Part shown: positions 1-64,000 of the stretch, piece by piece
How the letters are laid out: each line of letters starts with the position of its first letter
Numbering within the stretch: position 1 is the first letter of the stretch
From: Acarospora socialis
Taxonomy: Eukaryota > Ascomycota > Lecanoromycetes > Acarosporales > Acarosporaceae
Reading direction: 5' to 3'
DNA length: 64,000 bases
Assembly: GCA_025617375.2 (NCBI GenBank)
Contig: JAMYGW020000003.1
Coordinates: 868,001 to 932,000 of the forward strand
Notes under the pieces: generated by a model
The model's input: only the letters and a program-made list of their open reading frames with translations
Database searches by the model: none
Told to the model about the DNA's origin: nothing
Program-made: the position numbers and the translations under genes

Positions 1-220
1 ACTCTGAAAGTGCGGGTACAAATACGGGGAGAAGACGTTCAGAATGCGCTAGCGCAGGGACACCCTTGAACCCCCACTACCGTATCGAATTGCTAAACTT
101 TTGCAGGAATCAACTGCGTCCAATTTAGCTCTCCAGGAGTGCTCAGCCATGGAATCGGGCGCTATTCTATAGTTGCTACAATAACAACCATACCTAAGGT
201 CCTCACCTCAATTCATACCC
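1..220. other. left edge, upstream region of the desaturase gene
   Basis: No coding signal is seen. The segment probably holds the promoter and 5' leader of the desaturase gene that starts at 221. An ATG at 139 opens a 70-codon frame, but it is out of frame with the desaturase and looks like no known protein. Confidence 0.4.
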
Positions 221-1974
221 ATGGACCGCAAAGATGCCCTTCTGTCCCGGAGACAGATAGAAGGGCTAATCGCAGAAGGAAGGACCATCATAATCGTAGA
301 CGGAAAGGTCCTGAAGGTGGATCCATGGCTGAAATACCATCCCGGAGGTGACAAAGCCATCATGCACATGGTGGGCAGAAATGCCACGGACGAGGTGAAC
401 GCGTACGTTCATCCGGTCTGGATTTTTTGAAGAAAACAACTGATCTGGCATTGAACAGTCTACATTCTAAACAAGCACGGCGTCGAATGGAATCATATCA
501 GATCGGCAGGATCGAAGGACGGTGGAGTAACTTCTTACCTCCAATTCAAGGAGGAAAGTTCAGACGATATGACACGACCGAGGGCATTGCTGCACAAGAT
601 GATGGGATGGTCATACCCTCTTTGAGCCGGAGCAGCTCCTTGTCTTCATCACCAATGTCCGACGCTGTCGACCATCAAACAGGCGTGGCCAGACGGCGAG
701 GGAGCAACACCACCTCCGAGCTACATGCCGTCTCTTCCGTGTCCTCGTTATCCTCCCTTGACGGTCACCAAGATCACCAGCGACCAAAGCTTTCGCATCT
801 TGATGCACTCACTCAGAAAGAAATAGACCTGGACCTGGCCAAGTACCCACCTCTAGACCCGGACACACAGGACCAAATCGTCCAAAAGTACCGCGAGCTG
901 GACGACCGAATACGCGCCGAAGGTCTCTACAACTGCAACTACACCGCCTACCTCATCGAGCTAACCCGCTACTGCTTCCTATTCGGCATGTGCCTCCTCT
1001 GTCTCCAATGGCACTGGTACGGCAGCAGCGGCCTGTTCCTCGGCCTATTCTGGCACCAACTGGTCTTCACTGCGCACGACGCCGGGCACATGGGCATCAC
1101 GCACTCCTTCACGACCGACACGATCATCGGGATCGTGATCGCCGACTTCCTCGGCGGGCTCAGTCTCGGGTGGTGGAAGCGCAACCACAACGTCCACCAC
1201 ATCGTCACCAACGCCCCCGAACACGACCCGGACATCGCGCACATGCCCTTCTTCGCCATCTCCCACCGCTTCCTCGCCTCGCTCCGCAGCACCTACTACG
1301 ACCGCCTCATGCCCTACGACCCCCTCGCCCGCCTCGCCCTCCGCCACCAGCACCGCCTCTACTACCCGCTCCTCGCCCTCGGCCGCTTCAACCTGTACCG
1401 CCTCAGCTGGGAATACCTGCTGCGCGGCCTCGGCCCCCGGCACGGCATCGCGCGCTGGCACCGCTGGCTCGAGCTGGTCGGGCAGCTCTTCTTCTGGGCC
1501 TGGTTCGGCTACGGCATCCTCTACCTTACCATCCCGACGCCCTCCGCCCGCATCCTCTTCGTCCTCGTCTCCCACATGGCGACCGCCCCCCTGCACGTGC
1601 AAATCACGCTCTCGCACTTCGCCATGAGCACCGCCGACCTCGGCCCGCACGAGTCCTTCCCGCAGAAAATGCTCCGCACCACCATGGACGTCGACTGCCC
1701 CGCCTGGCTCGACTGGATCCACGGCGGCCTGCAGTTCCAGGCCGTGCATCACCTGTATCCGCGCATCCCGCGGCATAATCTGCGCGCGGCGCAGAGGCTG
1801 GTGAGGGGTTTTTGCGAGGAGGTTGGGATTCCGTATGCGGTGTTGGGGTTCGTGGAGGGGAATCGGGAGGTGGTGGGGAGGTTGGGCGAGGTGGGGAGGC
1901 AGGCGAAGGTTTGGGCGGAGTGTCAGAGGCGGATTGCGGAAAAGGGGCTGGGGATGGGAGGGAGTGGCCATTAG
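221..1974 (+). CDS. cytochrome b5-fused sphingolipid delta-8 desaturase-like enzyme
   Basis: Two exons, 221-402 and 459-1974, give a 565-aa protein. The 56-nt intron (GTACGT..CAG) has a CTGAT branch site. The N-terminus is a cytochrome b5 domain with the HPGG heme motif; the second heme histidine lies just after the intron (NALHS). A Ser-rich linker follows, then a membrane desaturase with the three histidine boxes HDAGH, HNVHH and QAVHH. The glutamine replacing histidine in box three is the hallmark of front-end desaturases. In fungi this architecture is typical of the sphingolipid delta-8 desaturase that acts on the long-chain base of glucosylceramide in the ER; a delta-6-type acyl desaturase is the alternative. 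The ATG at 221 was chosen because it opens directly into the b5 domain. The second exon is very rich in C at third codon positions, which makes long false frames on both strands. Confidence 0.9.
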
Positions 1975-2654
1975 CGTTGGGTTTTGTGGTATGAGTGGGT
2001 TGCGTTGGCGATGAGCATTGATTGTGTGGGCGTTTGGCCAGTGTAGCGGTAGCCGGATAGACCTTCCTCCAGCAGGGCTAATATAGCTCTGATGAGAGCG
2101 GTCCACAGCAGTCTCTCGTGACCCCAGCTTTTTACTCCGAACTCGAGGCTTCTGCATGTCATCTTGAAGCGACTTTGGTTGCATCCACTCGCCTGGTCCC
2201 ATCGCTCGAGTCCGTCGGTTGCGTTTTCCTCCGTGGTTAAGACATGCAGCCCAGTGCCTACCTCTCGTCCGTTCGGTCATGCAGTGCTGCCCACGGAGAC
2301 GACGAGTGATAAGCACCACAGCGCCCTCAGAGACAGGGAGAAAATTAAACCAATTTAATCTAGTTAGATGCACGACCGATGGATCAGAGAAGCTGCAAGT
2401 AACATAAAGGAACCGAAATTCTTGAAGACGTAGGAAACGAAAGGTAACACAGACGAAAAGCGACTTTTGTTTTTCGGAGTTTAGCGTATAAACGCGATGA
2501 TACAGTCTTGCAGCCAAAAAGCGCCCGGCAGCCTGAATTCAGCGTGTAGAAGGCATTGGGAAGGAGGACATGCGTTCGCCATTCTCGGGTCGTGGCGATC
2601 CATACCACCAACAACTGGCTCAGACCGGCAAAGAAAGTGGGGGTTATCCAACTC
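1975..2654. other. convergent intergenic region, desaturase / GBP2-like
   Basis: About 680 bases between two convergent 3' ends. It should hold both 3' UTRs. Short open frames here show no family resemblance and no codon bias. Confidence 0.5.
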
Positions 2655-4717
2655 CTACATGATCTGGTCTTGCGTGAGACCTCCGATTTGCTCTGTGCCC
2701 TCCATTGCGTCGCCTCCAACATTCATGTACTTAACGAAGGTGAGACCGAGAGGGCGTCCGCCGTACTGGTAGCCTGTGAATTTGGCTGTCGAAAGTCAGT
2801 CTTATATGTACGGAATGGTCGCGTATGGTTTGACTAGATGTAACGAGAGTGTACAGGACCAAAAAACAAACAGTAACAACCGTTAAAGGTGTAAGGTAAA
2901 CTTACAGATGGCCGTCTCGGCATTCTCTTCAGAGTCGAATTCTACCACACCGGTGCCCTTAGACCGACCGTTAGGTTCGTACTGAATCTCGGCGCGCTCG
3001 ACCTTGCCAATGGTCGAGAAGAGATCGACCAAGTCTTCGTTGCTAGTAGACCATGGAAGCTGCCAACGTTAGCGGAGCTGACGAGGCAGTCTTGAAGTTG
3101 ACCTACATTGCGGACATAGATGATCGGACTGCGTTCGCCTCCAGAACCGGCATAATCCGTAAACGGATTCGGGGGAACGGATGCACCAGCAGTGTCATAG
3201 CCACCACCGGCGCCTCCGCCAAACCCTCCTCCGCCGTAGCCTCCTCGTCCACCATAGCCACCACCGTATCCACCACGCCCGCCGTACCCGCCACGGCCAC
3301 CGAACCCTCCACGAGCTCCGTAGCCACCTCCGAAGCCACCTCCTCGACCACCGAAGCCACTGGGGGAACCAGCAAAGCGATCTTCGCGCACTTCAAGTGC
3401 ACGACCTTGCCAGTCGTAGCCGTTAAACTGAGCAATGGCGTTGCGTGCGTCTTCCGGAGTCTCGAAGGCAACGATTCCTGAGCCCTTGGGACGGCCATCT
3501 GGGCCAACGTGGACGTCGGCACGTAGAACGGAACCTTGTTGGGCTGTAGGCTTTATTATTAGTACTCCTCTTGAGACACTAGAGTGCTAAAGTTCGGGTT
3601 AGTGTCGAACGTCAATACGTACCGGCTTGACGGAATAGGTCCTTGAGATCTTGCCAGCCTACGGTATAAGGAAGCTAGACAATGTAAAGTCAATTACCAG
3701 GCCGCCACAGGAGGGTTGAAGGAGAGTTTAGGCGACAAACGTTTGAGACGTAGATCTGACGTCCACCACCACTTGGAGGTCCACCGTAGCCACCGCTTCC
3801 GTACCCACCACGGCTCGGACCTGAGTCATAGCCGCCACGGGCAGCCGGGGGGCCAGTAAAGCGAGGTTCTGCCTCGCGGTCCTATCCAACAAAGAGTCGT
3901 TATCAGCTCTCCGTATCGAGACCTCCGCAGGCAGGTAGTAGGGGTCGTCCAAGGCTCGAACATACCTCGCGAACGTAGACTAATCTTCCCATGAGGTTCT
4001 GGTTGCTGAGCGTGCTGACCGCCTGCTGGGCTTGCTCCCTCGTTGCGTATTCCACAATCCTAAAAGGCAATTAACACTGCTGTCGGACAGCCAAGATTCA
4101 ATAGTGCGACTTGCCCGCATCCCTACATAACCCACGGACCAACAGTCCAACCCGTCAATCCAACGTCCAACAATAACCAAGGAAAAGACCAGCCACATCT
4201 ACACATTGGCGCCCACCTTCGACATTCCATTCGGAAGTAACAACACGTCGGCGAAGAGAACCTCTCCAGCTGAGAGTCCTCGAGTCAGCAAGAGATGGTA
4301 ACCACTTCGACCGAGATGTGACTGACCCTGCCTCATGAAATCCTTCAGGTGATGCCACTTGACATCGTAGGACAAGTTACCGACGTAGACCCGACGGTCT
4401 TGCTGAGACGAATCGCGGACAGATTGCATCATTTGCTCTTTCGCTTGAGCTCGCTCTTCGAAACTCCTGGCGGATAGAGCACCACCACCGTGACCACCGT
4501 AATTGGACCCCGAATAACCTCCGGAAGCGCCTGCGGCACCACTCATAGGCGACCGAGATCTTCGATCACCTCGACGGTAGTCGTCACGGTCACGGTCACG
4601 GCTTCGAGACCGGCTGCGAGGCGAGTAAGACCGGCGACTGCGACGCGGACTACGGGATCGACGTCTGGGAGAGCGAGACCTCTCACGCTGCGACCGATCA
4701 GTACTCGCATAATTCAT
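2655..4717 (-). CDS. three-RRM SR-type mRNA-binding protein (Gbp2/Hrb1-like)
   Basis: Nine exons on the minus strand (4717-4327, 4269-4217, 4122-4115, 4059-3966, 3881-3741, 3674-3623, 3543-3107, 3059-2906, 2785-2655) join in frame to 486 aa. An RS/SPRR-rich N-terminus (about residues 8-50) precedes RRM1 (RNP2 VYVGNL, RNP1 KGCGIVEY), an RGG linker, RRM2 ([14 protein letters not shown]), a long Gly-rich stretch and RRM3 ([14 protein letters not shown]). Yeast Gbp2 and Hrb1 bind nascent mRNA with THO/TREX and Mex67 and act in export and quality control; that role is inferred here. Exon 3 is only 8 nt and is needed to complete RNP1 of RRM1; the intron after it starts with GC. A 5' UTR intron (about 5008-4732, GTAAGT..CAG) is likely. 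The in-frame ATG at 4903 is rejected because the residues it would add look non-coding. Confidence 0.88.
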
Positions 4718-7713
4718 CGGTGCCTCCGACACTGAACAGGGAAGAACAGAAATCCAGATGGAGGTGAACGGGGTGGCTGTGAAGAATGTCAATTGGTCAT
4801 TTTCGGCTGGTGGGTTAAGAATGGAAGTCGCTTGACCCTCGCGTCGTGGTTGTCGTTTGGGGACCGCGTGACAAGGAATCAAGTCGACTTCGGAAGTCTC
4901 CACCGACCATGTCGGTCACATCAAGAAGAAACACCATTCCACAGCGGACGCCGCTGAAAAGGGCGCGGAGAGCATGAGAATGATACAAATCAAAGCATTG
5001 TCACTTACTGCGTGAGGTCGATATACGTCGGCTGAATCTGGTATTAAAGAAGTTAGATGTCAGAAGAATCTTCATGGAAAGCCAGAAAAGTAGCCCAGAG
5101 AATTGATTTGGAGAGGGTAGCTGCAGGTAGACACTCTCGCAGAGCTAATTTAGCAGGAAAGAACGAAGGACGGTGAACGAACCCATGGTTATACGATTGC
5201 CGAGTGGATACTTCTTTTCAGGTCAGACTGTGCAAGAGGGCACACTGAGATGCGCAAGCTGCTTTGCTTTGCAAACTGAAAACAGTGTTGGGGGCGGATT
5301 TGGACAGGGATTTCCGCAAAGCACAGACACCGATTGCCTCGCGGTTATTGGTAGATTGGAGCCGGATCAAAAGCAATCAACGCTCCGACCAGTCGAAATG
5401 CTGGAGGGGTTCGGGTTGTCGATGGATGATACGTATGAAAGTAAGAACTTCTTGCTCCAGAGCGGCCCCGAAAGTCGACCCAAGCCGTGGGGACTTGCGG
5501 CTGCCAGGTTGCCTAGTTTTGCCTTATGAGAGTATCGACAAGTTTTGGCGCTATCGTGCCCTTGAAAAGAAAGCCGACGAGTAAGCCACGGCAATTCTTT
5601 GGCCTGGTTGAAATGATGCTAGGCCGTCCAACGAAACGATCGACCCTGCATGCAACACCACACCCTTTCGCCGTACGGCGGTACACTCACGCACGATGTC
5701 GGAGGCACGAACGACTTACTGTGCGGTGCGAAGGTTGGAATCCTATTGGATCGACGAGGGCCTGTTTTCCTTGCTGGCGCCCGTTTTCTAGTTTTTTCTT
5801 CAATCAGTAAGGACTTTTGGGTTTCAAGGAGCCAATTATGGTTTGTCACCCTTCTGATCTGTGGTGCAAATTGTGGAGCGACCAGCCTAGACAAGGGACA
5901 GGCTAGATGCAGTGACGAGCTGGGGGAGGGATGATGGTAGTGGTAATAGCGGGTGTTGTTGGTGATAACGAGTCACTTTGAGTGAGTCTCTGGTCACACA
6001 GGGTGAGTGAGTGCAGAGGGAACTTGACGTTAGGTGGTGCAAATGCCGTACCGTAGAGTAAAGCATAGAGACCAGACTAGCGTGTGATGTATTTTACTTT
6101 CTGGTTGGAAAATATTACTGCTCACAAATGCATTAAAGGTTTTAGTCGGACGCCGTACTTCCTAACTCTGTACTTGTATTCCCAGGTTCGAGGCGGCCTT
6201 TCCCACCCATCGCATGGATATCTTGATATTGACCATTCTAGAGCACTTCCATATGGTTGATTCTGCACTGCAACGAAGGATACGTCAAAGATGCCAGTCT
6301 GACCTTTAGTACCCGACACGGAATCTATCCCATTCGGTGTCAAGAGCTCAGCCCAGAAAGGAGACAGAAGGCTGTCTGTCAAGCCGTCGGCTTCTCCAAG
6401 CCAAAGCGTGCAGCACAAGGGACCTGGACCGTGCTAATGCCGCCATGTCTCGAGAAGGCAAAGTTGCAGCTTCGTACTCGAGATTCGATGCGTGAGGCAA
6501 TCTTTAGTGGCGGGTGCCAACCGGGATACCTCATTAAACGTTGAGAGTAGTTAGGCAGGCCTCCGCGGTGGCCACATAGGTACAGAGTATGCATCGGGTC
6601 TATTGCACTTCTGCACCCTGCTTCGAGCCGCTGCAATGCTTTCCTGGCGTACGCGAAAGCTCGACCTCCAAAGGTACAGACCTTACATGCATTCGTACGT
6701 CCGAAGAGGCCAAAAGGCTCTCGTTCCGACTTACTCGAAACTGCAAAGTCATCGTTGATTGCTACGTACGAACAGGGCATACTTGTACCTGACCCCTACC
6801 CGCCATGCCCGGCAAGCATCCTTGTCATTAGCACCATCAAGGCCGCGCATACAGGCGGTACCTGTATGGTGTGTACTACTCCGTACGTTGTGTCCGAAGA
6901 CTGTTGTCCAATACCTTCCCTTTCGATCGTCACAACTGCCCAGTGGTGGGTGGCTAACTGGTCCCTGCCCGGCGACAGCATGCTTTGACCATCACGTTAT
7001 CTTGACAGCGATGCAAGTCATCCAGCCTAGGTGCGTTCTACCCTGTCATTGTAGATCTCGCAGCGACAGGAATCGGCCGAGTCGGTTGTGCCCCAACAAT
7101 CCGAGAGGTCCAAAGGTAGGTAGACATTCTGTTTTGGTTCCACAGTAGTCCGGAGTAGTCACAACTTTGCTTGAACGAGCAAGATTTCTCCTCAAACTTG
7201 TGGTAGAGTGGCGAAAGCCGGGAGCCAGCTGCAAGACCTTCGATGCTACTCTGATTAATACCTACGTTGTCTGCAGAAGGGACTTTCCTGTCAGTCAGCT
7301 TACCTACCTTTTTAAGGTATAGGTACATTACCTGGTAATGCATCCTGCACCTTCGGCATGCCGTAGTGTCCAGGCTAACACCCAGTCTAACCCAAAACAG
7401 GCGACGCCTCATCGCGGCTCTGCTCTTATCACCAAATCATCGAGTTTCCACGCAAGCCACCACGTGCGACAACGCCTCTACAACGCAGCTAGCTCTAAAA
7501 GGACTCGCACTCGCGGACCGGTCTGCGGACGGGACGGTGGTGTCCATCCAAGGTACCTGGTTGTAAGGGAACTGGTTGCTGACCTTAGCTCGTCAAAGTA
7601 AAGGTGAGTACTGACCTCACAAGCCAGCATTCCAGGCTCGAAAACAGCTAAGAATCAGCGGGTTAGCCGCCAGCCATCAGCGGTGAAAAAGGGGCCCGCA
7701 CCAACAACCGACC
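4718..7713. other. 3-kb gene-poor region between divergent GBP2-like and COQ9 genes
   Basis: Its left part should contain the promoter and leader of the GBP2-like gene, with a possible 5' UTR intron at 5008-4732 on the minus strand. Open frames of 60-130 codons (for example 5173-5529 plus and 6379-6780 minus) show no known motif and have no convincing splice partners. Around 7290-7340 there is a run of TACCT/AGGTA motifs. I recognise no RNA gene or transposon. Confidence 0.5.
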
Positions 7714-8618
7714 ATGCCTCCACCACGACTCGCAACGCCATCCCTCAACAAGCTCCCCTTCTCCACCCCCCTCCCACCCCACCGCCCTCGCCCTCGCAAC
7801 TTCCACCGCCCCTACCACTCCCACGAACACACACCCCCACCCCCCTTCCCACCCGCGCACTCCGCCATCCTCTCCGCCTCCCTCCCGCACATCCCAACTT
7901 ACGGCTTCACCTCGACAAGCCTAACCCTCGGTGTTCTGGACGCCGGCTACCCGCCCGTCTCGACGAACCTGTTCCCGCGCGGCGCCTTCGACCTCGTCAA
8001 CTACCACCTCGTCACGGCACGGCTCTCGCTCCATGACCGCGTGCGCCGCCGGTTCCCGCTGACCGCGGCGGGCGAAGAAGCGCCGGCGTGGCGGGCAATG
8101 GGCGTAGGCGCGAAGGTGAAGGCGCTCGTGCTGGAGCGGCTGCGGGCGAATGCGGAGAGGGGGGTGGTGGGGAGGTGGCAGGAGGTGTGTGAACCTTTCT
8201 TTCGACCCAGCTACACACATACATACACTTCCTCTGTCGGTGAAAGATTGGGCACAAAACGCTTACGGTCCGGGTGGGGACACAGGCCCTCGCGCTCATG
8301 GCCCTCCCGCGCAACGTGGCGCCTTCCGTACGCGAGCTGGCGCTGCTCGTCGACGAGATCTGGTTTCTGGCCGGCGACACGGCGGTCGATTCGTCGTGGT
8401 ACACGAAGCGCGCGAGCTTGGCGGCCGTGTATTCGAGCGCGGAGGTCTTCATGACGCAGGATTCGTCGAGGGATTATGAGGAGACGGAGGCGTTTGTGGA
8501 GAGGAGGTTGAGGGATGTGAGGAGGGTGGGGATGGGGGTCGGCGCGGTGGGGGAGTGGGTCGGGTTTACGGGGATGGGGATCGTGAATGGGTTGCGGAGT
8601 AAAGGGGTGAGGATTTGA
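7714..8618 (+). CDS. COQ9: ubiquinone biosynthesis protein COQ9
   Basis: Exons 7714-8184 and 8286-8618 give 267 aa; the 101-nt intron is GTGTGT..CAG. The proline- and arginine-rich N-terminus fits a mitochondrial targeting sequence. The C-terminal half is the COQ9 domain, with the family segments DEIWFLAGD, SSWYTKRASLAAVYS and VFMTQDSS followed by VERRL. Coq9 is a lipid-binding TetR-like protein of the mitochondrial inner membrane that delivers coenzyme Q intermediates to Coq7 in the Coq synthome. Length matches fungal homologues. The start at 7714 is the first ATG in frame. Confidence 0.93.
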
Positions 8619-8716
8619 TGGGCGTGGGCGGGCGTTAGATTATTATAGTTTGAAGATGCGGACTAGTGGACCTCTAGCTTCATGAGATGGCATTGGGAGC
8701 TTGCAAACAGCGATCG

Positions 8717-11405
8717 TCACCCGTCTGGTATCGTTGCCGAAGCAATGGCAGCCAGAGCGTCTCCAGCTACCCTGCAAGCCCATCGTACCGTCTCTTTCTC
8801 GGCATTGCCGCCTGCGACATCCGTTTTGCTCAGGACCTTCTTCAAGAAGTACTGAAGGCCTCTCGCGACCTGCGGCGTATCCTTGACTCTCACGAAAGTC
8901 TCCATCAACGCCTTCTCATCCCTCTTCGTACCCGAAGCGCGCTGCCCGTGCAGGATGACGGTGATGAGCAGCACCTCGACAAACACCTGCGTTTTGGGCT
9001 GCAAGTAGGCTAGGTTGAGAGTCTGCGACATACTTGTCAACTCCTCGCTCGGAAACAAACAGACGCGCCATCTTACCTTCAGAATCCCAAACCCCAACCC
9101 ACCTTCCGCGATCAGCACTCCGAACATCTTCGCCAGATTGACGACGGTCCTTGTGCTCATCGACTCCCCCTCCTCCTCGCCCCGACCCTCCCCATCATCC
9201 TCCCCATTCTCTCCCATCCGCCTGAACAGATCCCACAACGCAAACTGAAACGCCATCTTCAACTTCCGCTCCGAGCACAGCCGGCGTGAGATCAACGTGT
9301 AGAACGGATTGTACGTCTGCTCGGCGCCGGCGCATTGGATGAGCACGCGGGGGATCTCCAGCTCCTGGCTCTTCTTCAGACGCAGTTTCATCAGCCGGAG
9401 ATGGGCGTCGCGGTAGTCGGAGGCCGACATGATGGTGATGAAGATGGCGCGGCGGACGTCGGTGTTCATTCTTTGCTCTCGGGCGAGCTGGAGGAGGTCT
9501 GTAGCGCCGGTGTCGAGATCGTGGCCGGTATCGCCTTGGTTATCTTTGTCGGTAGGGGTGTTCCCCGTGGGCTTTTCGGCCCGATCGTCGCTCTCTTCTT
9601 TCCAGCTGGAGCCCACAAGCCACCATTTCCCCTTCTTGTCGGCGTGGCGTATGTCGTCGAGACTAACGCGCAGTGGCTCAGTAGACTTGATGGATCTCGT
9701 GTTGAGCGATCCGAGGATCTTCTTCATGCGGACGGTGTGTTCGGACGTTACTGCGGAAGCCACAACACCCGTTTTCATGCGGTTATTCTTCAGGTTGTTG
9801 ATGGTTTCAATCATGAACCTTGTCCGAACGGATAGGTTAGCTTCCCCTGTCCGAGCAATTGCTGGTTGCAAGAGGAGGACAATGTCCTTCAATGAGGAGG
9901 GATCGTCTTGGCGAAGTTGCGGTCCGGAAACTGTGCGGAGAGTAAGTAAGTGAGATGGAAGGTGGTTTCATGTATGACCTACTCCTGATGATTTTGAGCA
10001 ACAGCTCCGTGTTCACTTCCGACAGCTCTCCTAAGAACATTCGAATGTAATCGAAAATCAGAGCGCTGCCGATCATCTGAAAGTTGTACAGTTCGGCAAG
10101 CAGTGATATGAGATTGTTAGTCTCTTTGCCAGTCCCCTGACTATCGGACGCATTGAACCGAGCAAACTCTTCGACTACCCGTTGAACCACCTGCGCACCG
10201 AAATCGGTCCCAATGACTTTGTAGATAGCCACAATAAAGCCTGCATGTAAGATGACAAACGTGTCTTGTAGGGCGGTCCTGTCACATATCAAACCGAGGA
10301 GTAGATCAACTAGGGTTGACGTGACATGTTGCCGAGGATGATCACGGTAAAGCTTTTCGATATCTCCAAGAATGGAAAGCATATTGGCTTCTGATAGACG
10401 GTTCAGGAGACCTTGCGTCTGACGTCGTAATCGTGATAAAGCTTCGATGTCAGATGAAGCAGGGCCTCTTAGCGATGGCGGAATATATTTCGTAGGTGCC
10501 TCGACGGCTGTGCTTGGAGGCGCGACGTAAGGATTCTCTCGTATCCTTTTGTACGGCGGTGGCGAAGATGGTGTCTCGGACTCGAAGCCACTGAAATCGT
10601 CTTCATCGGATTCTAACTGCTCATCCTGGAGGCCCTCACTACTTCCATCGCCAGTTTCACGACTCTCATCAGAGTTGTCGAGGTCTTCATCACTCTGTTC
10701 GTCAGAGGCCGCACTATCATGACGCTGGTCGTCCTGGATTCCCTGCGCTTTCCTCCGCTTTCTCTCCAGCCACTCGTCCTCCTCCGTCCTCTTCCTCTTA
10801 CCCGACACCTCAGTACTCGAATCGCCTAGATCGTCCAACAGCACATCCAATCCGTCATCTTCAAACGACTTGGGTAACTTTCTCTTGCCCTTAATGCCCA
10901 AGGCCTTTTCCAGTGCCGCAATTTCCGCATTGTCTGCCGCAAGCCGATCCCTTACCCCTTGGGACACGGACGGTTGTGCCTTCTCTGATGACACATGCTG
11001 ATGAGCCGACGAAGTTTTCTCTGGTTGCTCCGAACACTTCAGAATAGACTTCAACGGTTTCGAACTGCCATTCGTCGTCGTCTTCTTGTTCGGTGGGGGT
11101 GGTTTTGGCTGGGGACTACCCTCCTCCTCTGAGTCTGACTGGTCCTGGTAGCTCTTCTTATTGGCCGTAATTCGGGTCGGCCTTTGTTGCCCTTTCTTCT
11201 GCTGCCGTGCCGCCTTTCGGCGCTCTTTACGGGCACCGGGAACATTGTGTTTGCCCTTTGCACTTCGAGCTCCAGGTTTGCCATCTAATCTCTGCTTTAG
11301 CGTATGTAAGTAGTTGTGAAGAGAGTATGGGTACAGACCTTGCTCTCCGATCTGGTCGAGTAAGGCCTTAGGTAGCTTTGTGGTGTTGTGCGTTGGTCGG
11401 CGCAT
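8717..11405 (-). CDS. SGD1: SGD1/NOM1-like nucleolar protein (MIF4G + MA3)
   Basis: Exons 11405-9983, 9930-9077 and 9022-8717 (introns 52 and 54 nt) join to 860 aa. The N-terminus begins MRRPTHNTTKLPKALL and leads into a Lys/Arg-rich region (KERRKAARQQKK), then long acidic Ser/Glu/Asp stretches, a MIF4G domain (about residues 345-560) and a MA3 domain (about 630-760). Sgd1 (human NOM1) is a nucleolar factor for 18S rRNA maturation that recruits RNA helicase partners through MIF4G. An in-frame ATG at 11531 would add 42 residues that do not resemble the family, so the start at 11405 is preferred. It lies 129 bp from the divergent SRP14 start. Confidence 0.88.
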
Positions 11406-11534
11406 AGCGTAGAGATCTTCGTAAAAGTTGTGGAGGAACTTCGTGGGGTGAAGTTTGACGTCGACGGGACCCCACCACCGCAACTCACATCTCCAAAGCG
11501 AACCAGGTCGATCTTTTAATCCTACTTGCAAGTC
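11406..11534. promoter_or_regulatory. putative bidirectional promoter SGD1 / SRP14
   Basis: Only 129 bp separate the proposed ATG of SGD1 (minus) from the ATG of SRP14 (plus), so both promoters must overlap or lie within neighbouring coding sequence. One gene serves ribosome assembly and the other protein targeting, so shared growth-linked expression is plausible but inferred. Confidence 0.5.
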
Positions 11535-12067
11535 ATGGTTGACGGTCGCTTGAGTAATGATGAGGTAAAATTACCCTTCCAAGTAGGAGAATCTAATCCA
11601 GAAAACTCACCCACGGCCTAGTTCTTCGTCCGACTCTCCGAGCTCTTCGACTCCAGGCGGCGGAAAGACCACGGTTCCGTTTTCCTCACTCAGAAACGCC
11701 GTAAGTTCATTCTTATCTGCACCTCCAATATCTCCTCGCTGACTCCTCTACAGTAAGCCATGGCAGCGATCCATCCCCACCGTTGACCCCAGTGAAAGTC
11801 CTCGACGACCCACTCGCAGATCTTCACCCTCCACATCCACTACCAGTTCTGATACGGGCTACAGACGGCAAGTCCAAAGAGTACAGGAAAGAGAAGATCA
11901 AGCTCTCTACGGTGGTGGATCCGGATGCGTTGGAGGGCTTCTACGCGCGGTATGCGGAGGTGTGCAAGGCTGGGATGCAGGCGTTGAAGAAGCGGGATCG
12001 AAGTGGAAGGAAGAAGGCCAAAGCGAAGAAGAGGAAGGGTGGTGGGGAGGGAGCGAAGAAATCGTGA
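11535..12067 (+). CDS. SRP14: signal recognition particle subunit SRP14
   Basis: Exons 11535-11564, 11622-11700 and 11754-12067 give 140 aa. The start MVDGRLSNDE leads into FFVRLSELFDS and HGSVFLTQKRL, the family signature of SRP14, then a central segment with VLIRATDGKSK and a C-terminus ending in a Lys/Arg-rich tail (KKAKAKKRKGG). SRP14 is part of the Alu domain of the signal recognition particle, which slows elongation while ribosomes dock at the ER. The basic tail fits 7SL RNA binding. The first exon is short (30 nt). Confidence 0.9.
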
Positions 12068-12646
12068 GGTGCGGAGGATCATGTTTGCGGGAGACCAGAC
12101 GTAGCTGTTGTGTCGCTAGGAATACCCTTTGAGTGCGAATACTGTCAATGTGACCCGCTATTATTGCTAGCTTCAGCTAAGGTACAGTACTGCCTAGACG
12201 GCCTGTTCCCGTGGCGAACAAGCTATGCTGCATAACACGGTCCGATGCCACAATGCATATGTATGTGGTGTGATCATCGATAACACCCAGTACCAAAGAT
12301 TTTCCCATGTCTGCATCAACGATGCCAGCCTGTCAGGCCGTCATTATCCTGGGTTGAGCCGCTGCTACCGGGCAAAATCCAACGCTCCAAAGTATAGATG
12401 TACGAGTAGGAGATGCATAATCCCAGGTCCAACAGGGTATAGACAAAACATGAAACCGCTCCGTTCCCAAGACGCTGATAATACAAGGTAGTGCATGAAC
12501 TTGAATTAGTAATCTCAACCGGTAATGCCGCCCGCCCGTGATAAGACCGTTGTGAGACAGCTGAGGGAGAGGATCTGCGGTTCGTAAGAGCAGTATGATG
12601 ACCGAGAAGGACGCTAGAGATCAGTGGATAAACCCTGAGTGGATCG
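12068..12646. other. convergent intergenic region SRP14 / INP1
   Basis: About 580 bases that should contain two 3' UTRs. No coding or repeat signal was seen. Confidence 0.5.
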
Positions 12647-14390
12647 TCAATCGATCTCCCAAGAGCCACTCATGTGAAACGTATCTTTCGATTTTGGCGC
12701 TAGAGACTCGAGTGTGATCCCGTAATCGTCCTCGTCCCAAGGAGCACATCGTTCCCCGTCTGCTTCGCTATGGTCCCATCGACATGGTATCGTCTCACCA
12801 GCCTCTCCAAAACCGAAGGCGACACCTCTAGTTGCTCCATTTGCAATCTTCCTAGCAATATTCAGCATAAGAGCGACGAGTTGTATTGGTGGTCCAAGTA
12901 GAATGGAGCAAGATTTCTGTAATATTGCGGTAGTAAGATGATGCCTTGATGCTCCGGAGGTTGGAGAGAAGAGGTTGGCTGGTAGTGGGAGCGGTGAGAG
13001 CGCTCTTCGACGCTGTGTTACCGAATGATAGCGTAGCTCTGTCGATGGAGGCGATTCCATGACGTCGGACCAGACCTCGTCAGTCTCATTGTCAGTCTCG
13101 TGAACCGCCTCGGGCGTCTTTGGAGTAGCCGCCAGAGTAGGATCATGTCTAGATCTTGTTGGAGTATGTGAAGCCCAATAACTGGGGGCGTCAGCACTGA
13201 TCGTAGTCTCCGAGTGATCCCGAGTGTGCGGTCGGAGACGGCGTATTTCGATGTCACCAGGAACGCCCAACAATGGTGATGGTGGATTTGAGTATGGCGG
13301 TGAGGGTGGAAGAGGTGAGATTGGGCTGTGGAAAGAACGGAAGGAGTCGACGCTAGACGACAGGGTAGAAGGTTCCTTAGGTCCCGACTTTGTTGCAGGA
13401 GTGCAAGGGTTGAGCTCTGATAGTGAAGGAGCTTTGAGTGTAAGCTGCGTTGGTGCCGTTACCGCGCGTCCGGTGGTCAACGATGTAGGCCGCGTTAGCA
13501 GCCTGGAACTCTCCATGGAATCGGTATCTTTGGTAGCAGCCCTTGAACGAATTACTAGCTTCTTGTCTCCACTATCAATCCCTACCTCATCATCCGCACC
13601 GCTGGAACTGTTGTTGTCTGACTCCGCACTTATATACTCGTCTGTGCTCTCTTGCGCCAGCTCAACGGCAGCCGCAGCTTGAGGCTTTTCTATCCGGGCG
13701 GGAGGTCTCCACGGTCGTCTGCGGACCGGTGTTGTAGGGGGATCCGGTAGCTGAACTGTAAAGCTTCTCTGAAAGGGGCACGGCGTCGTCTCAAATTGCA
13801 GCACCTTTGTCAGCACCTTCTTGAGCTCCTCTGCTTTTTCCGTGTCTTCGTCTCTTGTATTCGGGAGTTCTATCCTATAATACTGATTCTGACTTATACG
13901 CAAGACGAATTTCGTAGCCCCGTCAACGCACCAACATTGGGACTTTGCTAAGATAGGGCGCAGTATCGTTCCAGAGCTGAGGAATGCCACCATATTAGGG
14001 ACTCGATAGATGCGTAACGGACCTACACAGTGGTATAATCAGTATGGCTTAACAGACTCCTACACAAGGACGAATGGCGTAAGACGTACCTGTCGCGACA
14101 GTTCTCTCCGTGTATGAGACCCATGGCAGACTTCCAATCAGGCCGTCACTGGATTCTTCCCGCTGCCGTGCCGAGCCGGGGTTTGGCCGGGAGTTGCTCA
14201 CAGGAGGGCTGAATGATATGATTTTGCCAGACTGATGTGTAAACAACGTCTCAATCAGCGCAGCTTCTGGTCCACTGATATGCGGGTTGTGCTCGATGGG
14301 CCTGGTCAGTTTCGCCGGGACCGTGAAAGCTCGGCGCAGTGTAGGTGGTGGGCCGTTGTCAGGCGTCGATGGAGCTGTTGAGCTTGCCAT
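12647..14390 (-). CDS. INP1: inheritance of peroxisomes protein 1 (INP1)-like
   Basis: Exons 14390-14090 and 14022-12647 (67-nt intron GTACGT..TAG) give 558 aa. The conserved N-terminal part contains GSLPWVSYTERTVATG, PLRIYRVPNMVAFLSSG and KSQCWCVDGATKFVLRI, a pattern I associate with fungal Inp1. The middle is a long low-complexity Ser/Thr/Pro region and the C-terminus has a second conserved block (LLGPPIQLVALMLNIARKI). In yeast, Inp1 binds Pex3 and tethers peroxisomes to the mother-cell cortex; a corresponding role in hyphae is inferred. The start at 14390 is the first ATG in frame. Confidence 0.82.
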
Positions 14391-14716
14391 TGTACAGGCA
14401 AGACTGCGCGGGCATCAAGCCATCACAGAAGGTACAACATCAGATAGTTGGTAATAGTCAGTCAGCATTTGATCTACTTTCTGAGATTTCAAGCGAAACT
14501 GAGCTGATGCTTGCTCGAGGAAGACACAAAGGGACTCGTGCGCTGATCCTAGTCCGGTCTGTGCTTTGCAAGTCGTACTTTCGCGATTTCGCGTCGACGG
14601 TGCACTCTCTAGCCTGACGTCGCCACTAAGGTACAATAATCCTAATGCTTCCCTTACATACACGTCTCCTTTCCGAATCGGTATAAAAAGCAAGCTCTCC
14701 TACAGAGAACCCTCCG
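14391..14716. promoter_or_regulatory. divergent promoter region INP1 / usgS-like
   Basis: 326 bp between the two divergent start codons. A TATAAAAAG stretch lies at about 14681-14690, roughly 30-40 bp before the usgS-like ATG, and could be its TATA box. Nothing else distinctive is seen. Confidence 0.4.
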
Positions 14717-16179
14717 ATGTCGAACTTTGACCCAAATGCGATATTACGTGGAGCTCAGCTTACCATTGTTGGAGGTTAGTCGTTTCATTCAATTCACCAT
14801 GAGTACAGATGACTGACTATCAGCAGCTTTCAGAGCTCTGCAAAACCCAGCGCTGTTCAAATACGAGCATTATCGGCAAGCAGCGCTAGCAGTTTGCGCA
14901 GGACTTGCGATTAGACTCCTCATTGCAGCTCCAGTGAGCTCCAATCATCCTCCAGAAGCATATGAGTCTTTGGGCTAAGGATGGACATCCTTAGATTGTT
15001 GGCATCAAAGGCTTCCTATGGTTCTCCTCATATTTCGTGAACTTTGAGTCTGCAAGATGGGACGACAGGCTCGTCGAGGGTCTGGACTTCGTTGCCAACT
15101 ATGTCCTCCAAGTCCCCTTCTTCCTCATGACAATGATGAGATACCTAACCCCGACCCTGGACGAGATGTAAGAGCCACAACAGAGGCTTGCAAGACTATA
15201 CCAGACACTAATCTCATGTAGGTTCATGGATTCTCTGAATTGGGTCGACCAAACATACGTACAGAAGCACAAGGCAGACGATCCAGCCAAACTCCGTGCA
15301 ATGTACTACCCGAATCTGCGGTTGTACTCCGCACAAGGTGAAACCAGCAAGCATAGAGCTCCAGTGGATGCCGCTTTCGCGTTTTTCCTTCGCTACGGAA
15401 GACGGGCAGGTATCTCCCTGGTGGTCTACATGCTCTCATACTTGCCAGTCGTGGGACGCTTCGTACTCCCAGCCGCGAGCTTTTACACACTCAACAATGC
15501 CATAGGTCCGGTACCAGCATCGGTCATCTTTGGCAGTGGCATCTTTCTACCACGAAAGTATCTTGTTATTTTTCTTCAAAGCTATTTCTCGTCGAGAAGT
15601 CTGATGAGAGAATTGGTAAGTCCCGCAAGGCTACAAATAATGCAGAGTTTTCAGAGCCGTCATACATTTCTTCTAGGGCAGTTCCTGTACTCGCATCATG
15701 GACACCTCAACTGTCTTATGTACGCGGTCACTACAACCCTTGGGAACTGTAGAGTTGTCATATGTCATGTCACTATTGCATCAGGTGCCGGTGCTGACCT
15801 TATACTTACATAGCTCGAGCCTTACTTCGCACGTATCCGCTTCAACAAGGAGCAGAAGCGACGTTGGTTCCACGATCGGGAAGGTCTTCTCTTCGGATTC
15901 GGTGTCGGCTTCTACATTTTCCTCAAGATCCCCTTGCTGGGAGTTCTCATCTACGGTATTGCCGAGGCATCCACTGCGTACCTTATTACCAAAATAACAG
16001 ATCCACCCCCGCCGCCGGCATACAGTGACAAGTTTGCGGAGAGTCAAACCCGGTGGACGAACAAGCATGAGTTCCTTAAGCTACCCTTGGAGAAGTTGGA
16101 CTCTTTCAATATACGTACAGACAAGCCGGAGCAAAATCCAATAAGTACAGGCGAGCTGCCAGGCAGAAAGTTTACATAG
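14717..16179 (+). CDS. usgS-like polytopic membrane protein (EI24/Rrt8-like)
   Basis: Exons 14717-14774, 14827-14933, 14995-15167, 15222-15615 and 15814-16179 join to 365 aa. The N-terminus MSNFDPNAILRGAQLTIVG and the block ASFYTLNNAIGPVPASVIFG are highly characteristic of the fungal family annotated as transmembrane protein UsgS, related to the yeast lipid-droplet and spore-wall proteins Rrt8/Lds1/Lds2. Several hydrophobic segments are visible (around FLWFSSYF, ISLVVYMLSYLP, GFYIFLKIPLLGVLIYG), and the tail after PPPPPAYSD is hydrophilic. The exact function is not established. The last intron is long (198 nt), and its 3' part (15677-15813) stays open for a while, so a retained or alternative exon is possible; the family continuity of RELLEPYF supports the long intron. 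Confidence 0.85.
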
Positions 16180-17100
16180 GCTTCGAGATACGTTGTAAAC
16201 ATCTCCGGAGCTGAGAGCGGAGAGTGGCCCAGTTAAAGAAAAATGGGTAAAAGACACGCGACCGTAACAAGTGTGCTCTGCTTACTCATGTTTGTCTAAA
16301 CTGATAGAAGTAGCAAGAACTGAATCAACAAGGAATTCTTTGACAATACATGTGTCAGAGATATAATTACAGAGATCTCCAATTATATAGTGTCGCAAGC
16401 TATGTTGCGGAACGGAACTTCGGAACCTTGGAAGGGTGATCAACTTTTCTTGCAGCTAGTGCAAGTGTGAAAGCTCGGTCATAAATCTGTGTGATTGACA
16501 AGTTTGTACTAGGTAATTATTGTCAAATTCATAAGAACGATGTTGTAAACCCTATAGACAACTCAAATACAGTGATAGAAAGTGAAGCAAAGATGAAAGA
16601 GAATATAGAAATTAGACAGATATACTTATTGCATTCTGAAAAGTTATATGGCTATGATTTCAGAGAACTAGTTCAGTTAGAAGCTTCTTTAGGCCAAGGA
16701 TGTGCCAGAAGTATAGTTCTAGGTCGTAAATGAATGCTAATAGTTCCATGGCGCACTCCAAAACATTTAGACATCAACAAATGTGATTCTTGAGAAAGCT
16801 GACTATGTTACATGGAGGTCTCCATGAGATTGTCAGAAATAAAAAGGAATTCATTTTACAAGATAGGCCTAGACTTGGGGAGTACTTCACCCATACATTG
16901 CCTTGGTGCACAACGGCATTCATTTACGACCTGGAACCATATCTGTGAAAGTGCAACCCAAGTGGCCTTCATGCTTGATATATGATGACCGCAATAGTCA
17001 TCCACATGACAACAGATTTTCGGAAAGGAGCCTTAGCACAAGCGCTGAACAAAGAGCCACCAGAATCATACACCCTGCTGTGGTCTTAAAATCAACCTTG
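16180..17100. other. AT-rich gene-poor segment
   Basis: About 920 bases, clearly more AT-rich than the neighbouring genes, especially 16250-16900. The only open frame of note (16491-16733, 80 codons) matches no family I know and has AT-rich codon use unlike its neighbours. It may be a degraded repeat, but no terminal repeats are visible. Confidence 0.5.
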
Positions 17101-17926
17101 TCACTTCACATATGAATGAAGAATTTCCCGAAGCAAGAATCGCAGCAAACCGCCAGCATATGCATCCTCCTTAGGGAAATACTTCTCACTCTTGATTGTA
17201 TAGTCCTGCAACTTCTTAAGGTTTGGGAAAACCTTCACCGCCGCTCCGGTTCGCGGAGTATCCACGAGGTCCACAAGATTGACGTGTGTTTGACGAACTC
17301 GCTGATCATCGTCAGTCTCCGCTACCCCAAAGGGATGTCGGGTCGTTGAATACAACGCGGCAAATACTCACCTCGCGACACTCCTTCAAACCCTCGGGCA
17401 CTGGTTCAATGTTCAAGATGTGGCACAGCTTCTGCCACGAGTTCAGGTCCTCCGCATCGGTTCCATAGAGGTCGTTAAACTCTTGCACCATTGCCGACTT
17501 GAACTTCCGCCTCGCCTCCCGCATGTCGTAATCATCGCTGTCCCATTCGAAATCATCGCACATGCGATTGAATTCCGTCCATATCGGTGCAGATGGATCA
17601 TAGTCAAAAGTGGGATATTCAGCGAAGAAGTCATCGATATGATCTGCATGCCGTGGCCCTCCTTGGCGATGTGCTTTCGATCGCTTCCCGGGCCGTTTCA
17701 AGCGTTGCTTGGAAGACTAATATGCCATGGACTTAGCAGGGGCGCCCGGATGGCTAAGAAGCGGATAATGAAGGGTTCGGAACACGCAAAATGCGGGTTA
17801 GTGACGTGCCTTAGGGCTACCATCTTTTTCAGACAGGTCATGAGAGAACTTGCACCTCGAACCAAACCGGCAAGTACCAGACTTGATATACTGGAAGCAG
17901 ACGGCCCCACGTTGGGTGTTGCTCAT
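17101..17926 (-). CDS. CCCH zinc-finger protein of a conserved fungal family
   Basis: Proposed exons 17926-17810, 17716-17372 and 17301-17101 give 220 aa. Residues 10-28 form a C-x8-C-x5-C-x3-H zinc finger (CFQYIKSGTC, then RCKFSH). A Lys/Arg/Ser-rich linker follows, then a conserved acidic-aromatic domain (FFAEYPTFDYDPSAPIWTEF, DDFEWDSDDYD, EFNDLYGTD, THVNLVDLVD, AYAGGLLRFLLREIL) that recurs downstream of a single CCCH finger in many Pezizomycotina proteins. Function is unknown; RNA binding is inferred from the finger. Exon 2 has no ATG of its own, so the zinc-finger exon must supply the start. The only phase-compatible donor I find between them is GC (AAG|GCACGT), giving a GC-AG intron of 93 nt; that junction is tentative. 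Confidence 0.72.
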
Positions 17927-18391
17927 TGTCAGTGAGGAAAGTGATATTTGTTCAGTGCTCTCCTATCTAATCAGACTTCTCATATAGCTCAAGTCCGATT
18001 CATCTGTTAGGTTGGTTTGGTATGCACGGAAATTACAAGATTTGCAGTGATTACTTCCGAAGATTGCTCAATATTGTCAGTTGTGTCACACCTAGCACCT
18101 TTTTAGACAAGAAAATGAGGGGAAGACCAACTCATTGCTAAAAGCACGAGCACGGGTTATCATGCGGAAGTACCGTTGATTGGAAGCAGCCATTGGCTCA
18201 GGAAAAGCTTACGTTACTGCTTCCATGCAACAGTAATGTCGAGATGGTGTGGAGCCTTTTCTCCTCACCAATTTATTTGATGACATATCCTTTATTTGCA
18301 CATCCCCTTTCCATAACCATACAGCGAGTTTCTGTCAACATCCCACACTTGATTGGAGAAAAACGTCAATGATTTGGACGAGTCTATCATT
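17927..18391. other. divergent intergenic region CCCH / SMP genes
   Basis: 465 bp between divergent starts. It is moderately AT-rich and should contain both promoters. No further element was recognised. Confidence 0.4.
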
Positions 18392-18701
18392 ATGCCTACC
18401 GTTCAAATGACCAAGTCCGACTCATCTCGAATCCAGTCATCGCAGGTTAAGTAGACACTCTTTCATGGATATCTATACGACCCTTCTGACCAGTCGATTC
18501 ATTTCACGATAGGCTAAGACCGGTGGAGACATGTCATCGTGCGGCTTTGCGGCGCGTGCACAGTCCGCTGGCGACGATCGAACAATGCGTCTTCGATCAA
18601 TGATTATAGCTCCCATCGAACCACTGGTTTCAAAGAGTCATCCGGGAGCACACGTGGTGAGTTTTGGCAGGGATGGTTTGCAAGCAAGAATTGAGGGCTA
18701 G
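18392..18701 (+). CDS. small SMP-domain protein
   Basis: Exons 18392-18445 and 18513-18701 give 80 aa. The sequence MPTVQMTKSDSSRIQSSQ continuing into AKTGGDMSSCGFAARAQSAG closely follows the short fungal proteins with a seed-maturation-protein (SMP) domain, in which the pattern SRIQS-Q-K-GGDM and FAARAQSAGD is conserved and the intron falls at the same kind of place. Fungal members are about 60-100 residues, disordered, and of unknown function; a desiccation or stress role is suggested only by analogy with plant SMP proteins. After AGDD the tail lacks the usual Asn/Gly-rich end, so a further intron or a divergent C-terminus is possible (a GTGAGT lies at 18656). Confidence 0.7.
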
Positions 18702-19168
18702 AGATGCTGTTGATTGGTTGCTGTTGACAGTATATGATCTTTATTGACTGATAAAGTGGATGAAGAGATGTGATGTTCTGGTGTTAAATCTATTGGATAT
18801 AATGATGTCTTCGTTGCCATCTCACCATGTGAGCTGCAGCAGAAGGAAGGAGATGCGACAAGAGAGCACAATGACAACAACATGCAGACTGGTCTGCAGG
18901 GTGACCCTGCTTTCGACGCCTATATCGCCACATTCCTAAATGGGCGGAATGGAGAGCTACGTTGGGGGAAAGGTGCTGGGGGCAGGATAGGCAAAGGAGT
19001 GGGCACAGCCGAGGGAGCCTGCCTCCGTCAATGGCAGGCAAGCAGGCAGATGTAGGATTAGAAAAGGAGAGGTCGACCTCGCAAGCAGGTGTAAGGCCGG
19101 CGATCGCTGAGGTCAATTATTGTCGCGTATCTTGTGACTACGACCGAGGGTGATTTGAAAGTGTCCCT
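18702..19168. other. convergent intergenic region SMP / SET gene
   Basis: 467 bp between two 3' ends. A 108-codon minus-strand frame (18790-19116) looks like chance: Cys/His-rich with no family pattern. Confidence 0.4.
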
Positions 19169-21486
19169 CTACCCGTAACTAGCATTAAATGACACATCTT
19201 CGCCGACTATGGTTTTATACGTAGTTCTTGCATACTCCTCTGCGCGTCCTGAGTCTTCTCTTAGCCCCATTGTCGTGAAGGCAGTCCGTATGTGCAGGAA
19301 CGTCTCCACCAAATGATCCACCATCAAGCCCCACCTAACAACTGCGAAGTGTGTGCGCGACGAGTCAGCACCAATAACGCCAAAGCCAAGTGAAGTAAGA
19401 ACCTTCACCGCCGCCTCCATACTCTTGCTCGCCTTGTTCTGGGCCACGTAGATACGCGCCAGCGCCAGCTGCGGATCCCAGAGGAGGAGACGCGGGACAA
19501 CTTCTGCAGGCTGCGTGTACGTTTGATTCAGTGCGTCGAGCAGGCCCTCGATCTTCTTCGTCTCAACGTGGCGCGGCGCTGACGAGTTGAAGACTCGCTT
19601 TAGATCCTCCATCAGGTTTCGTCTCTTCCGAAGGATAAGAGCATCCGTTGTCCTAATATCTAGACAGATGGCACATCCACAGACGAAACCCCACTGCTTG
19701 TGCTTTTCAGGCCTGGCACTGATACCATCGGGACTGTGATACCAGAATGTGATTTCGGTGCCAGCTTCCATGTCGCGGGACGCGCGCACAATCATCATGT
19801 TGCCTATAAATGCGCGGCGGGCGTTGCTGGTGCAGCTGTGGTTGATATACGATGCATGCACCCAGATACCGCACGAATGATGTGCCTTTTGTTCCGTGGT
19901 TTTGTCAGCTAGGGTAGGGTACCGGTCACGGGCCTCGGTGTGAGAAGCCAGACTGGAGACTGGACAGCCGAAGACGTTGAAGGAGATGATCCGTTCGACG
20001 AGAAATCTGGGCATGCAACGGGAGTCAGTATATGATCATCGACAACTTTGTTCAAGAGCGCATTTACGTATCAACTATTGGCGTTGCATCGACCGTCGAC
20101 GTGCTCACTGCTTCGTAAGCTCCATGATATAGAGTGGTGAAAGCTCGGGCAGAAGATGGGTTGTGATAGAGCTTTTGCACGATGAGCTTGATGAGGTCTG
20201 CCTGTGCGCCTATATATCCCTGATCTGTCTCAGGATTTATCAATAGGCTATACTCGTCACCTGTACCTTCACCTATGTAAGCATGACTGAATGCTTTTTC
20301 GCACAGGAGTAAGTCTCCCGCCTTCACATCCCTGGTGACGAACAAACCGCGACCCTTAGAGTCCGTCTGTCTTATCTCAACGGGCCCAATGTAAGTGGCG
20401 TGATCCAAGTGTGGCGGTCGAATTTTCTTAGCCTCTGCCTGGAGCTGCTTGAAGTCGTACACGCCAGTCTTCTGCTCTAGGGATCGACTTTGAGCACGGT
20501 CAAGAACCATTGAGGCTTGGCTGTTGTGTGGAAAGTTGGTGCGAAGCATTTCAAGCACTTGGCAGCATTCGCTGAATTGTTCGAGGTTGTAGAGGGCTTC
20601 GGCGGAGCGGAACAGTGCCTTCTCTGCGGGATTGGGGTTGAAGTTGGGAAAGCCCGTGTCGGAGAGTGCGGCGTTGTATTGCTTGGTTTTAAGAAATGCA
20701 AGCGATCTGTTGCGCTTGATGATTTAAACCTGATTCGCTGTAGCTGGCTGGCCGAGTGCATCCGAATACCTGTTTCAGTCATTGATTAGACGTTGCTTCT
20801 TGCGTGATAAGGTATGCTTACTCTGTGATAGCGTCCCAATATCTGCTCTCCATCATGAAAAGGTTCCCCTTGATCTTCAACGACTCCGCCGAACGTTCAG
20901 TCTCGACTAATCGCGGCTGCCATGCTTTAGGGATCCTAGCATCGTCCCTCTTGAGGTGGATGACATCGGAAAGATGATCCACACGTAGACCATACTCGCC
21001 ATCCCCCATGACCTTGAACTAGGGCTCCTTTACTAGCAAGATTGTGCCGATGTTGACGATGTCGGCAGCTGCACGGTTACCCTCGTCTTCCTGCTGATAT
21101 AGTTGCAACATTATTACATCGCCATTCTTATCCTCCATGACTGCCATAATGGCTGTCATGCGGCTGGGCGGCGTGATGGACCGTAATAGGATATAGGTAC
21201 CTCGATGGTGTGTCTCAAGCTGAAGATCTTTAATCGTGACATGTCTCAACTCGGTCATAGGCGTGGTGCATGGTAGATATGCTGGCGGAACAAACGAGGA
21301 ATGAACCATGTGTTTCTGCTCTCTGTTTCCACTTAATGTGAGGGCTACCATGAACTTGCTGTATACATGCTCTCTGGATTTCCGATCGCGAGGTCGCTGA
21401 CCTTGACGCTTTTTGGCTTCCTGCAACGTCTGTTTCTGATGGTTGATCAATTCAGTATACTGCTCAGTGACATTGTATACATCCAT
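19169..21486 (-). pseudogene. TPR/SET-domain (SMYD-type) protein gene with two in-frame stops
   Basis: Three exons, 21486-20822, 20769-20068 and 20006-19169, have good splice sites and keep one reading frame over 735 codons, but that frame contains a TAG at 21021-21019 (between VKEP and FKVMGDGEYG) and a TAA at 20726-20724 (between TANQV and IIKRNRSLAFL). Recognisable parts are an N-terminal module typical of fungal TPR/SET proteins, TPR-like helices (NRSLAFLKTKQYNAAL, AEALYNLEQFSECC) and a split SET domain (GRGLFVTRDVKAGD, then SYINHSCTSNARR and GTEITFWYH) followed by a post-SET-like CGCAICLD. The family is thought to methylate protein lysines. No frameshifts are seen and splice sites are intact, so the stops are recent, are sequencing errors, or the gene is expressed as shorter products (the SET part alone could start downstream). 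Confidence 0.75.
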
Positions 21487-22048
21487 GATGAATTTGTAGA
21501 GACGCTGACAACACTAAGCGGCGATGAGACTCGTTCATGAGATGTAGATGAATAGTATAATGTACTGGATTGAATCGTCAAACCAATAAATAATAAAGCA
21601 CTGTCAGCAGATCTATAGAAGTGTAAGACTTACTGGTGGGCGTGCACCAAGAGGATGCAATAATATTACAGCCAGGTTACAACCACGATGCACCACACCA
21701 GACCGCGGACAAGCGTGGTGGTCAAAAATCGCCGATCCTCCTACAGTACTATCCAGTTATGTAATCCAATAAGAGTGATTTACAAAGAACGACCGTAGCC
21801 CAAAGAACACATGAGGCAAACGAAGACATGCAAAGGGCCACATTCGCCAGGCAAGGCAACGAATCATTGTTCGGGTTTCTTGCCATTAATTAAAGACCCA
21901 CATCATGGACAAGGGTAAATCTCCTGTTTTCCCCCGTATTCAGCCTCCTCATCGCTTCCTCCTCGCTCTATGGAAACGTGGTGAAAGCTAGGAAGTGCTC
22001 CTCAAGTTACTGGTTGGGACTGTTGAGATACCTGAGATCTTCGCAAGA
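21487..22048. other. intergenic region between SET gene start and viperin 3' end
   Basis: 562 bp holding the promoter of the SET gene and the 3' end of the viperin gene. No other feature was recognised. Confidence 0.4.
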
Positions 22049-23224
22049 TTACCATTCCAGAGGACCATGGTCGTCTTTCTTGCATCCTGTGTTAGCTCCC
22101 TCCCTGCTCCAGTCGTAGATCCCTCCTCTTTCAACAAAACTATCCTGGTCCCAATACACCTGAGCAAGTGCTGCAGATACGCCGACCTCCAAGATGGATG
22201 ACGAAGGTTGCTTTCCGTCCCTGTCCAGGAATCGCATGTATTCATCGAGGATCAAATATGACTTTGCCATGAGATTGTTCGGTTCTGCGACAAAACATGA
22301 GAGATGTTGATGTCGATGACAGAACTGCTGAAACTGCTTGTCTGAGATTTGGAATTTCCGGACATCTCGCAAGGTTTGGTCCGAGTCGTTTTCCCCAGCC
22401 ACAAGCAGGACTTGGAAACATTTCCATCGGAACGGTTGGACCTGCTGCACAAGTGGGGTCATGTCCTCCAAGTAGTTCAAGCGGCATACAACAGTGTTCA
22501 GTTTAAACTTGATTCCAAAAGCTTGGCACCATTGCGCAATCCGGATCAGCTTTGGGACCTGATTACCACTGCCTCGTCCGATTGCGATGTTCGTCTGCTC
22601 ATCTGCAGAGTCGCAAGATACAGCCAATATATCGATGTATTGACCCCATGATCTTAGAAAGCTTTCTTCGACCAGGCTGCCATTCGTGACGATTGAGACA
22701 GATTCTAAGCCAAGTTCTCCTTTGCAGAAAGCAAGCATGCTCCCTAAAAAGCGTGGGTAGAGGAAAGGTTCGCCGCCTGCAAAATTGATCTTCCTCATTC
22801 CAGCTGTCTTCAGCAGAGCCAGACCGCGCTTCGCGTCATGTTCGGGTTGCTTGTAGGATGTGGTGGCGGTATGGAAGCAGAAACCACAACTTTTGTTGCA
22901 TTGTCGCGTAAAGTGATAATTGACTGATATCGGAACGTTCTTCTTTTTCAGAGGGAAAGCCCAGCGAAGGGAAGCTGAGAGGAATACAACGAACCCAAAT
23001 GCAAGGAGCAGGACAACCCAGGCGGACACTTTTTCAAGCAAAGCCTTTGCAAAGGCAATGTTGGCTCGCTGGAAATCTGAGAGAAGACGTGTATGTTTTT
23101 CTTTGACGCTTTGAGAACCTGAAAAGTAGTGGTGAATTAAGAGTATAGTTGAGCAACAGAAGGTTCCATGGTCTGTAAGGACGAGCGGGGATGGGATGAT
23201 ATAAGTTGAAGGTGTGACGAACAT
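22049..23224 (-). CDS. viperin-like radical SAM enzyme (RSAD2 family)
   Basis: A single 391-codon frame. Residues about 65-90 form a hydrophobic anchor (WVVLLLAFGFVVFLSASLRW). The radical SAM core starts VNYHFTRQCNKSCGFCFHTA, with the CX3CX2C cluster motif for [4Fe-4S], then KINFAGGEPFLYPRF, VSIVTNGSL, DILAVSCDS and GRGSGNQ. The C-terminal domain keeps FRWKCFQVLLVAGEN and SYLILDEYMRFLDRDGK, RGGIYDWS, and ends in Leu-Glu-Trp, matching the terminal tryptophan that vertebrate viperin needs for Fe-S loading by CIAO1. Viperins convert a nucleoside triphosphate (CTP in vertebrates) to the 3'-deoxy-3',4'-didehydro analogue, a chain terminator for viral polymerases. The N-terminal 40 residues are doubtful: an acceptor-like CAG at about 23120 suggests an upstream exon may replace them. 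The gene is divergent from a UMP/CMP-kinase-like gene. Confidence 0.93.
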   Translation of the reverse strand: MFVTPSTYIIPSPLVLTDHGTFCCSTILLIHHYFSGSQSVKEKHTRLLSDFQRANIAFAKALLEKVSAWVVLLLAFGFVVFLSASLRWAFPLKKKNVPISVNYHFTRQCNKSCGFCFHTATTSYKQPEHDAKRGLALLKTAGMRKINFAGGEPFLYPRFLGSMLAFCKGELGLESVSIVTNGSLVEESFLRSWGQYIDILAVSCDSADEQTNIAIGRGSGNQVPKLIRIAQWCQAFGIKFKLNTVVCRLNYLEDMTPLVQQVQPFRWKCFQVLLVAGENDSDQTLRDVRKFQISDKQFQQFCHRHQHLSCFVAEPNNLMAKSYLILDEYMRFLDRDGKQPSSSILEVGVSAALAQVYWDQDSFVERGGIYDWSREGANTGCKKDDHGPLEW

Positions 23225-23412
23225 GCGTAAGACCGCATAAGTTTGCTAAATGCACAGCACCTACAGGAACCCACATGCATGCAAGCGTATGTAGTCACGC
23301 AGCGGTAGGTTGGCAGGCTTGAGCTGAGACCTGCACTTCTGATCCTCTGTTTGACTGATAAGAGGCCTTCAACAAAGAATACTTGTGAACTGCATTTTTG
23401 GGGGTGAAGGTC
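23225..23412. promoter_or_regulatory. putative shared promoter, viperin / nucleotide kinase
   Basis: 188 bp between the start codons of the divergent viperin and kinase genes. It contains TGATAAG at 23357-23363, a GATA-factor consensus. If the true viperin start lies in an upstream exon the region is smaller. Shared control of an enzyme and its substrate-supplying kinase is inferred. Confidence 0.45.
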
Positions 23413-24199
23413 ATGGCCTTGACAAGTGTATTCCCATTCATCATATGCGTCTTAGGTGAGTGTCAGCAGGTTTGTTCGTTCATTGTCAACTGAATGAGCC
23501 ATAGGAGCACCAGGATCTGGGAAAGGGACGTTATGCTGGCTTCTTACAAAGGACTACGACTTTCACCACCTTTCTGTTGGTGATTACATGAGAGAGGAAT
23601 GTCAGAACCCAGAATCTTCTGAGGGGGAAGCCATCAAAGAATATCTGCAACGAGGAGAATTGGTTCCAACAAAAGTTATATTACCAATGCTTCGGAAGAA
23701 AATTGACGACGAGAGAAAGAAAGGCCACGAACGATTCTTGATCGACGGTTTTCCCAGGCAGATAGAGCAAGGCGTCGAGTTTGAGACAATGGTGACAACA
23801 ACCCGTGCAAGCAGTACGACGGCAGCTAAAGGAGATATACCAGATTCGAAGTCCTGCTCTTGTGATTTCCCTTAAGTGCCCTGAGGATATCGCTCGACAG
23901 CGATACTTGAGTCGCAACTTACCAGGAAGGCTTCTCGACAACCAACCTCTTTTCGAAAAGAGATTTCAAGAGTTTGAAAGAGAAAACCCGACGATTGTGC
24001 AGCATTTTCACGCTGCTGGTAACTTGGTCGAGGTTCGATAGCAGCCAAAGTTCTCCGAGGAAAGTTATTCTAACAACCGAACAAGGTCGATTCGAGTAGT
24101 GAGACGAACGTGTCCTATGAACGATTGCTTGAAGCTCTTAAAAAGAACAATACTTGGAGATGGATAACGAGCGAAGCTGAACAAAGATCGAATCCGTGA
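23413..24199 (+). CDS. UMP/CMP-kinase-like nucleoside monophosphate kinase
   Basis: Exons 23413-23455, 23505 to 23791 or 23773, 23826-24032 and 24086-24199 give 216 or 210 aa. The N-terminal MALTSVFPFIICVL runs straight into the P-loop GAPGSGKGT; then come the NMP-binding segment LSVGDYMREE, LIDGFPRQIEQ, LVISLKCPEDIARQRYL, a short LID (RNLPGRLLDNQPLFEKR) and NLVEVDSS. The short LID places it with UMP/CMP kinases rather than long-LID adenylate kinases. The last two introns differ in quality: intron 3 has a perfect TCTAAC branch, but intron 2 is uncertain. A GTGACA donor leaves only 34 nt yet keeps the conserved EFE, whereas GTCGAG gives a normal 52 nt but drops it; a 1-nt frameshift is the third option. 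Position beside viperin suggests it supplies CTP or UTP precursors, as CMPK2 does in vertebrates. Confidence 0.82.
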
Positions 24200-24465
24200 A
24201 CAAGGAAGCTTGGCGTTTTCGCTGTGTTCGATCACATCAGGAGGTACGACAGACACAGGAGCGTCACAAACACAGTAATCGGGCAGTCTACTGTCCACGT
24301 GGGGCAGCTGTTCGATACCCCGAGACCTGCTTCAGCTGGTTGCCTGCCCGCTCAACAACTGGATGAGTTCTTTCCGTTGCTGCTCTTGCTGTTGTCCGTC
24401 AGTCTGTACAACTTGGTATAGCGTAGCTTCGTCTGACTGCGTTGGCAAACGCAGCCTGGTTAACC

Positions 24466-25125
24466 TTACCTCTTTCCAGCAAAATATGCAGAGAGCTTTC
24501 CCACAGGTTTACCCAAGGCGAAAGCCCAAGAATAGTGCTGCATGAACGCTTGAATATCAGAATCCATCTTGAACGCCATGGCTCGTCTCTGCTGAAGTGC
24601 CGGCTCGCCATCGTCATTCGTTTCCAGTACCTCCTGTAGTTCTACTTCCCCGACGGTATGGTTAAAATCGGTAGTATCAAGCACAATTTCGAATCTGTCA
24701 TCTGCTTGCCATGCGTCTCGATGAGTCGTGAATCGAGCGGTTTCCTGCAAACCAAAGGCTCCTAGTCCGACAGCACAAGCACTTGAGATATGTTTCTTGA
24801 CCAATTCAGCTATCTCGTCCCGTTGCGACAGCTCTCCGAATTGCGAATTTGTGTAATCACCTCCTTGACGGACCTTGGCCTGCCAGTCTCCATTCCGTCT
24901 TCGTACCCACACTCCGTTGGAGGATAGAATCCCGTCATGGTCGTAATAAACATCCTCGAAGCTGCGCCGTCCCATATATTTTAGATTTCGAAAGGCAGGC
25001 GGTCCACAATTTGCATGAAGACGATCAACAAGCCCAAGACTTGGTAGAAATTTCCGCTCGACCTCAACAACAGAACGACGAAGAAGGCAGGCTGCTGTAT
25101 GTCTCATCGAAAAATGGCCTGCCAC
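24466..25125 (-). CDS. CYTH-domain thiamine-triphosphatase-like enzyme
   Basis: A 219-aa frame with the CYTH signature near the N-terminus: VEVERKF supplies ExExK, which binds the triphosphate in the tunnel fold. Downstream are YYDHDGILSSNGVWVRRRNG, WQAKVRQGGDYTNSQFGEL, RFEIVLDTTDF and GEVELQEVLE, whose charged residues would line the tunnel. Fungal homologues are usually named thiamine-triphosphatase (ThTP to ThDP + Pi), but CYTH enzymes also act on inorganic triphosphate or other substrates, so specificity is open. The frame ends GKLSAYFAGKR followed by TAA, but a donor GTAAGG overlaps that stop, and an extra C-terminal exon downstream is possible. The start may be the ATG at 25125 or a few codons later at MRHTAACLL. 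Confidence 0.85.
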   Translation of the reverse strand: MAGHFSMRHTAACLLRRSVVEVERKFLPSLGLVDRLHANCGPPAFRNLKYMGRRSFEDVYYDHDGILSSNGVWVRRRNGDWQAKVRQGGDYTNSQFGELSQRDEIAELVKKHISSACAVGLGAFGLQETARFTTHRDAWQADDRFEIVLDTTDFNHTVGEVELQEVLETNDDGEPALQQRRAMAFKMDSDIQAFMQHYSWAFALGKPVGKLSAYFAGKR

Positions 25126-25714
25126 AAGATTTAGCTCTCATTGGTTCTTCACTGGCAAATACGCTTATCGAGTTTAGCTACCGGGGAAAATTGTGTGGAG
25201 TTCAGTAAAGCTAAGAAAAGATGGGGAAGGTGATCGGGGGAATTACTTTGCGCACGACCGAGACAAAGGTACAAGTACGAAGTCGGCGGACATAAGTCTC
25301 TGCAGGGCATACGTGAGAACCTTGGCGCCTAACTGCGAGGACTACCTAAGGTACTCGTACCTATGTCCACCGACTTCGTATCCCGCTATGATGCGAGCCC
25401 CCCACTACCTTCATCGTCTGTTGCGGTTTTCTTATTCCTGCTTCTTGCAAGGGACCCACTTCAGCACTCGATAAAGAGAAGCTTATCTTACATAGAAACA
25501 ACCATATGGCCGGTTTACTTTTCCCCAATTGGGTACATACCTCATGGCATTCAGGACTAGTTACATCACTCCCCTAGGCCCCTCGGTGGACCAAGGCTAT
25601 CTTCCATTGCCCCGCATCCCATTTAAATCCAGACCCTTTCCGCAATTGAAAGCGCTCTCCATCCTTTGACTTGCCAGTAACCAAGGAATTCTCAAGAAGC
25701 TCCAGACCGCAACA
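25126..25714. promoter_or_regulatory. divergent promoter region, CYTH enzyme / formamidase, with GATA sites
   Basis: 589 bp between divergent starts. Two GATA-factor consensus sites lie close together in opposite orientation: CGATAAA at 25469-25475 and its reverse type CTTATCT at 25482-25488, about 230-245 bp before the formamidase ATG. Formamidase in Aspergillus nidulans is under AreA nitrogen control, so these are plausible AreA-type sites. An ACCTAAGGTACTCGTACCT stretch, the AGGTAC-type motif seen elsewhere in this window, lies at about 25345-25363. Confidence 0.5.
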
Positions 25715-27179
25715 ATGGGTAAAGAAGAGATTCGCACTGCCGTGAAGGTTGACCGGAACAAGGACCCTTTAACCCAAGATTGCCTGCATGTAAGGATCTC
25801 TGCATGATGTCTACTACCCAATGGTAGCTAATAAAGCTCTAGAACCGGTGGCATCCTGACGGTAACTTTGTCTATATCATCTGTCTCCTAGGGCCTGAAC
25901 TAACTGAGGTCTTTAGTGCCATTCTGCGGCACGGTCAAGAATGGCGAGATTGTCAAGATCGAGTGCGTCGACTGGACTGGTGGCCAGATTGGAAACAACG
26001 ACAGCGCCGACGACATGAAAAACGTCGACTTGACGCGAGTCCATTGCCTGACCGGCCCATTGGAAGTCGAATCCGCTGAGCCCGGCGACATGCTCGTTGT
26101 CGAGATCCAGGACGTGCAGCCCTTCCAAGACCAGCCCTGGGGCTTCACCGGCGTCTTCGACAAGGACAACGGCGGTGGTTTCCTGAGCCATCTCTACCCG
26201 CACGCCGCAAAGGCCATCTGGGACTTCGAAGGCATCTTCTGCTCCTCCCGGCACATTCCCCACGTCCGCTTCCCGGGTCTCATCCACCCGGGCATCATGG
26301 GCTGCGCTCCCTCGGCCGAACTGCTCGCGATCTGGAACAAGCGCGAGGCCGAGCTGATCAGCGAGAACAAGCTCGACACCATCGTCGCCAAGCCGCCCGA
26401 GCCGAAGAACGTGCACGCCGGGAGCGCGACCGGCGACATCAAGGACAAGGTCGGGCGCGAGGGCGCCCGCACCATCCCCGGCCGGCCCGAGCACGGCGGC
26501 AACTGCGACATCAAGAACCTGAGCCGCGGCAGCAAAGTGTACCTGCCGGTGCACGTCAAGGGCGCCAAGTTCAGCGTCGGCGACCTGCACTTCTCGCAGG
26601 GCGACGGCGAGATCTCCTTCTGCGGCGCCATCGAGATGGCCGGCGTCATCACCCTCAAGCTGAGCGTGATGAAGAACGGCCAGGCCGACCTCGCCATGAA
26701 ATCGCCGCTTTTCCTCCCCGGACCTGTCGAGCCGCACTTCGGACCTGGCAGATACTTGACTTTTGAAGGGTTTAGCGTCGACGAGAATGGAAAGCAGCAC
26801 TACCTCGATGCGACGATCGCTTACCGGCAGACAACCTTGCGCGTCATCGAGTATTTGAGACGTTTCGGTAGGCCATGATCACTCTTTCTCTAGAATAGAA
26901 CAACGTGCTGACCGTGGGACACAGGCTACAACGACTATCAGGTCTACTTGCTCCTGAGTTGCGCTCCGATCCAGGGACACATTGCTGGACTGGTCGACGT
27001 GAGTTTACTTTTCCTGTGCGCGGTTGCGACGCTTCGAGCTGATGAGTGGATAGATCCCTAACGCGTGCACGACGCTCGGCCTCCCGATGGATATTTTCGA
27101 CTTCGACATCTCCCCGACCGCGCCCGTGAAGAAGATGGACATGGGCAGCTGTGCTTTCACGAGCGATCGGTCGTCGTAG
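25715..27179 (+). CDS. fmdS: formamidase (acetamidase/formamidase family)
   Basis: Exons 25715-25789, 25843-25861, 25917-26867, 26925-26998 and 27054-27179 give 414 aa. The second exon is only 19 nt and encodes NRWHPD. The sequence follows fungal formamidase throughout: MGKEEIRTAVKVD, KIECVDWTGGQIGNNDSADD, PGDMLVVEIQDVQPF, PWGFTGVFDKDNGGGF, CSSRHIPHVRFPGLIHPGI, GGNCDIKNLSRGSKVYLPVH and IPNACTTLGLPMDIFDFDI. It hydrolyses formamide to formate and ammonia in the cytosol for use as a nitrogen source. Exon 3 is markedly C-rich at third positions, giving long open shadows on the other strand. Confidence 0.95.
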
Positions 27180-27312
27180 GACGCTGCGGATGACGCATTA
27201 TATCGAGGATGGAATTGAAGTGATGTGCCATACGTTCGGACAGTGCCAGGATGTGGATACTTTCTTGTACATCTGTACCTTATCCACCCAACATAAAGTT
27301 CTGCATGTCATG

Positions 27313-29381
27313 TTATGCAGCGAAGGCACCTCTCGCCATCTTCCTAGCCCTCTGATCCCTCCGACTATGATTCGCACGCGAAGCCTTATTGGCATCCTTC
27401 CTCTGCCTCGCCACCTGCGTGCTCTTATCGTCCGCAGCACCCGCAACATCCCCACCTCTTCCCCGTCCCCTTCCCCTGCCCCTCCCACCTCCTCTACCTC
27501 CTCTCCCGACCCCAATTCCACCAACATCCGACTCCTCAGTCCCAGATCCGCCTCCTCCTCTCCACGCCGTGCCCACCAACTCCCTCTGCCCACCTCTCAT
27601 GCCCCCAAACCGCGCCTCCAACCTCCTCATCCTCCTCCCATCCCTCCCAAGCATCAACCCCCACCCCTCAATCGCCTCATCAGTCATGCCCGTCTCGCTC
27701 CTTAACGCCGCTCTTTTCGCCCCCCTCCTCGTCACGCCATCCCGACCAAACACCTCCGGCGACATTTTATACGCATTGAAGAGCGCCTCTTCGTTGACAT
27801 CGTCTTCTCTGTTGTCCTTGTTCTCGTCGTCGCGGGCATTGGTGTCAAGAACGTCTGGCTCGACGGTGCCGCCGACGTCCGCCACGTCGTACGTGTCGTC
27901 GCGCTCGTCGTCGTCGGAGTCGAAGGCGGCGAGCGCGGAGAGGATGGCGGCTTTGTGGGCCGTGGATGGGGGCGGGTGCGAGAGGAGGGTGTCGGCTGTG
28001 AGGTGGGTGTTCGCGCGGCCGATGTGCAGGTTCGAGGTTGGTGGGAGCAGAGCGAGGTCTGGGGTGGAGTCGAAGATGTTGCGGCGAGTGGGGATGGTGG
28101 TGGGGGAGAGGGGAGGCGTGGGGCGTGGGGCGAGATGCGGGGCGAGGTCGGTGGTGTGAGGTCTGTGGGGGAAGGGGTTGTTAGTGATGCTTTAGGTGAG
28201 AAGGGATTGCAAATTGGTTGGGTGTTTACGTACATTTGCTCTGTCCGATCTGCGTTACGGAGGTGTAGAGGTAGAGAGTCTTCGAGGAGATGTGCGGTGA
28301 CTTGTTCCACGTCCTCGTTGTACTCGTCCAGTAGTTTCAGGATGAACGCCGAGCCTAGGCTGGGGAACAGGTCCTGCAGCTGTGAGACCAGACTCATTCG
28401 GTGAACGTGAATGTCGTTGAATGCTCCATGCCCGTACTCGTCATGATCGCGCGCTTTGCCTTTGTCGATCTTGCGGCGTACGAGTCGTTTACTCCGTGAC
28501 CGTAAGGGGCTACGGAGCGTTTCCAGCGCTGATATGACCGGCTTTAATCTTGAAGCGTCTCCTTCTCTAACTTGATCATGAAGTTTACGCAGCAAGGGCG
28601 TATGTGTCACCAGAGCAGAGGCTAGAGAGGTGTGCTGTTGACCATTCTCTGACTCAGTTTCTGACGAGCTTTTGAGACTGTACAGATGGTCGAGAAGAAG
28701 CGAGATATTGGGCTTGTCCCCTTCAATAAGACATGTAAGACCTAAGTATGAGAGGGTCACCAGCTTCTTCTGGTATTCAGTAGAAGCCCTCCTATGCGCC
28801 GAGATGAGAGTGTCCATGAAGTCGGTTCCAATCATGAAGAAGTGCCCAACGTTGGCAGATGCGTGTATGAGAGCACATAACCGCCTAAGGGACTCGTTAA
28901 GGTGCTCTGAACCCTCTGAGCTGGACATCTCCAACTCCGAAACCACTGAAAATTTGAACTTCTGTAAACCCGGCTCAAGCTCTTTCCGCAAACAAGCAGC
29001 GTCTACCGGGGCCCGGAGTGCCCGTCTCTTGGCATAAACGATGCTAAGATTCCCTAGGAAGATCCAGTCTATCGATGGAGGCAGAACCCCCCCGTCCGAT
29101 AGGACTCGATGAGCTAGAAGAAAGCAGTCCCGGCGCAGGGTCCTAACCTTCATGTTCTCAATCTCCAGATGCGGAGCCCTTGATATCTCTTGAAAATAAG
29201 TAGAGAGGAACGAAACCAAGGAGCTATCTTTTGTAGACTTTAAGCGGAACGGTTCAGAGGGTAAGAGAAGGTAGGCATGAGCAAGGGCAATCCATGCGTC
29301 CAGACATGCTTCCCACTCCTGAGGGACGATTTCCCTCCGCAAGGACGCTGGTGGGAAAGGGACCCAAGGTGGTAAGTCCAT
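27313..29381 (-). CDS. CUE3: CUE-domain protein, Cue3/ASCC2-like
   Basis: Exons 29381-28234 and 28162-27313 (71-nt intron GTACGT..CAG) give 665 aa. The N-terminal alpha-helical part (starting MDLPPWVPFPPASLRREI) and the CUE domain at about residues 325-370 (VSQLQDLFPSLGSAFILKLLDEYNED) match fungal Cue3. The C-terminal half has RRNIFDSTPDLA, an acidic stretch, and an RG-rich tail. Yeast Cue3 binds ubiquitin on stalled ribosomes and belongs to the RQT complex with Slh1 and Rqt4, which splits collided ribosomes; human ASCC2 is the counterpart. The 3' end is 133 bp from the convergent formamidase gene. Confidence 0.82.
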
Positions 29382-29789
29382 CCTCTCCCAGAATCACAGT
29401 GAGTTGACGAATAATAATTCCTTCACCTGATGCTCCACAAAGAGCCCTGATATATCTGAGAATTATCCCGATATGCCTCGATAGTACCCTGCCCCCTAGA
29501 ACGAATTGTGTCCAGTCTGATAGACGACTAAGAACTTACCTACACTATCAACAGGTGACGGAGTCACTCCCAGCAATCCACGCTAACTCCACAAACGGTA
29601 AGTTTCCAGAACTCTAAGCGGACTGCTCCGCCAAGACTTTCAATCCCACAAACCGAATTTCGGGATATCATAACTTTCGAGTGATCCAGCTTTTTCAGCA
29701 ACAACAACAGCCTTTCATCACCTTACCGAACCCCCGCCGTTCAGGTCTTGATTGGCAATACACATTACACACATCTAAATACCGCCAAC
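29382..29789. promoter_or_regulatory. divergent promoter region CUE3 / RPS20
   Basis: 408 bp between start codons of a ribosome-rescue factor and a ribosomal protein gene. Short TACCTACAC and CAACAACAACAG stretches precede the RPS20 ATG, consistent with a leader; no specific element is certain. Confidence 0.4.
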
Positions 29790-30355
29790 ATGTCCTACCA
29801 AAAGCCCGAGAAAGATTTCGGCGAAGGCCCGGTAAGTCGCACCCTCTCCGCCACCCACACCCTCACTCCGCTCTCCCCATCTCCCACCTCAACGTTCCTC
29901 ACACACATACTTCAAAAACACTAATCTCAGGCACGCGATAGAAAATCCACAAAATCCGCATCACCCTGACCTCGCGCAAAGTGCAATCGCTGGAGAAAGT
30001 GTGCCAGGAGCTGATCGAGCGGGCCAAGTCCAAGGACCTGCGCGTCAAGGGCCCCGTGCGCCTGCCGACCAAGTGCCTGAAGGTGACGACGAGAAAGACG
30101 CCGTGCGGGGAGGGGAGTAAGACGTGGGATATGTTTGAGATGAGGATCCATAAGCGGTTGATTGAGTAGGTGTTCCCGTTGTGTGGTTTTTGGGTGCTGG
30201 GTTTTCTGGGCGGGTGGTGGGGTGGAAGGACATGGGGGGTTACGAGAAGGGTTGCTAACATGGGTGGTAGTTTGAATGCGCCGACGGAGGTCGTGAAGCA
30301 GATTATCATCAATATTGAGGCGGGTGTAGAGGTCGAGGTCACGATTGCTGCTTAG
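29790..30355 (+). CDS. RPS20: 40S ribosomal protein S20 (uS10)
   Basis: Exons 29790-29831, 29942-30165 and 30271-30355 give 116 aa, the usual length. [14 protein letters not shown] leads into [55 protein letters not shown] and [19 protein letters not shown], which is near-identical to fungal S20. uS10 sits in the head of the small subunit. Introns of 110 and 105 nt are longer than most in this window, as is common in ribosomal protein genes. Confidence 0.96.
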
Positions 30356-30627
30356 GCACGTCATGATGGGACATTGAGGAGCAGTAACGGGACTGGATTC
30401 AGTGCTGGGCAGCATAAGCCACTGCTATTTAGTTGTTCCAGCTGAGAACTTATATCTGAACTATGATGACTATCATGCAAGATAAGCCATGGTCGAACAA
30501 ACGCTACGTATGCGCCTTAGGATGCTTTAACAGAGCAAATCTTGCCGCCTCCCTGCTCGAAGAACTCTCTACACCTAGGCCTCTGACCATTGACATTGTT
30601 ATATACACCTACCTCCTCGCTCATGAA

Positions 30628-32434
30628 TCAAAAGTTCCAACTACACCACTCCCTCTTAGGCGGCTTGTCGGGCATGATCCGGTCCTTAAACGCCTGGTGC
30701 TCCCTCATAAACGTATAAGCCTCCTTCGTCCTTTCATCATACGCTTCGTCTGGTAGTTGTGTGTCTTTGTTGTCTCTCGGCGGCCCGTCCGGAAACCAGA
30801 TCTTCTCCCACGTTCCATCTGGGCGCTTGTAACATGGATCCCCGTCAATATACGAGACGGGCTTGCCATGCCAGGTTATGAGTTTGTTTTGGGCATCCCG
30901 TTGTATGGAATTACCATTTGTAGTGGGAGGCGGAGCCACGAACGCACCGTTCGCTGTCGGTGCTGGAGGCTTTGCTGGTAGACCAAAGCCACCTGATTGA
31001 GTAGATTGTGTTGGTTGACCAAAGCCGCTGGATTGAGTAGATTGTGACGGTTGACCAAAGCCAGTTGGTTGAGCGGGTTGTGGCAGTTGACCAAAGCCAC
31101 TTGTTTGGGTAGATTGTGCCAGCTGGCCAAAGCCACTGAACTGAGTCGGTTGCGACGGTTGGCCAAATGGCGTGGCCTGAGAAGGTGGAACTGCGGTCGG
31201 TTGACCGAATGGAATACTGGGTTGACCAAATGAAGAACTGGATTGCTGTACGGCTCCAAAGCCAGCTGGTTGGCCAAAGGTTGATGGTGCCGCACTTGTG
31301 GCTCCGAAGGTAGATTTCTGGCCGAAAGACGACGGTACCGTGGTGCCCAAGGACGGTTGGCCAAAAACTCCAGATGGTTGGCCAAAGCTTGTAGATGGTC
31401 TGCCAAACGTACTGGATGGCTGGCCGAAAGCAGAGGAGGGTTGGCTTGGCGGTATCGAGGGTTGACCAAACGTCGCTGGCTGCGGCCTGCCCAAACCCGA
31501 TGGTTGGCCGAAGCTTGACGCAGGCTGGCCAAAGGTGGAGGCCGGTTTCCCTAAGGCGGCTAGTTGCCCGAAGGTCGACGAAGGAATCGACTGAGCTACT
31601 CCCAGAGGAGTTGGTGTTCCAAACGCTGACTGCTGGCTCAATCCACTGCCTCCCTGGCCTTTGCACACGTCTATTCGATTGGGGTGCGTTTTTGCGCCTT
31701 CAATAATGTAACCAATGGCGCCGTCCACGTCCCGCAAGACAGCCTTCATTTGCTGCTCTGCATTACTTACAAGACCCTGTGCTTCGAGGATGGCTTGCGT
31801 CTGATTGCCGGAAGCAGCTGCTATGTAATGATGCAGCCGCATCTCTTCGAAACTCTGTTCTCGTGGCAGCCCGCCAAAGAGCTGAAGAGGCGCGTCTCTC
31901 CCGGGTCCATAAGCGGAGAGGATCCATTGTGGATGTTCCTTAGAGAGATCATTAATGATGATGTCTTTGCTAAGGGAGTACCTGTCACTAGCATCAGCTC
32001 GGTCTATAAACTGAGAATAGTACGAATTCTTACGGTAGTGTTCGGTTTGACGATGAGCCTGGACGAATGATCAGTCATTATCTTCCCCCTCAAGTGAGAC
32101 TTTGCTCAATGCAACTGGATCTGAATGTCAAGCCCTTTAGGCCAACGATAATATTGGAGCTATCTTGCCAGTGCACATATTGCAAAGATTCTGAGATGCT
32201 AGAATGAGCTTGAAAATTGACGTACCTCCATAAGATCCATTTGCAGGACCACTTCTTCTCTCACTCTCTGGACTTTGGAAAACCCCGAATCTATTCTGTG
32301 TCTCCAGGTTCTTGGTAGGGTGGTCGAATCTACATCTGTCTATGGGTTTTTAGCATTCCGATTCCAGAACGTCGTAGGTTCTGCTCACCTCCAAACCTGC
32401 AATGGCCTTGTTGCCAGAATCTGCAGACTACCAT
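30628..32434 (-). CDS. NUP42: FG nucleoporin with N-terminal CCCH finger (Nup42/Amo1-like)
   Basis: Exons 32434-32389, 32339-32226, 32058-32034 and 31981-30628 give 512 aa. Exon 3 is 25 nt. Residues 4-22 make a C-x7-C-x5-C-x3-H zinc finger (CRFWQQGHC, RCRFDH) split by intron 1. A conserved helical part follows (HPQWILSAYGPGRDAPLQLF, FGGLPREQSFEEMRLHHY, HPNRIDVCK), then about 25 FG-type repeats of the form FGQPS, and a conserved C-terminus (PDGTWEKIWFPDGPP, REHQAFKDRIMPDKPPKREW). Yeast Nup42 sits on the cytoplasmic face of the pore and helps Dbp5/Gle1 release mRNPs. The ATG at 31842 lies within exon 4 and is not the start. Confidence 0.88.
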
Positions 32435-32936
32435 TCTGCTCTTCAGTTGAGAGATGCTAGATCTATCAAGCCTCCCGTCGCGAACAGTTATTGTAGCATT
32501 CCGATGTAACCATGTTCACCACCCTCAGCCCGTGAGATCCAGCCTCTGTCTATTGGTGTTATCGAGCATCCTTCTAAAGCCCTTCGAAGTCTTGAACGAT
32601 GACTATTGGATTGACTCCGCAGCATGTGGGGTTCATTTATAAGGTTTGGGGCACCTCAATGCGCTGGTGTTGAACAAGAGCGCGGGACGGATCCGGAGCT
32701 GACACTTCGAACCCGCTTTATGTACTACAAACCCTAATGGCGTCGACAAAGTTACTACGTTCGAGTATCGATCTACCTTATAGACTGAACAATAATCTCA
32801 TGGACAGCGCTTCCAGTTGGGTACGAGGTACCTCACTGTCTTCATCTGCAACAGCTACATTCCGACTAAGCCTACCAACGCCATCGCTATGATGTTCATA
32901 CAAGCAAGCAATCATTACCAGCGCTGTTCGCCGCTC
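32435..32936. other. spacer between ELYS 3' end and NUP42 start
   Basis: 502 bp between two genes on the same strand, expected to contain the NUP42 promoter. No other signal was seen. Confidence 0.4.
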
Positions 32937-34009
32937 CTAACCCGTTAGATCATTCAAGGCTAATCTAGGTCCTGCTCCTTTTCCGAGACTACCCTTGAGT
33001 ACATCCCAGTTGAGGCCATTCAACTGGCCTCTATTTGATCCCGCTTTATCTCGAAAAGCTTCTGTGGTTTTGCCGATTGCGATTCTCCTCATCGTGACGG
33101 TATCCTTTCCCCCTTGAAGCGTCCTACCTTTCCCGGACAACAAGTAATCTTCGAACAAGCGCTCCTCTTCCTCGTTAAAAGGCAGGTTGACAAGCTCAAC
33201 GCCTCTCTCCGAACGTGTTTCCCCGGATACTCCTGAATGGACGGATCCAACTAGCTGCTCTAGCAGATGTTTGTGTACCTCGTTTGTTTGCCCACGTGAG
33301 AAGTAGAATGCCTCAGTAATGCTGCACCGGCAGAGGATGGAGAAAAAGGCGTCAAGTACTTTAGCGGAAGTGAGCCGTGGCGCGACAGTATGGTAATAAG
33401 CTATCGGAAGAGTGATGTCTTGTTTGGCAGCGTGGACGCAGAGGGTATAGAGGATCTCTTCCGGAAAGGTGGGTATCAAAGACGGCTCTGTGAGGAAGCC
33501 TAGAGCTCTCTTTTCATCGAATCAATGGGATTTACCCTGATATCGGTAAGGGGCAAGATTACCTCGAATTTCAATCGATCAAGATGCCATAACCCTTGGA
33601 TGTATGTTCTGTACTTGTCTGGTATAGAGTACCGTTTGGCAAACTTCTCGGAGGCCTCTGGAAACTGTACGCAATCTTTGAGCACATAATACAGTAGTGA
33701 CAGCTTGTGCTGATCCGTAGACGCGCTGGAGACAATCTCTCGATGTAGTGTCCTTAGGTCTTGGTTTGATCTTGGTGGATATAATTTTTTGGCTAAGATC
33801 GAAAAGCAATGTGAGAACGCTTAGTTGGAGGTACCTGTAGCTCAAAGACACTTACCTTGCCTGATTCCCAGAACTCGCAACAACCTGTCAAAGAAGAGCT
33901 CATTTTCTAGGGTGCGCCTGTTGGCTAGGATCACCTCGACGGTTTTATGGTCGAAGGTATAATCAGATTTGAAGGAGAATACAGATTCGAAGTCCTCAAA
34001 CTCGTCCAT
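32937..34009 (-). CDS. ELYS-domain nuclear pore protein
   Basis: Exons 34009-33856, 33792-33563 and 33509-32937 give 318 aa. MDEFEDFESVFSFKSDYTFD, FFDRLLRVLGIRQ, LYPPRSNQDLRTLH, SSASTDQHKLSLLYYVLKDC, PDKYRTYIQGLWHLDRLKFE and IPTFPEEILYTLC follow the ELYS-like domain pattern; the C-terminus has VNLPFNEEEERLFEDYLL. ELYS in animals recruits the Nup107-160 complex to chromatin; fungal members are short, helical, and attach to the same outer ring complex. The second intron removes a stretch with an otherwise open frame that would end in a stop. An in-frame ATG at 34102 adds 31 residues absent from the family. Confidence 0.82.
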
Positions 34010-34208
34010 TCTGGTGAGAATCACAGAGATGCGAATCAATCTTAGTAGGTCGAGATTGTGGCGCAATGATAGATGAGTTCCTACCAGGTATGCGATGTGC
34101 AAGCGGTTACGCTATGACCGTTTGGGAAAAACATCAATAACGCTAAAGCGACTCCCCAAACTGATCCAAACCGCGACCACCACTGTCGACCACCACAATT
34201 TACTCGCC
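34010..34208. promoter_or_regulatory. bidirectional promoter ELYS / SMC4
   Basis: 199 bp between the two start codons. Contains the palindrome-like ACGCTA/TAGCG steps near 34110-34150 but nothing I can assign. Sharing a promoter would tie a pore-assembly protein to condensin. Confidence 0.4.
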
Positions 34209-37200
34209 ATGGCCACAATATCACCTTCTCGGCCCTCACGGCGAGCTGCTACGCGTCGAAATATTGTCCCTCAGGATTCCGATGAAGATGAACATGTGGG
34301 ACACAACATTCAGCCTGAAGATAGTGAGGAGGACTTTACTCCCGCGCCCACGCGCAGTCCCCGCCGGCCGACGAGACGAAAGACCACTGGAGCTCCCCCA
34401 ACACCGACTAGTGCAGCCAAAAGCAGGAGAACGAAGACCGCAGATATCATTGAGCCGTCGCAGATCTTTGACCCGGCAGAAAGTATACCACCAGAACCAG
34501 TCTCTCCTACCAAGAAGCCCTCACCGCGCAAGAGAAGGAGTGTGCCGGCGCCAAGACGGACCCGTGCCTCCGCGACACCAGATATCCCTCCTCCGTTACC
34601 TACACCCAAACCGTCTGTGACGCCGGAGCCATCACAGCTACATGGCACACCACTGACGGATATCACCAATGCGAAGATCAATGAGCAGAGACCGCCTGCG
34701 GAGGGTCAAGACAAATTACCTGGACCACACCCGGTGGAAAGGCCTCTGGAGAAACCAATGGACATCGTAGTCAGGTCAAGAGCGATGGCGGTTCCCGTAC
34801 CTCAAGAGCCGTCAGGACCCAAAGCCCGGACAGTTATCACACATCTGGTTCTCAGCAACTTCAAGAGCTACGCTGGACGACAGGAAGTCGGGCCCTTTCA
34901 CGCATCGTTCTCGTCTGTAGTGGGTCCGAACGGGTCTGGCAAATCCAATGTCATCGATTCGCTGCTCTTTGTGTTCGGTTTTCGAGCCAGCAAAATGAGG
35001 CAAGGAAAAATATCGGCACTGATCCACAATTCTGCCGCTTTTCCTGATCTGGACCACTGCGAGGTAGAAGTCCGTTTTCAGGAGGTGATGGATTTGGTAA
35101 GTGAAGAGTGCTGCAAGTCTATGCTAGTCTATGCTAATGAGCACGCAGCCTGGTGGGAAGCACGAGATTGTTCCGGATTCAACGTTGATTATATCCCGAA
35201 AGGCTTTTAAGAATAATGCAAGCAAATACTATATTAACGGAAGAGAGTCGAACTTCACAGTAGTCACCACACTTCTACGTGATCGTGGCGTGGACCTTGA
35301 CCACAAGCGCTTCCTGATACTGCAGGGAGAAGTCGAGTCAATCGCACAGATGAAACCCAAAGCCGCAAACGAGCATGATGATGGCCTACTGGAGTACCTC
35401 GAAGACATCATCGGTACCTCAAAATACAAGACGCCCATTGAGGAGTCGGCCGCAGAAGTGGAGGTACTGAATGAAGTTTGCGTGGAGAAAAGAGCTCGGG
35501 TGCAGCATGTTGAGAAAGAGAAGAATGGCCTGGAAGACAAGAAGAACCGCGCTCTTGCGTACATCAAGGATGAGAATGATCTGGCACTCAAACAGTCTGC
35601 GCTGTACCAGGTATATATGGACGAGTGCGGTGACAACATCAAAGTTGCGGAGGAAGCTATTGGTCAGATGCAAGGGCAACTGGATGCCGAACTCGAGAAG
35701 CACCAAGGCAACGAAGATGGCATCAAAGAGCTCGAAAAGGGATACAAGCGTGGCGCTAAGGACATCGATGCGCTGGAAAAGGCTACCCAGGCTGTGATCA
35801 AAGAAATGGCGAAATTTGACAAAGAAAACGTCAAGTTCGAGGAGAAGAAGAAGTTTCTGACTGGGAAACAAAAGAAGCTGGAGAAAACCTTGCAGACCAG
35901 CCGGCTAGCAGCGTCGGAATCCAACAGTCTGATACAGAAGCATTCAGACGATGTGGAGCGCAACGCCGCACAAATTGCTGCTCTAGAGAAGAGTATGCAT
36001 GCCGAGGAGAAAGAGCTGGCAAGTATCCGGGACAGTCTCAAAGGCAAGACGCAAGCCTTTTCCGACCAGATTGCTGCGAAGCAAAAGTCTTTGGAACCGT
36101 GGAATGAGAAGATCAACGAGAAGCAATCCGCAATCGCCTTGGCTCAAAGTGAACTGGACATACTCCGCGAGAAGAGTAATGCCGGTGCCACTGCACTTGA
36201 GGGGATCCAAGCTAAGATTCATGACTTCGAGGAGAGCCGGACAGCGAAGCAGGCCGAACTGGAAGAATGTAAGAGCCAGAGAGTGAAATTAGAGAAGGAG
36301 GCCAGCAAAGTTCAAGCGGAGCTTACCAAGCTTGCCCAAAGAGAACCAGAGAAGCGTTCACAACTCTCAGCTGCGAGGCAGAAGGCTGACGAGGCCCGGG
36401 CAACTTTATCAAGCAGTCAATCTCAGGGCAACGTTCTAACAGGTCTGATGAGATTAAAAGAGTCCGGTCGCATCGAAGGCTTCCATGGCCGGCTTGGTAA
36501 CCTTGGAACTATCGATCAGAAGTACGACGTGGCAATCTCCACTGCATGCCCTTCGTTGGAGAACCTTGTGGTTGATTCTGTCGAGGTTGGCCAGCAATGT
36601 ATAGATTATCTGCGAAAGAACAACCTCGGACGAGCCAACATCATTCTTCTTGACCGTTTGGCACGGAGGGATCTCTCAGCCATTGACACACCTGAGAACG
36701 TCCCAAGATTGTTTGACCTGGTCAAAGCGAAGGATGACAGGTTCCGACCTGCGTTTTTCAGCGTGCTGCAAAACACCCTCGTGGCTAAGGATCTGGAGCA
36801 AGCTAATCGGATTGCCTACGGCGCCAGGAGGTGGCGAGTCGTCACGCTTGATGGGCAATTGATAGACGTCTCTGGTACCATGAGTGGAGGAGGCACCAGA
36901 GTGGCCAGGGGTGGCATGTCTTCTAAATTGGTCGCAGAGGTTACAAAGGAGCAAGTCACCAAACTAGAGGTCTGCCGGGACGAGTTGGAGCAAGAGTTCC
37001 AGGGCTTTCGAGAAAACCAACAGGAACTTGAGACAGCTCTCAGAACATTGAACGATCAAATTCCGCAGCTTCAGATCAAGATGCAGAAGATTGGTTTGGA
37101 AATTGACAGCTCGACCCGTAACCTAGCCGATGCACAGCGTCGGGTGAAGGAACTGAACGGGGAGCATCGGCCATCGAAGGCTGACGACAGTCGCGTCGGC

Positions 37201-38787
37201 ACGCTTGAAAAGCAGATTGCTAGCCTTGAGAAAGAGGTGGGCAAGCTACATACCGAGACAGCCGGAGTTGAGGAAGAGATCAAGCTGTTGCAGGACAAGA
37301 TAATGGAGGTCGGCGGTGTCAGGCTGCGAGGTCAAAAAGCAAAGGTGGACGGTCTGAAGGAGCAGATCGACACTCTGGCCGAAGAGATCTCTAACGCTGA
37401 GGTCGGGAGAACAAAAGCAGAGAAACAGAAAGTGAAGAACGAGAAGGCTCATGCCGAAGCTGAAGCCGAGATTGCCGCCGTCACGCAAGAGCTCGACCAG
37501 CTCAGCGAGGAGATCAAAAATCAATCTACAGATGCTTCAGGGTCACGGCGAAAGGCCGAGGAAGGTCAAGTGGTAAGCCATCACACTCTTGGTGACAGTT
37601 AGAGTCAGTTATACTAATTGAAACCGGAGGCTCTTGAAACGAGAAAAGAAGAACTAGCCGTGCTAAAAGCCGAACTCGACGAGAAAACCGCGCAGCTGAA
37701 CGAGATCCGCGCCGTTGAGATCGAGATGCGCAACCAGCTGGAAGAGAACAACAAGATGCTGCACGAGAACCAGAAACGCCTCCGATACTGGCAAGAAAAG
37801 CACGGCAAGCTCTCGATCCAGAACATCAGGTACCCCAACCACCCCCCATCTTAACCCATGACATTCTACTAATACCAACCAGCGACCTCGGCGAAGACTC
37901 CACCCAACCCCCCGCCGACCTCCCCACCTACACCAAAGACGAGCTCGCCGACCTCGACAAACCGCTCCTCAAAACCGCCATCGCGACCCTCGAAGAGCGC
38001 ACGCAATCCGCCTCCACCGACCTCTCCGTCCTGACCGAATACCGCCGGCGCGTCGACGAACACGCCTCGCGCACCACCGACCTCAGCAGTGCCCTCGCCG
38101 CCCGCGACGCCGCCAAGAAGCGCCACGACGACCTGCGCTCGCTGCGCCTCGAGGGCTTCATGACGGGCTTCAGCACCATCTCCCTGCGCCTGAAAGAAAT
38201 GTACCAGATGATCACGATGGGCGGCAACGCCGAGCTGGAGCTGGTCGACAGTCTGGACCCCTTCTCCGAGGGCATTTTGTTCAGCGTCATGCCGCCGAAG
38301 AAGAGCTGGAAGAATATTTCGAATCTAAGCGGCGGGGAGAAGACGCTGAGTAGTTTGGCGCTGGTCTTTGCGCTGCATCACTTTAAGCCGACGCCGCTGT
38401 ATGTGATGGATGAGATTGATGCCGCGTTGGATTTTCGGAATGTGCGTTTTTCCCTTATCTTTACCTTCCTTTCCTCCCATGCTTCAGCGTTTCAATCTTA
38501 GGGTTTTGGGCGGAGGGGATGTGTTCGAGGGGCAAGCGACTTTTCGGCCGGGCTGGTTGGGACCAATATTGGGGTACGTACAATGCTGATGGCGAATGTG
38601 AATGGAACAGGTGTCGATCGTGGCGAGCTACATCAAGGAACGCACCAAGAACGCGCAGTTCATTGTCATCTCGTTGCGCAACAACATGTTCGAGCTGGCG
38701 GCGAGGTTGGTGGGCGTGTATAAGGTCAATCATATGACGAAGAGCGTGACGATTGAAAATCGCGATTATATTGTTGGGAGGGCTTGA
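34209..38787 (+). CDS. SMC4: condensin subunit SMC4
   Basis: Exons 34209-35096, 35149-37572, 37630-37829, 37883-38441 and 38611-38787 give 1415 aa. A disordered N-terminal extension of about 210 residues, rich in Pro and Ser/Thr-Pro sites, precedes the head. Walker A is VGPNGSGKSN (about residue 238), followed by FVFGFRASKMRQGK. Coiled coil 1 leads to the hinge around residues 735-800 (GFHGRLGNLGTIDQKYDVAI), then SGGGTRVARGGMSSKL, coiled coil 2, the signature LSGGEKTLSSLAL and Walker B YVMDEIDAALD. FHGRLGNLG and the N-terminal extension identify Smc4 rather than Smc1-3. Condensin compacts mitotic chromosomes; the Ser/Thr-Pro sites fit CDK control. The last intron is long (169 nt) and falls just after the D-loop. 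Confidence 0.95.
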
Positions 38788-39142
38788 GGGAGAGATGGAA
38801 TGGGCGGGCAGGAAGGTGGGTTGGAGATGACTTGGGTGAGTGGGTGGAATAGGGACGAGATTAGATGACTTGGGTGAGTAGGGTGGAATAGGGACGGGAT
38901 TTCGCTTTGACTAGGGCGTTGGCGGGGCTTGATGGATTCATTGGTTGGTTCGGTGCTTTGCTTTGCTTTGCTTCCTTGCTTTAACGTTGATGTGAATGTT
39001 GATGTTAATGAGTAGAAGACCTCGTACGCACAGGGAAGAATGAGAGGCCGCTTTTGCTACCATATCCCACCAAGAAACGCCGAATTGATTCCACAAGCTA
39101 TTAACGTTGTAAACCACAAGATCTGCCGCTTCCCCGTCCCCT
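38788..39142. other. convergent intergenic region SMC4 / P450 with short tandem duplication
   Basis: 355 bp. An imperfect direct duplication of about 37 bp (GATGACTTGGGTGAGT...) lies at 38826-38862 and 38864-38901. A short GCTTT run (CTTTGCTTTGCTTTGCTT) follows at about 38957-38975. These lie in the SMC4 3' flank. Confidence 0.5.
38826..38901. repeat. two-copy tandem duplication, about 37 bp unit
   Basis: Two adjacent copies beginning GATGACTTGGGTGAGT and running through GGTGGAATAGGGACG differ at only a few positions. This is a local replication-type duplication downstream of SMC4. Confidence 0.75.
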
Positions 39143-40801
39143 CTAATCTCGAGCCTCGTGCAATCGGACCTGCACGCCCGACGCGGAACAACTCGTCAGC
39201 GTCAAATTATGTTTCGGGTTCAGTTCCGGGTCGAGATTCTCCATCCGATCGAAGCGTTGCATCAGGCGGACCGTGACGTACGAGGCTTCCGTCAGGGCGA
39301 ATTGCTCTGTGCGTATAATTAGCACTCCGACGTTCAATCCACGCCTTGGCATTTTCTCGACTGCATGGCCTGGGTAGGGGGACATACGACCAAGACAGAT
39401 CCTGGGCCCACCGTTGAACGGCAAATACTCCCACCCGACCTTCCTGCCCTCCCACCGGTCCGGCCTGAACTCGTCCGCGTCCGGGCCCCACAGATCTTTC
39501 CGCCGATGCATGACGTGTACGGCGTAATCGACCGGCTGGCCCTTGCGCACGAAAATCGGGCTCTTCCCGTCCGGCCCGCCGCCAACAGGGATGGTGGTGT
39601 CCTTTGTCGCGACACGTGAGTTGAAGGGCACGACGCTGTAGAGGCGCAACGATTCGTTGAGGGTATGTTGGAGTTGGCGGCAGGACTTGAGGCTCTGGAA
39701 CGTGATGTCGCGGGGATGGGCATAGGTGCCGAAATCGGCGAGGATGGTGGCGCGGAGGCTGTCGTAGATGGCCGGGTGGCGGACCAGCAGGTAGAAGGTC
39801 CAGCCGAGCAGGGAGGCGGTCGTGTCGCGGCCCGCAAGGAGGATGTGCAGGATCTGTGAGCGGAGTTCGATGGGATCGCGCGTCTGCGAGGCGAGCGCTT
39901 CGAGAAAGATGTATTTCTCCCGGCCGCCCTTTTCCCCATCTTTCTCTTTCAGCTCCGGGTGCAGGGCCATGCGGACGAAGTGGTCGGCGAACTCGTGCGT
40001 TTGTTTACAGGCGAGGCGAAATCCGGGCGTGTTGTCGATCCAGCTGAAGGCGAGCAGTCGGGAGCGGCGGGCGAGGTATCTCTGCCCGACATCGAAGGCG
40101 GTGGCAAAGATTTTCTCGTCTTGAGTCACTTTGACGCTGCCATTAAGCTGGGCTTCGGCGGGGAGATTGGCGACCTGCGATCCGACGCTTTCGCCCAGCA
40201 GGAACTCGGTCGCGGAATCGAGAGTCAGGCGGAAGAAGAGGACTTGCAGGTCTACCGGTGCGGTCCACCCATCTTGCTTGACCATCAGGGCGCGCATTAA
40301 GTCCTGCACGTGCCGTTCTTCGAGCTCGAGGTCCGAGATTTGATCTCGGACAAATGACGGCCGAATCATCGCTCGGGAGTGCTCCCATGGTTTCCCGTCT
40401 TGCGTGAAGATGCCGTTGCCGAGTAAAGGCATGAAAGCGGTCCGTCGGTTCTCCCCAAGGGAGAAATCGTTGAACTGAGTGGCGAGTATGGCTTGGATGT
40501 TCTTCGGGTCGGCGGTAATGTAGCCCTGGGTGCCTATCAAGTTGAACTCAAACGTGTTTACTCCCATTTCACTGAATCTCTGAATTATGAAGTCTGGAAG
40601 GATCTTGGCCGCGTCTGCGTTCAAGGTGTTTCGTAATCGATCCACGCCAAAGGGCCAGTTGTTTTTTTGCTTCGGCGGAGGCTTGCAGCCCAGCCGTTGG
40701 GCTTCGGCAGCATAGTAACGGCTAGCAAGAATGTTGGAGCCAATTTTGTAGAATATGTAAGCTACACTAACACCGAGAGAGATCAAGATGTAGGGATGCA
40801 T
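39143..40801 (-). CDS. cytochrome P450, CYP52-like (alkane/fatty-acid hydroxylase type)
   Basis: Exons 40801-39388 and 39306-39143 give 525 aa; the 81-nt intron is GTATGT..CAG and interrupts the heme motif, so FNGGPRICLG joins to QQFALTEASY. The N-terminus carries one hydrophobic anchor (LISLGVSVAYIFYKIG). Further P450 marks are the I-helix LLAGRDTTAS, the ExxR motif NESLRLY and the region RFDRMENLDPE. CCKPPP-type linkers and FGVDRL followed by NDFSLGENRRTAFMPLLGNGIF are typical of CYP52 and its filamentous relatives, which omega-hydroxylate alkanes and fatty acids in the ER. Because the intron length is a multiple of three the unspliced frame stays open, but it would break the heme-binding loop. 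Confidence 0.9.
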   Translation of the reverse strand: MHPYILISLGVSVAYIFYKIGSNILASRYYAAEAQRLGCKPPPKQKNNWPFGVDRLRNTLNADAAKILPDFIIQRFSEMGVNTFEFNLIGTQGYITADPKNIQAILATQFNDFSLGENRRTAFMPLLGNGIFTQDGKPWEHSRAMIRPSFVRDQISDLELEERHVQDLMRALMVKQDGWTAPVDLQVLFFRLTLDSATEFLLGESVGSQVANLPAEAQLNGSVKVTQDEKIFATAFDVGQRYLARRSRLLAFSWIDNTPGFRLACKQTHEFADHFVRMALHPELKEKDGEKGGREKYIFLEALASQTRDPIELRSQILHILLAGRDTTASLLGWTFYLLVRHPAIYDSLRATILADFGTYAHPRDITFQSLKSCRQLQHTLNESLRLYSVVPFNSRVATKDTTIPVGGGPDGKSPIFVRKGQPVDYAVHVMHRRKDLWGPDADEFRPDRWEGRKVGWEYLPFNGGPRICLGRMSPYPGHAVEKMPRRGLNVGVLIIRTEQFALTEASYVTVRLMQRFDRMENLDPELNPKHNLTLTSCSASGVQVRLHEARD

Positions 40802-41882
40802 GTTGAAGTTGATGGTTTGCCTTTGCTTAACCCAAGAACAGCCTGGAGCAAGTCAAGTAGTAAGAGAAACCCGGATGGTTCTGGAGAAGGAAATATAGAT
40901 GAGAAATGGAGAGCGAAGTTGCAAAGGATACCGAAGACTTATGTTTACCTCGAAGGTAAGAAAGCAGCGAATTAGGACTTTCTCAGAGTAAGCTGACTAA
41001 GGACGATCAGTACCTAGTAGTCAATCTCATAAGGTGGCCTTCCTGTCATAATCAAGGGCAGGTGTGCGGTATAAGTAGTATTGTATCCTAAGGATTATGT
41101 AGAGAAAAGCCCACATCGACCTCGGCATGTGGTGTTCGCCCGACAGATCTCCAGATAGGTAGAGTACAGGAGACATCCTTCGTGTCAGCTACATTGCAGC
41201 GGGAGTCATTTACCTAGGTACCTTTATTGGACCACGGCGAACCCTTCATTGTTGCCTACAAAGTACGCGTAACATGGTCTAGGATTACCCTCCATTGGAG
41301 GATAAGTCAAGGTACTCATAGGATTGTACAGTACTAGTCGGTAAGTGTTTATCCCTCCTGGGTGGGGGAAAATGTCTACATCCTGGGATAAACACTTACC
41401 GACCGGTACTGTACCTAAGGTCGCTGAGTTGGCCACAAAGTACCTGCGAGCAAGGTACGGTACCTTACCTTGTACATACGGGGGGAACGGCTGGACACCC
41501 GCGTCGGTGGAACAATCACGCCGTGGCCGATTAAATTGGCGAGCGCCAGCGAATTTGTGCAATTGACAATTGCTGAGGTACGACCAAAGGGATGAGCCGC
41601 GGTTGATTCTAAGCGCAGTAGCTAGAAAGGTAGCTCGAGATATCTGGTCGAACAGAGAGTGATACTTCCAAACGTCTGCATAGTTTCGGCGGAGTGGAAC
41701 TCGCCCCGGCAAGAGATGTGGATGATGCTCTCTGGAAGCGAAACTGATGAGTACTCGGCTGGAGGCTGTTATTTAGATGCGACCATTCATCTTCCAGTCA
41801 AACAAGGTGTACTCCCTAAGGAGAATCCGAAAATCTGAGGATTGAGGCACATGATTCTGAAGCTGCAGAACGGTAGGATGTG
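40802..41882. other. 1.1-kb intergenic region with hairpin and AGGTACCT-type motifs
   Basis: Contains the P450 promoter at its left and the TMA16 3' end at its right. It holds a strong inverted repeat (41326-41414) and several AGGTAC/GTACCT motifs at 41212-41222 and 41448-41478. Minus-strand frame 41224-41712 runs through the inverted repeat and looks non-coding. Confidence 0.5.
41326..41414. repeat. 30-bp inverted repeat forming a near-perfect hairpin
   Basis: Left arm 41326-41355 and right arm 41385-41414 are complementary at 28 of 30 positions, around a 29-nt loop. The arm reads GTACAGTACTAGTCGGTAAG then TGTTTATCCC. It could be the core of a small foldback element or a hairpin of recent origin. 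Confidence 0.85.
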
Positions 41883-42527
41883 TCATGATTGAGCCTTTGG
41901 CGGAAAAGTCGAAGATCGCTTCTTTCCATCTCGACTTAATCGGACATACGTGAGTGTATTCAGAGACGTCCAGTCTCCCATCCAACTCTCAAGCCGGGCT
42001 ACGTTATCTGGATCCTCCAGATCTGGGATCCAGAAACCAGTATCATACTCCCTGTTCTCCGTATCTCTCCGTTGTTTCAGCAGATCTACTCTCGTACTCG
42101 ACGGCCGTCCTGGTCTGCGCTCTGTCCGTAGCTTTGCCAGCTCTTCGTCATCTCGTGTTATGTAGCTGTCGTTTGTCAGATTGCGGATCCCATTGGAGCT
42201 TGTGGAGCTGAAAGGACCTCTCGATCAGACTGTGGACCACCTCCAAAGGCACTGGAGTTTGGATTTCTCTTGTCTCTTGCTGGAAGAAAGCGACCCGCTG
42301 TACTAGAAAGCATAAGTATAAGTAATATTCGACGAGGAAGAGGATTACCACAACGTACTATGAGGTTGGTTGACTTTGGCTCTAGCAGCTGACAGCTTGG
42401 CTAATTTGTCGTCCCTGGCGCCAGCACGCCGCAGTCTCTGGGCATCTCGACTATTCTCGTTCAAAGAGTTTATGTTTCCACGCTTCTTGCTAATCTTCTT
42501 GTGAACCTTTGCCAGACTTTTGGGCAT
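41883..42527 (-). CDS. TMA16: translation machinery-associated protein TMA16
   Basis: Exons 42527-42359, 42302-42218 and 42165-41883 give 178 aa. MPKSLAKVHKKISKKRG, NENSRDAQRLRRAGARDDKL, NQPHIQRVAFFQQETRE, HSLIESYITRDDEELAKLRT, ERRPGRPSSTRVDLLKQR, YDTGFWIPDLED and WMGDWTSLNTLTYVRL follow the Tma16 family from end to end. Tma16 binds nuclear pre-60S particles late in ribosome assembly. All three exons are needed; exon 2 alone reads into a false stop. Confidence 0.92.
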
Positions 42528-42909
42528 GTTGTAGGTCGTAGATTAGAGAATCTGAAAAGCTCTGAACAACTCCGGACTAAGGTGGTTATCCCACCTCATA
42601 AATCGGGCAGAATCTTCACCGCCCGTTTCGCTTAACATGAGACCTGTGTCGGCCGTTCTTTCCTCAACGCGTTCTTGCGCGTTGGCCTTGTGAAGGAAGG
42701 TGATGACCAGCCATGGCAGACTAATAAACACTCTGTCGCATAATATCGTTGTTTATTCTTTGCAACCTCTCCGCTCCACAGTAGTGCTCAGCTGTCCGCT
42801 CAAAACAGCCAAAGATGCTATTTTAGATATCATTTGCAGATCCTTCAGTGTGTAAACAAAGCATCAATACTGCCGGCACTGCCTCCGGTGCAATTCAGTT
42901 CGTCCCACA
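42528..42909. promoter_or_regulatory. divergent promoter region TMA16 / EXO1
   Basis: 382 bp between start codons. CGCGTT/ACGCGT-like sites (AACGCGTTCTTGCGCG at about 42666-42681) resemble the MCB box (ACGCGT) used by MBF for G1/S genes, which would suit EXO1. This is a weak match. Confidence 0.4.
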
Positions 42910-45343
42910 ATGGGTATCTCAGGTAGAACATGTGCACAAGTGACTATTGAAAGATACTGATCGCATCTTAGGCCTCTTGCCCCTCCTCAAGTCAATACAG
43001 AAGCCCTGCAATCTCAAGAAGTTCGCTGGGAAAACAATTGGAGTTGACGCCTATGGCTGGCTACATCGAGGAACGGTGGCTTGTGCCATTGATCTTGCTT
43101 TCGACAAGCCCACCACTAAGTAAGTTAGACCCAAATTAACATTTGCAAGCGGAACCTTATGGTACCTCAGATACGTGGACTTCGCCATGAATCGAGTACG
43201 GATGCTGATCCACTTCGGCGTCATTCCATATCTGGTCTTTGACGGTGACTACCTCCCCAGCAAGGCAGCCACAGAGGACAGTCGTGCCAAGAGACGAGAG
43301 GAAAGCAAGCGATTGGGTCTCGAATTGTACAAGCTCGGCAAGATCTCGCAAGCACACCTCGAGTTGCAGAAGGCTGTTGATGTCACTCCACAAATGGCAA
43401 GGCAACTGATTGAAGAGCTGAAGTGGCTCAATGTTCAGTACCTAGTTGCGCCCTACGAGGCCGATGCCCAGCTCGCGTATCTTGAACGTAAGGGGATCAT
43501 CGACGGCATCATTTCCGAGGACTCGGATCTCCTCGTGTTCGGCGCGCAGAGCCTCCTGACCAAACTGGACCAATATGGTGACTGTGTTGAAATCAACCGG
43601 AAGGACTTCACCGCTTGTCGAGAGATTAGCCTGGTCGGCTGGACGGACGAGGAATTCCGACGGATGGCTATCCTTAGTGGATGTGATTACTTGTCAAGCA
43701 TCAACAAGATGGGGTTGAAGACCGCATATCGACTCGTTCGGAAGCACAAGACGATCGAGAAGATTCTTCGGATGCTTCAATTCGACGGTCAATACCGTGT
43801 ACCGACCGGGTATTTGGAGGCTTTCCGGCAGGCTGAGCTGACTTTCTTGCATCAAAGAGTGTTCTGCCCTCTAGCAAACAGCCTCGTGTTGAATACTGAC
43901 GTTGACGGCAATGTTAAGGAGGCGGACATGCCTTTCATTGGTAGCGTTGTCGAGCAGGACATCGCGATAGGAGTTGCGCGCGGCGACCTTCATCCCATGA
44001 CCAAGGCTGAGCTTTGCTTCGACAGCCGCAACAGAGCAATCCCTATCACTCCTCGGACATGTACCTCTAAAAAGCAAACATCGAGTACATTATCGGACCT
44101 GAAAGTGAAGAAGCCCATTGATTCATTCTTCAAGCCGAAACGTACACCACTGGCTGAGTTGGATCCAAATAGCTTCACACCATCACCAAGTCAGCAACGT
44201 CTGCTGCAACGAGCTTCCGGATCCTGGGTATCTAGTGCAGTCCGATCTGGGACATCTGCAGTACGATCGACTATGTCGCCGACAGTATCAATGCTTCCCA
44301 CACCAAGGTCACAGCCCACCAGATCTCAGCCATTACATAGTCTGCCTCCGCGCCAATCAATGTCGCTATCTTATCCATCGAAGCGTCAACGATTATGCTC
44401 GGATGCCACGGCTGAAATAGAGTCGGTCAAGACTCCAACTACTGAGTGTGAAAGAAGCCGTTTCTTCACGTCCTCGATAACGGGTCCTAGTCCATTGGTT
44501 CGTAAGGTTGGGTATGGGAAGAAGGCGAACCGACCTGATGTCAATATCTGGTCGGATGATTCAATCGAAGATGTTATGGCAGGCTTGCCCGACGTTTCTG
44601 AAATTCCCCAATCGATCAAGAGAGGGAAATTGACAGTATTTGCAGAGGACACCGCTGATGGAGCTGAGCAAAAGCGCACAGCTTGCGAAACTGAGAAATC
44701 ACCAACCCCAGTGGAGGCCTCCGGACTTTCCGCACGGATTAGAACAGGAACGAACGCATCTCGAGGAATGGCGTCGAAAGATACTCCTACAAGTTTAAGT
44801 CCCAGCTCTATGCCACCGCAATCAGCTACGAAAAACTTGGATGATCACGTACCCGCGGAGCTCAGGGCCTTGAAAGAGAAGTTCTCCTACAAGCAACCGT
44901 CTGGGCACTTGAATGGAAAAACAACAAAGGAGCGCAAGGAATGCGGCAGACTGGTAACTCGGCGTCCATCTGTAGCGCGAGCGGGGGGAACGGAATGGCA
45001 GGCGGAAGCCCGCCCTTCGCCCATTCAACCCAAGTCACAGCGCCGGGTAACAAGGACGCCACTGCAGCGATTCGCTGCCAATGCGTTGCAGAGACCCAAT
45101 GCTTCCAGTGCACCAGTTCCAACAACGGACGTTGCAGTTGCAGCTGCCGTAAAAACACCTCCATCCAGTCCAGGACCTGTTATCCACGATAAAGTGGGCA
45201 GTGTGTCGTTTACGGGGTCAACCCTTACCAACGGCAGCGAAGATCTGATCGTTCCTGAGAGTGAGTATGAAAGTGAAGTGGAGGAAGCACCGGAGCCGAT
45301 TCTGAACCTTGGAAGGTTTGCCTTCAACGCGACCTGTGCTTGA
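42910..45343 (+). CDS. EXO1: exonuclease 1 (Rad2/XPG family)
   Basis: Exons 42910-42922 (13 nt), 42972-43119 and 43171-45343 give 777 aa. MGISGLLPLLKSIQKPCNLK opens the XPG-N domain; metal-binding acidic residues lie in GVDAYGWLH, YLVFDGD, VAPYEADAQLAYL, GIISEDSDLLVFG and ILSGCDYLSSINKMGLKTA, the last being the helix-two-turn-helix. The C-terminal 400 residues are disordered, with a PIP-like DSFFKP segment (IDSFFKPKR). Exo1 degrades 5' ends during double-strand-break resection and mismatch repair. The tiny first exon is firm because MGISG joins in phase. Confidence 0.94.
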
Positions 45344-46330
45344 AGAGAAGTAATGAGAGGAGTAGCCTTGTGGCAGCGGATGGATAGGTTCGGACTGGGT
45401 TGGCGCAGACTTCAATGCCGGTTTTCACACTAAGTTGGGAGCGGCGCACAGGCGGACTAAGGGTTAATTAGCAGGGAATTGTATTAGCTAATGGCAAGGA
45501 GTACCTTGTATAAATGAGCAAATCAGTCTCATTTGATTTATATGTCGTAGCGTGTGACTGCCTGGCTCTTCAACGTTGCCAAACTACCTATACGTTTAGA
45601 GAGTGGCTTTACAAGAAGCCTTTCCTGGAATCAGTGGCTTGAAACACGTGGATTGATATGCTAATTTGGTAACTCCCGCTCCCGAAAAGCTTATCTTCTT
45701 AGCGTCGCCCCAGAAACGTGGAAGCGAGCTCGAGATGAGTGGTCTAGCGAGAGGCTCTGGCTGCTGTTGCTGGGTCGATACCAGATGTTTTGGTGACGTT
45801 TCGCTTACCCCGAAAATACTTCCTTCCCAGCCTCATGCCAGCCACCGCATTCTCACTAGAACACCCAACCTCTTTTCAATCTCAACGACTAGCTACATCG
45901 GAGAGTTCGGAAGATCTACTAGACAATTCTTGGTGGAGGACATCATCTTGAGATAGCTACTACACTACCTTTCAATATCCTTTGCGTGTGGTGAATCCCC
46001 AATCTGACGATATTGCATAACCTGCAGTTCTTGACGACGCCCTCTTTACCCGACCGTCACGGACTTTACATTCCTCGCTTCCAGAGTTCGTGTTCTTCGC
46101 AACAGCACCGTCTCTGCATTCCTCGATTGAATACCGTCTAGCGGTCTTGTTTTACGTCTCTCGAGTTCCGAATCTACAAATTGGGGCTAGGGTTGAGTTT
46201 TGGAATATTCTCAGGGAACTGAAGGGGACGACTTTCGGGCATCTTCCTTCTCGGAGGGCCGAGGAGTGAAGACGTTGGGTGGAAGGTCGGACACCAGAAG
46301 TGGAGGTAGCACAGGAAGACAGGAGTCGCA
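45344..46330. other. intergenic region EXO1 / FIG1
   Basis: 987 bp containing the EXO1 3' flank and the FIG1 promoter and leader. Open frames at 45666-45956 (plus) and 46152-46451 (minus) show no family similarity. An ACGCCCTCTTTACC-type pyrimidine-rich leader precedes FIG1. Confidence 0.4.
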
Positions 46331-47356
46331 ATGGCAAACATACGGTTTGCCGTCGGCGCACGGCGTACGTCACACTCCTCAGCGCAACGAGCTCTGAGCG
46401 GCGAGACTGACACTTCCGACAGGGCTGATACCAGCACTCGGCTACCACCATGTCCTCATGATCCTGATCGCCATCGCCATAATACTACTCTGTAAGGCCC
46501 TACCCACCCGCCTCTCCACACACACGAACCCAACGCTAACAAAACCTCCCTTACAGCCCTTCTCCTCGCCGGCTGCTCATCCTCCTCACCCCTAATACCC
46601 GGCATCTTTCTAATATCTCTCTACTACCAAAAATACCCCCCCACATTCGACCCGGCGCAAGTGGACCCAGGCGTGACGACGGCCATCGCCAACATCGTCG
46701 GTCGCGCCCAGCTCGAGGTCCGCGTCGGCTACTTCGGCATCTGCATCAACCCGGACGGCGGCGCCTTTCTGTGCTCGAACAACGCCAGCTCGCTCGCCAG
46801 CCAGATTAGCGTCGACCAGGACCCGCTGAACTTGATCTGGGTGGCTAGCACGTTCAAGGACTCCATCGTCTTTCCTTATCTAATGTACGTTCTCTCCGTT
46901 CTATCCTTCCCTTCTCCTCATCGGCCTTCAAACGGCCCGGAGTGGTCCCAGCGACGCTAACAACACCCTCCCCGTACTCGCAGAATCGTCGCCATCATCC
47001 TCGCCTTCGTCTGCTTCCTCCTCCTCGCCACCTTCCCCGGCTGGCACGAAGAATCCGACGACGGCTCCGTCCGCGACGTCAAGCCCTTCCCCTCCCGCCC
47101 CGTCTCGCAAGCGGCGCTGGCCCTGATCTTCGTCGCCTCCGTCTTCGTGCTCGTGTCCGTCCTCTGGCAGCACACGGCCTCGGTCGGCGCCAGCACCATC
47201 GCGCAGGACCTCGGCAACGGCAGCGTCGTGTCGGGCGTGGGCACGACGGCCATGGTGCTGGGCTGGTTCGGGTTCGCGCTGCTTATCATCGTCACGATCG
47301 GCTTGTTGGTGATGATTTTGAGTATCAGTTTGTTTGAAAAGTTGACGGATGAATGA
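46331..47356 (+). CDS. FIG1: Fig1-domain membrane protein (Ca2+ influx / cell fusion)
   Basis: Exons 46331-46364, 46423-46491, 46557-46884 and 46984-47356 give 267 aa. The N-terminus MANIRFAVGARRRLIPALGY leads into TM1 (VLMILIAIAIILLSLLLAGC). The extracellular loop has VRVGYFGICINPDGGAFLCS, the conserved Gly/Cys pattern of Fig1. TM2 (LIIVAIILAFVCFLLLATFPG), TM3 (AALALIFVASVFVLVSVLW) and TM4 (FGFALLIIVTIGLLVMILSI) follow. Fig1 proteins are four-TM regulators of low-affinity Ca2+ uptake and membrane fusion in mating. Exons 1 and 2 are short and absent from simple open frames; they were placed from GTACGT..CAG and GTAAGG..CAG junctions that match the family N-terminus. Confidence 0.86.
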
Positions 47357-47945
47357 TGAAGGGGTTGAGGAGGGGGTTGGGGAAGAGAGAGAGAGTGTGT
47401 GTTTGCAAGATTGCAATTCGAGCGAGCGATATACACATGATTTTCAGTCCCTGGCATCTTGTTTGAGAAGCGTGGCATCTGGATGATTGGTTGGACGAAC
47501 CACTTCGCTCGACCGAGAGCGAGCAAGCGTGCGCCGCTCCGAAGCCGAAATGATTCGATTCGATTCGATACGATACGACATACCCACTTTATTTCCCGCA
47601 TCCTTTCTCATCTACGAGCGTCGAATCGTGGCATTTACAGCGGGTCTGGACTTCCCTTTCTGGCGCAGATACACTGTATATAGGATTTGGTCGATCCGAT
47701 ACGGCATGGACTGAGAGAGTGGCTAGGTTCGACTGGCTATGGAAAGCTGCAGTTCTGGTCTCGATTGCGAATGTCGAGAGGTTATGCTGCTGTTTGTAAA
47801 GAGACAGATCTGTGATTTCCGACGCGCGATAGGCGTCTGCCGTCCCGTGTACGATGCCTGTGCCGCTGTCTCGCTCACTATGCCTCGGAAGATGGATGAA
47901 AGGCGATATAGAGAAGTAACGTTGATTCAACTGTAATTGATCTTC
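47357..47945. other. convergent intergenic region FIG1 / SAK gene
   Basis: 589 bp with two 3' flanks. A short GA run (GAGAGAGAGTGTGTG) lies at 47386-47402 and an ATTCGATTCGATTCGATACG run at about 47552-47571. No gene was recognised. Confidence 0.45.
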
Positions 47946-50033
47946 CTAGTAGTTATTATACGGCAGCCCCATGCCCGACCCTGTCCGTCCATTCCCGTTA
48001 ATATTCACAAGCGAAACGCCACCCCCCGGCAGGAAAGTAGTACTATATGGTCCCTGCTCCGCACCCGCACCCTGATTCCCACCATCATCGTACGAAGGCT
48101 GCACGCTCTGAAACGCGTTGCCTTGTCCGTATCCCCCTCCCCCTCCTCCTCCTCCTCCTCCTCCGCGGCTGTTATCGCCCATATCGTCGAGCGATCTGTA
48201 ATTCCCATAACCACCTCCTCCGCTACCGCCGCCTCCACCGCCGCCTCTCCCCCTCCCTCCTCGTCCTCCGCCGCCGCGGTTATGGTTGTTGCCGCGACCG
48301 CCTCGGCCACCTCGCTGACCGCCACCACCTCCGCCTCCACGTCCACGGTTCTGGTTATTCCCGCGGTATCCGCCGCCGTTCGCTCCCGCCCCTCCGCCGC
48401 TTGTTCTCCTGTTGTCGTCGGGTCCACCGAGACGGTAGTGATGATGGTGCTGATGATTGTGATGCTGGTTCTGCGAGGCATAATTCTGAAAATGGTAACC
48501 CTCCTCCTGCGGATGGCGTCTCTTATTGCTCTTATTTGCGAATAGTTTCTCCCACTCATTCTCGCCCTCCAATTCCTCTTCCACGCGCAACTGCACCTTC
48601 TCGCCGACGACGGTGTCGAAGACGAAGGCCTTGTCTGGCGCCACCGGCTGCCAGTTCTGGATCCGACCGGCGTCGATCGGCCGCGCGCCTTTTCGTAGTG
48701 CGAGGACGACGATCGGAACTGGGTTCTCCGTGTAGTATTTCTCGTTCTCCGGCACCGGCGAGACGCGCGCGGCCCAGATCTTGTTCTCGTACACGGCCGT
48801 GCCTGTGACTTGCCAGGTCAGGGTTTTGCCGATGCCGCCGACCTTGTCGAGGATGGATTTCGGGCATGGGCGTGGCGTGATGAGGATGTTGTTGGCGAGG
48901 AACTTGATTTCGCTTTCGGGCATGCCTTGAGGGAGGCTGATGAGGGTGAGGAGCTTGGCGGTGTCGGAGGGAGAGATTAGGTAGCCGGTGTAGAAGATGG
49001 TGCGTTTCATCTGTAGGCGACCGAACTGGGAGTGGATGCCCGATCGGACGGCATGGTTGTGAGAATTGATCATGCGTTGAACTTCGGCGGCTTCAGTGAC
49101 TGGGTCGAGGTTGGCGACGCCTTCAGCCACTTGGATGACTTCGGCTGTGATGGGTTTGCGGGGAGTTGGCGCGTTCGGGGAGAGAAGCATCTTGTTGAAC
49201 TTTTCGAAGTAGTCCCGAAAGCCTTTCACACTGTTGCATGACTTTAGCAGATGTCTTCCGCCCCTAATGAGTTTGCCACTGACTGTTTCGGTCTGTCCTC
49301 ATATACCCGTATTTCGTCCGCCTCTTTATACGTATATATCAACTCTTCCAGTAATGACTGCTTGTAGCCCATTGTACTTGCAAAACGCTGGTTGTTCGGT
49401 CCGGCCTGGGGCTTCAGGCAGACCATATGGAAATTTAGCCTCCTGCTACCGACAATGCGCTTGATCAGGTCCGCAAAATTATGCTCTCCCCTCCCAGTCA
49501 GTAAGACATTGAGAGCATCCTTCTGCTGCATGCTGAGCTCGACCAAACTGACCTACGGCGCCAGTCAGCCTTGGAACCCCAGAGACCGTTTCGCACATAC
49601 TATATGCTCGTTCCACCAGCCAGCCCATGCCCGCGACTCCTCTTTCTCGATCCCTTCGCCTGTTGACTCCAGGATATGGTGGTCATGCCACCACCCACCG
49701 TTCGCGAAGCCCTCCTGCATCTGAAGATGGCCCACTGTGGGTCCGGTCCATAGCTTGAGGTTCGGCAAGGGACTCGTAAAGACTATTTCGTATTAGACCG
49801 GGAGGGCGCACGAATAGCTACAAAGGCCAGAAGTACCCACGGGTGTTGTCAAAGTCGTAAACATGGATAGCTTTGATCTGTGAAACGGCTACGGTGTACA
49901 GGTTAGCTCTATGCAAGCGAAGTAGTAGACATTTTGAGCATCCGGACTTACGGGGAAGCTCTTTGCTTTGACAAGACCATCGCTTGAGGCGGGTGATCGT
50001 ATGAGAGGCCATCTTGCGCCCAATTGACTTCAT
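47946..50033 (-). CDS. Swiss-army-knife RNA-repair-like HAD protein with RGG/Gly tail
   Basis: Exons 50033-49952, 49888-49841, 49782-49601, 49552-49284 and 49230-47946 give 621 aa. The HAD motif I is AIHVYDFDNTLF (nucleophile Asp in DFDNT) at about residues 34-45, followed by FTSPLPNLKLWTG, GGWWHDHHIL, LLTGRGEHNFADLI, FHMVCLKPQAG, STMGYKQSLLEELI and EIRVYEDRPKHVKGFRDYF, which carry the later HAD motifs. This is the HAD_SAK family, named from comparative genomics for predicted RNA repair; biochemical function is unproven. After about residue 445 comes a Gly/Arg/Asn-rich tail with many RGG and GGGGG runs, fitting RNA binding. The true start could be MASHTITRL, seven codons downstream of 50033. 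Confidence 0.82.
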
Positions 50034-50167
50034 CGATCCGTCGTTCAGTGGCGTAATCATAGTCGCTTCCAAAAGACCGATGGTTGAGCTGAAGCCGACT
50101 TGAATGTGTAGCAGCACGAACAGCCTTCGCCTGGGTATCCTCAAGGGCTTCGAGGGTAGAAGATGCG
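50034..50167. promoter_or_regulatory. putative bidirectional promoter, SAK protein / RING protein
   Basis: 134 bp separate the two divergent ATGs chosen here. If the RING protein starts at the internal ATG at 50285, the region is 251 bp. Confidence 0.4.
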
Positions 50168-51385
50168 ATGCATCTACCCTCTACGGTAGCCGCTGACGCC
50201 ATATGCGCAGCCCACCACGATTGTGGCGATCCTCCACCCGAAGCTTCGTACTTTAATGGCGGACACACACTCCTCTACACGTACATGGAAAACCACCTTG
50301 ACATAAGACCCAATAAATCTCGAACTACCATCAAAGCGGGATCCCGCGTACTCGACAATGAACCAGCCGTCGACACCTGCGTGATCTGCCTTGAACCGGT
50401 CTCCGAACGGGCCATCACATCAGGATGCCGGCACCAAAACTTCGACTTCCTCTGCCTCGTCAGCTGGCTGCAAGAGCGACCAACATGCCCACTTTGCAAT
50501 GCATCCGTCGTAGTCGTCGAATATGACCTGCGCTCCGCAACTGGCTTCAAAACCTACACGCTCCCCCCTCCGACCAACCAGCCATCCGCTTCGACCACTG
50601 CAGCGCACTCAACGACTTCCCCCAATACTCACCAAAACCCCAGCACCACCGCACGCCACTCCTACCGACCCATCAACCGCCGGCCCAGACGCCCCTACCA
50701 GCCCCTCCCCACCTCCGCGCAAGACGCAGACGCGGCGCTCGACCGCCGCAGACACATCTACCGCCACAACCTGTACTCGCTGCACGTGGGCGCGAACCGG
50801 CTCTCGAAATACCAGACCCTAACGCCCGCCCTATTCACACAAGATCCGGAGCTCGTCTCCCGCGCGCGCAAATGGATCCGGCGCGAGCTGCAGGTCTTTT
50901 CCTTCCTCAACCCCACCACTAACCTCGACCCTACCCCTGGGCACGATAACAATGACGACGGCTCCGGCAATGGTACGAACGCTAGTAGTGATAGCCACCG
51001 CCGCGCCAACAATGCCGAATTCCTCCTCGAGTACATCGTTGCGATCCTCAAGACCGTGGACACGCAAGGCAGCGGCGGGCAGGCTGAGGATATGTTGAGC
51101 GAGTTCCTGGGCCGGGATTATACGCGCTTGTTTCTGCATGAGTTGCGGGCCTGGTTGAGGAGTCCGTATCGGGCGTTGGCGGACTGGGATCGGAATGTGC
51201 AGTATGGTGATGGGGTGCGGAAAGGGGGAAATGAGGAGGTGAGGGGTGGGAAGGGGTTGAGAGGTCGGATGGATGGGAGAAGGAGGGTTGGGTCTGATGT
51301 TGATGCTGGTGCTGGTGCTGGTGCTGCTTCGAGGGCATATAGGGAGAAGGCAAAGGGCTGGCGGAGGGAACCGTATTCGGATTAG
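50168..51385 (+). CDS. RING-finger E3 ubiquitin ligase, Topors/ICP0-like fungal family
   Basis: A single 405-codon frame. Residues 71-110 form the RING: CVICLEPVSERAITSGCRHQ, then NFDFLCLVSWLQERPTCPLC. Visible ligands are C71, C74, C87, H89, C96, C107 and C110; the usual fifth ligand two residues after H89 is Phe, a form I associate with this fungal family. The remainder is Pro/Thr-rich, then an Arg-rich helical part (RRHIYRHNLYSLHVGANRLS, LSEFLGRDYTRLFLHELRAW) that also recurs in the family. A role as E3 ligase is inferred. The N-terminal 40 residues before MENHLDIRPN are uncertain. Confidence 0.75.
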   Translation: MHLPSTVAADAICAAHHDCGDPPPEASYFNGGHTLLYTYMENHLDIRPNKSRTTIKAGSRVLDNEPAVDTCVICLEPVSERAITSGCRHQNFDFLCLVSWLQERPTCPLCNASVVVVEYDLRSATGFKTYTLPPPTNQPSASTTAAHSTTSPNTHQNPSTTARHSYRPINRRPRRPYQPLPTSAQDADAALDRRRHIYRHNLYSLHVGANRLSKYQTLTPALFTQDPELVSRARKWIRRELQVFSFLNPTTNLDPTPGHDNNDDGSGNGTNASSDSHRRANNAEFLLEYIVAILKTVDTQGSGGQAEDMLSEFLGRDYTRLFLHELRAWLRSPYRALADWDRNVQYGDGVRKGGNEEVRGGKGLRGRMDGRRRVGSDVDAGAGAGAASRAYREKAKGWRREPYSD

Positions 51386-51683
51386 CGTTTGGGGCGCGGG
51401 GGTTAGAGGCGTTCGTGAGAGGCTGGTTGGAAGATTGTGGAAGGATATACCAATAGCAGACCTTCCTATATGCGTTGCGAGCATTAAAGACACCTTTGCA
51501 TCAATCGTGCAAATTAACGCTCTTGTACATCCAACGAGCCGCACAGTACATGTATAATATATACAGAGAAAGGCATTCCTTCCGCCATCTCGCCAACCAA
51601 GCAAACCAATTACAACCATTCATCCGAAGGATATCGCTACCCAACCAATTTTCCCTTTTTCAACGCCAAATCAACTCCTCCAA
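51386..51683. other. convergent intergenic region RING / aspartic-protease-like
   Basis: 298 bp containing two 3' flanks; slightly AT-rich around 51540-51680. No other feature is seen. Confidence 0.4.
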
Positions 51684-54073
51684 TCATTCGCCATCGCTAT
51701 GATAACCCTCCCCACTGTAATCCGCCGGCTTCCACATCCGCTTCATCCGCGCCGGCGTCTGCTGCAACGTCGAGTTCTCACTCGGCGGCTCGTCCAGCTC
51801 GGGCCCGTGCACGGCAATGGACGGCAACGGCGCCGGTGTGCTCGACGAGGCCACGGGCGAAGTGGGCGCGGACCCGTGCGGGAGGTTGATCTGGAAGGGC
51901 CGCTGTTGGGGTTTGGATGGAGTGCGGGGGACGGGCGAGGGCGTGGGTTTGGGAAAGTGTAGGTCTGTTCCTGCCGCGGCGGCGTCCGTCGGTGCGGGCG
52001 GGGTGGTGGTGATGGTGCGGTTAGGGCCAGGTAGTGGTGGGGGTGACGGGATGGGTGACGGGAGGGGCGAGATGGGGAGCGAGTCCCGGCCGGCGCTGCC
52101 GGTTTCGGGCGATAATTCTCGGCGTAGTGGTGACTGCCGCGATGGGCGACGGGACTGAACTTTGGTGCCGGCAAAGTAGTCTGCCGGTACCGGACTAGCC
52201 GGTAGTTCATTGTACATGCTTGGATCCAGCATCTCGTGCGCGTTCGGGGGTGGGGTTGGGGAGCCCTGCAACTCGCCGAGAGGGGTGTCGGGCAAGTATT
52301 TCAGCCCCGTGTTTCCAGCCATCTCGCCGGGCATTTCTTTCGGTCCGTCATACGGAGACTCCATTTCGACTCGCTCGCTGAGGTGGGCGTCCATCTCAGC
52401 TTTGTCGCTCATGGTGTCGGGGTCTCGGCCTGGTGCGCCGGCTTCGGCGCGCGGTTTGCGCACGTGCTTGAAAGGCCACTTGCGTTTCGCAAGTGCGTAG
52501 GCGAGCAGACCGGCGAGAACGAGGAGAAGGATAGCGCCGACTACTATGCCTACAATGGCACCGGTTCCAAGTGAAGAGTGAGGGGCAGTTGTTGGGTCGG
52601 CATTGGCGGGGGAGTTGATGGATCGGATAGCGACGATATCTTGCCCGACATTGTCTTGCCATTGACATTGGGAGATTGAGAAGTTGGAGCGTTCGTAGTC
52701 TGCGATGAGGTAACTGGTCAACGTCAGCAAACCTTTAATGCTACAAGTGCACAAGGCCCTAGCCCTGTTGAGTACCTACGCTTCTTGTAAGAACGCCCGT
52801 CCAAGCGTATATTGAGTTTCGTTCGCAGCTCTCTTGATAGGAAAATATCGTGACTTATTTGAAACCAGAGGTTGATCCGCGGTGAGGTCAAAACTGTCAT
52901 ACGGCAGTGTGATGTTCACAGTCTGACCCCCAGTTGCCAAGTTACCAAGTTGGAAGGTAATGTTTGGTTTCCTTGCCGACAAGCTTTGATGTAAGCTATC
53001 GTTGACCAGATAAAGCTGGCTGGTAGGATCCAAAGTCAGACCGAATTGCTTCTCAAACACCGAACACGCTTCGGCTGGTAGGTATATATACGGTATCGTG
53101 GAGTCGACGAAAGTCAGTATCCCCGACGGAAGAAGCGAAGCAGTTTTGCCGTTGCTCTCTGTGGATGTGATCGATTGAAGCCCAACGACTAAATCACGAG
53201 ATATGTCTGGCGCAAAGCCAAAGGTAAGATTATTCGGGATGAACCGCGAGCGATCATAACCTCCTATAGTGGCACTGCCGAACACCCCCTTCAGCCCTGA
53301 ACAGTCGCATTGTTGATCAGCGGGCCGACGGAAAAAATGGGAGCAAGGAGTATTTACGATATTGGGCTCCCGCGGTATAGCTCCATGATATGCTGGGTAT
53401 CAGGTTCTTCGCCTTGAGAGTGGAGACGAAGCTCGGCTGCGGGTTACCGAATGTAGAGAAGTTGGTCGGGAAAGGCGCCAATCCGAAGAGCCCTAGATAG
53501 TAGTAGAGATTGTTTTGAAATCCAGCAACGACCTGGGAGTCCAGGACTGGCCCCGAATTGCCCGGAAGATTGAAGCCGACCGTGTCCAGCCCAAAGTTTG
53601 CATTGGTCGAGTAGTTGAGATTCAGCTCCAAATCTAAGGCGTAAAGGCCTTGGTCCCGCCAAGTGCTCGATTGATTGGGATTGAAAAGGGTCCCTCGCGA
53701 GCTGGCGCATGGTAAAGTGCTGGAATTACAGCCGGGCTGCGGCAGAACCACCCAGGAGTTATAGCCCGTCGTCGAGATGAGGACGCGCGGAAATTGAGGG
53801 GGCGTGCCAACACGCAACTGGAAAGACGACCACGGACCGTCATTACCCTCCCTGTTCGACGTTTGCCCACAGTCAGCAATAGCGCTCAAATCCAGTCATC
53901 GTCGACGACGAGATGATGAGAGGAATGGAGTCGCACCAGTACTGGGTTGGTGGAATTATCACCGGCGCCGGTATGGTTCCATTGGCGTTGCCTGCTGCCG
54001 AATCCGCTTGCGACACTCGTGCACTCAGAAGAATTGCATAGAGGATGGCAGCGAACAAGCAGACTACGCTCAT
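51684..54073 (-). CDS. membrane-anchored aspartic-protease-like protein, probably catalytically dead
   Basis: Exons 54073-53937, 53851-53358, 53296-52780 and 52713-51684 give 725 aa. A signal peptide (MSVVCLFAAILYAILLSARV) precedes a pepsin-like A1 ectodomain with VIIPPTQYW, FQLRVGTPPQFPRVLISTTG and FGSATIGGYDRSRF. The first active-site motif, normally DTGS, reads STTG, and the second is DST (TFVDSTIPYIYLP), so the first catalytic Asp is missing. A single TM helix at about residues 440-465 (IVGIVVGAILLLVLAGLLAY) is followed by a basic stop and a 250-residue Pro/Ser-rich cytoplasmic tail. The layout, an ectodomain with one TM and a long tail, suggests an adhesion, sensor or scaffold role rather than proteolysis. 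All four junctions were checked for phase. Confidence 0.82.
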
Positions 54074-55511
54074 AGCGGACGCAGAGACAGCACCGAAAGC
54101 GGCGGAGGGGAGATAAGATGGATGTTATTATACATCGAATTGAAGAATTGGGACGCACGAGGCTGTCCGCAAGAGGAATCAAACACAAATTGTGTTGGTG
54201 TATTGTCAGATCCTAGCAGAGACTCAGCTAGAGAGTCACATGCAGTCCGTAGTCAGGTAGTAAGGAATACACATTCTGCCTTGCCGCCGGGGCTTGATAC
54301 TGCATGTGTAGCTACAGTACGCGCCTGGCCCCCAACCAATTCCGAGAGCGAGCATCGGGTCTCTCCGGTTGGGTCTATCGAACGAAACTGCCGAGTACCC
54401 CAATACGGATTAGATGATCGATCATGAAACACTGCAGTCACGGAACGAGTTTCTCACGCAAAGCAACGCGCTGGACACAGTGTGGCACTTACGGTAGATC
54501 TAGTTCTTCCTCCCGTTTTCTGGTAGACTTCGTGGTACAAGTACGGTAACTTAAACGCGCATAAGAAATGGAAGGCTTGGATTGTACATATAATGGGGTC
54601 TGGGGCCTACGTGATATTGAGCCTATAGAAATGGCAATTAAATTTGGCGACTTGGAGACGAGACCCAGTTTCAATTTATGTTATGAGTAGACCTGAACGG
54701 TCCTGAGAGTATAGTTTTGTGATATGGAATAGCACCATCTCCGTAGTCGCCATCAAGACTGAGTGACCGTGAGAGCAATACCGAAAATGTTGGAGAGGGT
54801 GGGGTGGAGGGTGGAAAGGCGGAGTAAGGTGAAGAGAGGGGGGAGGAGGGAAAGGGAGGAACGGGAAAAGAGGCAGATGAGCGACGAGGAGGAGGATGGG
54901 GAGTGGGAGACGGACGGTGAGGGGGAGAGGGAGAGGGTAGTGGTGGGAGGTTAATACGACTATATTTGTCTTGTACGATAACGGGTATCTCGGCAACGTC
55001 CGAAGGATGTTCGAGCCAGATGGAAAGGAAAGGAAAGGACGTGCAAGTTAAATGTACAGGCACGGATAGAAGTTTGATATAAGATCACAGCCTATTTGTC
55101 CCCTCAACCCCTCGCAGTGCATTCCTCGACGGCCATCCGACGGACTGCAGGTGTCTAAGGTCTCACGCCCAGCTCCCCGGACCTGTCCACATCTCGTCTC
55201 CGTTGATATCTCTTATGACGAGAATATTGCTCTCCCAGTACCCTACACCAGTACGTCATCCGTTCACACACAATCTGATCAACATCGAAGGGTATGGGGG
55301 TTATCAGGAAGGGGGAAGTAGAGATTTGGGGACGTTGAAGAGTCGTGCGTGGGCTGCGGCCTTTAGGTAGGAGTTTGGTTTCGGAAGTTGCGGGCTTTGG
55401 ATTGGTGTACGAGGGTACACTCCTTATCCTGATTTCTCCATTCCACTCCTCTTTTCACTTCCCTTCCTGTATCAACGTCAATTGCATTCGGTCTTGAACC
55501 AGGTCTGCCTT
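54074..55511. other. 1.4-kb intergenic region with polypurine tract
   Basis: Holds the promoter of the aspartic-protease-like gene and the 3' flank of the seven-TM gene. A purine-rich tract occupies 54790-54950. Frames inside that tract are low complexity. No other gene is supported. Confidence 0.45.
54790..54950. repeat. polypurine (GGA/GGGA-rich) tract
   Basis: About 160 nt of nearly pure G and A on the plus strand, with many GGGG and GGAGG runs (for example GGGTGGGGTGGAGGGTGG at 54796-54813). Such strand asymmetry can form triplex or G-quadruplex structures. Short frames through it (54763-54954) are a by-product of the base composition. Confidence 0.7.
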
Positions 55512-57634
55512 TTATTCTGCCCTTCCACTCCTCCAAGTCCGCTCGCTCACGCCACTCAAGGGGCGTAATCCGAAGCCATCAGCCTGGCCTCCAGACGCCT
55601 GAGCATCAGAAAAATCATCATCATGATCAAATCCGTCGCGAGGTCTTTTATCCGCCTGCTGATCCTGCGGCTGCGACTGTGGAGGACGAGGGGATCCGTC
55701 TGATACCCGTTGATACGCATGGTTTTTGTCCTGCCTGAGAGGCGCCATGGTCCAATTGTTGGTCTTGTTGAGCAAGCGCTCTTGGTCTTGATCTTGGTTT
55801 TGGTTTCCGTTTCCGGACGTGGGAGCCGAGCGGTTGAGATAAAGTCTCTTGATTGCTGGCGGTGACGTTTCTGAGTAAAACGCAGATGGTTAGTGCTCTG
55901 CTGCTTCATATATACAACTGAGTATGAGCAGCCAGCTGGGGCGGAGAAGGTTTGATATATATGGCTTTTCTTTTGAGGCGGGGGAGGGTATCAAAATCAC
56001 AAAGAATCTATCGAACTTACTGAATTGTAGATAAAAATAGTCAGCCAAGACTGGAACCCAGACGACAATGGCAATAATCTGTCCGAACGCCCATCCCGAG
56101 CGGTTCATGAGTTTGAGGCCTAGATAATTATAGAATAACAAGGCTTGGTAACCCGTACTCAGAAAGAACATTAAGGACGCCAGGTAGAACCCAATCATGC
56201 CTGTCCGCGGATAAACAAACAGGTGACGGAATCTGTCCTGCCATCCCGTTCCATGTGGACGTACGGTAGGCCGTGATGACTGGCCCCGAGATGCGAAAAA
56301 GCCTAAACCTGGGCTGCCAAAGCATTGATGTCCGAGAAGCATCATCAAGCATGTGGTGCAGAACACCCATATCGTCGGCACAATCAGGTTGCCTATTGTC
56401 GTGGTTCCGAATAGGAGAGTAGACCCGTAGCCCGATTTGCTTATGATCTGATAGAACAAATACGCCAACGGGGACTTGTCCAGTCTCTGGGTACAAACTG
56501 CTAGAGCAGAAGAGCCGCCGCAAGAGTCGATTTGGGACAGGGAGCGAAACTCAAAGTCTCGCCTTCCGATGGGCCGAGTGGTGAGGTACTTGATGATAGC
56601 CCACAGAATGATGGTCGAGAGTAGCCAGCTGATAAATACCAAGGTCGAAAGGTACCCCGAAAAGCGCTTGTGTCGATGCAGTTGTAGGAGCGTAAACGTC
56701 TGTGCTAGAAACCCGTTGATGGCGACGGGCAGAAAACCATAACCGTTGAGCGGATCTAAGTGGAAAACATCGGTCAGGAGGGTAGCCATCGCGATGGGGA
56801 TGCTAAAGTAGCATTGGGCTCTTAGGAAGTTCTCTAGGCTTTTAAGAAAGACGTCCATCGCTTTTTCACTCGATTCGGAACGGTGTGGCCATCTATACGA
56901 GACCGTGGACGCGATGGCTAATCCGAACCAACAGAGTAGCACCAGAATCGACTGGATGATGTACGATATGGTAACCTGCAGGCAGTCAGTGGTCACTCTA
57001 ACAAAGGAGCGATGAAAGAAACAGAATGGATGGGAACGTGACTTACACCAGGCCCCACAACATCTTGGTTGCCGAAGGGAAGACCTGAGGTCATATGGCA
57101 GAGCTGTACAAAGCATGCCTGCAGCCCTGCGAGATTCGGCGTGGTGCTGTTGTGGAGTAATTCAGCCGGGGAGCATGTGGCGGTACAATTCGAGCTATCT
57201 ACAGCTCCTTCGCAGGTATCCGACAAGCATTGTGTGACCACATTAGCCGAATTTCGAAGGTCGCTTTCGACAGTTGAGGAAAAGTATGGTTTGACCAGGG
57301 CAACCCGATCCGCTGGCAGCGTGTCATCATTGAGCAGTCGGGATATATTAGAATATCCAGCGCAGAGCCCGTATAATGTGACAAATTCGGAGGCGTTGTC
57401 TGCGGAGCCGTACTTGTCTGCCTGCACCTGCACTCCTGATGGAATCACCTCATACAGGCGTTTGAGATCTTGGCATGCTTCCAGGCAATTCTTGGTCGGA
57501 CAAAGCTGGTCAAGAGGACTGCGAGCAAACTGTGATAACGACAGGCAAGAAGGTGACGTCTGATTCCTTGTATAATCGCAATAGAAATGGTCAGCAACAG
57601 TAAAATTGCTTGAGAGGTCAGAGAGCCCGTTCAT
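55512..57634 (-). CDS. seven-TM protein with 12-cysteine N-terminal ectodomain
   Basis: Exons 57634-57047, 56975-56021 and 55870-55512 give 633 aa. The first 195 residues contain 12 cysteines and several N-glycosylation sequons (NFT, NQT, NAS, NIS, NCT, NST), indicating a disulfide-bonded extracellular domain. Seven hydrophobic helices follow, among them SYIIQSILVLLCWFGLAIAS, FISWLLSTIILWAIIKYL, LIVPTIWVFCTTCLMMLLG, MIGFYLASLMFFLSTGYQAL and QIIAIVVWVPVLADYFYLQF. The C-terminal 120 residues are hydrophilic and Gln/Asp-rich. I do not recognise the family. The layout resembles a Frizzled-like or other receptor but no GPCR motif is evident. The frame has no ATG before MNGLSDLS at 57634 and the frame lies open up to a TTG and an acceptor-like TTTTAG, so an upstream exon with a signal peptide is possible. 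Confidence 0.75.
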
Positions 57635-58245
57635 ATCGGCAAAGCTTTCAGAGCTCAACTAAAAGTGCAAAACGAGATACGCTCGAGAGAAACTGAACAA
57701 GCGATATAGTGGGTATTTATCTTTTCCTCCTGCTGGTTCAGCCCGTCAGCCCTAGAGCTTTTTCGGATGCCTAATGTGACCACTCACAATCACACATTAG
57801 TGCACCACCTCTGAGGGTTAGGGTTATTTATATATGTGTACACGTCAGTAGTGGTAGCGAGACCCAAAAATCTGGCCCTGTTTGAAGAGATTCTTCAGGA
57901 GTCAGCCTTTCAAGTTGCAAGATCTCAAGTCATTTTGCCGCGGTTTGCGATCAAAATCTACGTTGACAAAAGCCAATAATCACTTGTTCCGAAGATTAGG
58001 GGGCCGAAACTCGACTTGCATACCGAGCCACGCTAAAAGCAGATACCCTTGCTTGTGAAGGTATCAACATTCTGGGCTCTCTCGTGCTTGGGCCTCTGCA
58101 CTGCCCCACAATGCTTCTTGTGTGCTGCCTCACGCTCCCTCGATGCTAGCTCTCTGTTCCCTCACTGCTTCCTCTCAAGCGGCACTGCTCCCTTTTCCAA
58201 GCGAAACAGCAATAGCCAATCCCAAGTTCAGGGTGTCTATAAAAA

Positions 58246-58320
58246 GTATATATATAGATATAGATATATATATATATGTGTGTGTGTGTATGTGTGGTTG
58301 TGTGTGTCTGTGTTGTGTAT
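58246..58320. repeat. microsatellite (TA)n(TG)n
   Basis: Compound simple repeat: TATATATAGATATAGATATA followed by (TA)n, then (GT)n with interruptions, about 75 nt. Confidence 0.9.
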
Positions 58321-58573
58321 CCATATCTCTGGGTTGGGTAATCTACACCTTCCAGCCCAAACATAATCTGTAATCAAAAACTCCTACCCAAGTCTATATT
58401 CTTTTCTACCTGCATCACCCTTCACATCCCCCGCCAAAAACTCAACCACAATCACACCCTCAGCAACTGACAGCATGATTTCATTTTGATGATTGAATGT
58501 AATTAAATTAACTTAATTATATTGATATTGCTTAATATCTAATTTTGTGTATTCACACAATTTCACTTCAGAA

Positions 58574-58936
58574 TTAGGGTGGCCGTCGGGTCGGGTCAGG
58601 CCAAGAAATTCTGACCTGACCCGACCCGCGAGCCAAGTCAGGCCTATAATTTTGGCCCGACCTGACCTGCGGGTCGGGTCAGGGTCGGGTCGGGTCAGGC
58701 TTGGCAACCCATCAATACTAAATATAGTATATCTAACGCTTATTTCTAACGAACACAGCCCTAAATTTTTGAATTGAGGCTCAAAATTTCTAATAATAGT
58801 ATATTTTGACCCAGATTGACCCATGGGTCGGGTCAGGTCAGAAAAGTCTGGCTTGACCCGACCCACGGGCCAGAAATTCTGACCCCACCCGCGGGTCGGG
58901 CCAGGGTCAAGCCGGGCCAAATCAGGGTCAGGCTGG
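58574..58936. repeat. foldback GGGTCGGGTCAGG repeat element, hAT-like non-autonomous element suspected
   Basis: A ~360-bp element made of alternating forward and inverted copies of GGGTCGGGTCAGG. Its left end begins TTAGGGTGGCCGTCGGGTCG; repeats pair as hairpins (for example GGGTCGGGTCAGG at 58588-58600 with CCTGACCCGACCC at 58615-58627). The middle (58711-58800) is AT-rich with the palindrome TACTAAATATAGTATA. Subterminal GGGTCGGGTC arrays are known from hAT-type DNA transposons, so a short non-autonomous hAT derivative is a reasonable guess. I could not define clean terminal repeats or an 8-bp target duplication. Confidence 0.6.
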
Positions 58937-59471
58937 TTTTAATTATAATGTGTGAAATTAAAGATTAGTCAAAGAGATCTGTCAAGCTCAAAGAGTTTTA
59001 TCAGAGAGGTCTGTCAAGAATACACTAAAAATGTGACAGTTCAATTTTGCTTCATCTTAGTAGGCCTCATTGACTGCACACTGGAAGGCTTGTTCCAGGC
59101 TTGGGTAAGCTAAGTTAAGGTTCTGGGTCGCTTCTGCGAACCTCTAAACTTGCTTAAGTTACCTAAGGTAGGTAGGTGGTTACAGTACTCTACCTTATGG
59201 TTATCGCATCAAGGCTGTCATGCCCTGTCTGTCTCTAAGGTCCTCCAAAGACAGATTGGACCCTCCAATACAATACCATATTCTCTTCATCAGACTTCCA
59301 ATAGCCTTCTCGAACAGTTGCTTTCTTCTGCTTCTGTTATCGGCCTCGTCGATACAACTACAACGCCTCCAGTCAACATTGTATACGATTGCAGAGTTAC
59401 TAGCTATGATGAACCAAAGCGATGCATAAGATTGTCGCACAACCAGATTTACTGCTCAGCCCACGGGAGAC

Positions 59472-60372
59472 TCATAATGTAACGGTCACAGGTGGTCTTC
59501 TCTCTTTATTCTCTCGCCCACCCACTACAGCTGCATTAACCAGATGTATGGTCTGCGTCTGGTTGAAGGAGGGCATCAAGGCAACAGCCCGCAGTCTCCG
59601 TATCAAGATCAGCCACGCCAAGTAGCACAAGGCCAGCCATCCTCCTTTCGCGAGGAGAAGCTCCTCCCAGACTTTCTGCGAGCGATCGAATGACTCGGTC
59701 TCTTGCCCGTACCCCTTGTGGATATGCCCGAACACGACCAAACGCGGTCGGGCACGGTAGAGTTCACGGAGGAGATGCGGGGAGCCCGTCCGACGACCGT
59801 ACCTGCTCATGTCGAGATGACATTGAGGTGGCCCATGAGTCAGCAGGATGTCGACATGCGGCGGAATCGTGTTAGCCCACACGTCCGATTTGGCTGGGTG
59901 CTGGAAGGCCCAAGTCCAAAACTTGGGGGTCCAGCGAGCGCCGTACACGGTCAGGACGCGCCCGTTTTGGGAAGTCCAGCGTGACGGACCGGTCTTGCAG
60001 GTAGATGATCGATCCCCAGTCGAGCTCCGTGGGAGATTCGTCGGAACGCTTTGTGGTGGTCGGGTCAAGCAGGAGGAGGTCGTGGTTTCCCGCAACCACA
60101 ACTTTGTGTGTGTGAGGTTGTGCATTCAGCCAAGTCAGCTGAGCCTGGAGCTCCGCGAAGGTCCCTTTCTCGGTCAGATCGCCGGCATGCAGAAGAAGAT
60201 CACCATGAGGAAGAGCGGGTGTGGTGTTGTGTGTGTCGGATACACAGACAATTGTTAGGGCATTGTCGGGCCAGACGGAGCTCGGGGTGGCACCACGCCA
60301 ACTGTAAATTCTTGTTGCCAGTTGAAGAATATACTCTTGATGTCGGTTTCGTCGGATAGGAAACGGGTTCAT
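59472..60372 (-). CDS. calcineurin-like metallophosphoesterase with an apparent 1-nt frameshift
   Basis: The frame from 60372 encodes MNPFPIRRNR..., then the metallophosphoesterase motifs TIVCVSDTHN, LLLHAGDLTEKG and VVVAGNHDLLL, as far as RSVTLDFP. The family continues FPNGRVLTVYG, but here the sequence jumps to another frame at a run of four T on the plus strand (59965-59968). That second frame, to 59472, encodes LTVYGARWTPKFWTWAFQHP, DILLTHGPPQCHLD, LVVFGHIHKGYG and ends with the family tail HLVNAAVV. Joined, the two parts cover all expected metal-binding motifs, so either a real single-base insertion has made this a young pseudogene or the base is a sequencing error. Fungal members resemble MPPED-type phosphodiesterases; the substrate is unknown. 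Confidence 0.8.
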
Positions 60373-61029
60373 GGTGGCAGACCACTCGCTGCGGAAGTGT
60401 AAGCAACAAGCACTTGCTACAAGTATAAGAGCTCCTTTAGTGACAGCATCTTTGCCACTGACCTGGGAAAGTAGGACACAACTCTCTGTCTAGCTTAGTA
60501 CATATATCTCTAACATCAGATCGGCGTCTTCGGCTCGTAGGGCTGGCAACGTGACCAAACGATTCCGTGAAGGATACTAAGGCTGTTATAATCGAGCGCA
60601 TCCGAAGGAAGCAAAGCTGATGTAACCGGAATTATTATCCCAATTGTTCAAACTTCTAACTCTACACATAAATTGCACATGATGAGATCACCCTTCCCGG
60701 CCTTTGACAAAGGTTATTTCAACTCAGGTCTAAGTTTTAAGGGTCCTTGAGACCAAATTGAGTCCTTTAGCATGTTGTTTCCAGGTCATATATGGGTTGC
60801 CAGCCGCTACATCTTACTCATACGAGGAGCCCCCCAATATCACTTGCATCGATGTCGAAAAGTTCAGTCATCATTTAATACACTGCTCTGAAGCCCTCCA
60901 TATGATACAGATGTTCAATCTTATGTTGATGCTATTTGTTCCTCTGAGTCACTGGAGTGCTAGAAGTCGATGAAGCATATCAACAAGCATATCAAAAACA
61001 AGGGATCATCTTTCCTTCGAGACCCTAGT
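60373..61029. other. intergenic region upstream of metallophosphoesterase gene
   Basis: About 660 bp, rather AT-rich. It should contain the metallophosphoesterase promoter and the 3' flank of the next gene. Frame 60758-60973 is not convincing. Confidence 0.4.
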
Positions 61030-61844
61030 TTACAATATGCTTGTGAGCTGCGCATGGAGAAGCACAGGTCCAATGGAGTCACAGAATCTTGTGACAATGT
61101 ACTCTTCTGCAGCATCGTCGGGTGTCATATTTTCTCTGTTTGGCAGCATGATACATATACTATTAGAGGAAATGTATCCCGACTCCAACACCAGTGAAGC
61201 TCGCTCATCATCCGTGTCATCAATGACTTGGTTGCTTTGTGTGGGATGCGAAGAATCTCTTCTAACAGCGGTATCTGAAAGGTCTAGGAAGTGAGAGTCT
61301 CAAATTTGTTCTCTCATGCGGACAGCTCATCCAGCCCTCCATCGCTTGTACTTCCAGCGGCATCGCGGGGCAGTCCAGAACCCAGTATTTTTGTTGAAAG
61401 CCTCGACGAGCAGGGCGGGAACACATGACAAGACAGCATAACGCGCCCGCATCCTCGTCCTTGGGGCCGGGAATGTCTGCTAAGGCCCGGGAGGAGCGAT
61501 TCCAGAAATGCTCAATCTCATTGCGCAGTCCAAGGCGATGGGTTAGGACAAGGTGGGCGTACCTTAGCAGCCACGGAGCCAGCCTTGTGCGTCGCCGTCG
61601 CCTTCGCATATGCGTCACACGCTGCCAGAAGCTCTACAGGGGTGGAGGGGCCCATGAATGAGGAGTGGATGTGGTAGGCAACTGTGAAGAGGATGGTCCT
61701 GGCCCCAAACTGCGTAAACGCTGGAGAAACTTCCGCATCTCTAGCACCCTCCCACTGGTCGGTGTGCATGGAGAGCTGAGTCTGTGACGGCTTAAAACCT
61801 ATAGAGAGTACTGGGGTGGCTGATCTTGAGAGGCGGCTATACAT
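61030..61844 (-). CDS. unrecognised fungal protein, three exons
   Basis: Exons 61844-61563, 61516-61324 and 61283-61030 join in one frame to 242 aa. The first intron (46 nt, GTACGC..GAG) has a CTAAC branch site; the second (40 nt, GTCCGC..TAG) is short. Exon 3 has no ATG and is invisible to a simple ORF scan, but its 84 codons (for example SDTAVRRDSSHPTQSNQVID, LESGYISSNSICIMLPN, TPDDAAEEYIVTRFCDSIG) stay open and look protein-like. No domain is recognised. The middle part (ILFTVAYHIHSSFMGPSTPV, ELLAACDAYAKATATHKAGS, IEHFWNRSSRALADIPGPKD) has normal protein composition. An upstream exon may exist, because an acceptor-like TATAG precedes the segment SQTQLSMHTDQW. Confidence 0.45.
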
Positions 61845-62065
61845 AATATGTGCGATCGAAATCGTATCTGAATCAAAGTGGAATGTGCCTTAAGGCTTGG
61901 CATTCGTACGAACACTCGGGTGAATAATGATGCGGAGAGATTTGGCGCTAGAATTTCTCGAGCTCGACAAAGTGCCTTCGAGCCGTAACACCAGCATAGC
62001 ATACTGAATACTAATCTCATCATCCCTTTACTCACCAGTCACAAAATCACATCAGCGCTTTCACA

Positions 62066-63264
62066 ATGTTTTCGATCCGATCCTTTACCCGGAGTATACC
62101 TCGGACGGTGTCTCGCCTCTCGACGTCTTCCGCTCGTCGTCCGCTCTCAACCTTCCGTCAACTTACACTGCTACAGTCCTCATGGACGGTCGCTTCAAGG
62201 CCAAGATGCGCCGCATTCACAACATCCAGAGTGGCGCGGGATCAAGAGGGAGAAGGTTCGTTAACATGCTGTGGAGTACATATATGTCGCTAAAGCTAGA
62301 TATAGTCGATCAAGAGCTATCTGCAAAACTCGAGTCCGAGCTTCAGATGGAGAAAGACATGAGAGACTCGAATGAGTACCCCGAAAGCATTAAAGATTAT
62401 CTCGATAACGGTCCTTTTGAGGTATGATAGACTCATGGCGGTCTGACAGCATGTGCTGAACCATCCTCTAGCTACATGATACGCCCGGGCAAGAAGAAGT
62501 GGTTCTTACACGCAAATTCGGTGATGAGACGTAAGATTCTCCTGCCTCTTGACCGCAGCTTTGCCTGACCAGACACTGTTAGAATACGTCTTACCTTTTC
62601 TATCGCCGATCTCAACACTCTAGACCAAGACCCCGATCAATATTCAGAAGATAAAGCCCTATATGACGAGGATAACGCAGACGTGCCAACCGAGGGACAA
62701 AGTGGCGGGGCCCAATCCAAGGGTACTATTAACCAGGGTCGGACCAAAGGTGGAAACGTCAACGTTGCGCCGGAAGACAGAGTCGCACCAGCCGATAGAC
62801 CAGAGCTGGCCGACGATGAATCTCCAGAGAGCGAGGACGGAGAACAAGAACCCAGTTTTCCCGCACGCGTGAACGTGACCATCGAAAAGCCAGGCAGAGG
62901 TGCTGTGCAAATCGAGACTATCGCTCAGGACGGCATGATTGCAATCGACAATGTCTACTTCTTCCCCGACGCCGAGCTTGCAGATGCCAAGACAGCAGAG
63001 AAGGACTGGGTAAGAAGGGGCATGTACACTGGGCCGCCGTTCGGTAACCTGGATGAGGACCTGCAAGTCCTTCTTGAGAGGTATCTGGATGAGAGAGGGG
63101 TGAACACCGCGCTGGCTCTATTCGTACCGGACTACATTGACTTCAAGGAGCAGCGGGAGTATCTGAATTGGTTATCAAGTAAGTGGTCTCTTAGGCTGTG
63201 ACGTGTCCCTCGGTACGGAGTGCTAATGTTACGTGTAGATGTCAAGTCGTTCATCGACGCGTAG
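62066..63264 (+). CDS. MAM33: mitochondrial acidic matrix protein MAM33 (p32 family)
   Basis: Exons 62066-62255, 62306-62421, 62472-62530, 62583-63178 and 63239-63264 give 328 aa. The Arg/Ser-rich N-terminus (MFSIRSFTRSIPRTVSRLST) is a mitochondrial presequence. Then come ELSAKLESELQMEKDM, TPGQEEVVLTRKFGDE and IRLTFSIADLN, an acidic insertion (ELADDESPESEDGEQEPSFP), VNVTIEKPGRGA, DNVYFFPDAELAD, YTGPPFGNLDEDLQVLLERY and NWLSSNVKSFIDA. This is the p32/gC1qBP fold, a doughnut-shaped acidic trimer supporting mitochondrial translation and ribosome assembly. Exon 5 adds only the last eight and a half codons. Confidence 0.92.
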
Positions 63265-63742
63265 AGCAAAGTATGTATGCTGAGAAGTTAGGATTTTCCT
63301 CCTCGTTGTTATGTAGTTATACTTCCACTCTCGAATTGTAATATTTCGCAAGACTGCAGACACCGCGACTTGAGGGTATGAGAAGATTACGTGATTGAAG
63401 TGGACATTAGCTGTGCCCAAATCAGAGTAATGGAATACAACCCATACTACGATAACAATAAGTTTACCATAGCCCTCATAGAAAGCAAGCTACATCAAAG
63501 TGTACAGCCACAATCACTTCAGCCCTACCCGGAGAAAGCCACTTCTGACTAGTACTGTCAGAAGCAATTAACCACGCGAACATGGCACGTCGATACGCGA
63601 CAACGCGTCTCCCCACTCCATGAGTATCTAAGATCACCAACACCAGCGAAAACCCTCGACGAAGCTGCAGATCCCTTGTAATTCTTCCAGCTACTTTCGC
63701 GTGTCTATCCCATTACGCTTACGGCAAGCCGATCAGATCGCC
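63265..63742. other. intergenic region MAM33 / PRI1
   Basis: 478 bp with the MAM33 3' flank and the promoter of the next gene. ACGCGAACATGG and ACAACGCGTC sites at 63573-63606 resemble MCB-type motifs (ACGCGT core), which fit a replication gene but are weak. Confidence 0.4.
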
Positions 63743-64000
63743 ATGCCTCATTCGGTCTCTCCAGAGGCCCCTTCTCCCGGAGAGGACAGCATTTTACCTG
63801 ATGCGCCCGCCGAGCCTCTACCAGAGCAGGACAAAGATGCAGATGACACGGATGCTGATGCCACTACTGAGTCAAATGGCCTTGAAGCGGTTGACTCAGT
63901 CAGACATGCACGAACAGACGAGGTCAAGCTAGAAGATCTATTCAGTGACGACGAGGATGAGGACGAGGAGTTTCCATCGTCGACCGCTACCGATGTCAAG
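63743..64000 (+). CDS. PRI1: probable DNA primase small subunit, 5' part (cut by window edge)
   Basis: The first 86 codons are in view: MPHSVSPEAPSPGEDS, an acidic Pro/Asp-rich stretch and TDEVKLEDLFSDDEDEDEEF followed by PSS. Filamentous ascomycete PRI1 proteins begin with a similar MPHSVSP and KLEDLF-DDD-EEFPSS leader before the catalytic domain, which would lie beyond the right edge. The call rests on this disordered leader alone, so it is tentative. Confidence 0.5.
   Translation, partial: MPHSVSPEAPSPGEDSILPDAPAEPLPEQDKDADDTDADATTESNGLEAVDSVRHARTDEVKLEDLFSDDEDEDEEFPSSTATDVK

Follow-up and report, generated by a model that had tools for sequence, protein, structure and literature searches.

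The genome of Acarospora socialis harbours a viperin (RSAD2-like) gene and a nucleoside monophosphate (NMP) kinase gene which are both open, lie head-to-head and retain their catalytic motifs, the kinase being additional to a canonical URA6. Both genes are located in the 64,000-nucleotide stretch of contig JAMYGW020000003.1 analysed here (positions 868,001 to 932,000, referred to as the window), and we consider it rather probable that they form a small nucleotide-analogue unit in which the kinase supplies the substrate of viperin and the product is antiviral.

The viperin coding sequence (22049-23224, minus strand) is presumed to encode a protein of 391 amino acids. An intron-free model suffices, as the frame is uninterrupted from 23245 to 22049, although the start at the ATG nearest to its 5' end (23224) is uncertain. 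The motifs CNKSCGFC, GGEPF, RWKCFQ and LILDEYMRFL and the terminal Leu-Glu-Trp, which the preliminary description had named, were all found in this single frame. The CNKSCGFC motif (22877-22900, minus strand) represents the radical-SAM [4Fe-4S] pattern CxxxCxxC, whose three cysteines are invariant in an alignment of six sequences, while Leu-Glu-Trp and the stop codon occupy positions 22049-22060 (minus strand). The C-terminal tryptophan of viperins is required for cluster loading.

A radical SAM domain was detected by Pfam (PF04055, 52.7 bits; cut-off 29.5). Among the NCBIfam models NF038283 was passed with 253 bits (cut-off 180), whereas TIGR04278 scored 379 bits, under the model cut-off of 450. 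The best matches in the PDB were 6b4c/7n7i (445 bits), with the 5vsl chain scoring far lower (334 bits). The near full-length match to solved viperins, together with the NF038283 score, bears out the earlier view of a full-length viperin. The 6b4c chain, which we take to be the Trichoderma virens protein among the entries given for mouse and T. virens, belongs to the same family, has the same cluster motif and shares 191 of 288 aligned residues (66%) with the Acarospora protein; a hydrophobic N-terminal segment of the latter falls outside the part aligned to the 6b4c construct. In PMC8124187, 5VSL, 5VSM and 6B4C are given as the mouse and T. virens viperin entries. The hydrophobic segment comprises 19 residues (VSAWVVLLLAFGFVVFLSA; 22973-23029, minus strand) with a mean Kyte-Doolittle value of 2.48 and is a candidate membrane anchor.

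PADLOC also assigned the protein to the pVip group. The top model was the one for viperins lacking a kinase association (229.8 bits), followed by kinase-associated viperins (222.1 bits) and viperin-kinase fusions (185.9 bits). This order speaks against a functional pair, but the difference between the first two is small and the models are prokaryotic. The window copy is the only viperin match found in the genome (31.1 Mb, 38 contigs). According to PMC10732462, the last eukaryotic common ancestor probably already had viperin, and the enzymes of animals and fungi group in a single clade; the mere occurrence of viperin in a fungus is thus to be expected.

The neighbouring kinase gene (23413-24199, plus strand) requires three small introns and consists of four exons (23413-23455, 23505-23791, 23844-24032 and 24086-24199, the last including the stop codon) encoding a product of 210 amino acids. 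The splice sites were selected via the reading frame and by eye, and 471 splice combinations stay open over more than 190 residues. The most likely introns are 23456-23504, 23792-23843 and 24033-24085; the first has a consensus GTGAGT donor and the third a CTAAC branch-like site, while the ends of the second are least certain, with acceptors at 23831 and 23834 also being in frame. Under the chosen splicing the frame is open and, as in the viperin gene, the catalytic motifs are retained, which led us to reject pseudogene status for either gene.

The product had been described as an NMP kinase with GAPGSGKGT, DGFPR and a short LID. This assignment holds, since the adenylate kinase family PF00406 (ADK) was matched with 121 bits and the motifs are present: exon 2 encodes the P-loop (G)APGSGKGT, the NMP-binding GDYMREE and DGFPRQIEQ, and exon 3 the short LID SRNLPGRLLDN and the KRF arginine. 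Pfam also matched AAA_17 (PF13207, 86 bits), whereas the thymidylate kinase family PF02223 gave no match at E 1e-3. The best NCBIfam model was the UMP-CMP kinase family TIGR01359, whose cut-off of 207.6 bits was missed with 142.7 bits, and we therefore refer to the protein as UMP/CMP-kinase-like and not as a certified member of that family.

The nearest solved relative is the yeast uridylate kinase 1uky (131 bits). In the alignment the P-loop, the NMP-site arginine, DGFPR and the LID/KRF arginines are kept. The LID is altered, reading GRLLDN where the canonical sequence is GRSDDN, and is one residue shorter with one aspartate lost. Compared to yeast Ura6, with which it has a similar P-loop and DGFPR in common at 38.5% overall identity, the linked kinase thus has a shorter and less acidic LID. 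It is a fast-diverging enzyme whose activity may have changed. The position which presumably reads the base is occupied by Gln, a residue also found there in yeast Ura6 and in the adenylate kinase 3umf, whereas the UMP-CMP kinase 7e9v has Asn; for this reason we do not claim a CMP preference.

The canonical URA6 of A. socialis is encoded separately on contig C5. It shares 114 of 183 residues (62.3%) with yeast Ura6 and only 69 of 200 residues (34.5%) with the linked kinase, which on these identities is a divergent second paralogue. A housekeeping role of the linked kinase was rejected given this separate URA6, whose existence would leave the second copy free to specialise. Further PF00406 matches in the genome are adenylate kinases with a long LID (C2 and C4) and a broken copy (C1), while the sole PF02223 match found is a thymidylate kinase on C9, away from viperin, and one guanylate kinase was found on C2. 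The searches with PF00406, PF02223 and PF00625 thereby gave six NMP-kinase genes besides the broken copy, a lower bound, with gene models built for some but not all of them.

The viperin ATG (23224, minus strand) and the kinase ATG (23413, plus strand) are separated by 188 bp (23225-23412), in agreement with the distance given before, and this divergent intergenic region is a candidate bidirectional promoter. The distance is a best guess, since a good-looking 3' splice site by eye (TTTTCAG) lies slightly inside the N-terminal part of the viperin frame, and the true start may be spliced and lie a few bases further upstream. A scan of the 188-bp region for bacterial-type promoters gave nothing useful, the method being unsuited to fungi. 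An 8-nt inverted repeat (GTTGAAGG/CCTTCAAC) has one arm inside the viperin frame (23205-23212) and the other in the intergenic region (23366-23373) and may be due to chance.

A single genome cannot tell a functional viperin-kinase pair from a chance one, and the adjacency may be accidental: viperin would then act alone on cellular UTP/CTP and the URA6 paralogue would serve elsewhere, e.g. in AMP or dNMP metabolism. The remaining neighbours agree with such a scenario, as neither the SET-domain gene on the other side of viperin, nor the CYTH-domain gene, nor a formamidase gene shows an obvious link to viperin. However, the probability of finding an NMP kinase as one of the two neighbours of viperin is about 0.1%, a rough post-hoc estimate based on the six NMP-kinase genes (lower bound) and an assumed gene number of about 11,000. 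The neighbour is furthermore an extra pyrimidine-type paralogue and no housekeeping kinase. We regard an accidental neighbourhood as possible, but as the less probable case.

The region adjoining viperin on the SET side (19169-21513, minus strand) includes a SET match at 19169-20035 and a TPR match at 20064-20723 that is under the cut-off; the open frames probably belong to a single gene. A TAG near 21017, which may stem from an intron that escaped recognition, from an error or from decay, cuts off the frame 21019-21513, in which Pfam found nothing.

Prokaryotic viperin loci were examined for comparison. A genome scan gave 305 viperin-like places, and the best 80 of these were analysed with 1251 neighbouring ORFs of at least 80 amino acids within 3.5 kb; this sample is biased toward viperins most like the query and has no control of unrelated radical-SAM genes. 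A nucleotide-kinase-like ORF was detected at 14 of the 80 loci, 12 via phmmer searches that started from two partner kinases encoded on plasmids and two via a P-loop pattern, after a P-loop ORF of 390 amino acids (L099) had been set aside by eye as unlike a nucleotide kinase. The statement that prokaryotic viperins neighbour nucleotide kinases is hence confirmed in so far as such neighbours are recurrent, and PMC11249213 gives a kinase linkage of 15% for bacterial viperins. Conversely, the same screen revealed no kinase neighbour at 66 of the 80 loci, nine of the 80 having 1 kb or less on one side and all 14 kinase loci being among the other 71. Viperin can thus do without a kinase, which adds to the case for an accidental adjacency in A. 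socialis.

In 13 of the 14 loci the kinase lies on the strand of viperin; the exception (L085), on the opposite strand, may be a housekeeping gene. Sixteen viperin-like plasmid records were obtained, and in two of the five that were opened a deoxynucleoside kinase is annotated nearby, the plasmid gene table being incomplete. PADLOC holds models for kinase-associated viperins as well as for viperin-kinase fusions. Scanning viral contigs with a single viperin gave no relative, while a scan with a viperin alignment gave 47 loci, which were left outside every count.

Seven of the 14 prokaryotic partner kinases were typed by Pfam: six are thymidylate kinases (PF02223) and one is cytidylate-kinase-like (PF13189), and none of the seven matched PF00406 at E 1e-3. 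PF13207 also matched three of the seven, more weakly than the linked kinase, and the fungal and the typed prokaryotic kinases all belong to one broad superfamily of P-loop kinases. Neither the linked kinase nor the own URA6 and ADK2 of A. socialis matched any of the 1251 neighbour ORFs at E 1e-3, whereas the linked kinase as query does find distant adenylate kinases in the PDB. The PADLOC model VakA, which we read from its name as viperin-associated kinase, matched the linked kinase marginally (E 6.7e-5, 21.5 bits) and did not match the own URA6 at E 0.01, whereas the five prokaryotic partner kinases that were scanned scored between 46.5 and 187.9 bits. Like the fungal pair, pVip loci with VakA-type kinases or fusions place viperin beside a P-loop nucleotide kinase; they differ in the family of the kinase, as far as it was typed, and mostly in its orientation, the fungal partner being divergent.

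In vertebrates RSAD2 likewise adjoins a kinase that makes the substrate of viperin, namely CMPK2, a mitochondrial enzyme of the thymidylate kinase type (PF02223-like). The linked kinase belongs to PF00406 and has no N-terminal extension, and orthology to CMPK2 was rejected due to the missing PF02223 match. Since its family differs from those of both the typed prokaryotic partners and CMPK2, the preliminary description went too far in assuming one linkage conserved across domains of life. Based on the family assignments, repeated recruitment of kinases by viperin appears to fit better than one pair inherited across domains, and the vertebrate and the fungal pair likely represent independent recruitments. 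Should the pair prove real and be conserved among fungi, viperin would have recruited kinases of different families several times, a sign that substrate supply limits viperin-type immunity.

The viperin-kinase linkage as a general phenomenon is already known; for eukaryotes it was reportedly described by Shomar and colleagues in 2024, in a paper which PMC11249213 cites. No description of a fungal pair was found in titles and the beginnings of abstracts of the open literature, although such a paper may exist. The word "kinase" occurs zero times in the main texts of PMC10732462, PMC11185175 and PMC11291487.

The restriction of the pathway to CTP, as initially proposed, does not seem warranted. 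PMC8124187 names UTP, on biochemical grounds, as a putative substrate of the Thielavia terrestris viperin TtRSAD2, an enzyme of the same family which is likened here by its description in that source, and the linked kinase has Gln at the presumed base-reading position. In the favoured scenario of substrate supply, the dedicated and diverged URA6-type kinase would phosphorylate UMP and/or CMP, perhaps also AMP, to the diphosphate, which a general NDP kinase would convert to UTP/CTP, giving more substrate for viperin. Viperin, perhaps held at a membrane via its hydrophobic N-terminal segment, would turn the NTP into ddhUTP and/or ddhCTP, and these would terminate the RNA chains of viral RNA polymerases. 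The shared regulation, the substrate of the kinase, the product, the membrane anchoring and the antiviral use are inferred. If the pair is real and conserved among fungi, filamentous species would offer a genetically easy way to test whether viperin controls RNA viruses in a eukaryote that has no interferon.

The kinase could also act downstream of viperin, salvaging ddhUMP/ddhCMP from degraded terminated RNA into the active pool. NMP kinases use monophosphates, the sequence does not separate feeding from salvage, and the changed LID and the divergence from URA6 would suit a modified substrate. In PMC11218377, however, the vertebrate CMPK2 is described as phosphorylating CDP to CTP, the substrate of viperin, and we consider salvage improbable.

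On the other side the kinase adjoins, tail-to-tail, a CYTH-domain gene (24466-25107, minus strand; PF01928, 37.2 bits, cut-off 23.2) that is presumed to encode a thiamine-triphosphatase-like protein with an intact ExExK motif (EVERK). Its triphosphatase might clear excess ddhNTP or tune triphosphate pools, thereby shielding the host polymerases within a three-gene set. The GC3 values of viperin (0.52), the kinase (0.455) and the CYTH gene (0.43), in the interval 22049-25137, are the lowest of eight window genes, the five others measured ranging from 0.535 to 0.846, but this may reflect only low expression. Taking into account that all five PDB matches of the CYTH gene are thiamine triphosphatases (3bhd, E 2.3e-13), that phmmer, even with a threshold of E 10, listed no counterpart in the set of 1251 ORFs surrounding the 80 prokaryotic viperins and that the gene lies outside the divergent promoter, such a three-gene function seems highly improbable. 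Membership of the CYTH gene in the viperin-kinase module is thus only a possibility, and its position may be incidental. The Pfam search of the whole genome for CYTH is uninformative on copy number, as it failed to detect even the gene in the window.

A wider scenario, in which fungi made the partnership independently from a URA6 duplicate, with a shared promoter, a UMP/ddhUMP kinase, a ddhUTP-making viperin and possibly the CYTH protein as a safety valve, is in our view rather unlikely in this complete form.

The genome also contains three loci matching the cellular RNA-dependent RNA polymerase PF05183 (G000:C12, C8 and C9; L159-L165), and the fungus therefore probably has RNA interference. 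In two of the seven stretches that were matched, one on C8 and one on C9, the search ran across stop codons, which introns may explain.

The broken kinase copy mentioned above is of the URA6 type and lies at G000:C1:577000-580500 (L014, L166). That it descends as a remnant from the linked kinase was rejected, since URA6 matched the region (tblastn E 1.4e-22) and the linked kinase did not at E 0.01, although a protein search of the whole genome with the latter did reach the copy (3.3e-9). Viperin had no tblastn match in the 9.9-kb stretch around it. The interval 577000-580500 is nearly free of CpG, with observed/expected ratios of 0.0-0.1 in 500-base steps at a GC content of 35-40%, and in L014 CpA (1.55) and TpG (1.46) are raised and TpA (0.51) is not, which points to CpG-directed decay rather than classic RIP. 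In the window every kilobase has a CpG observed/expected ratio of at least 0.5.
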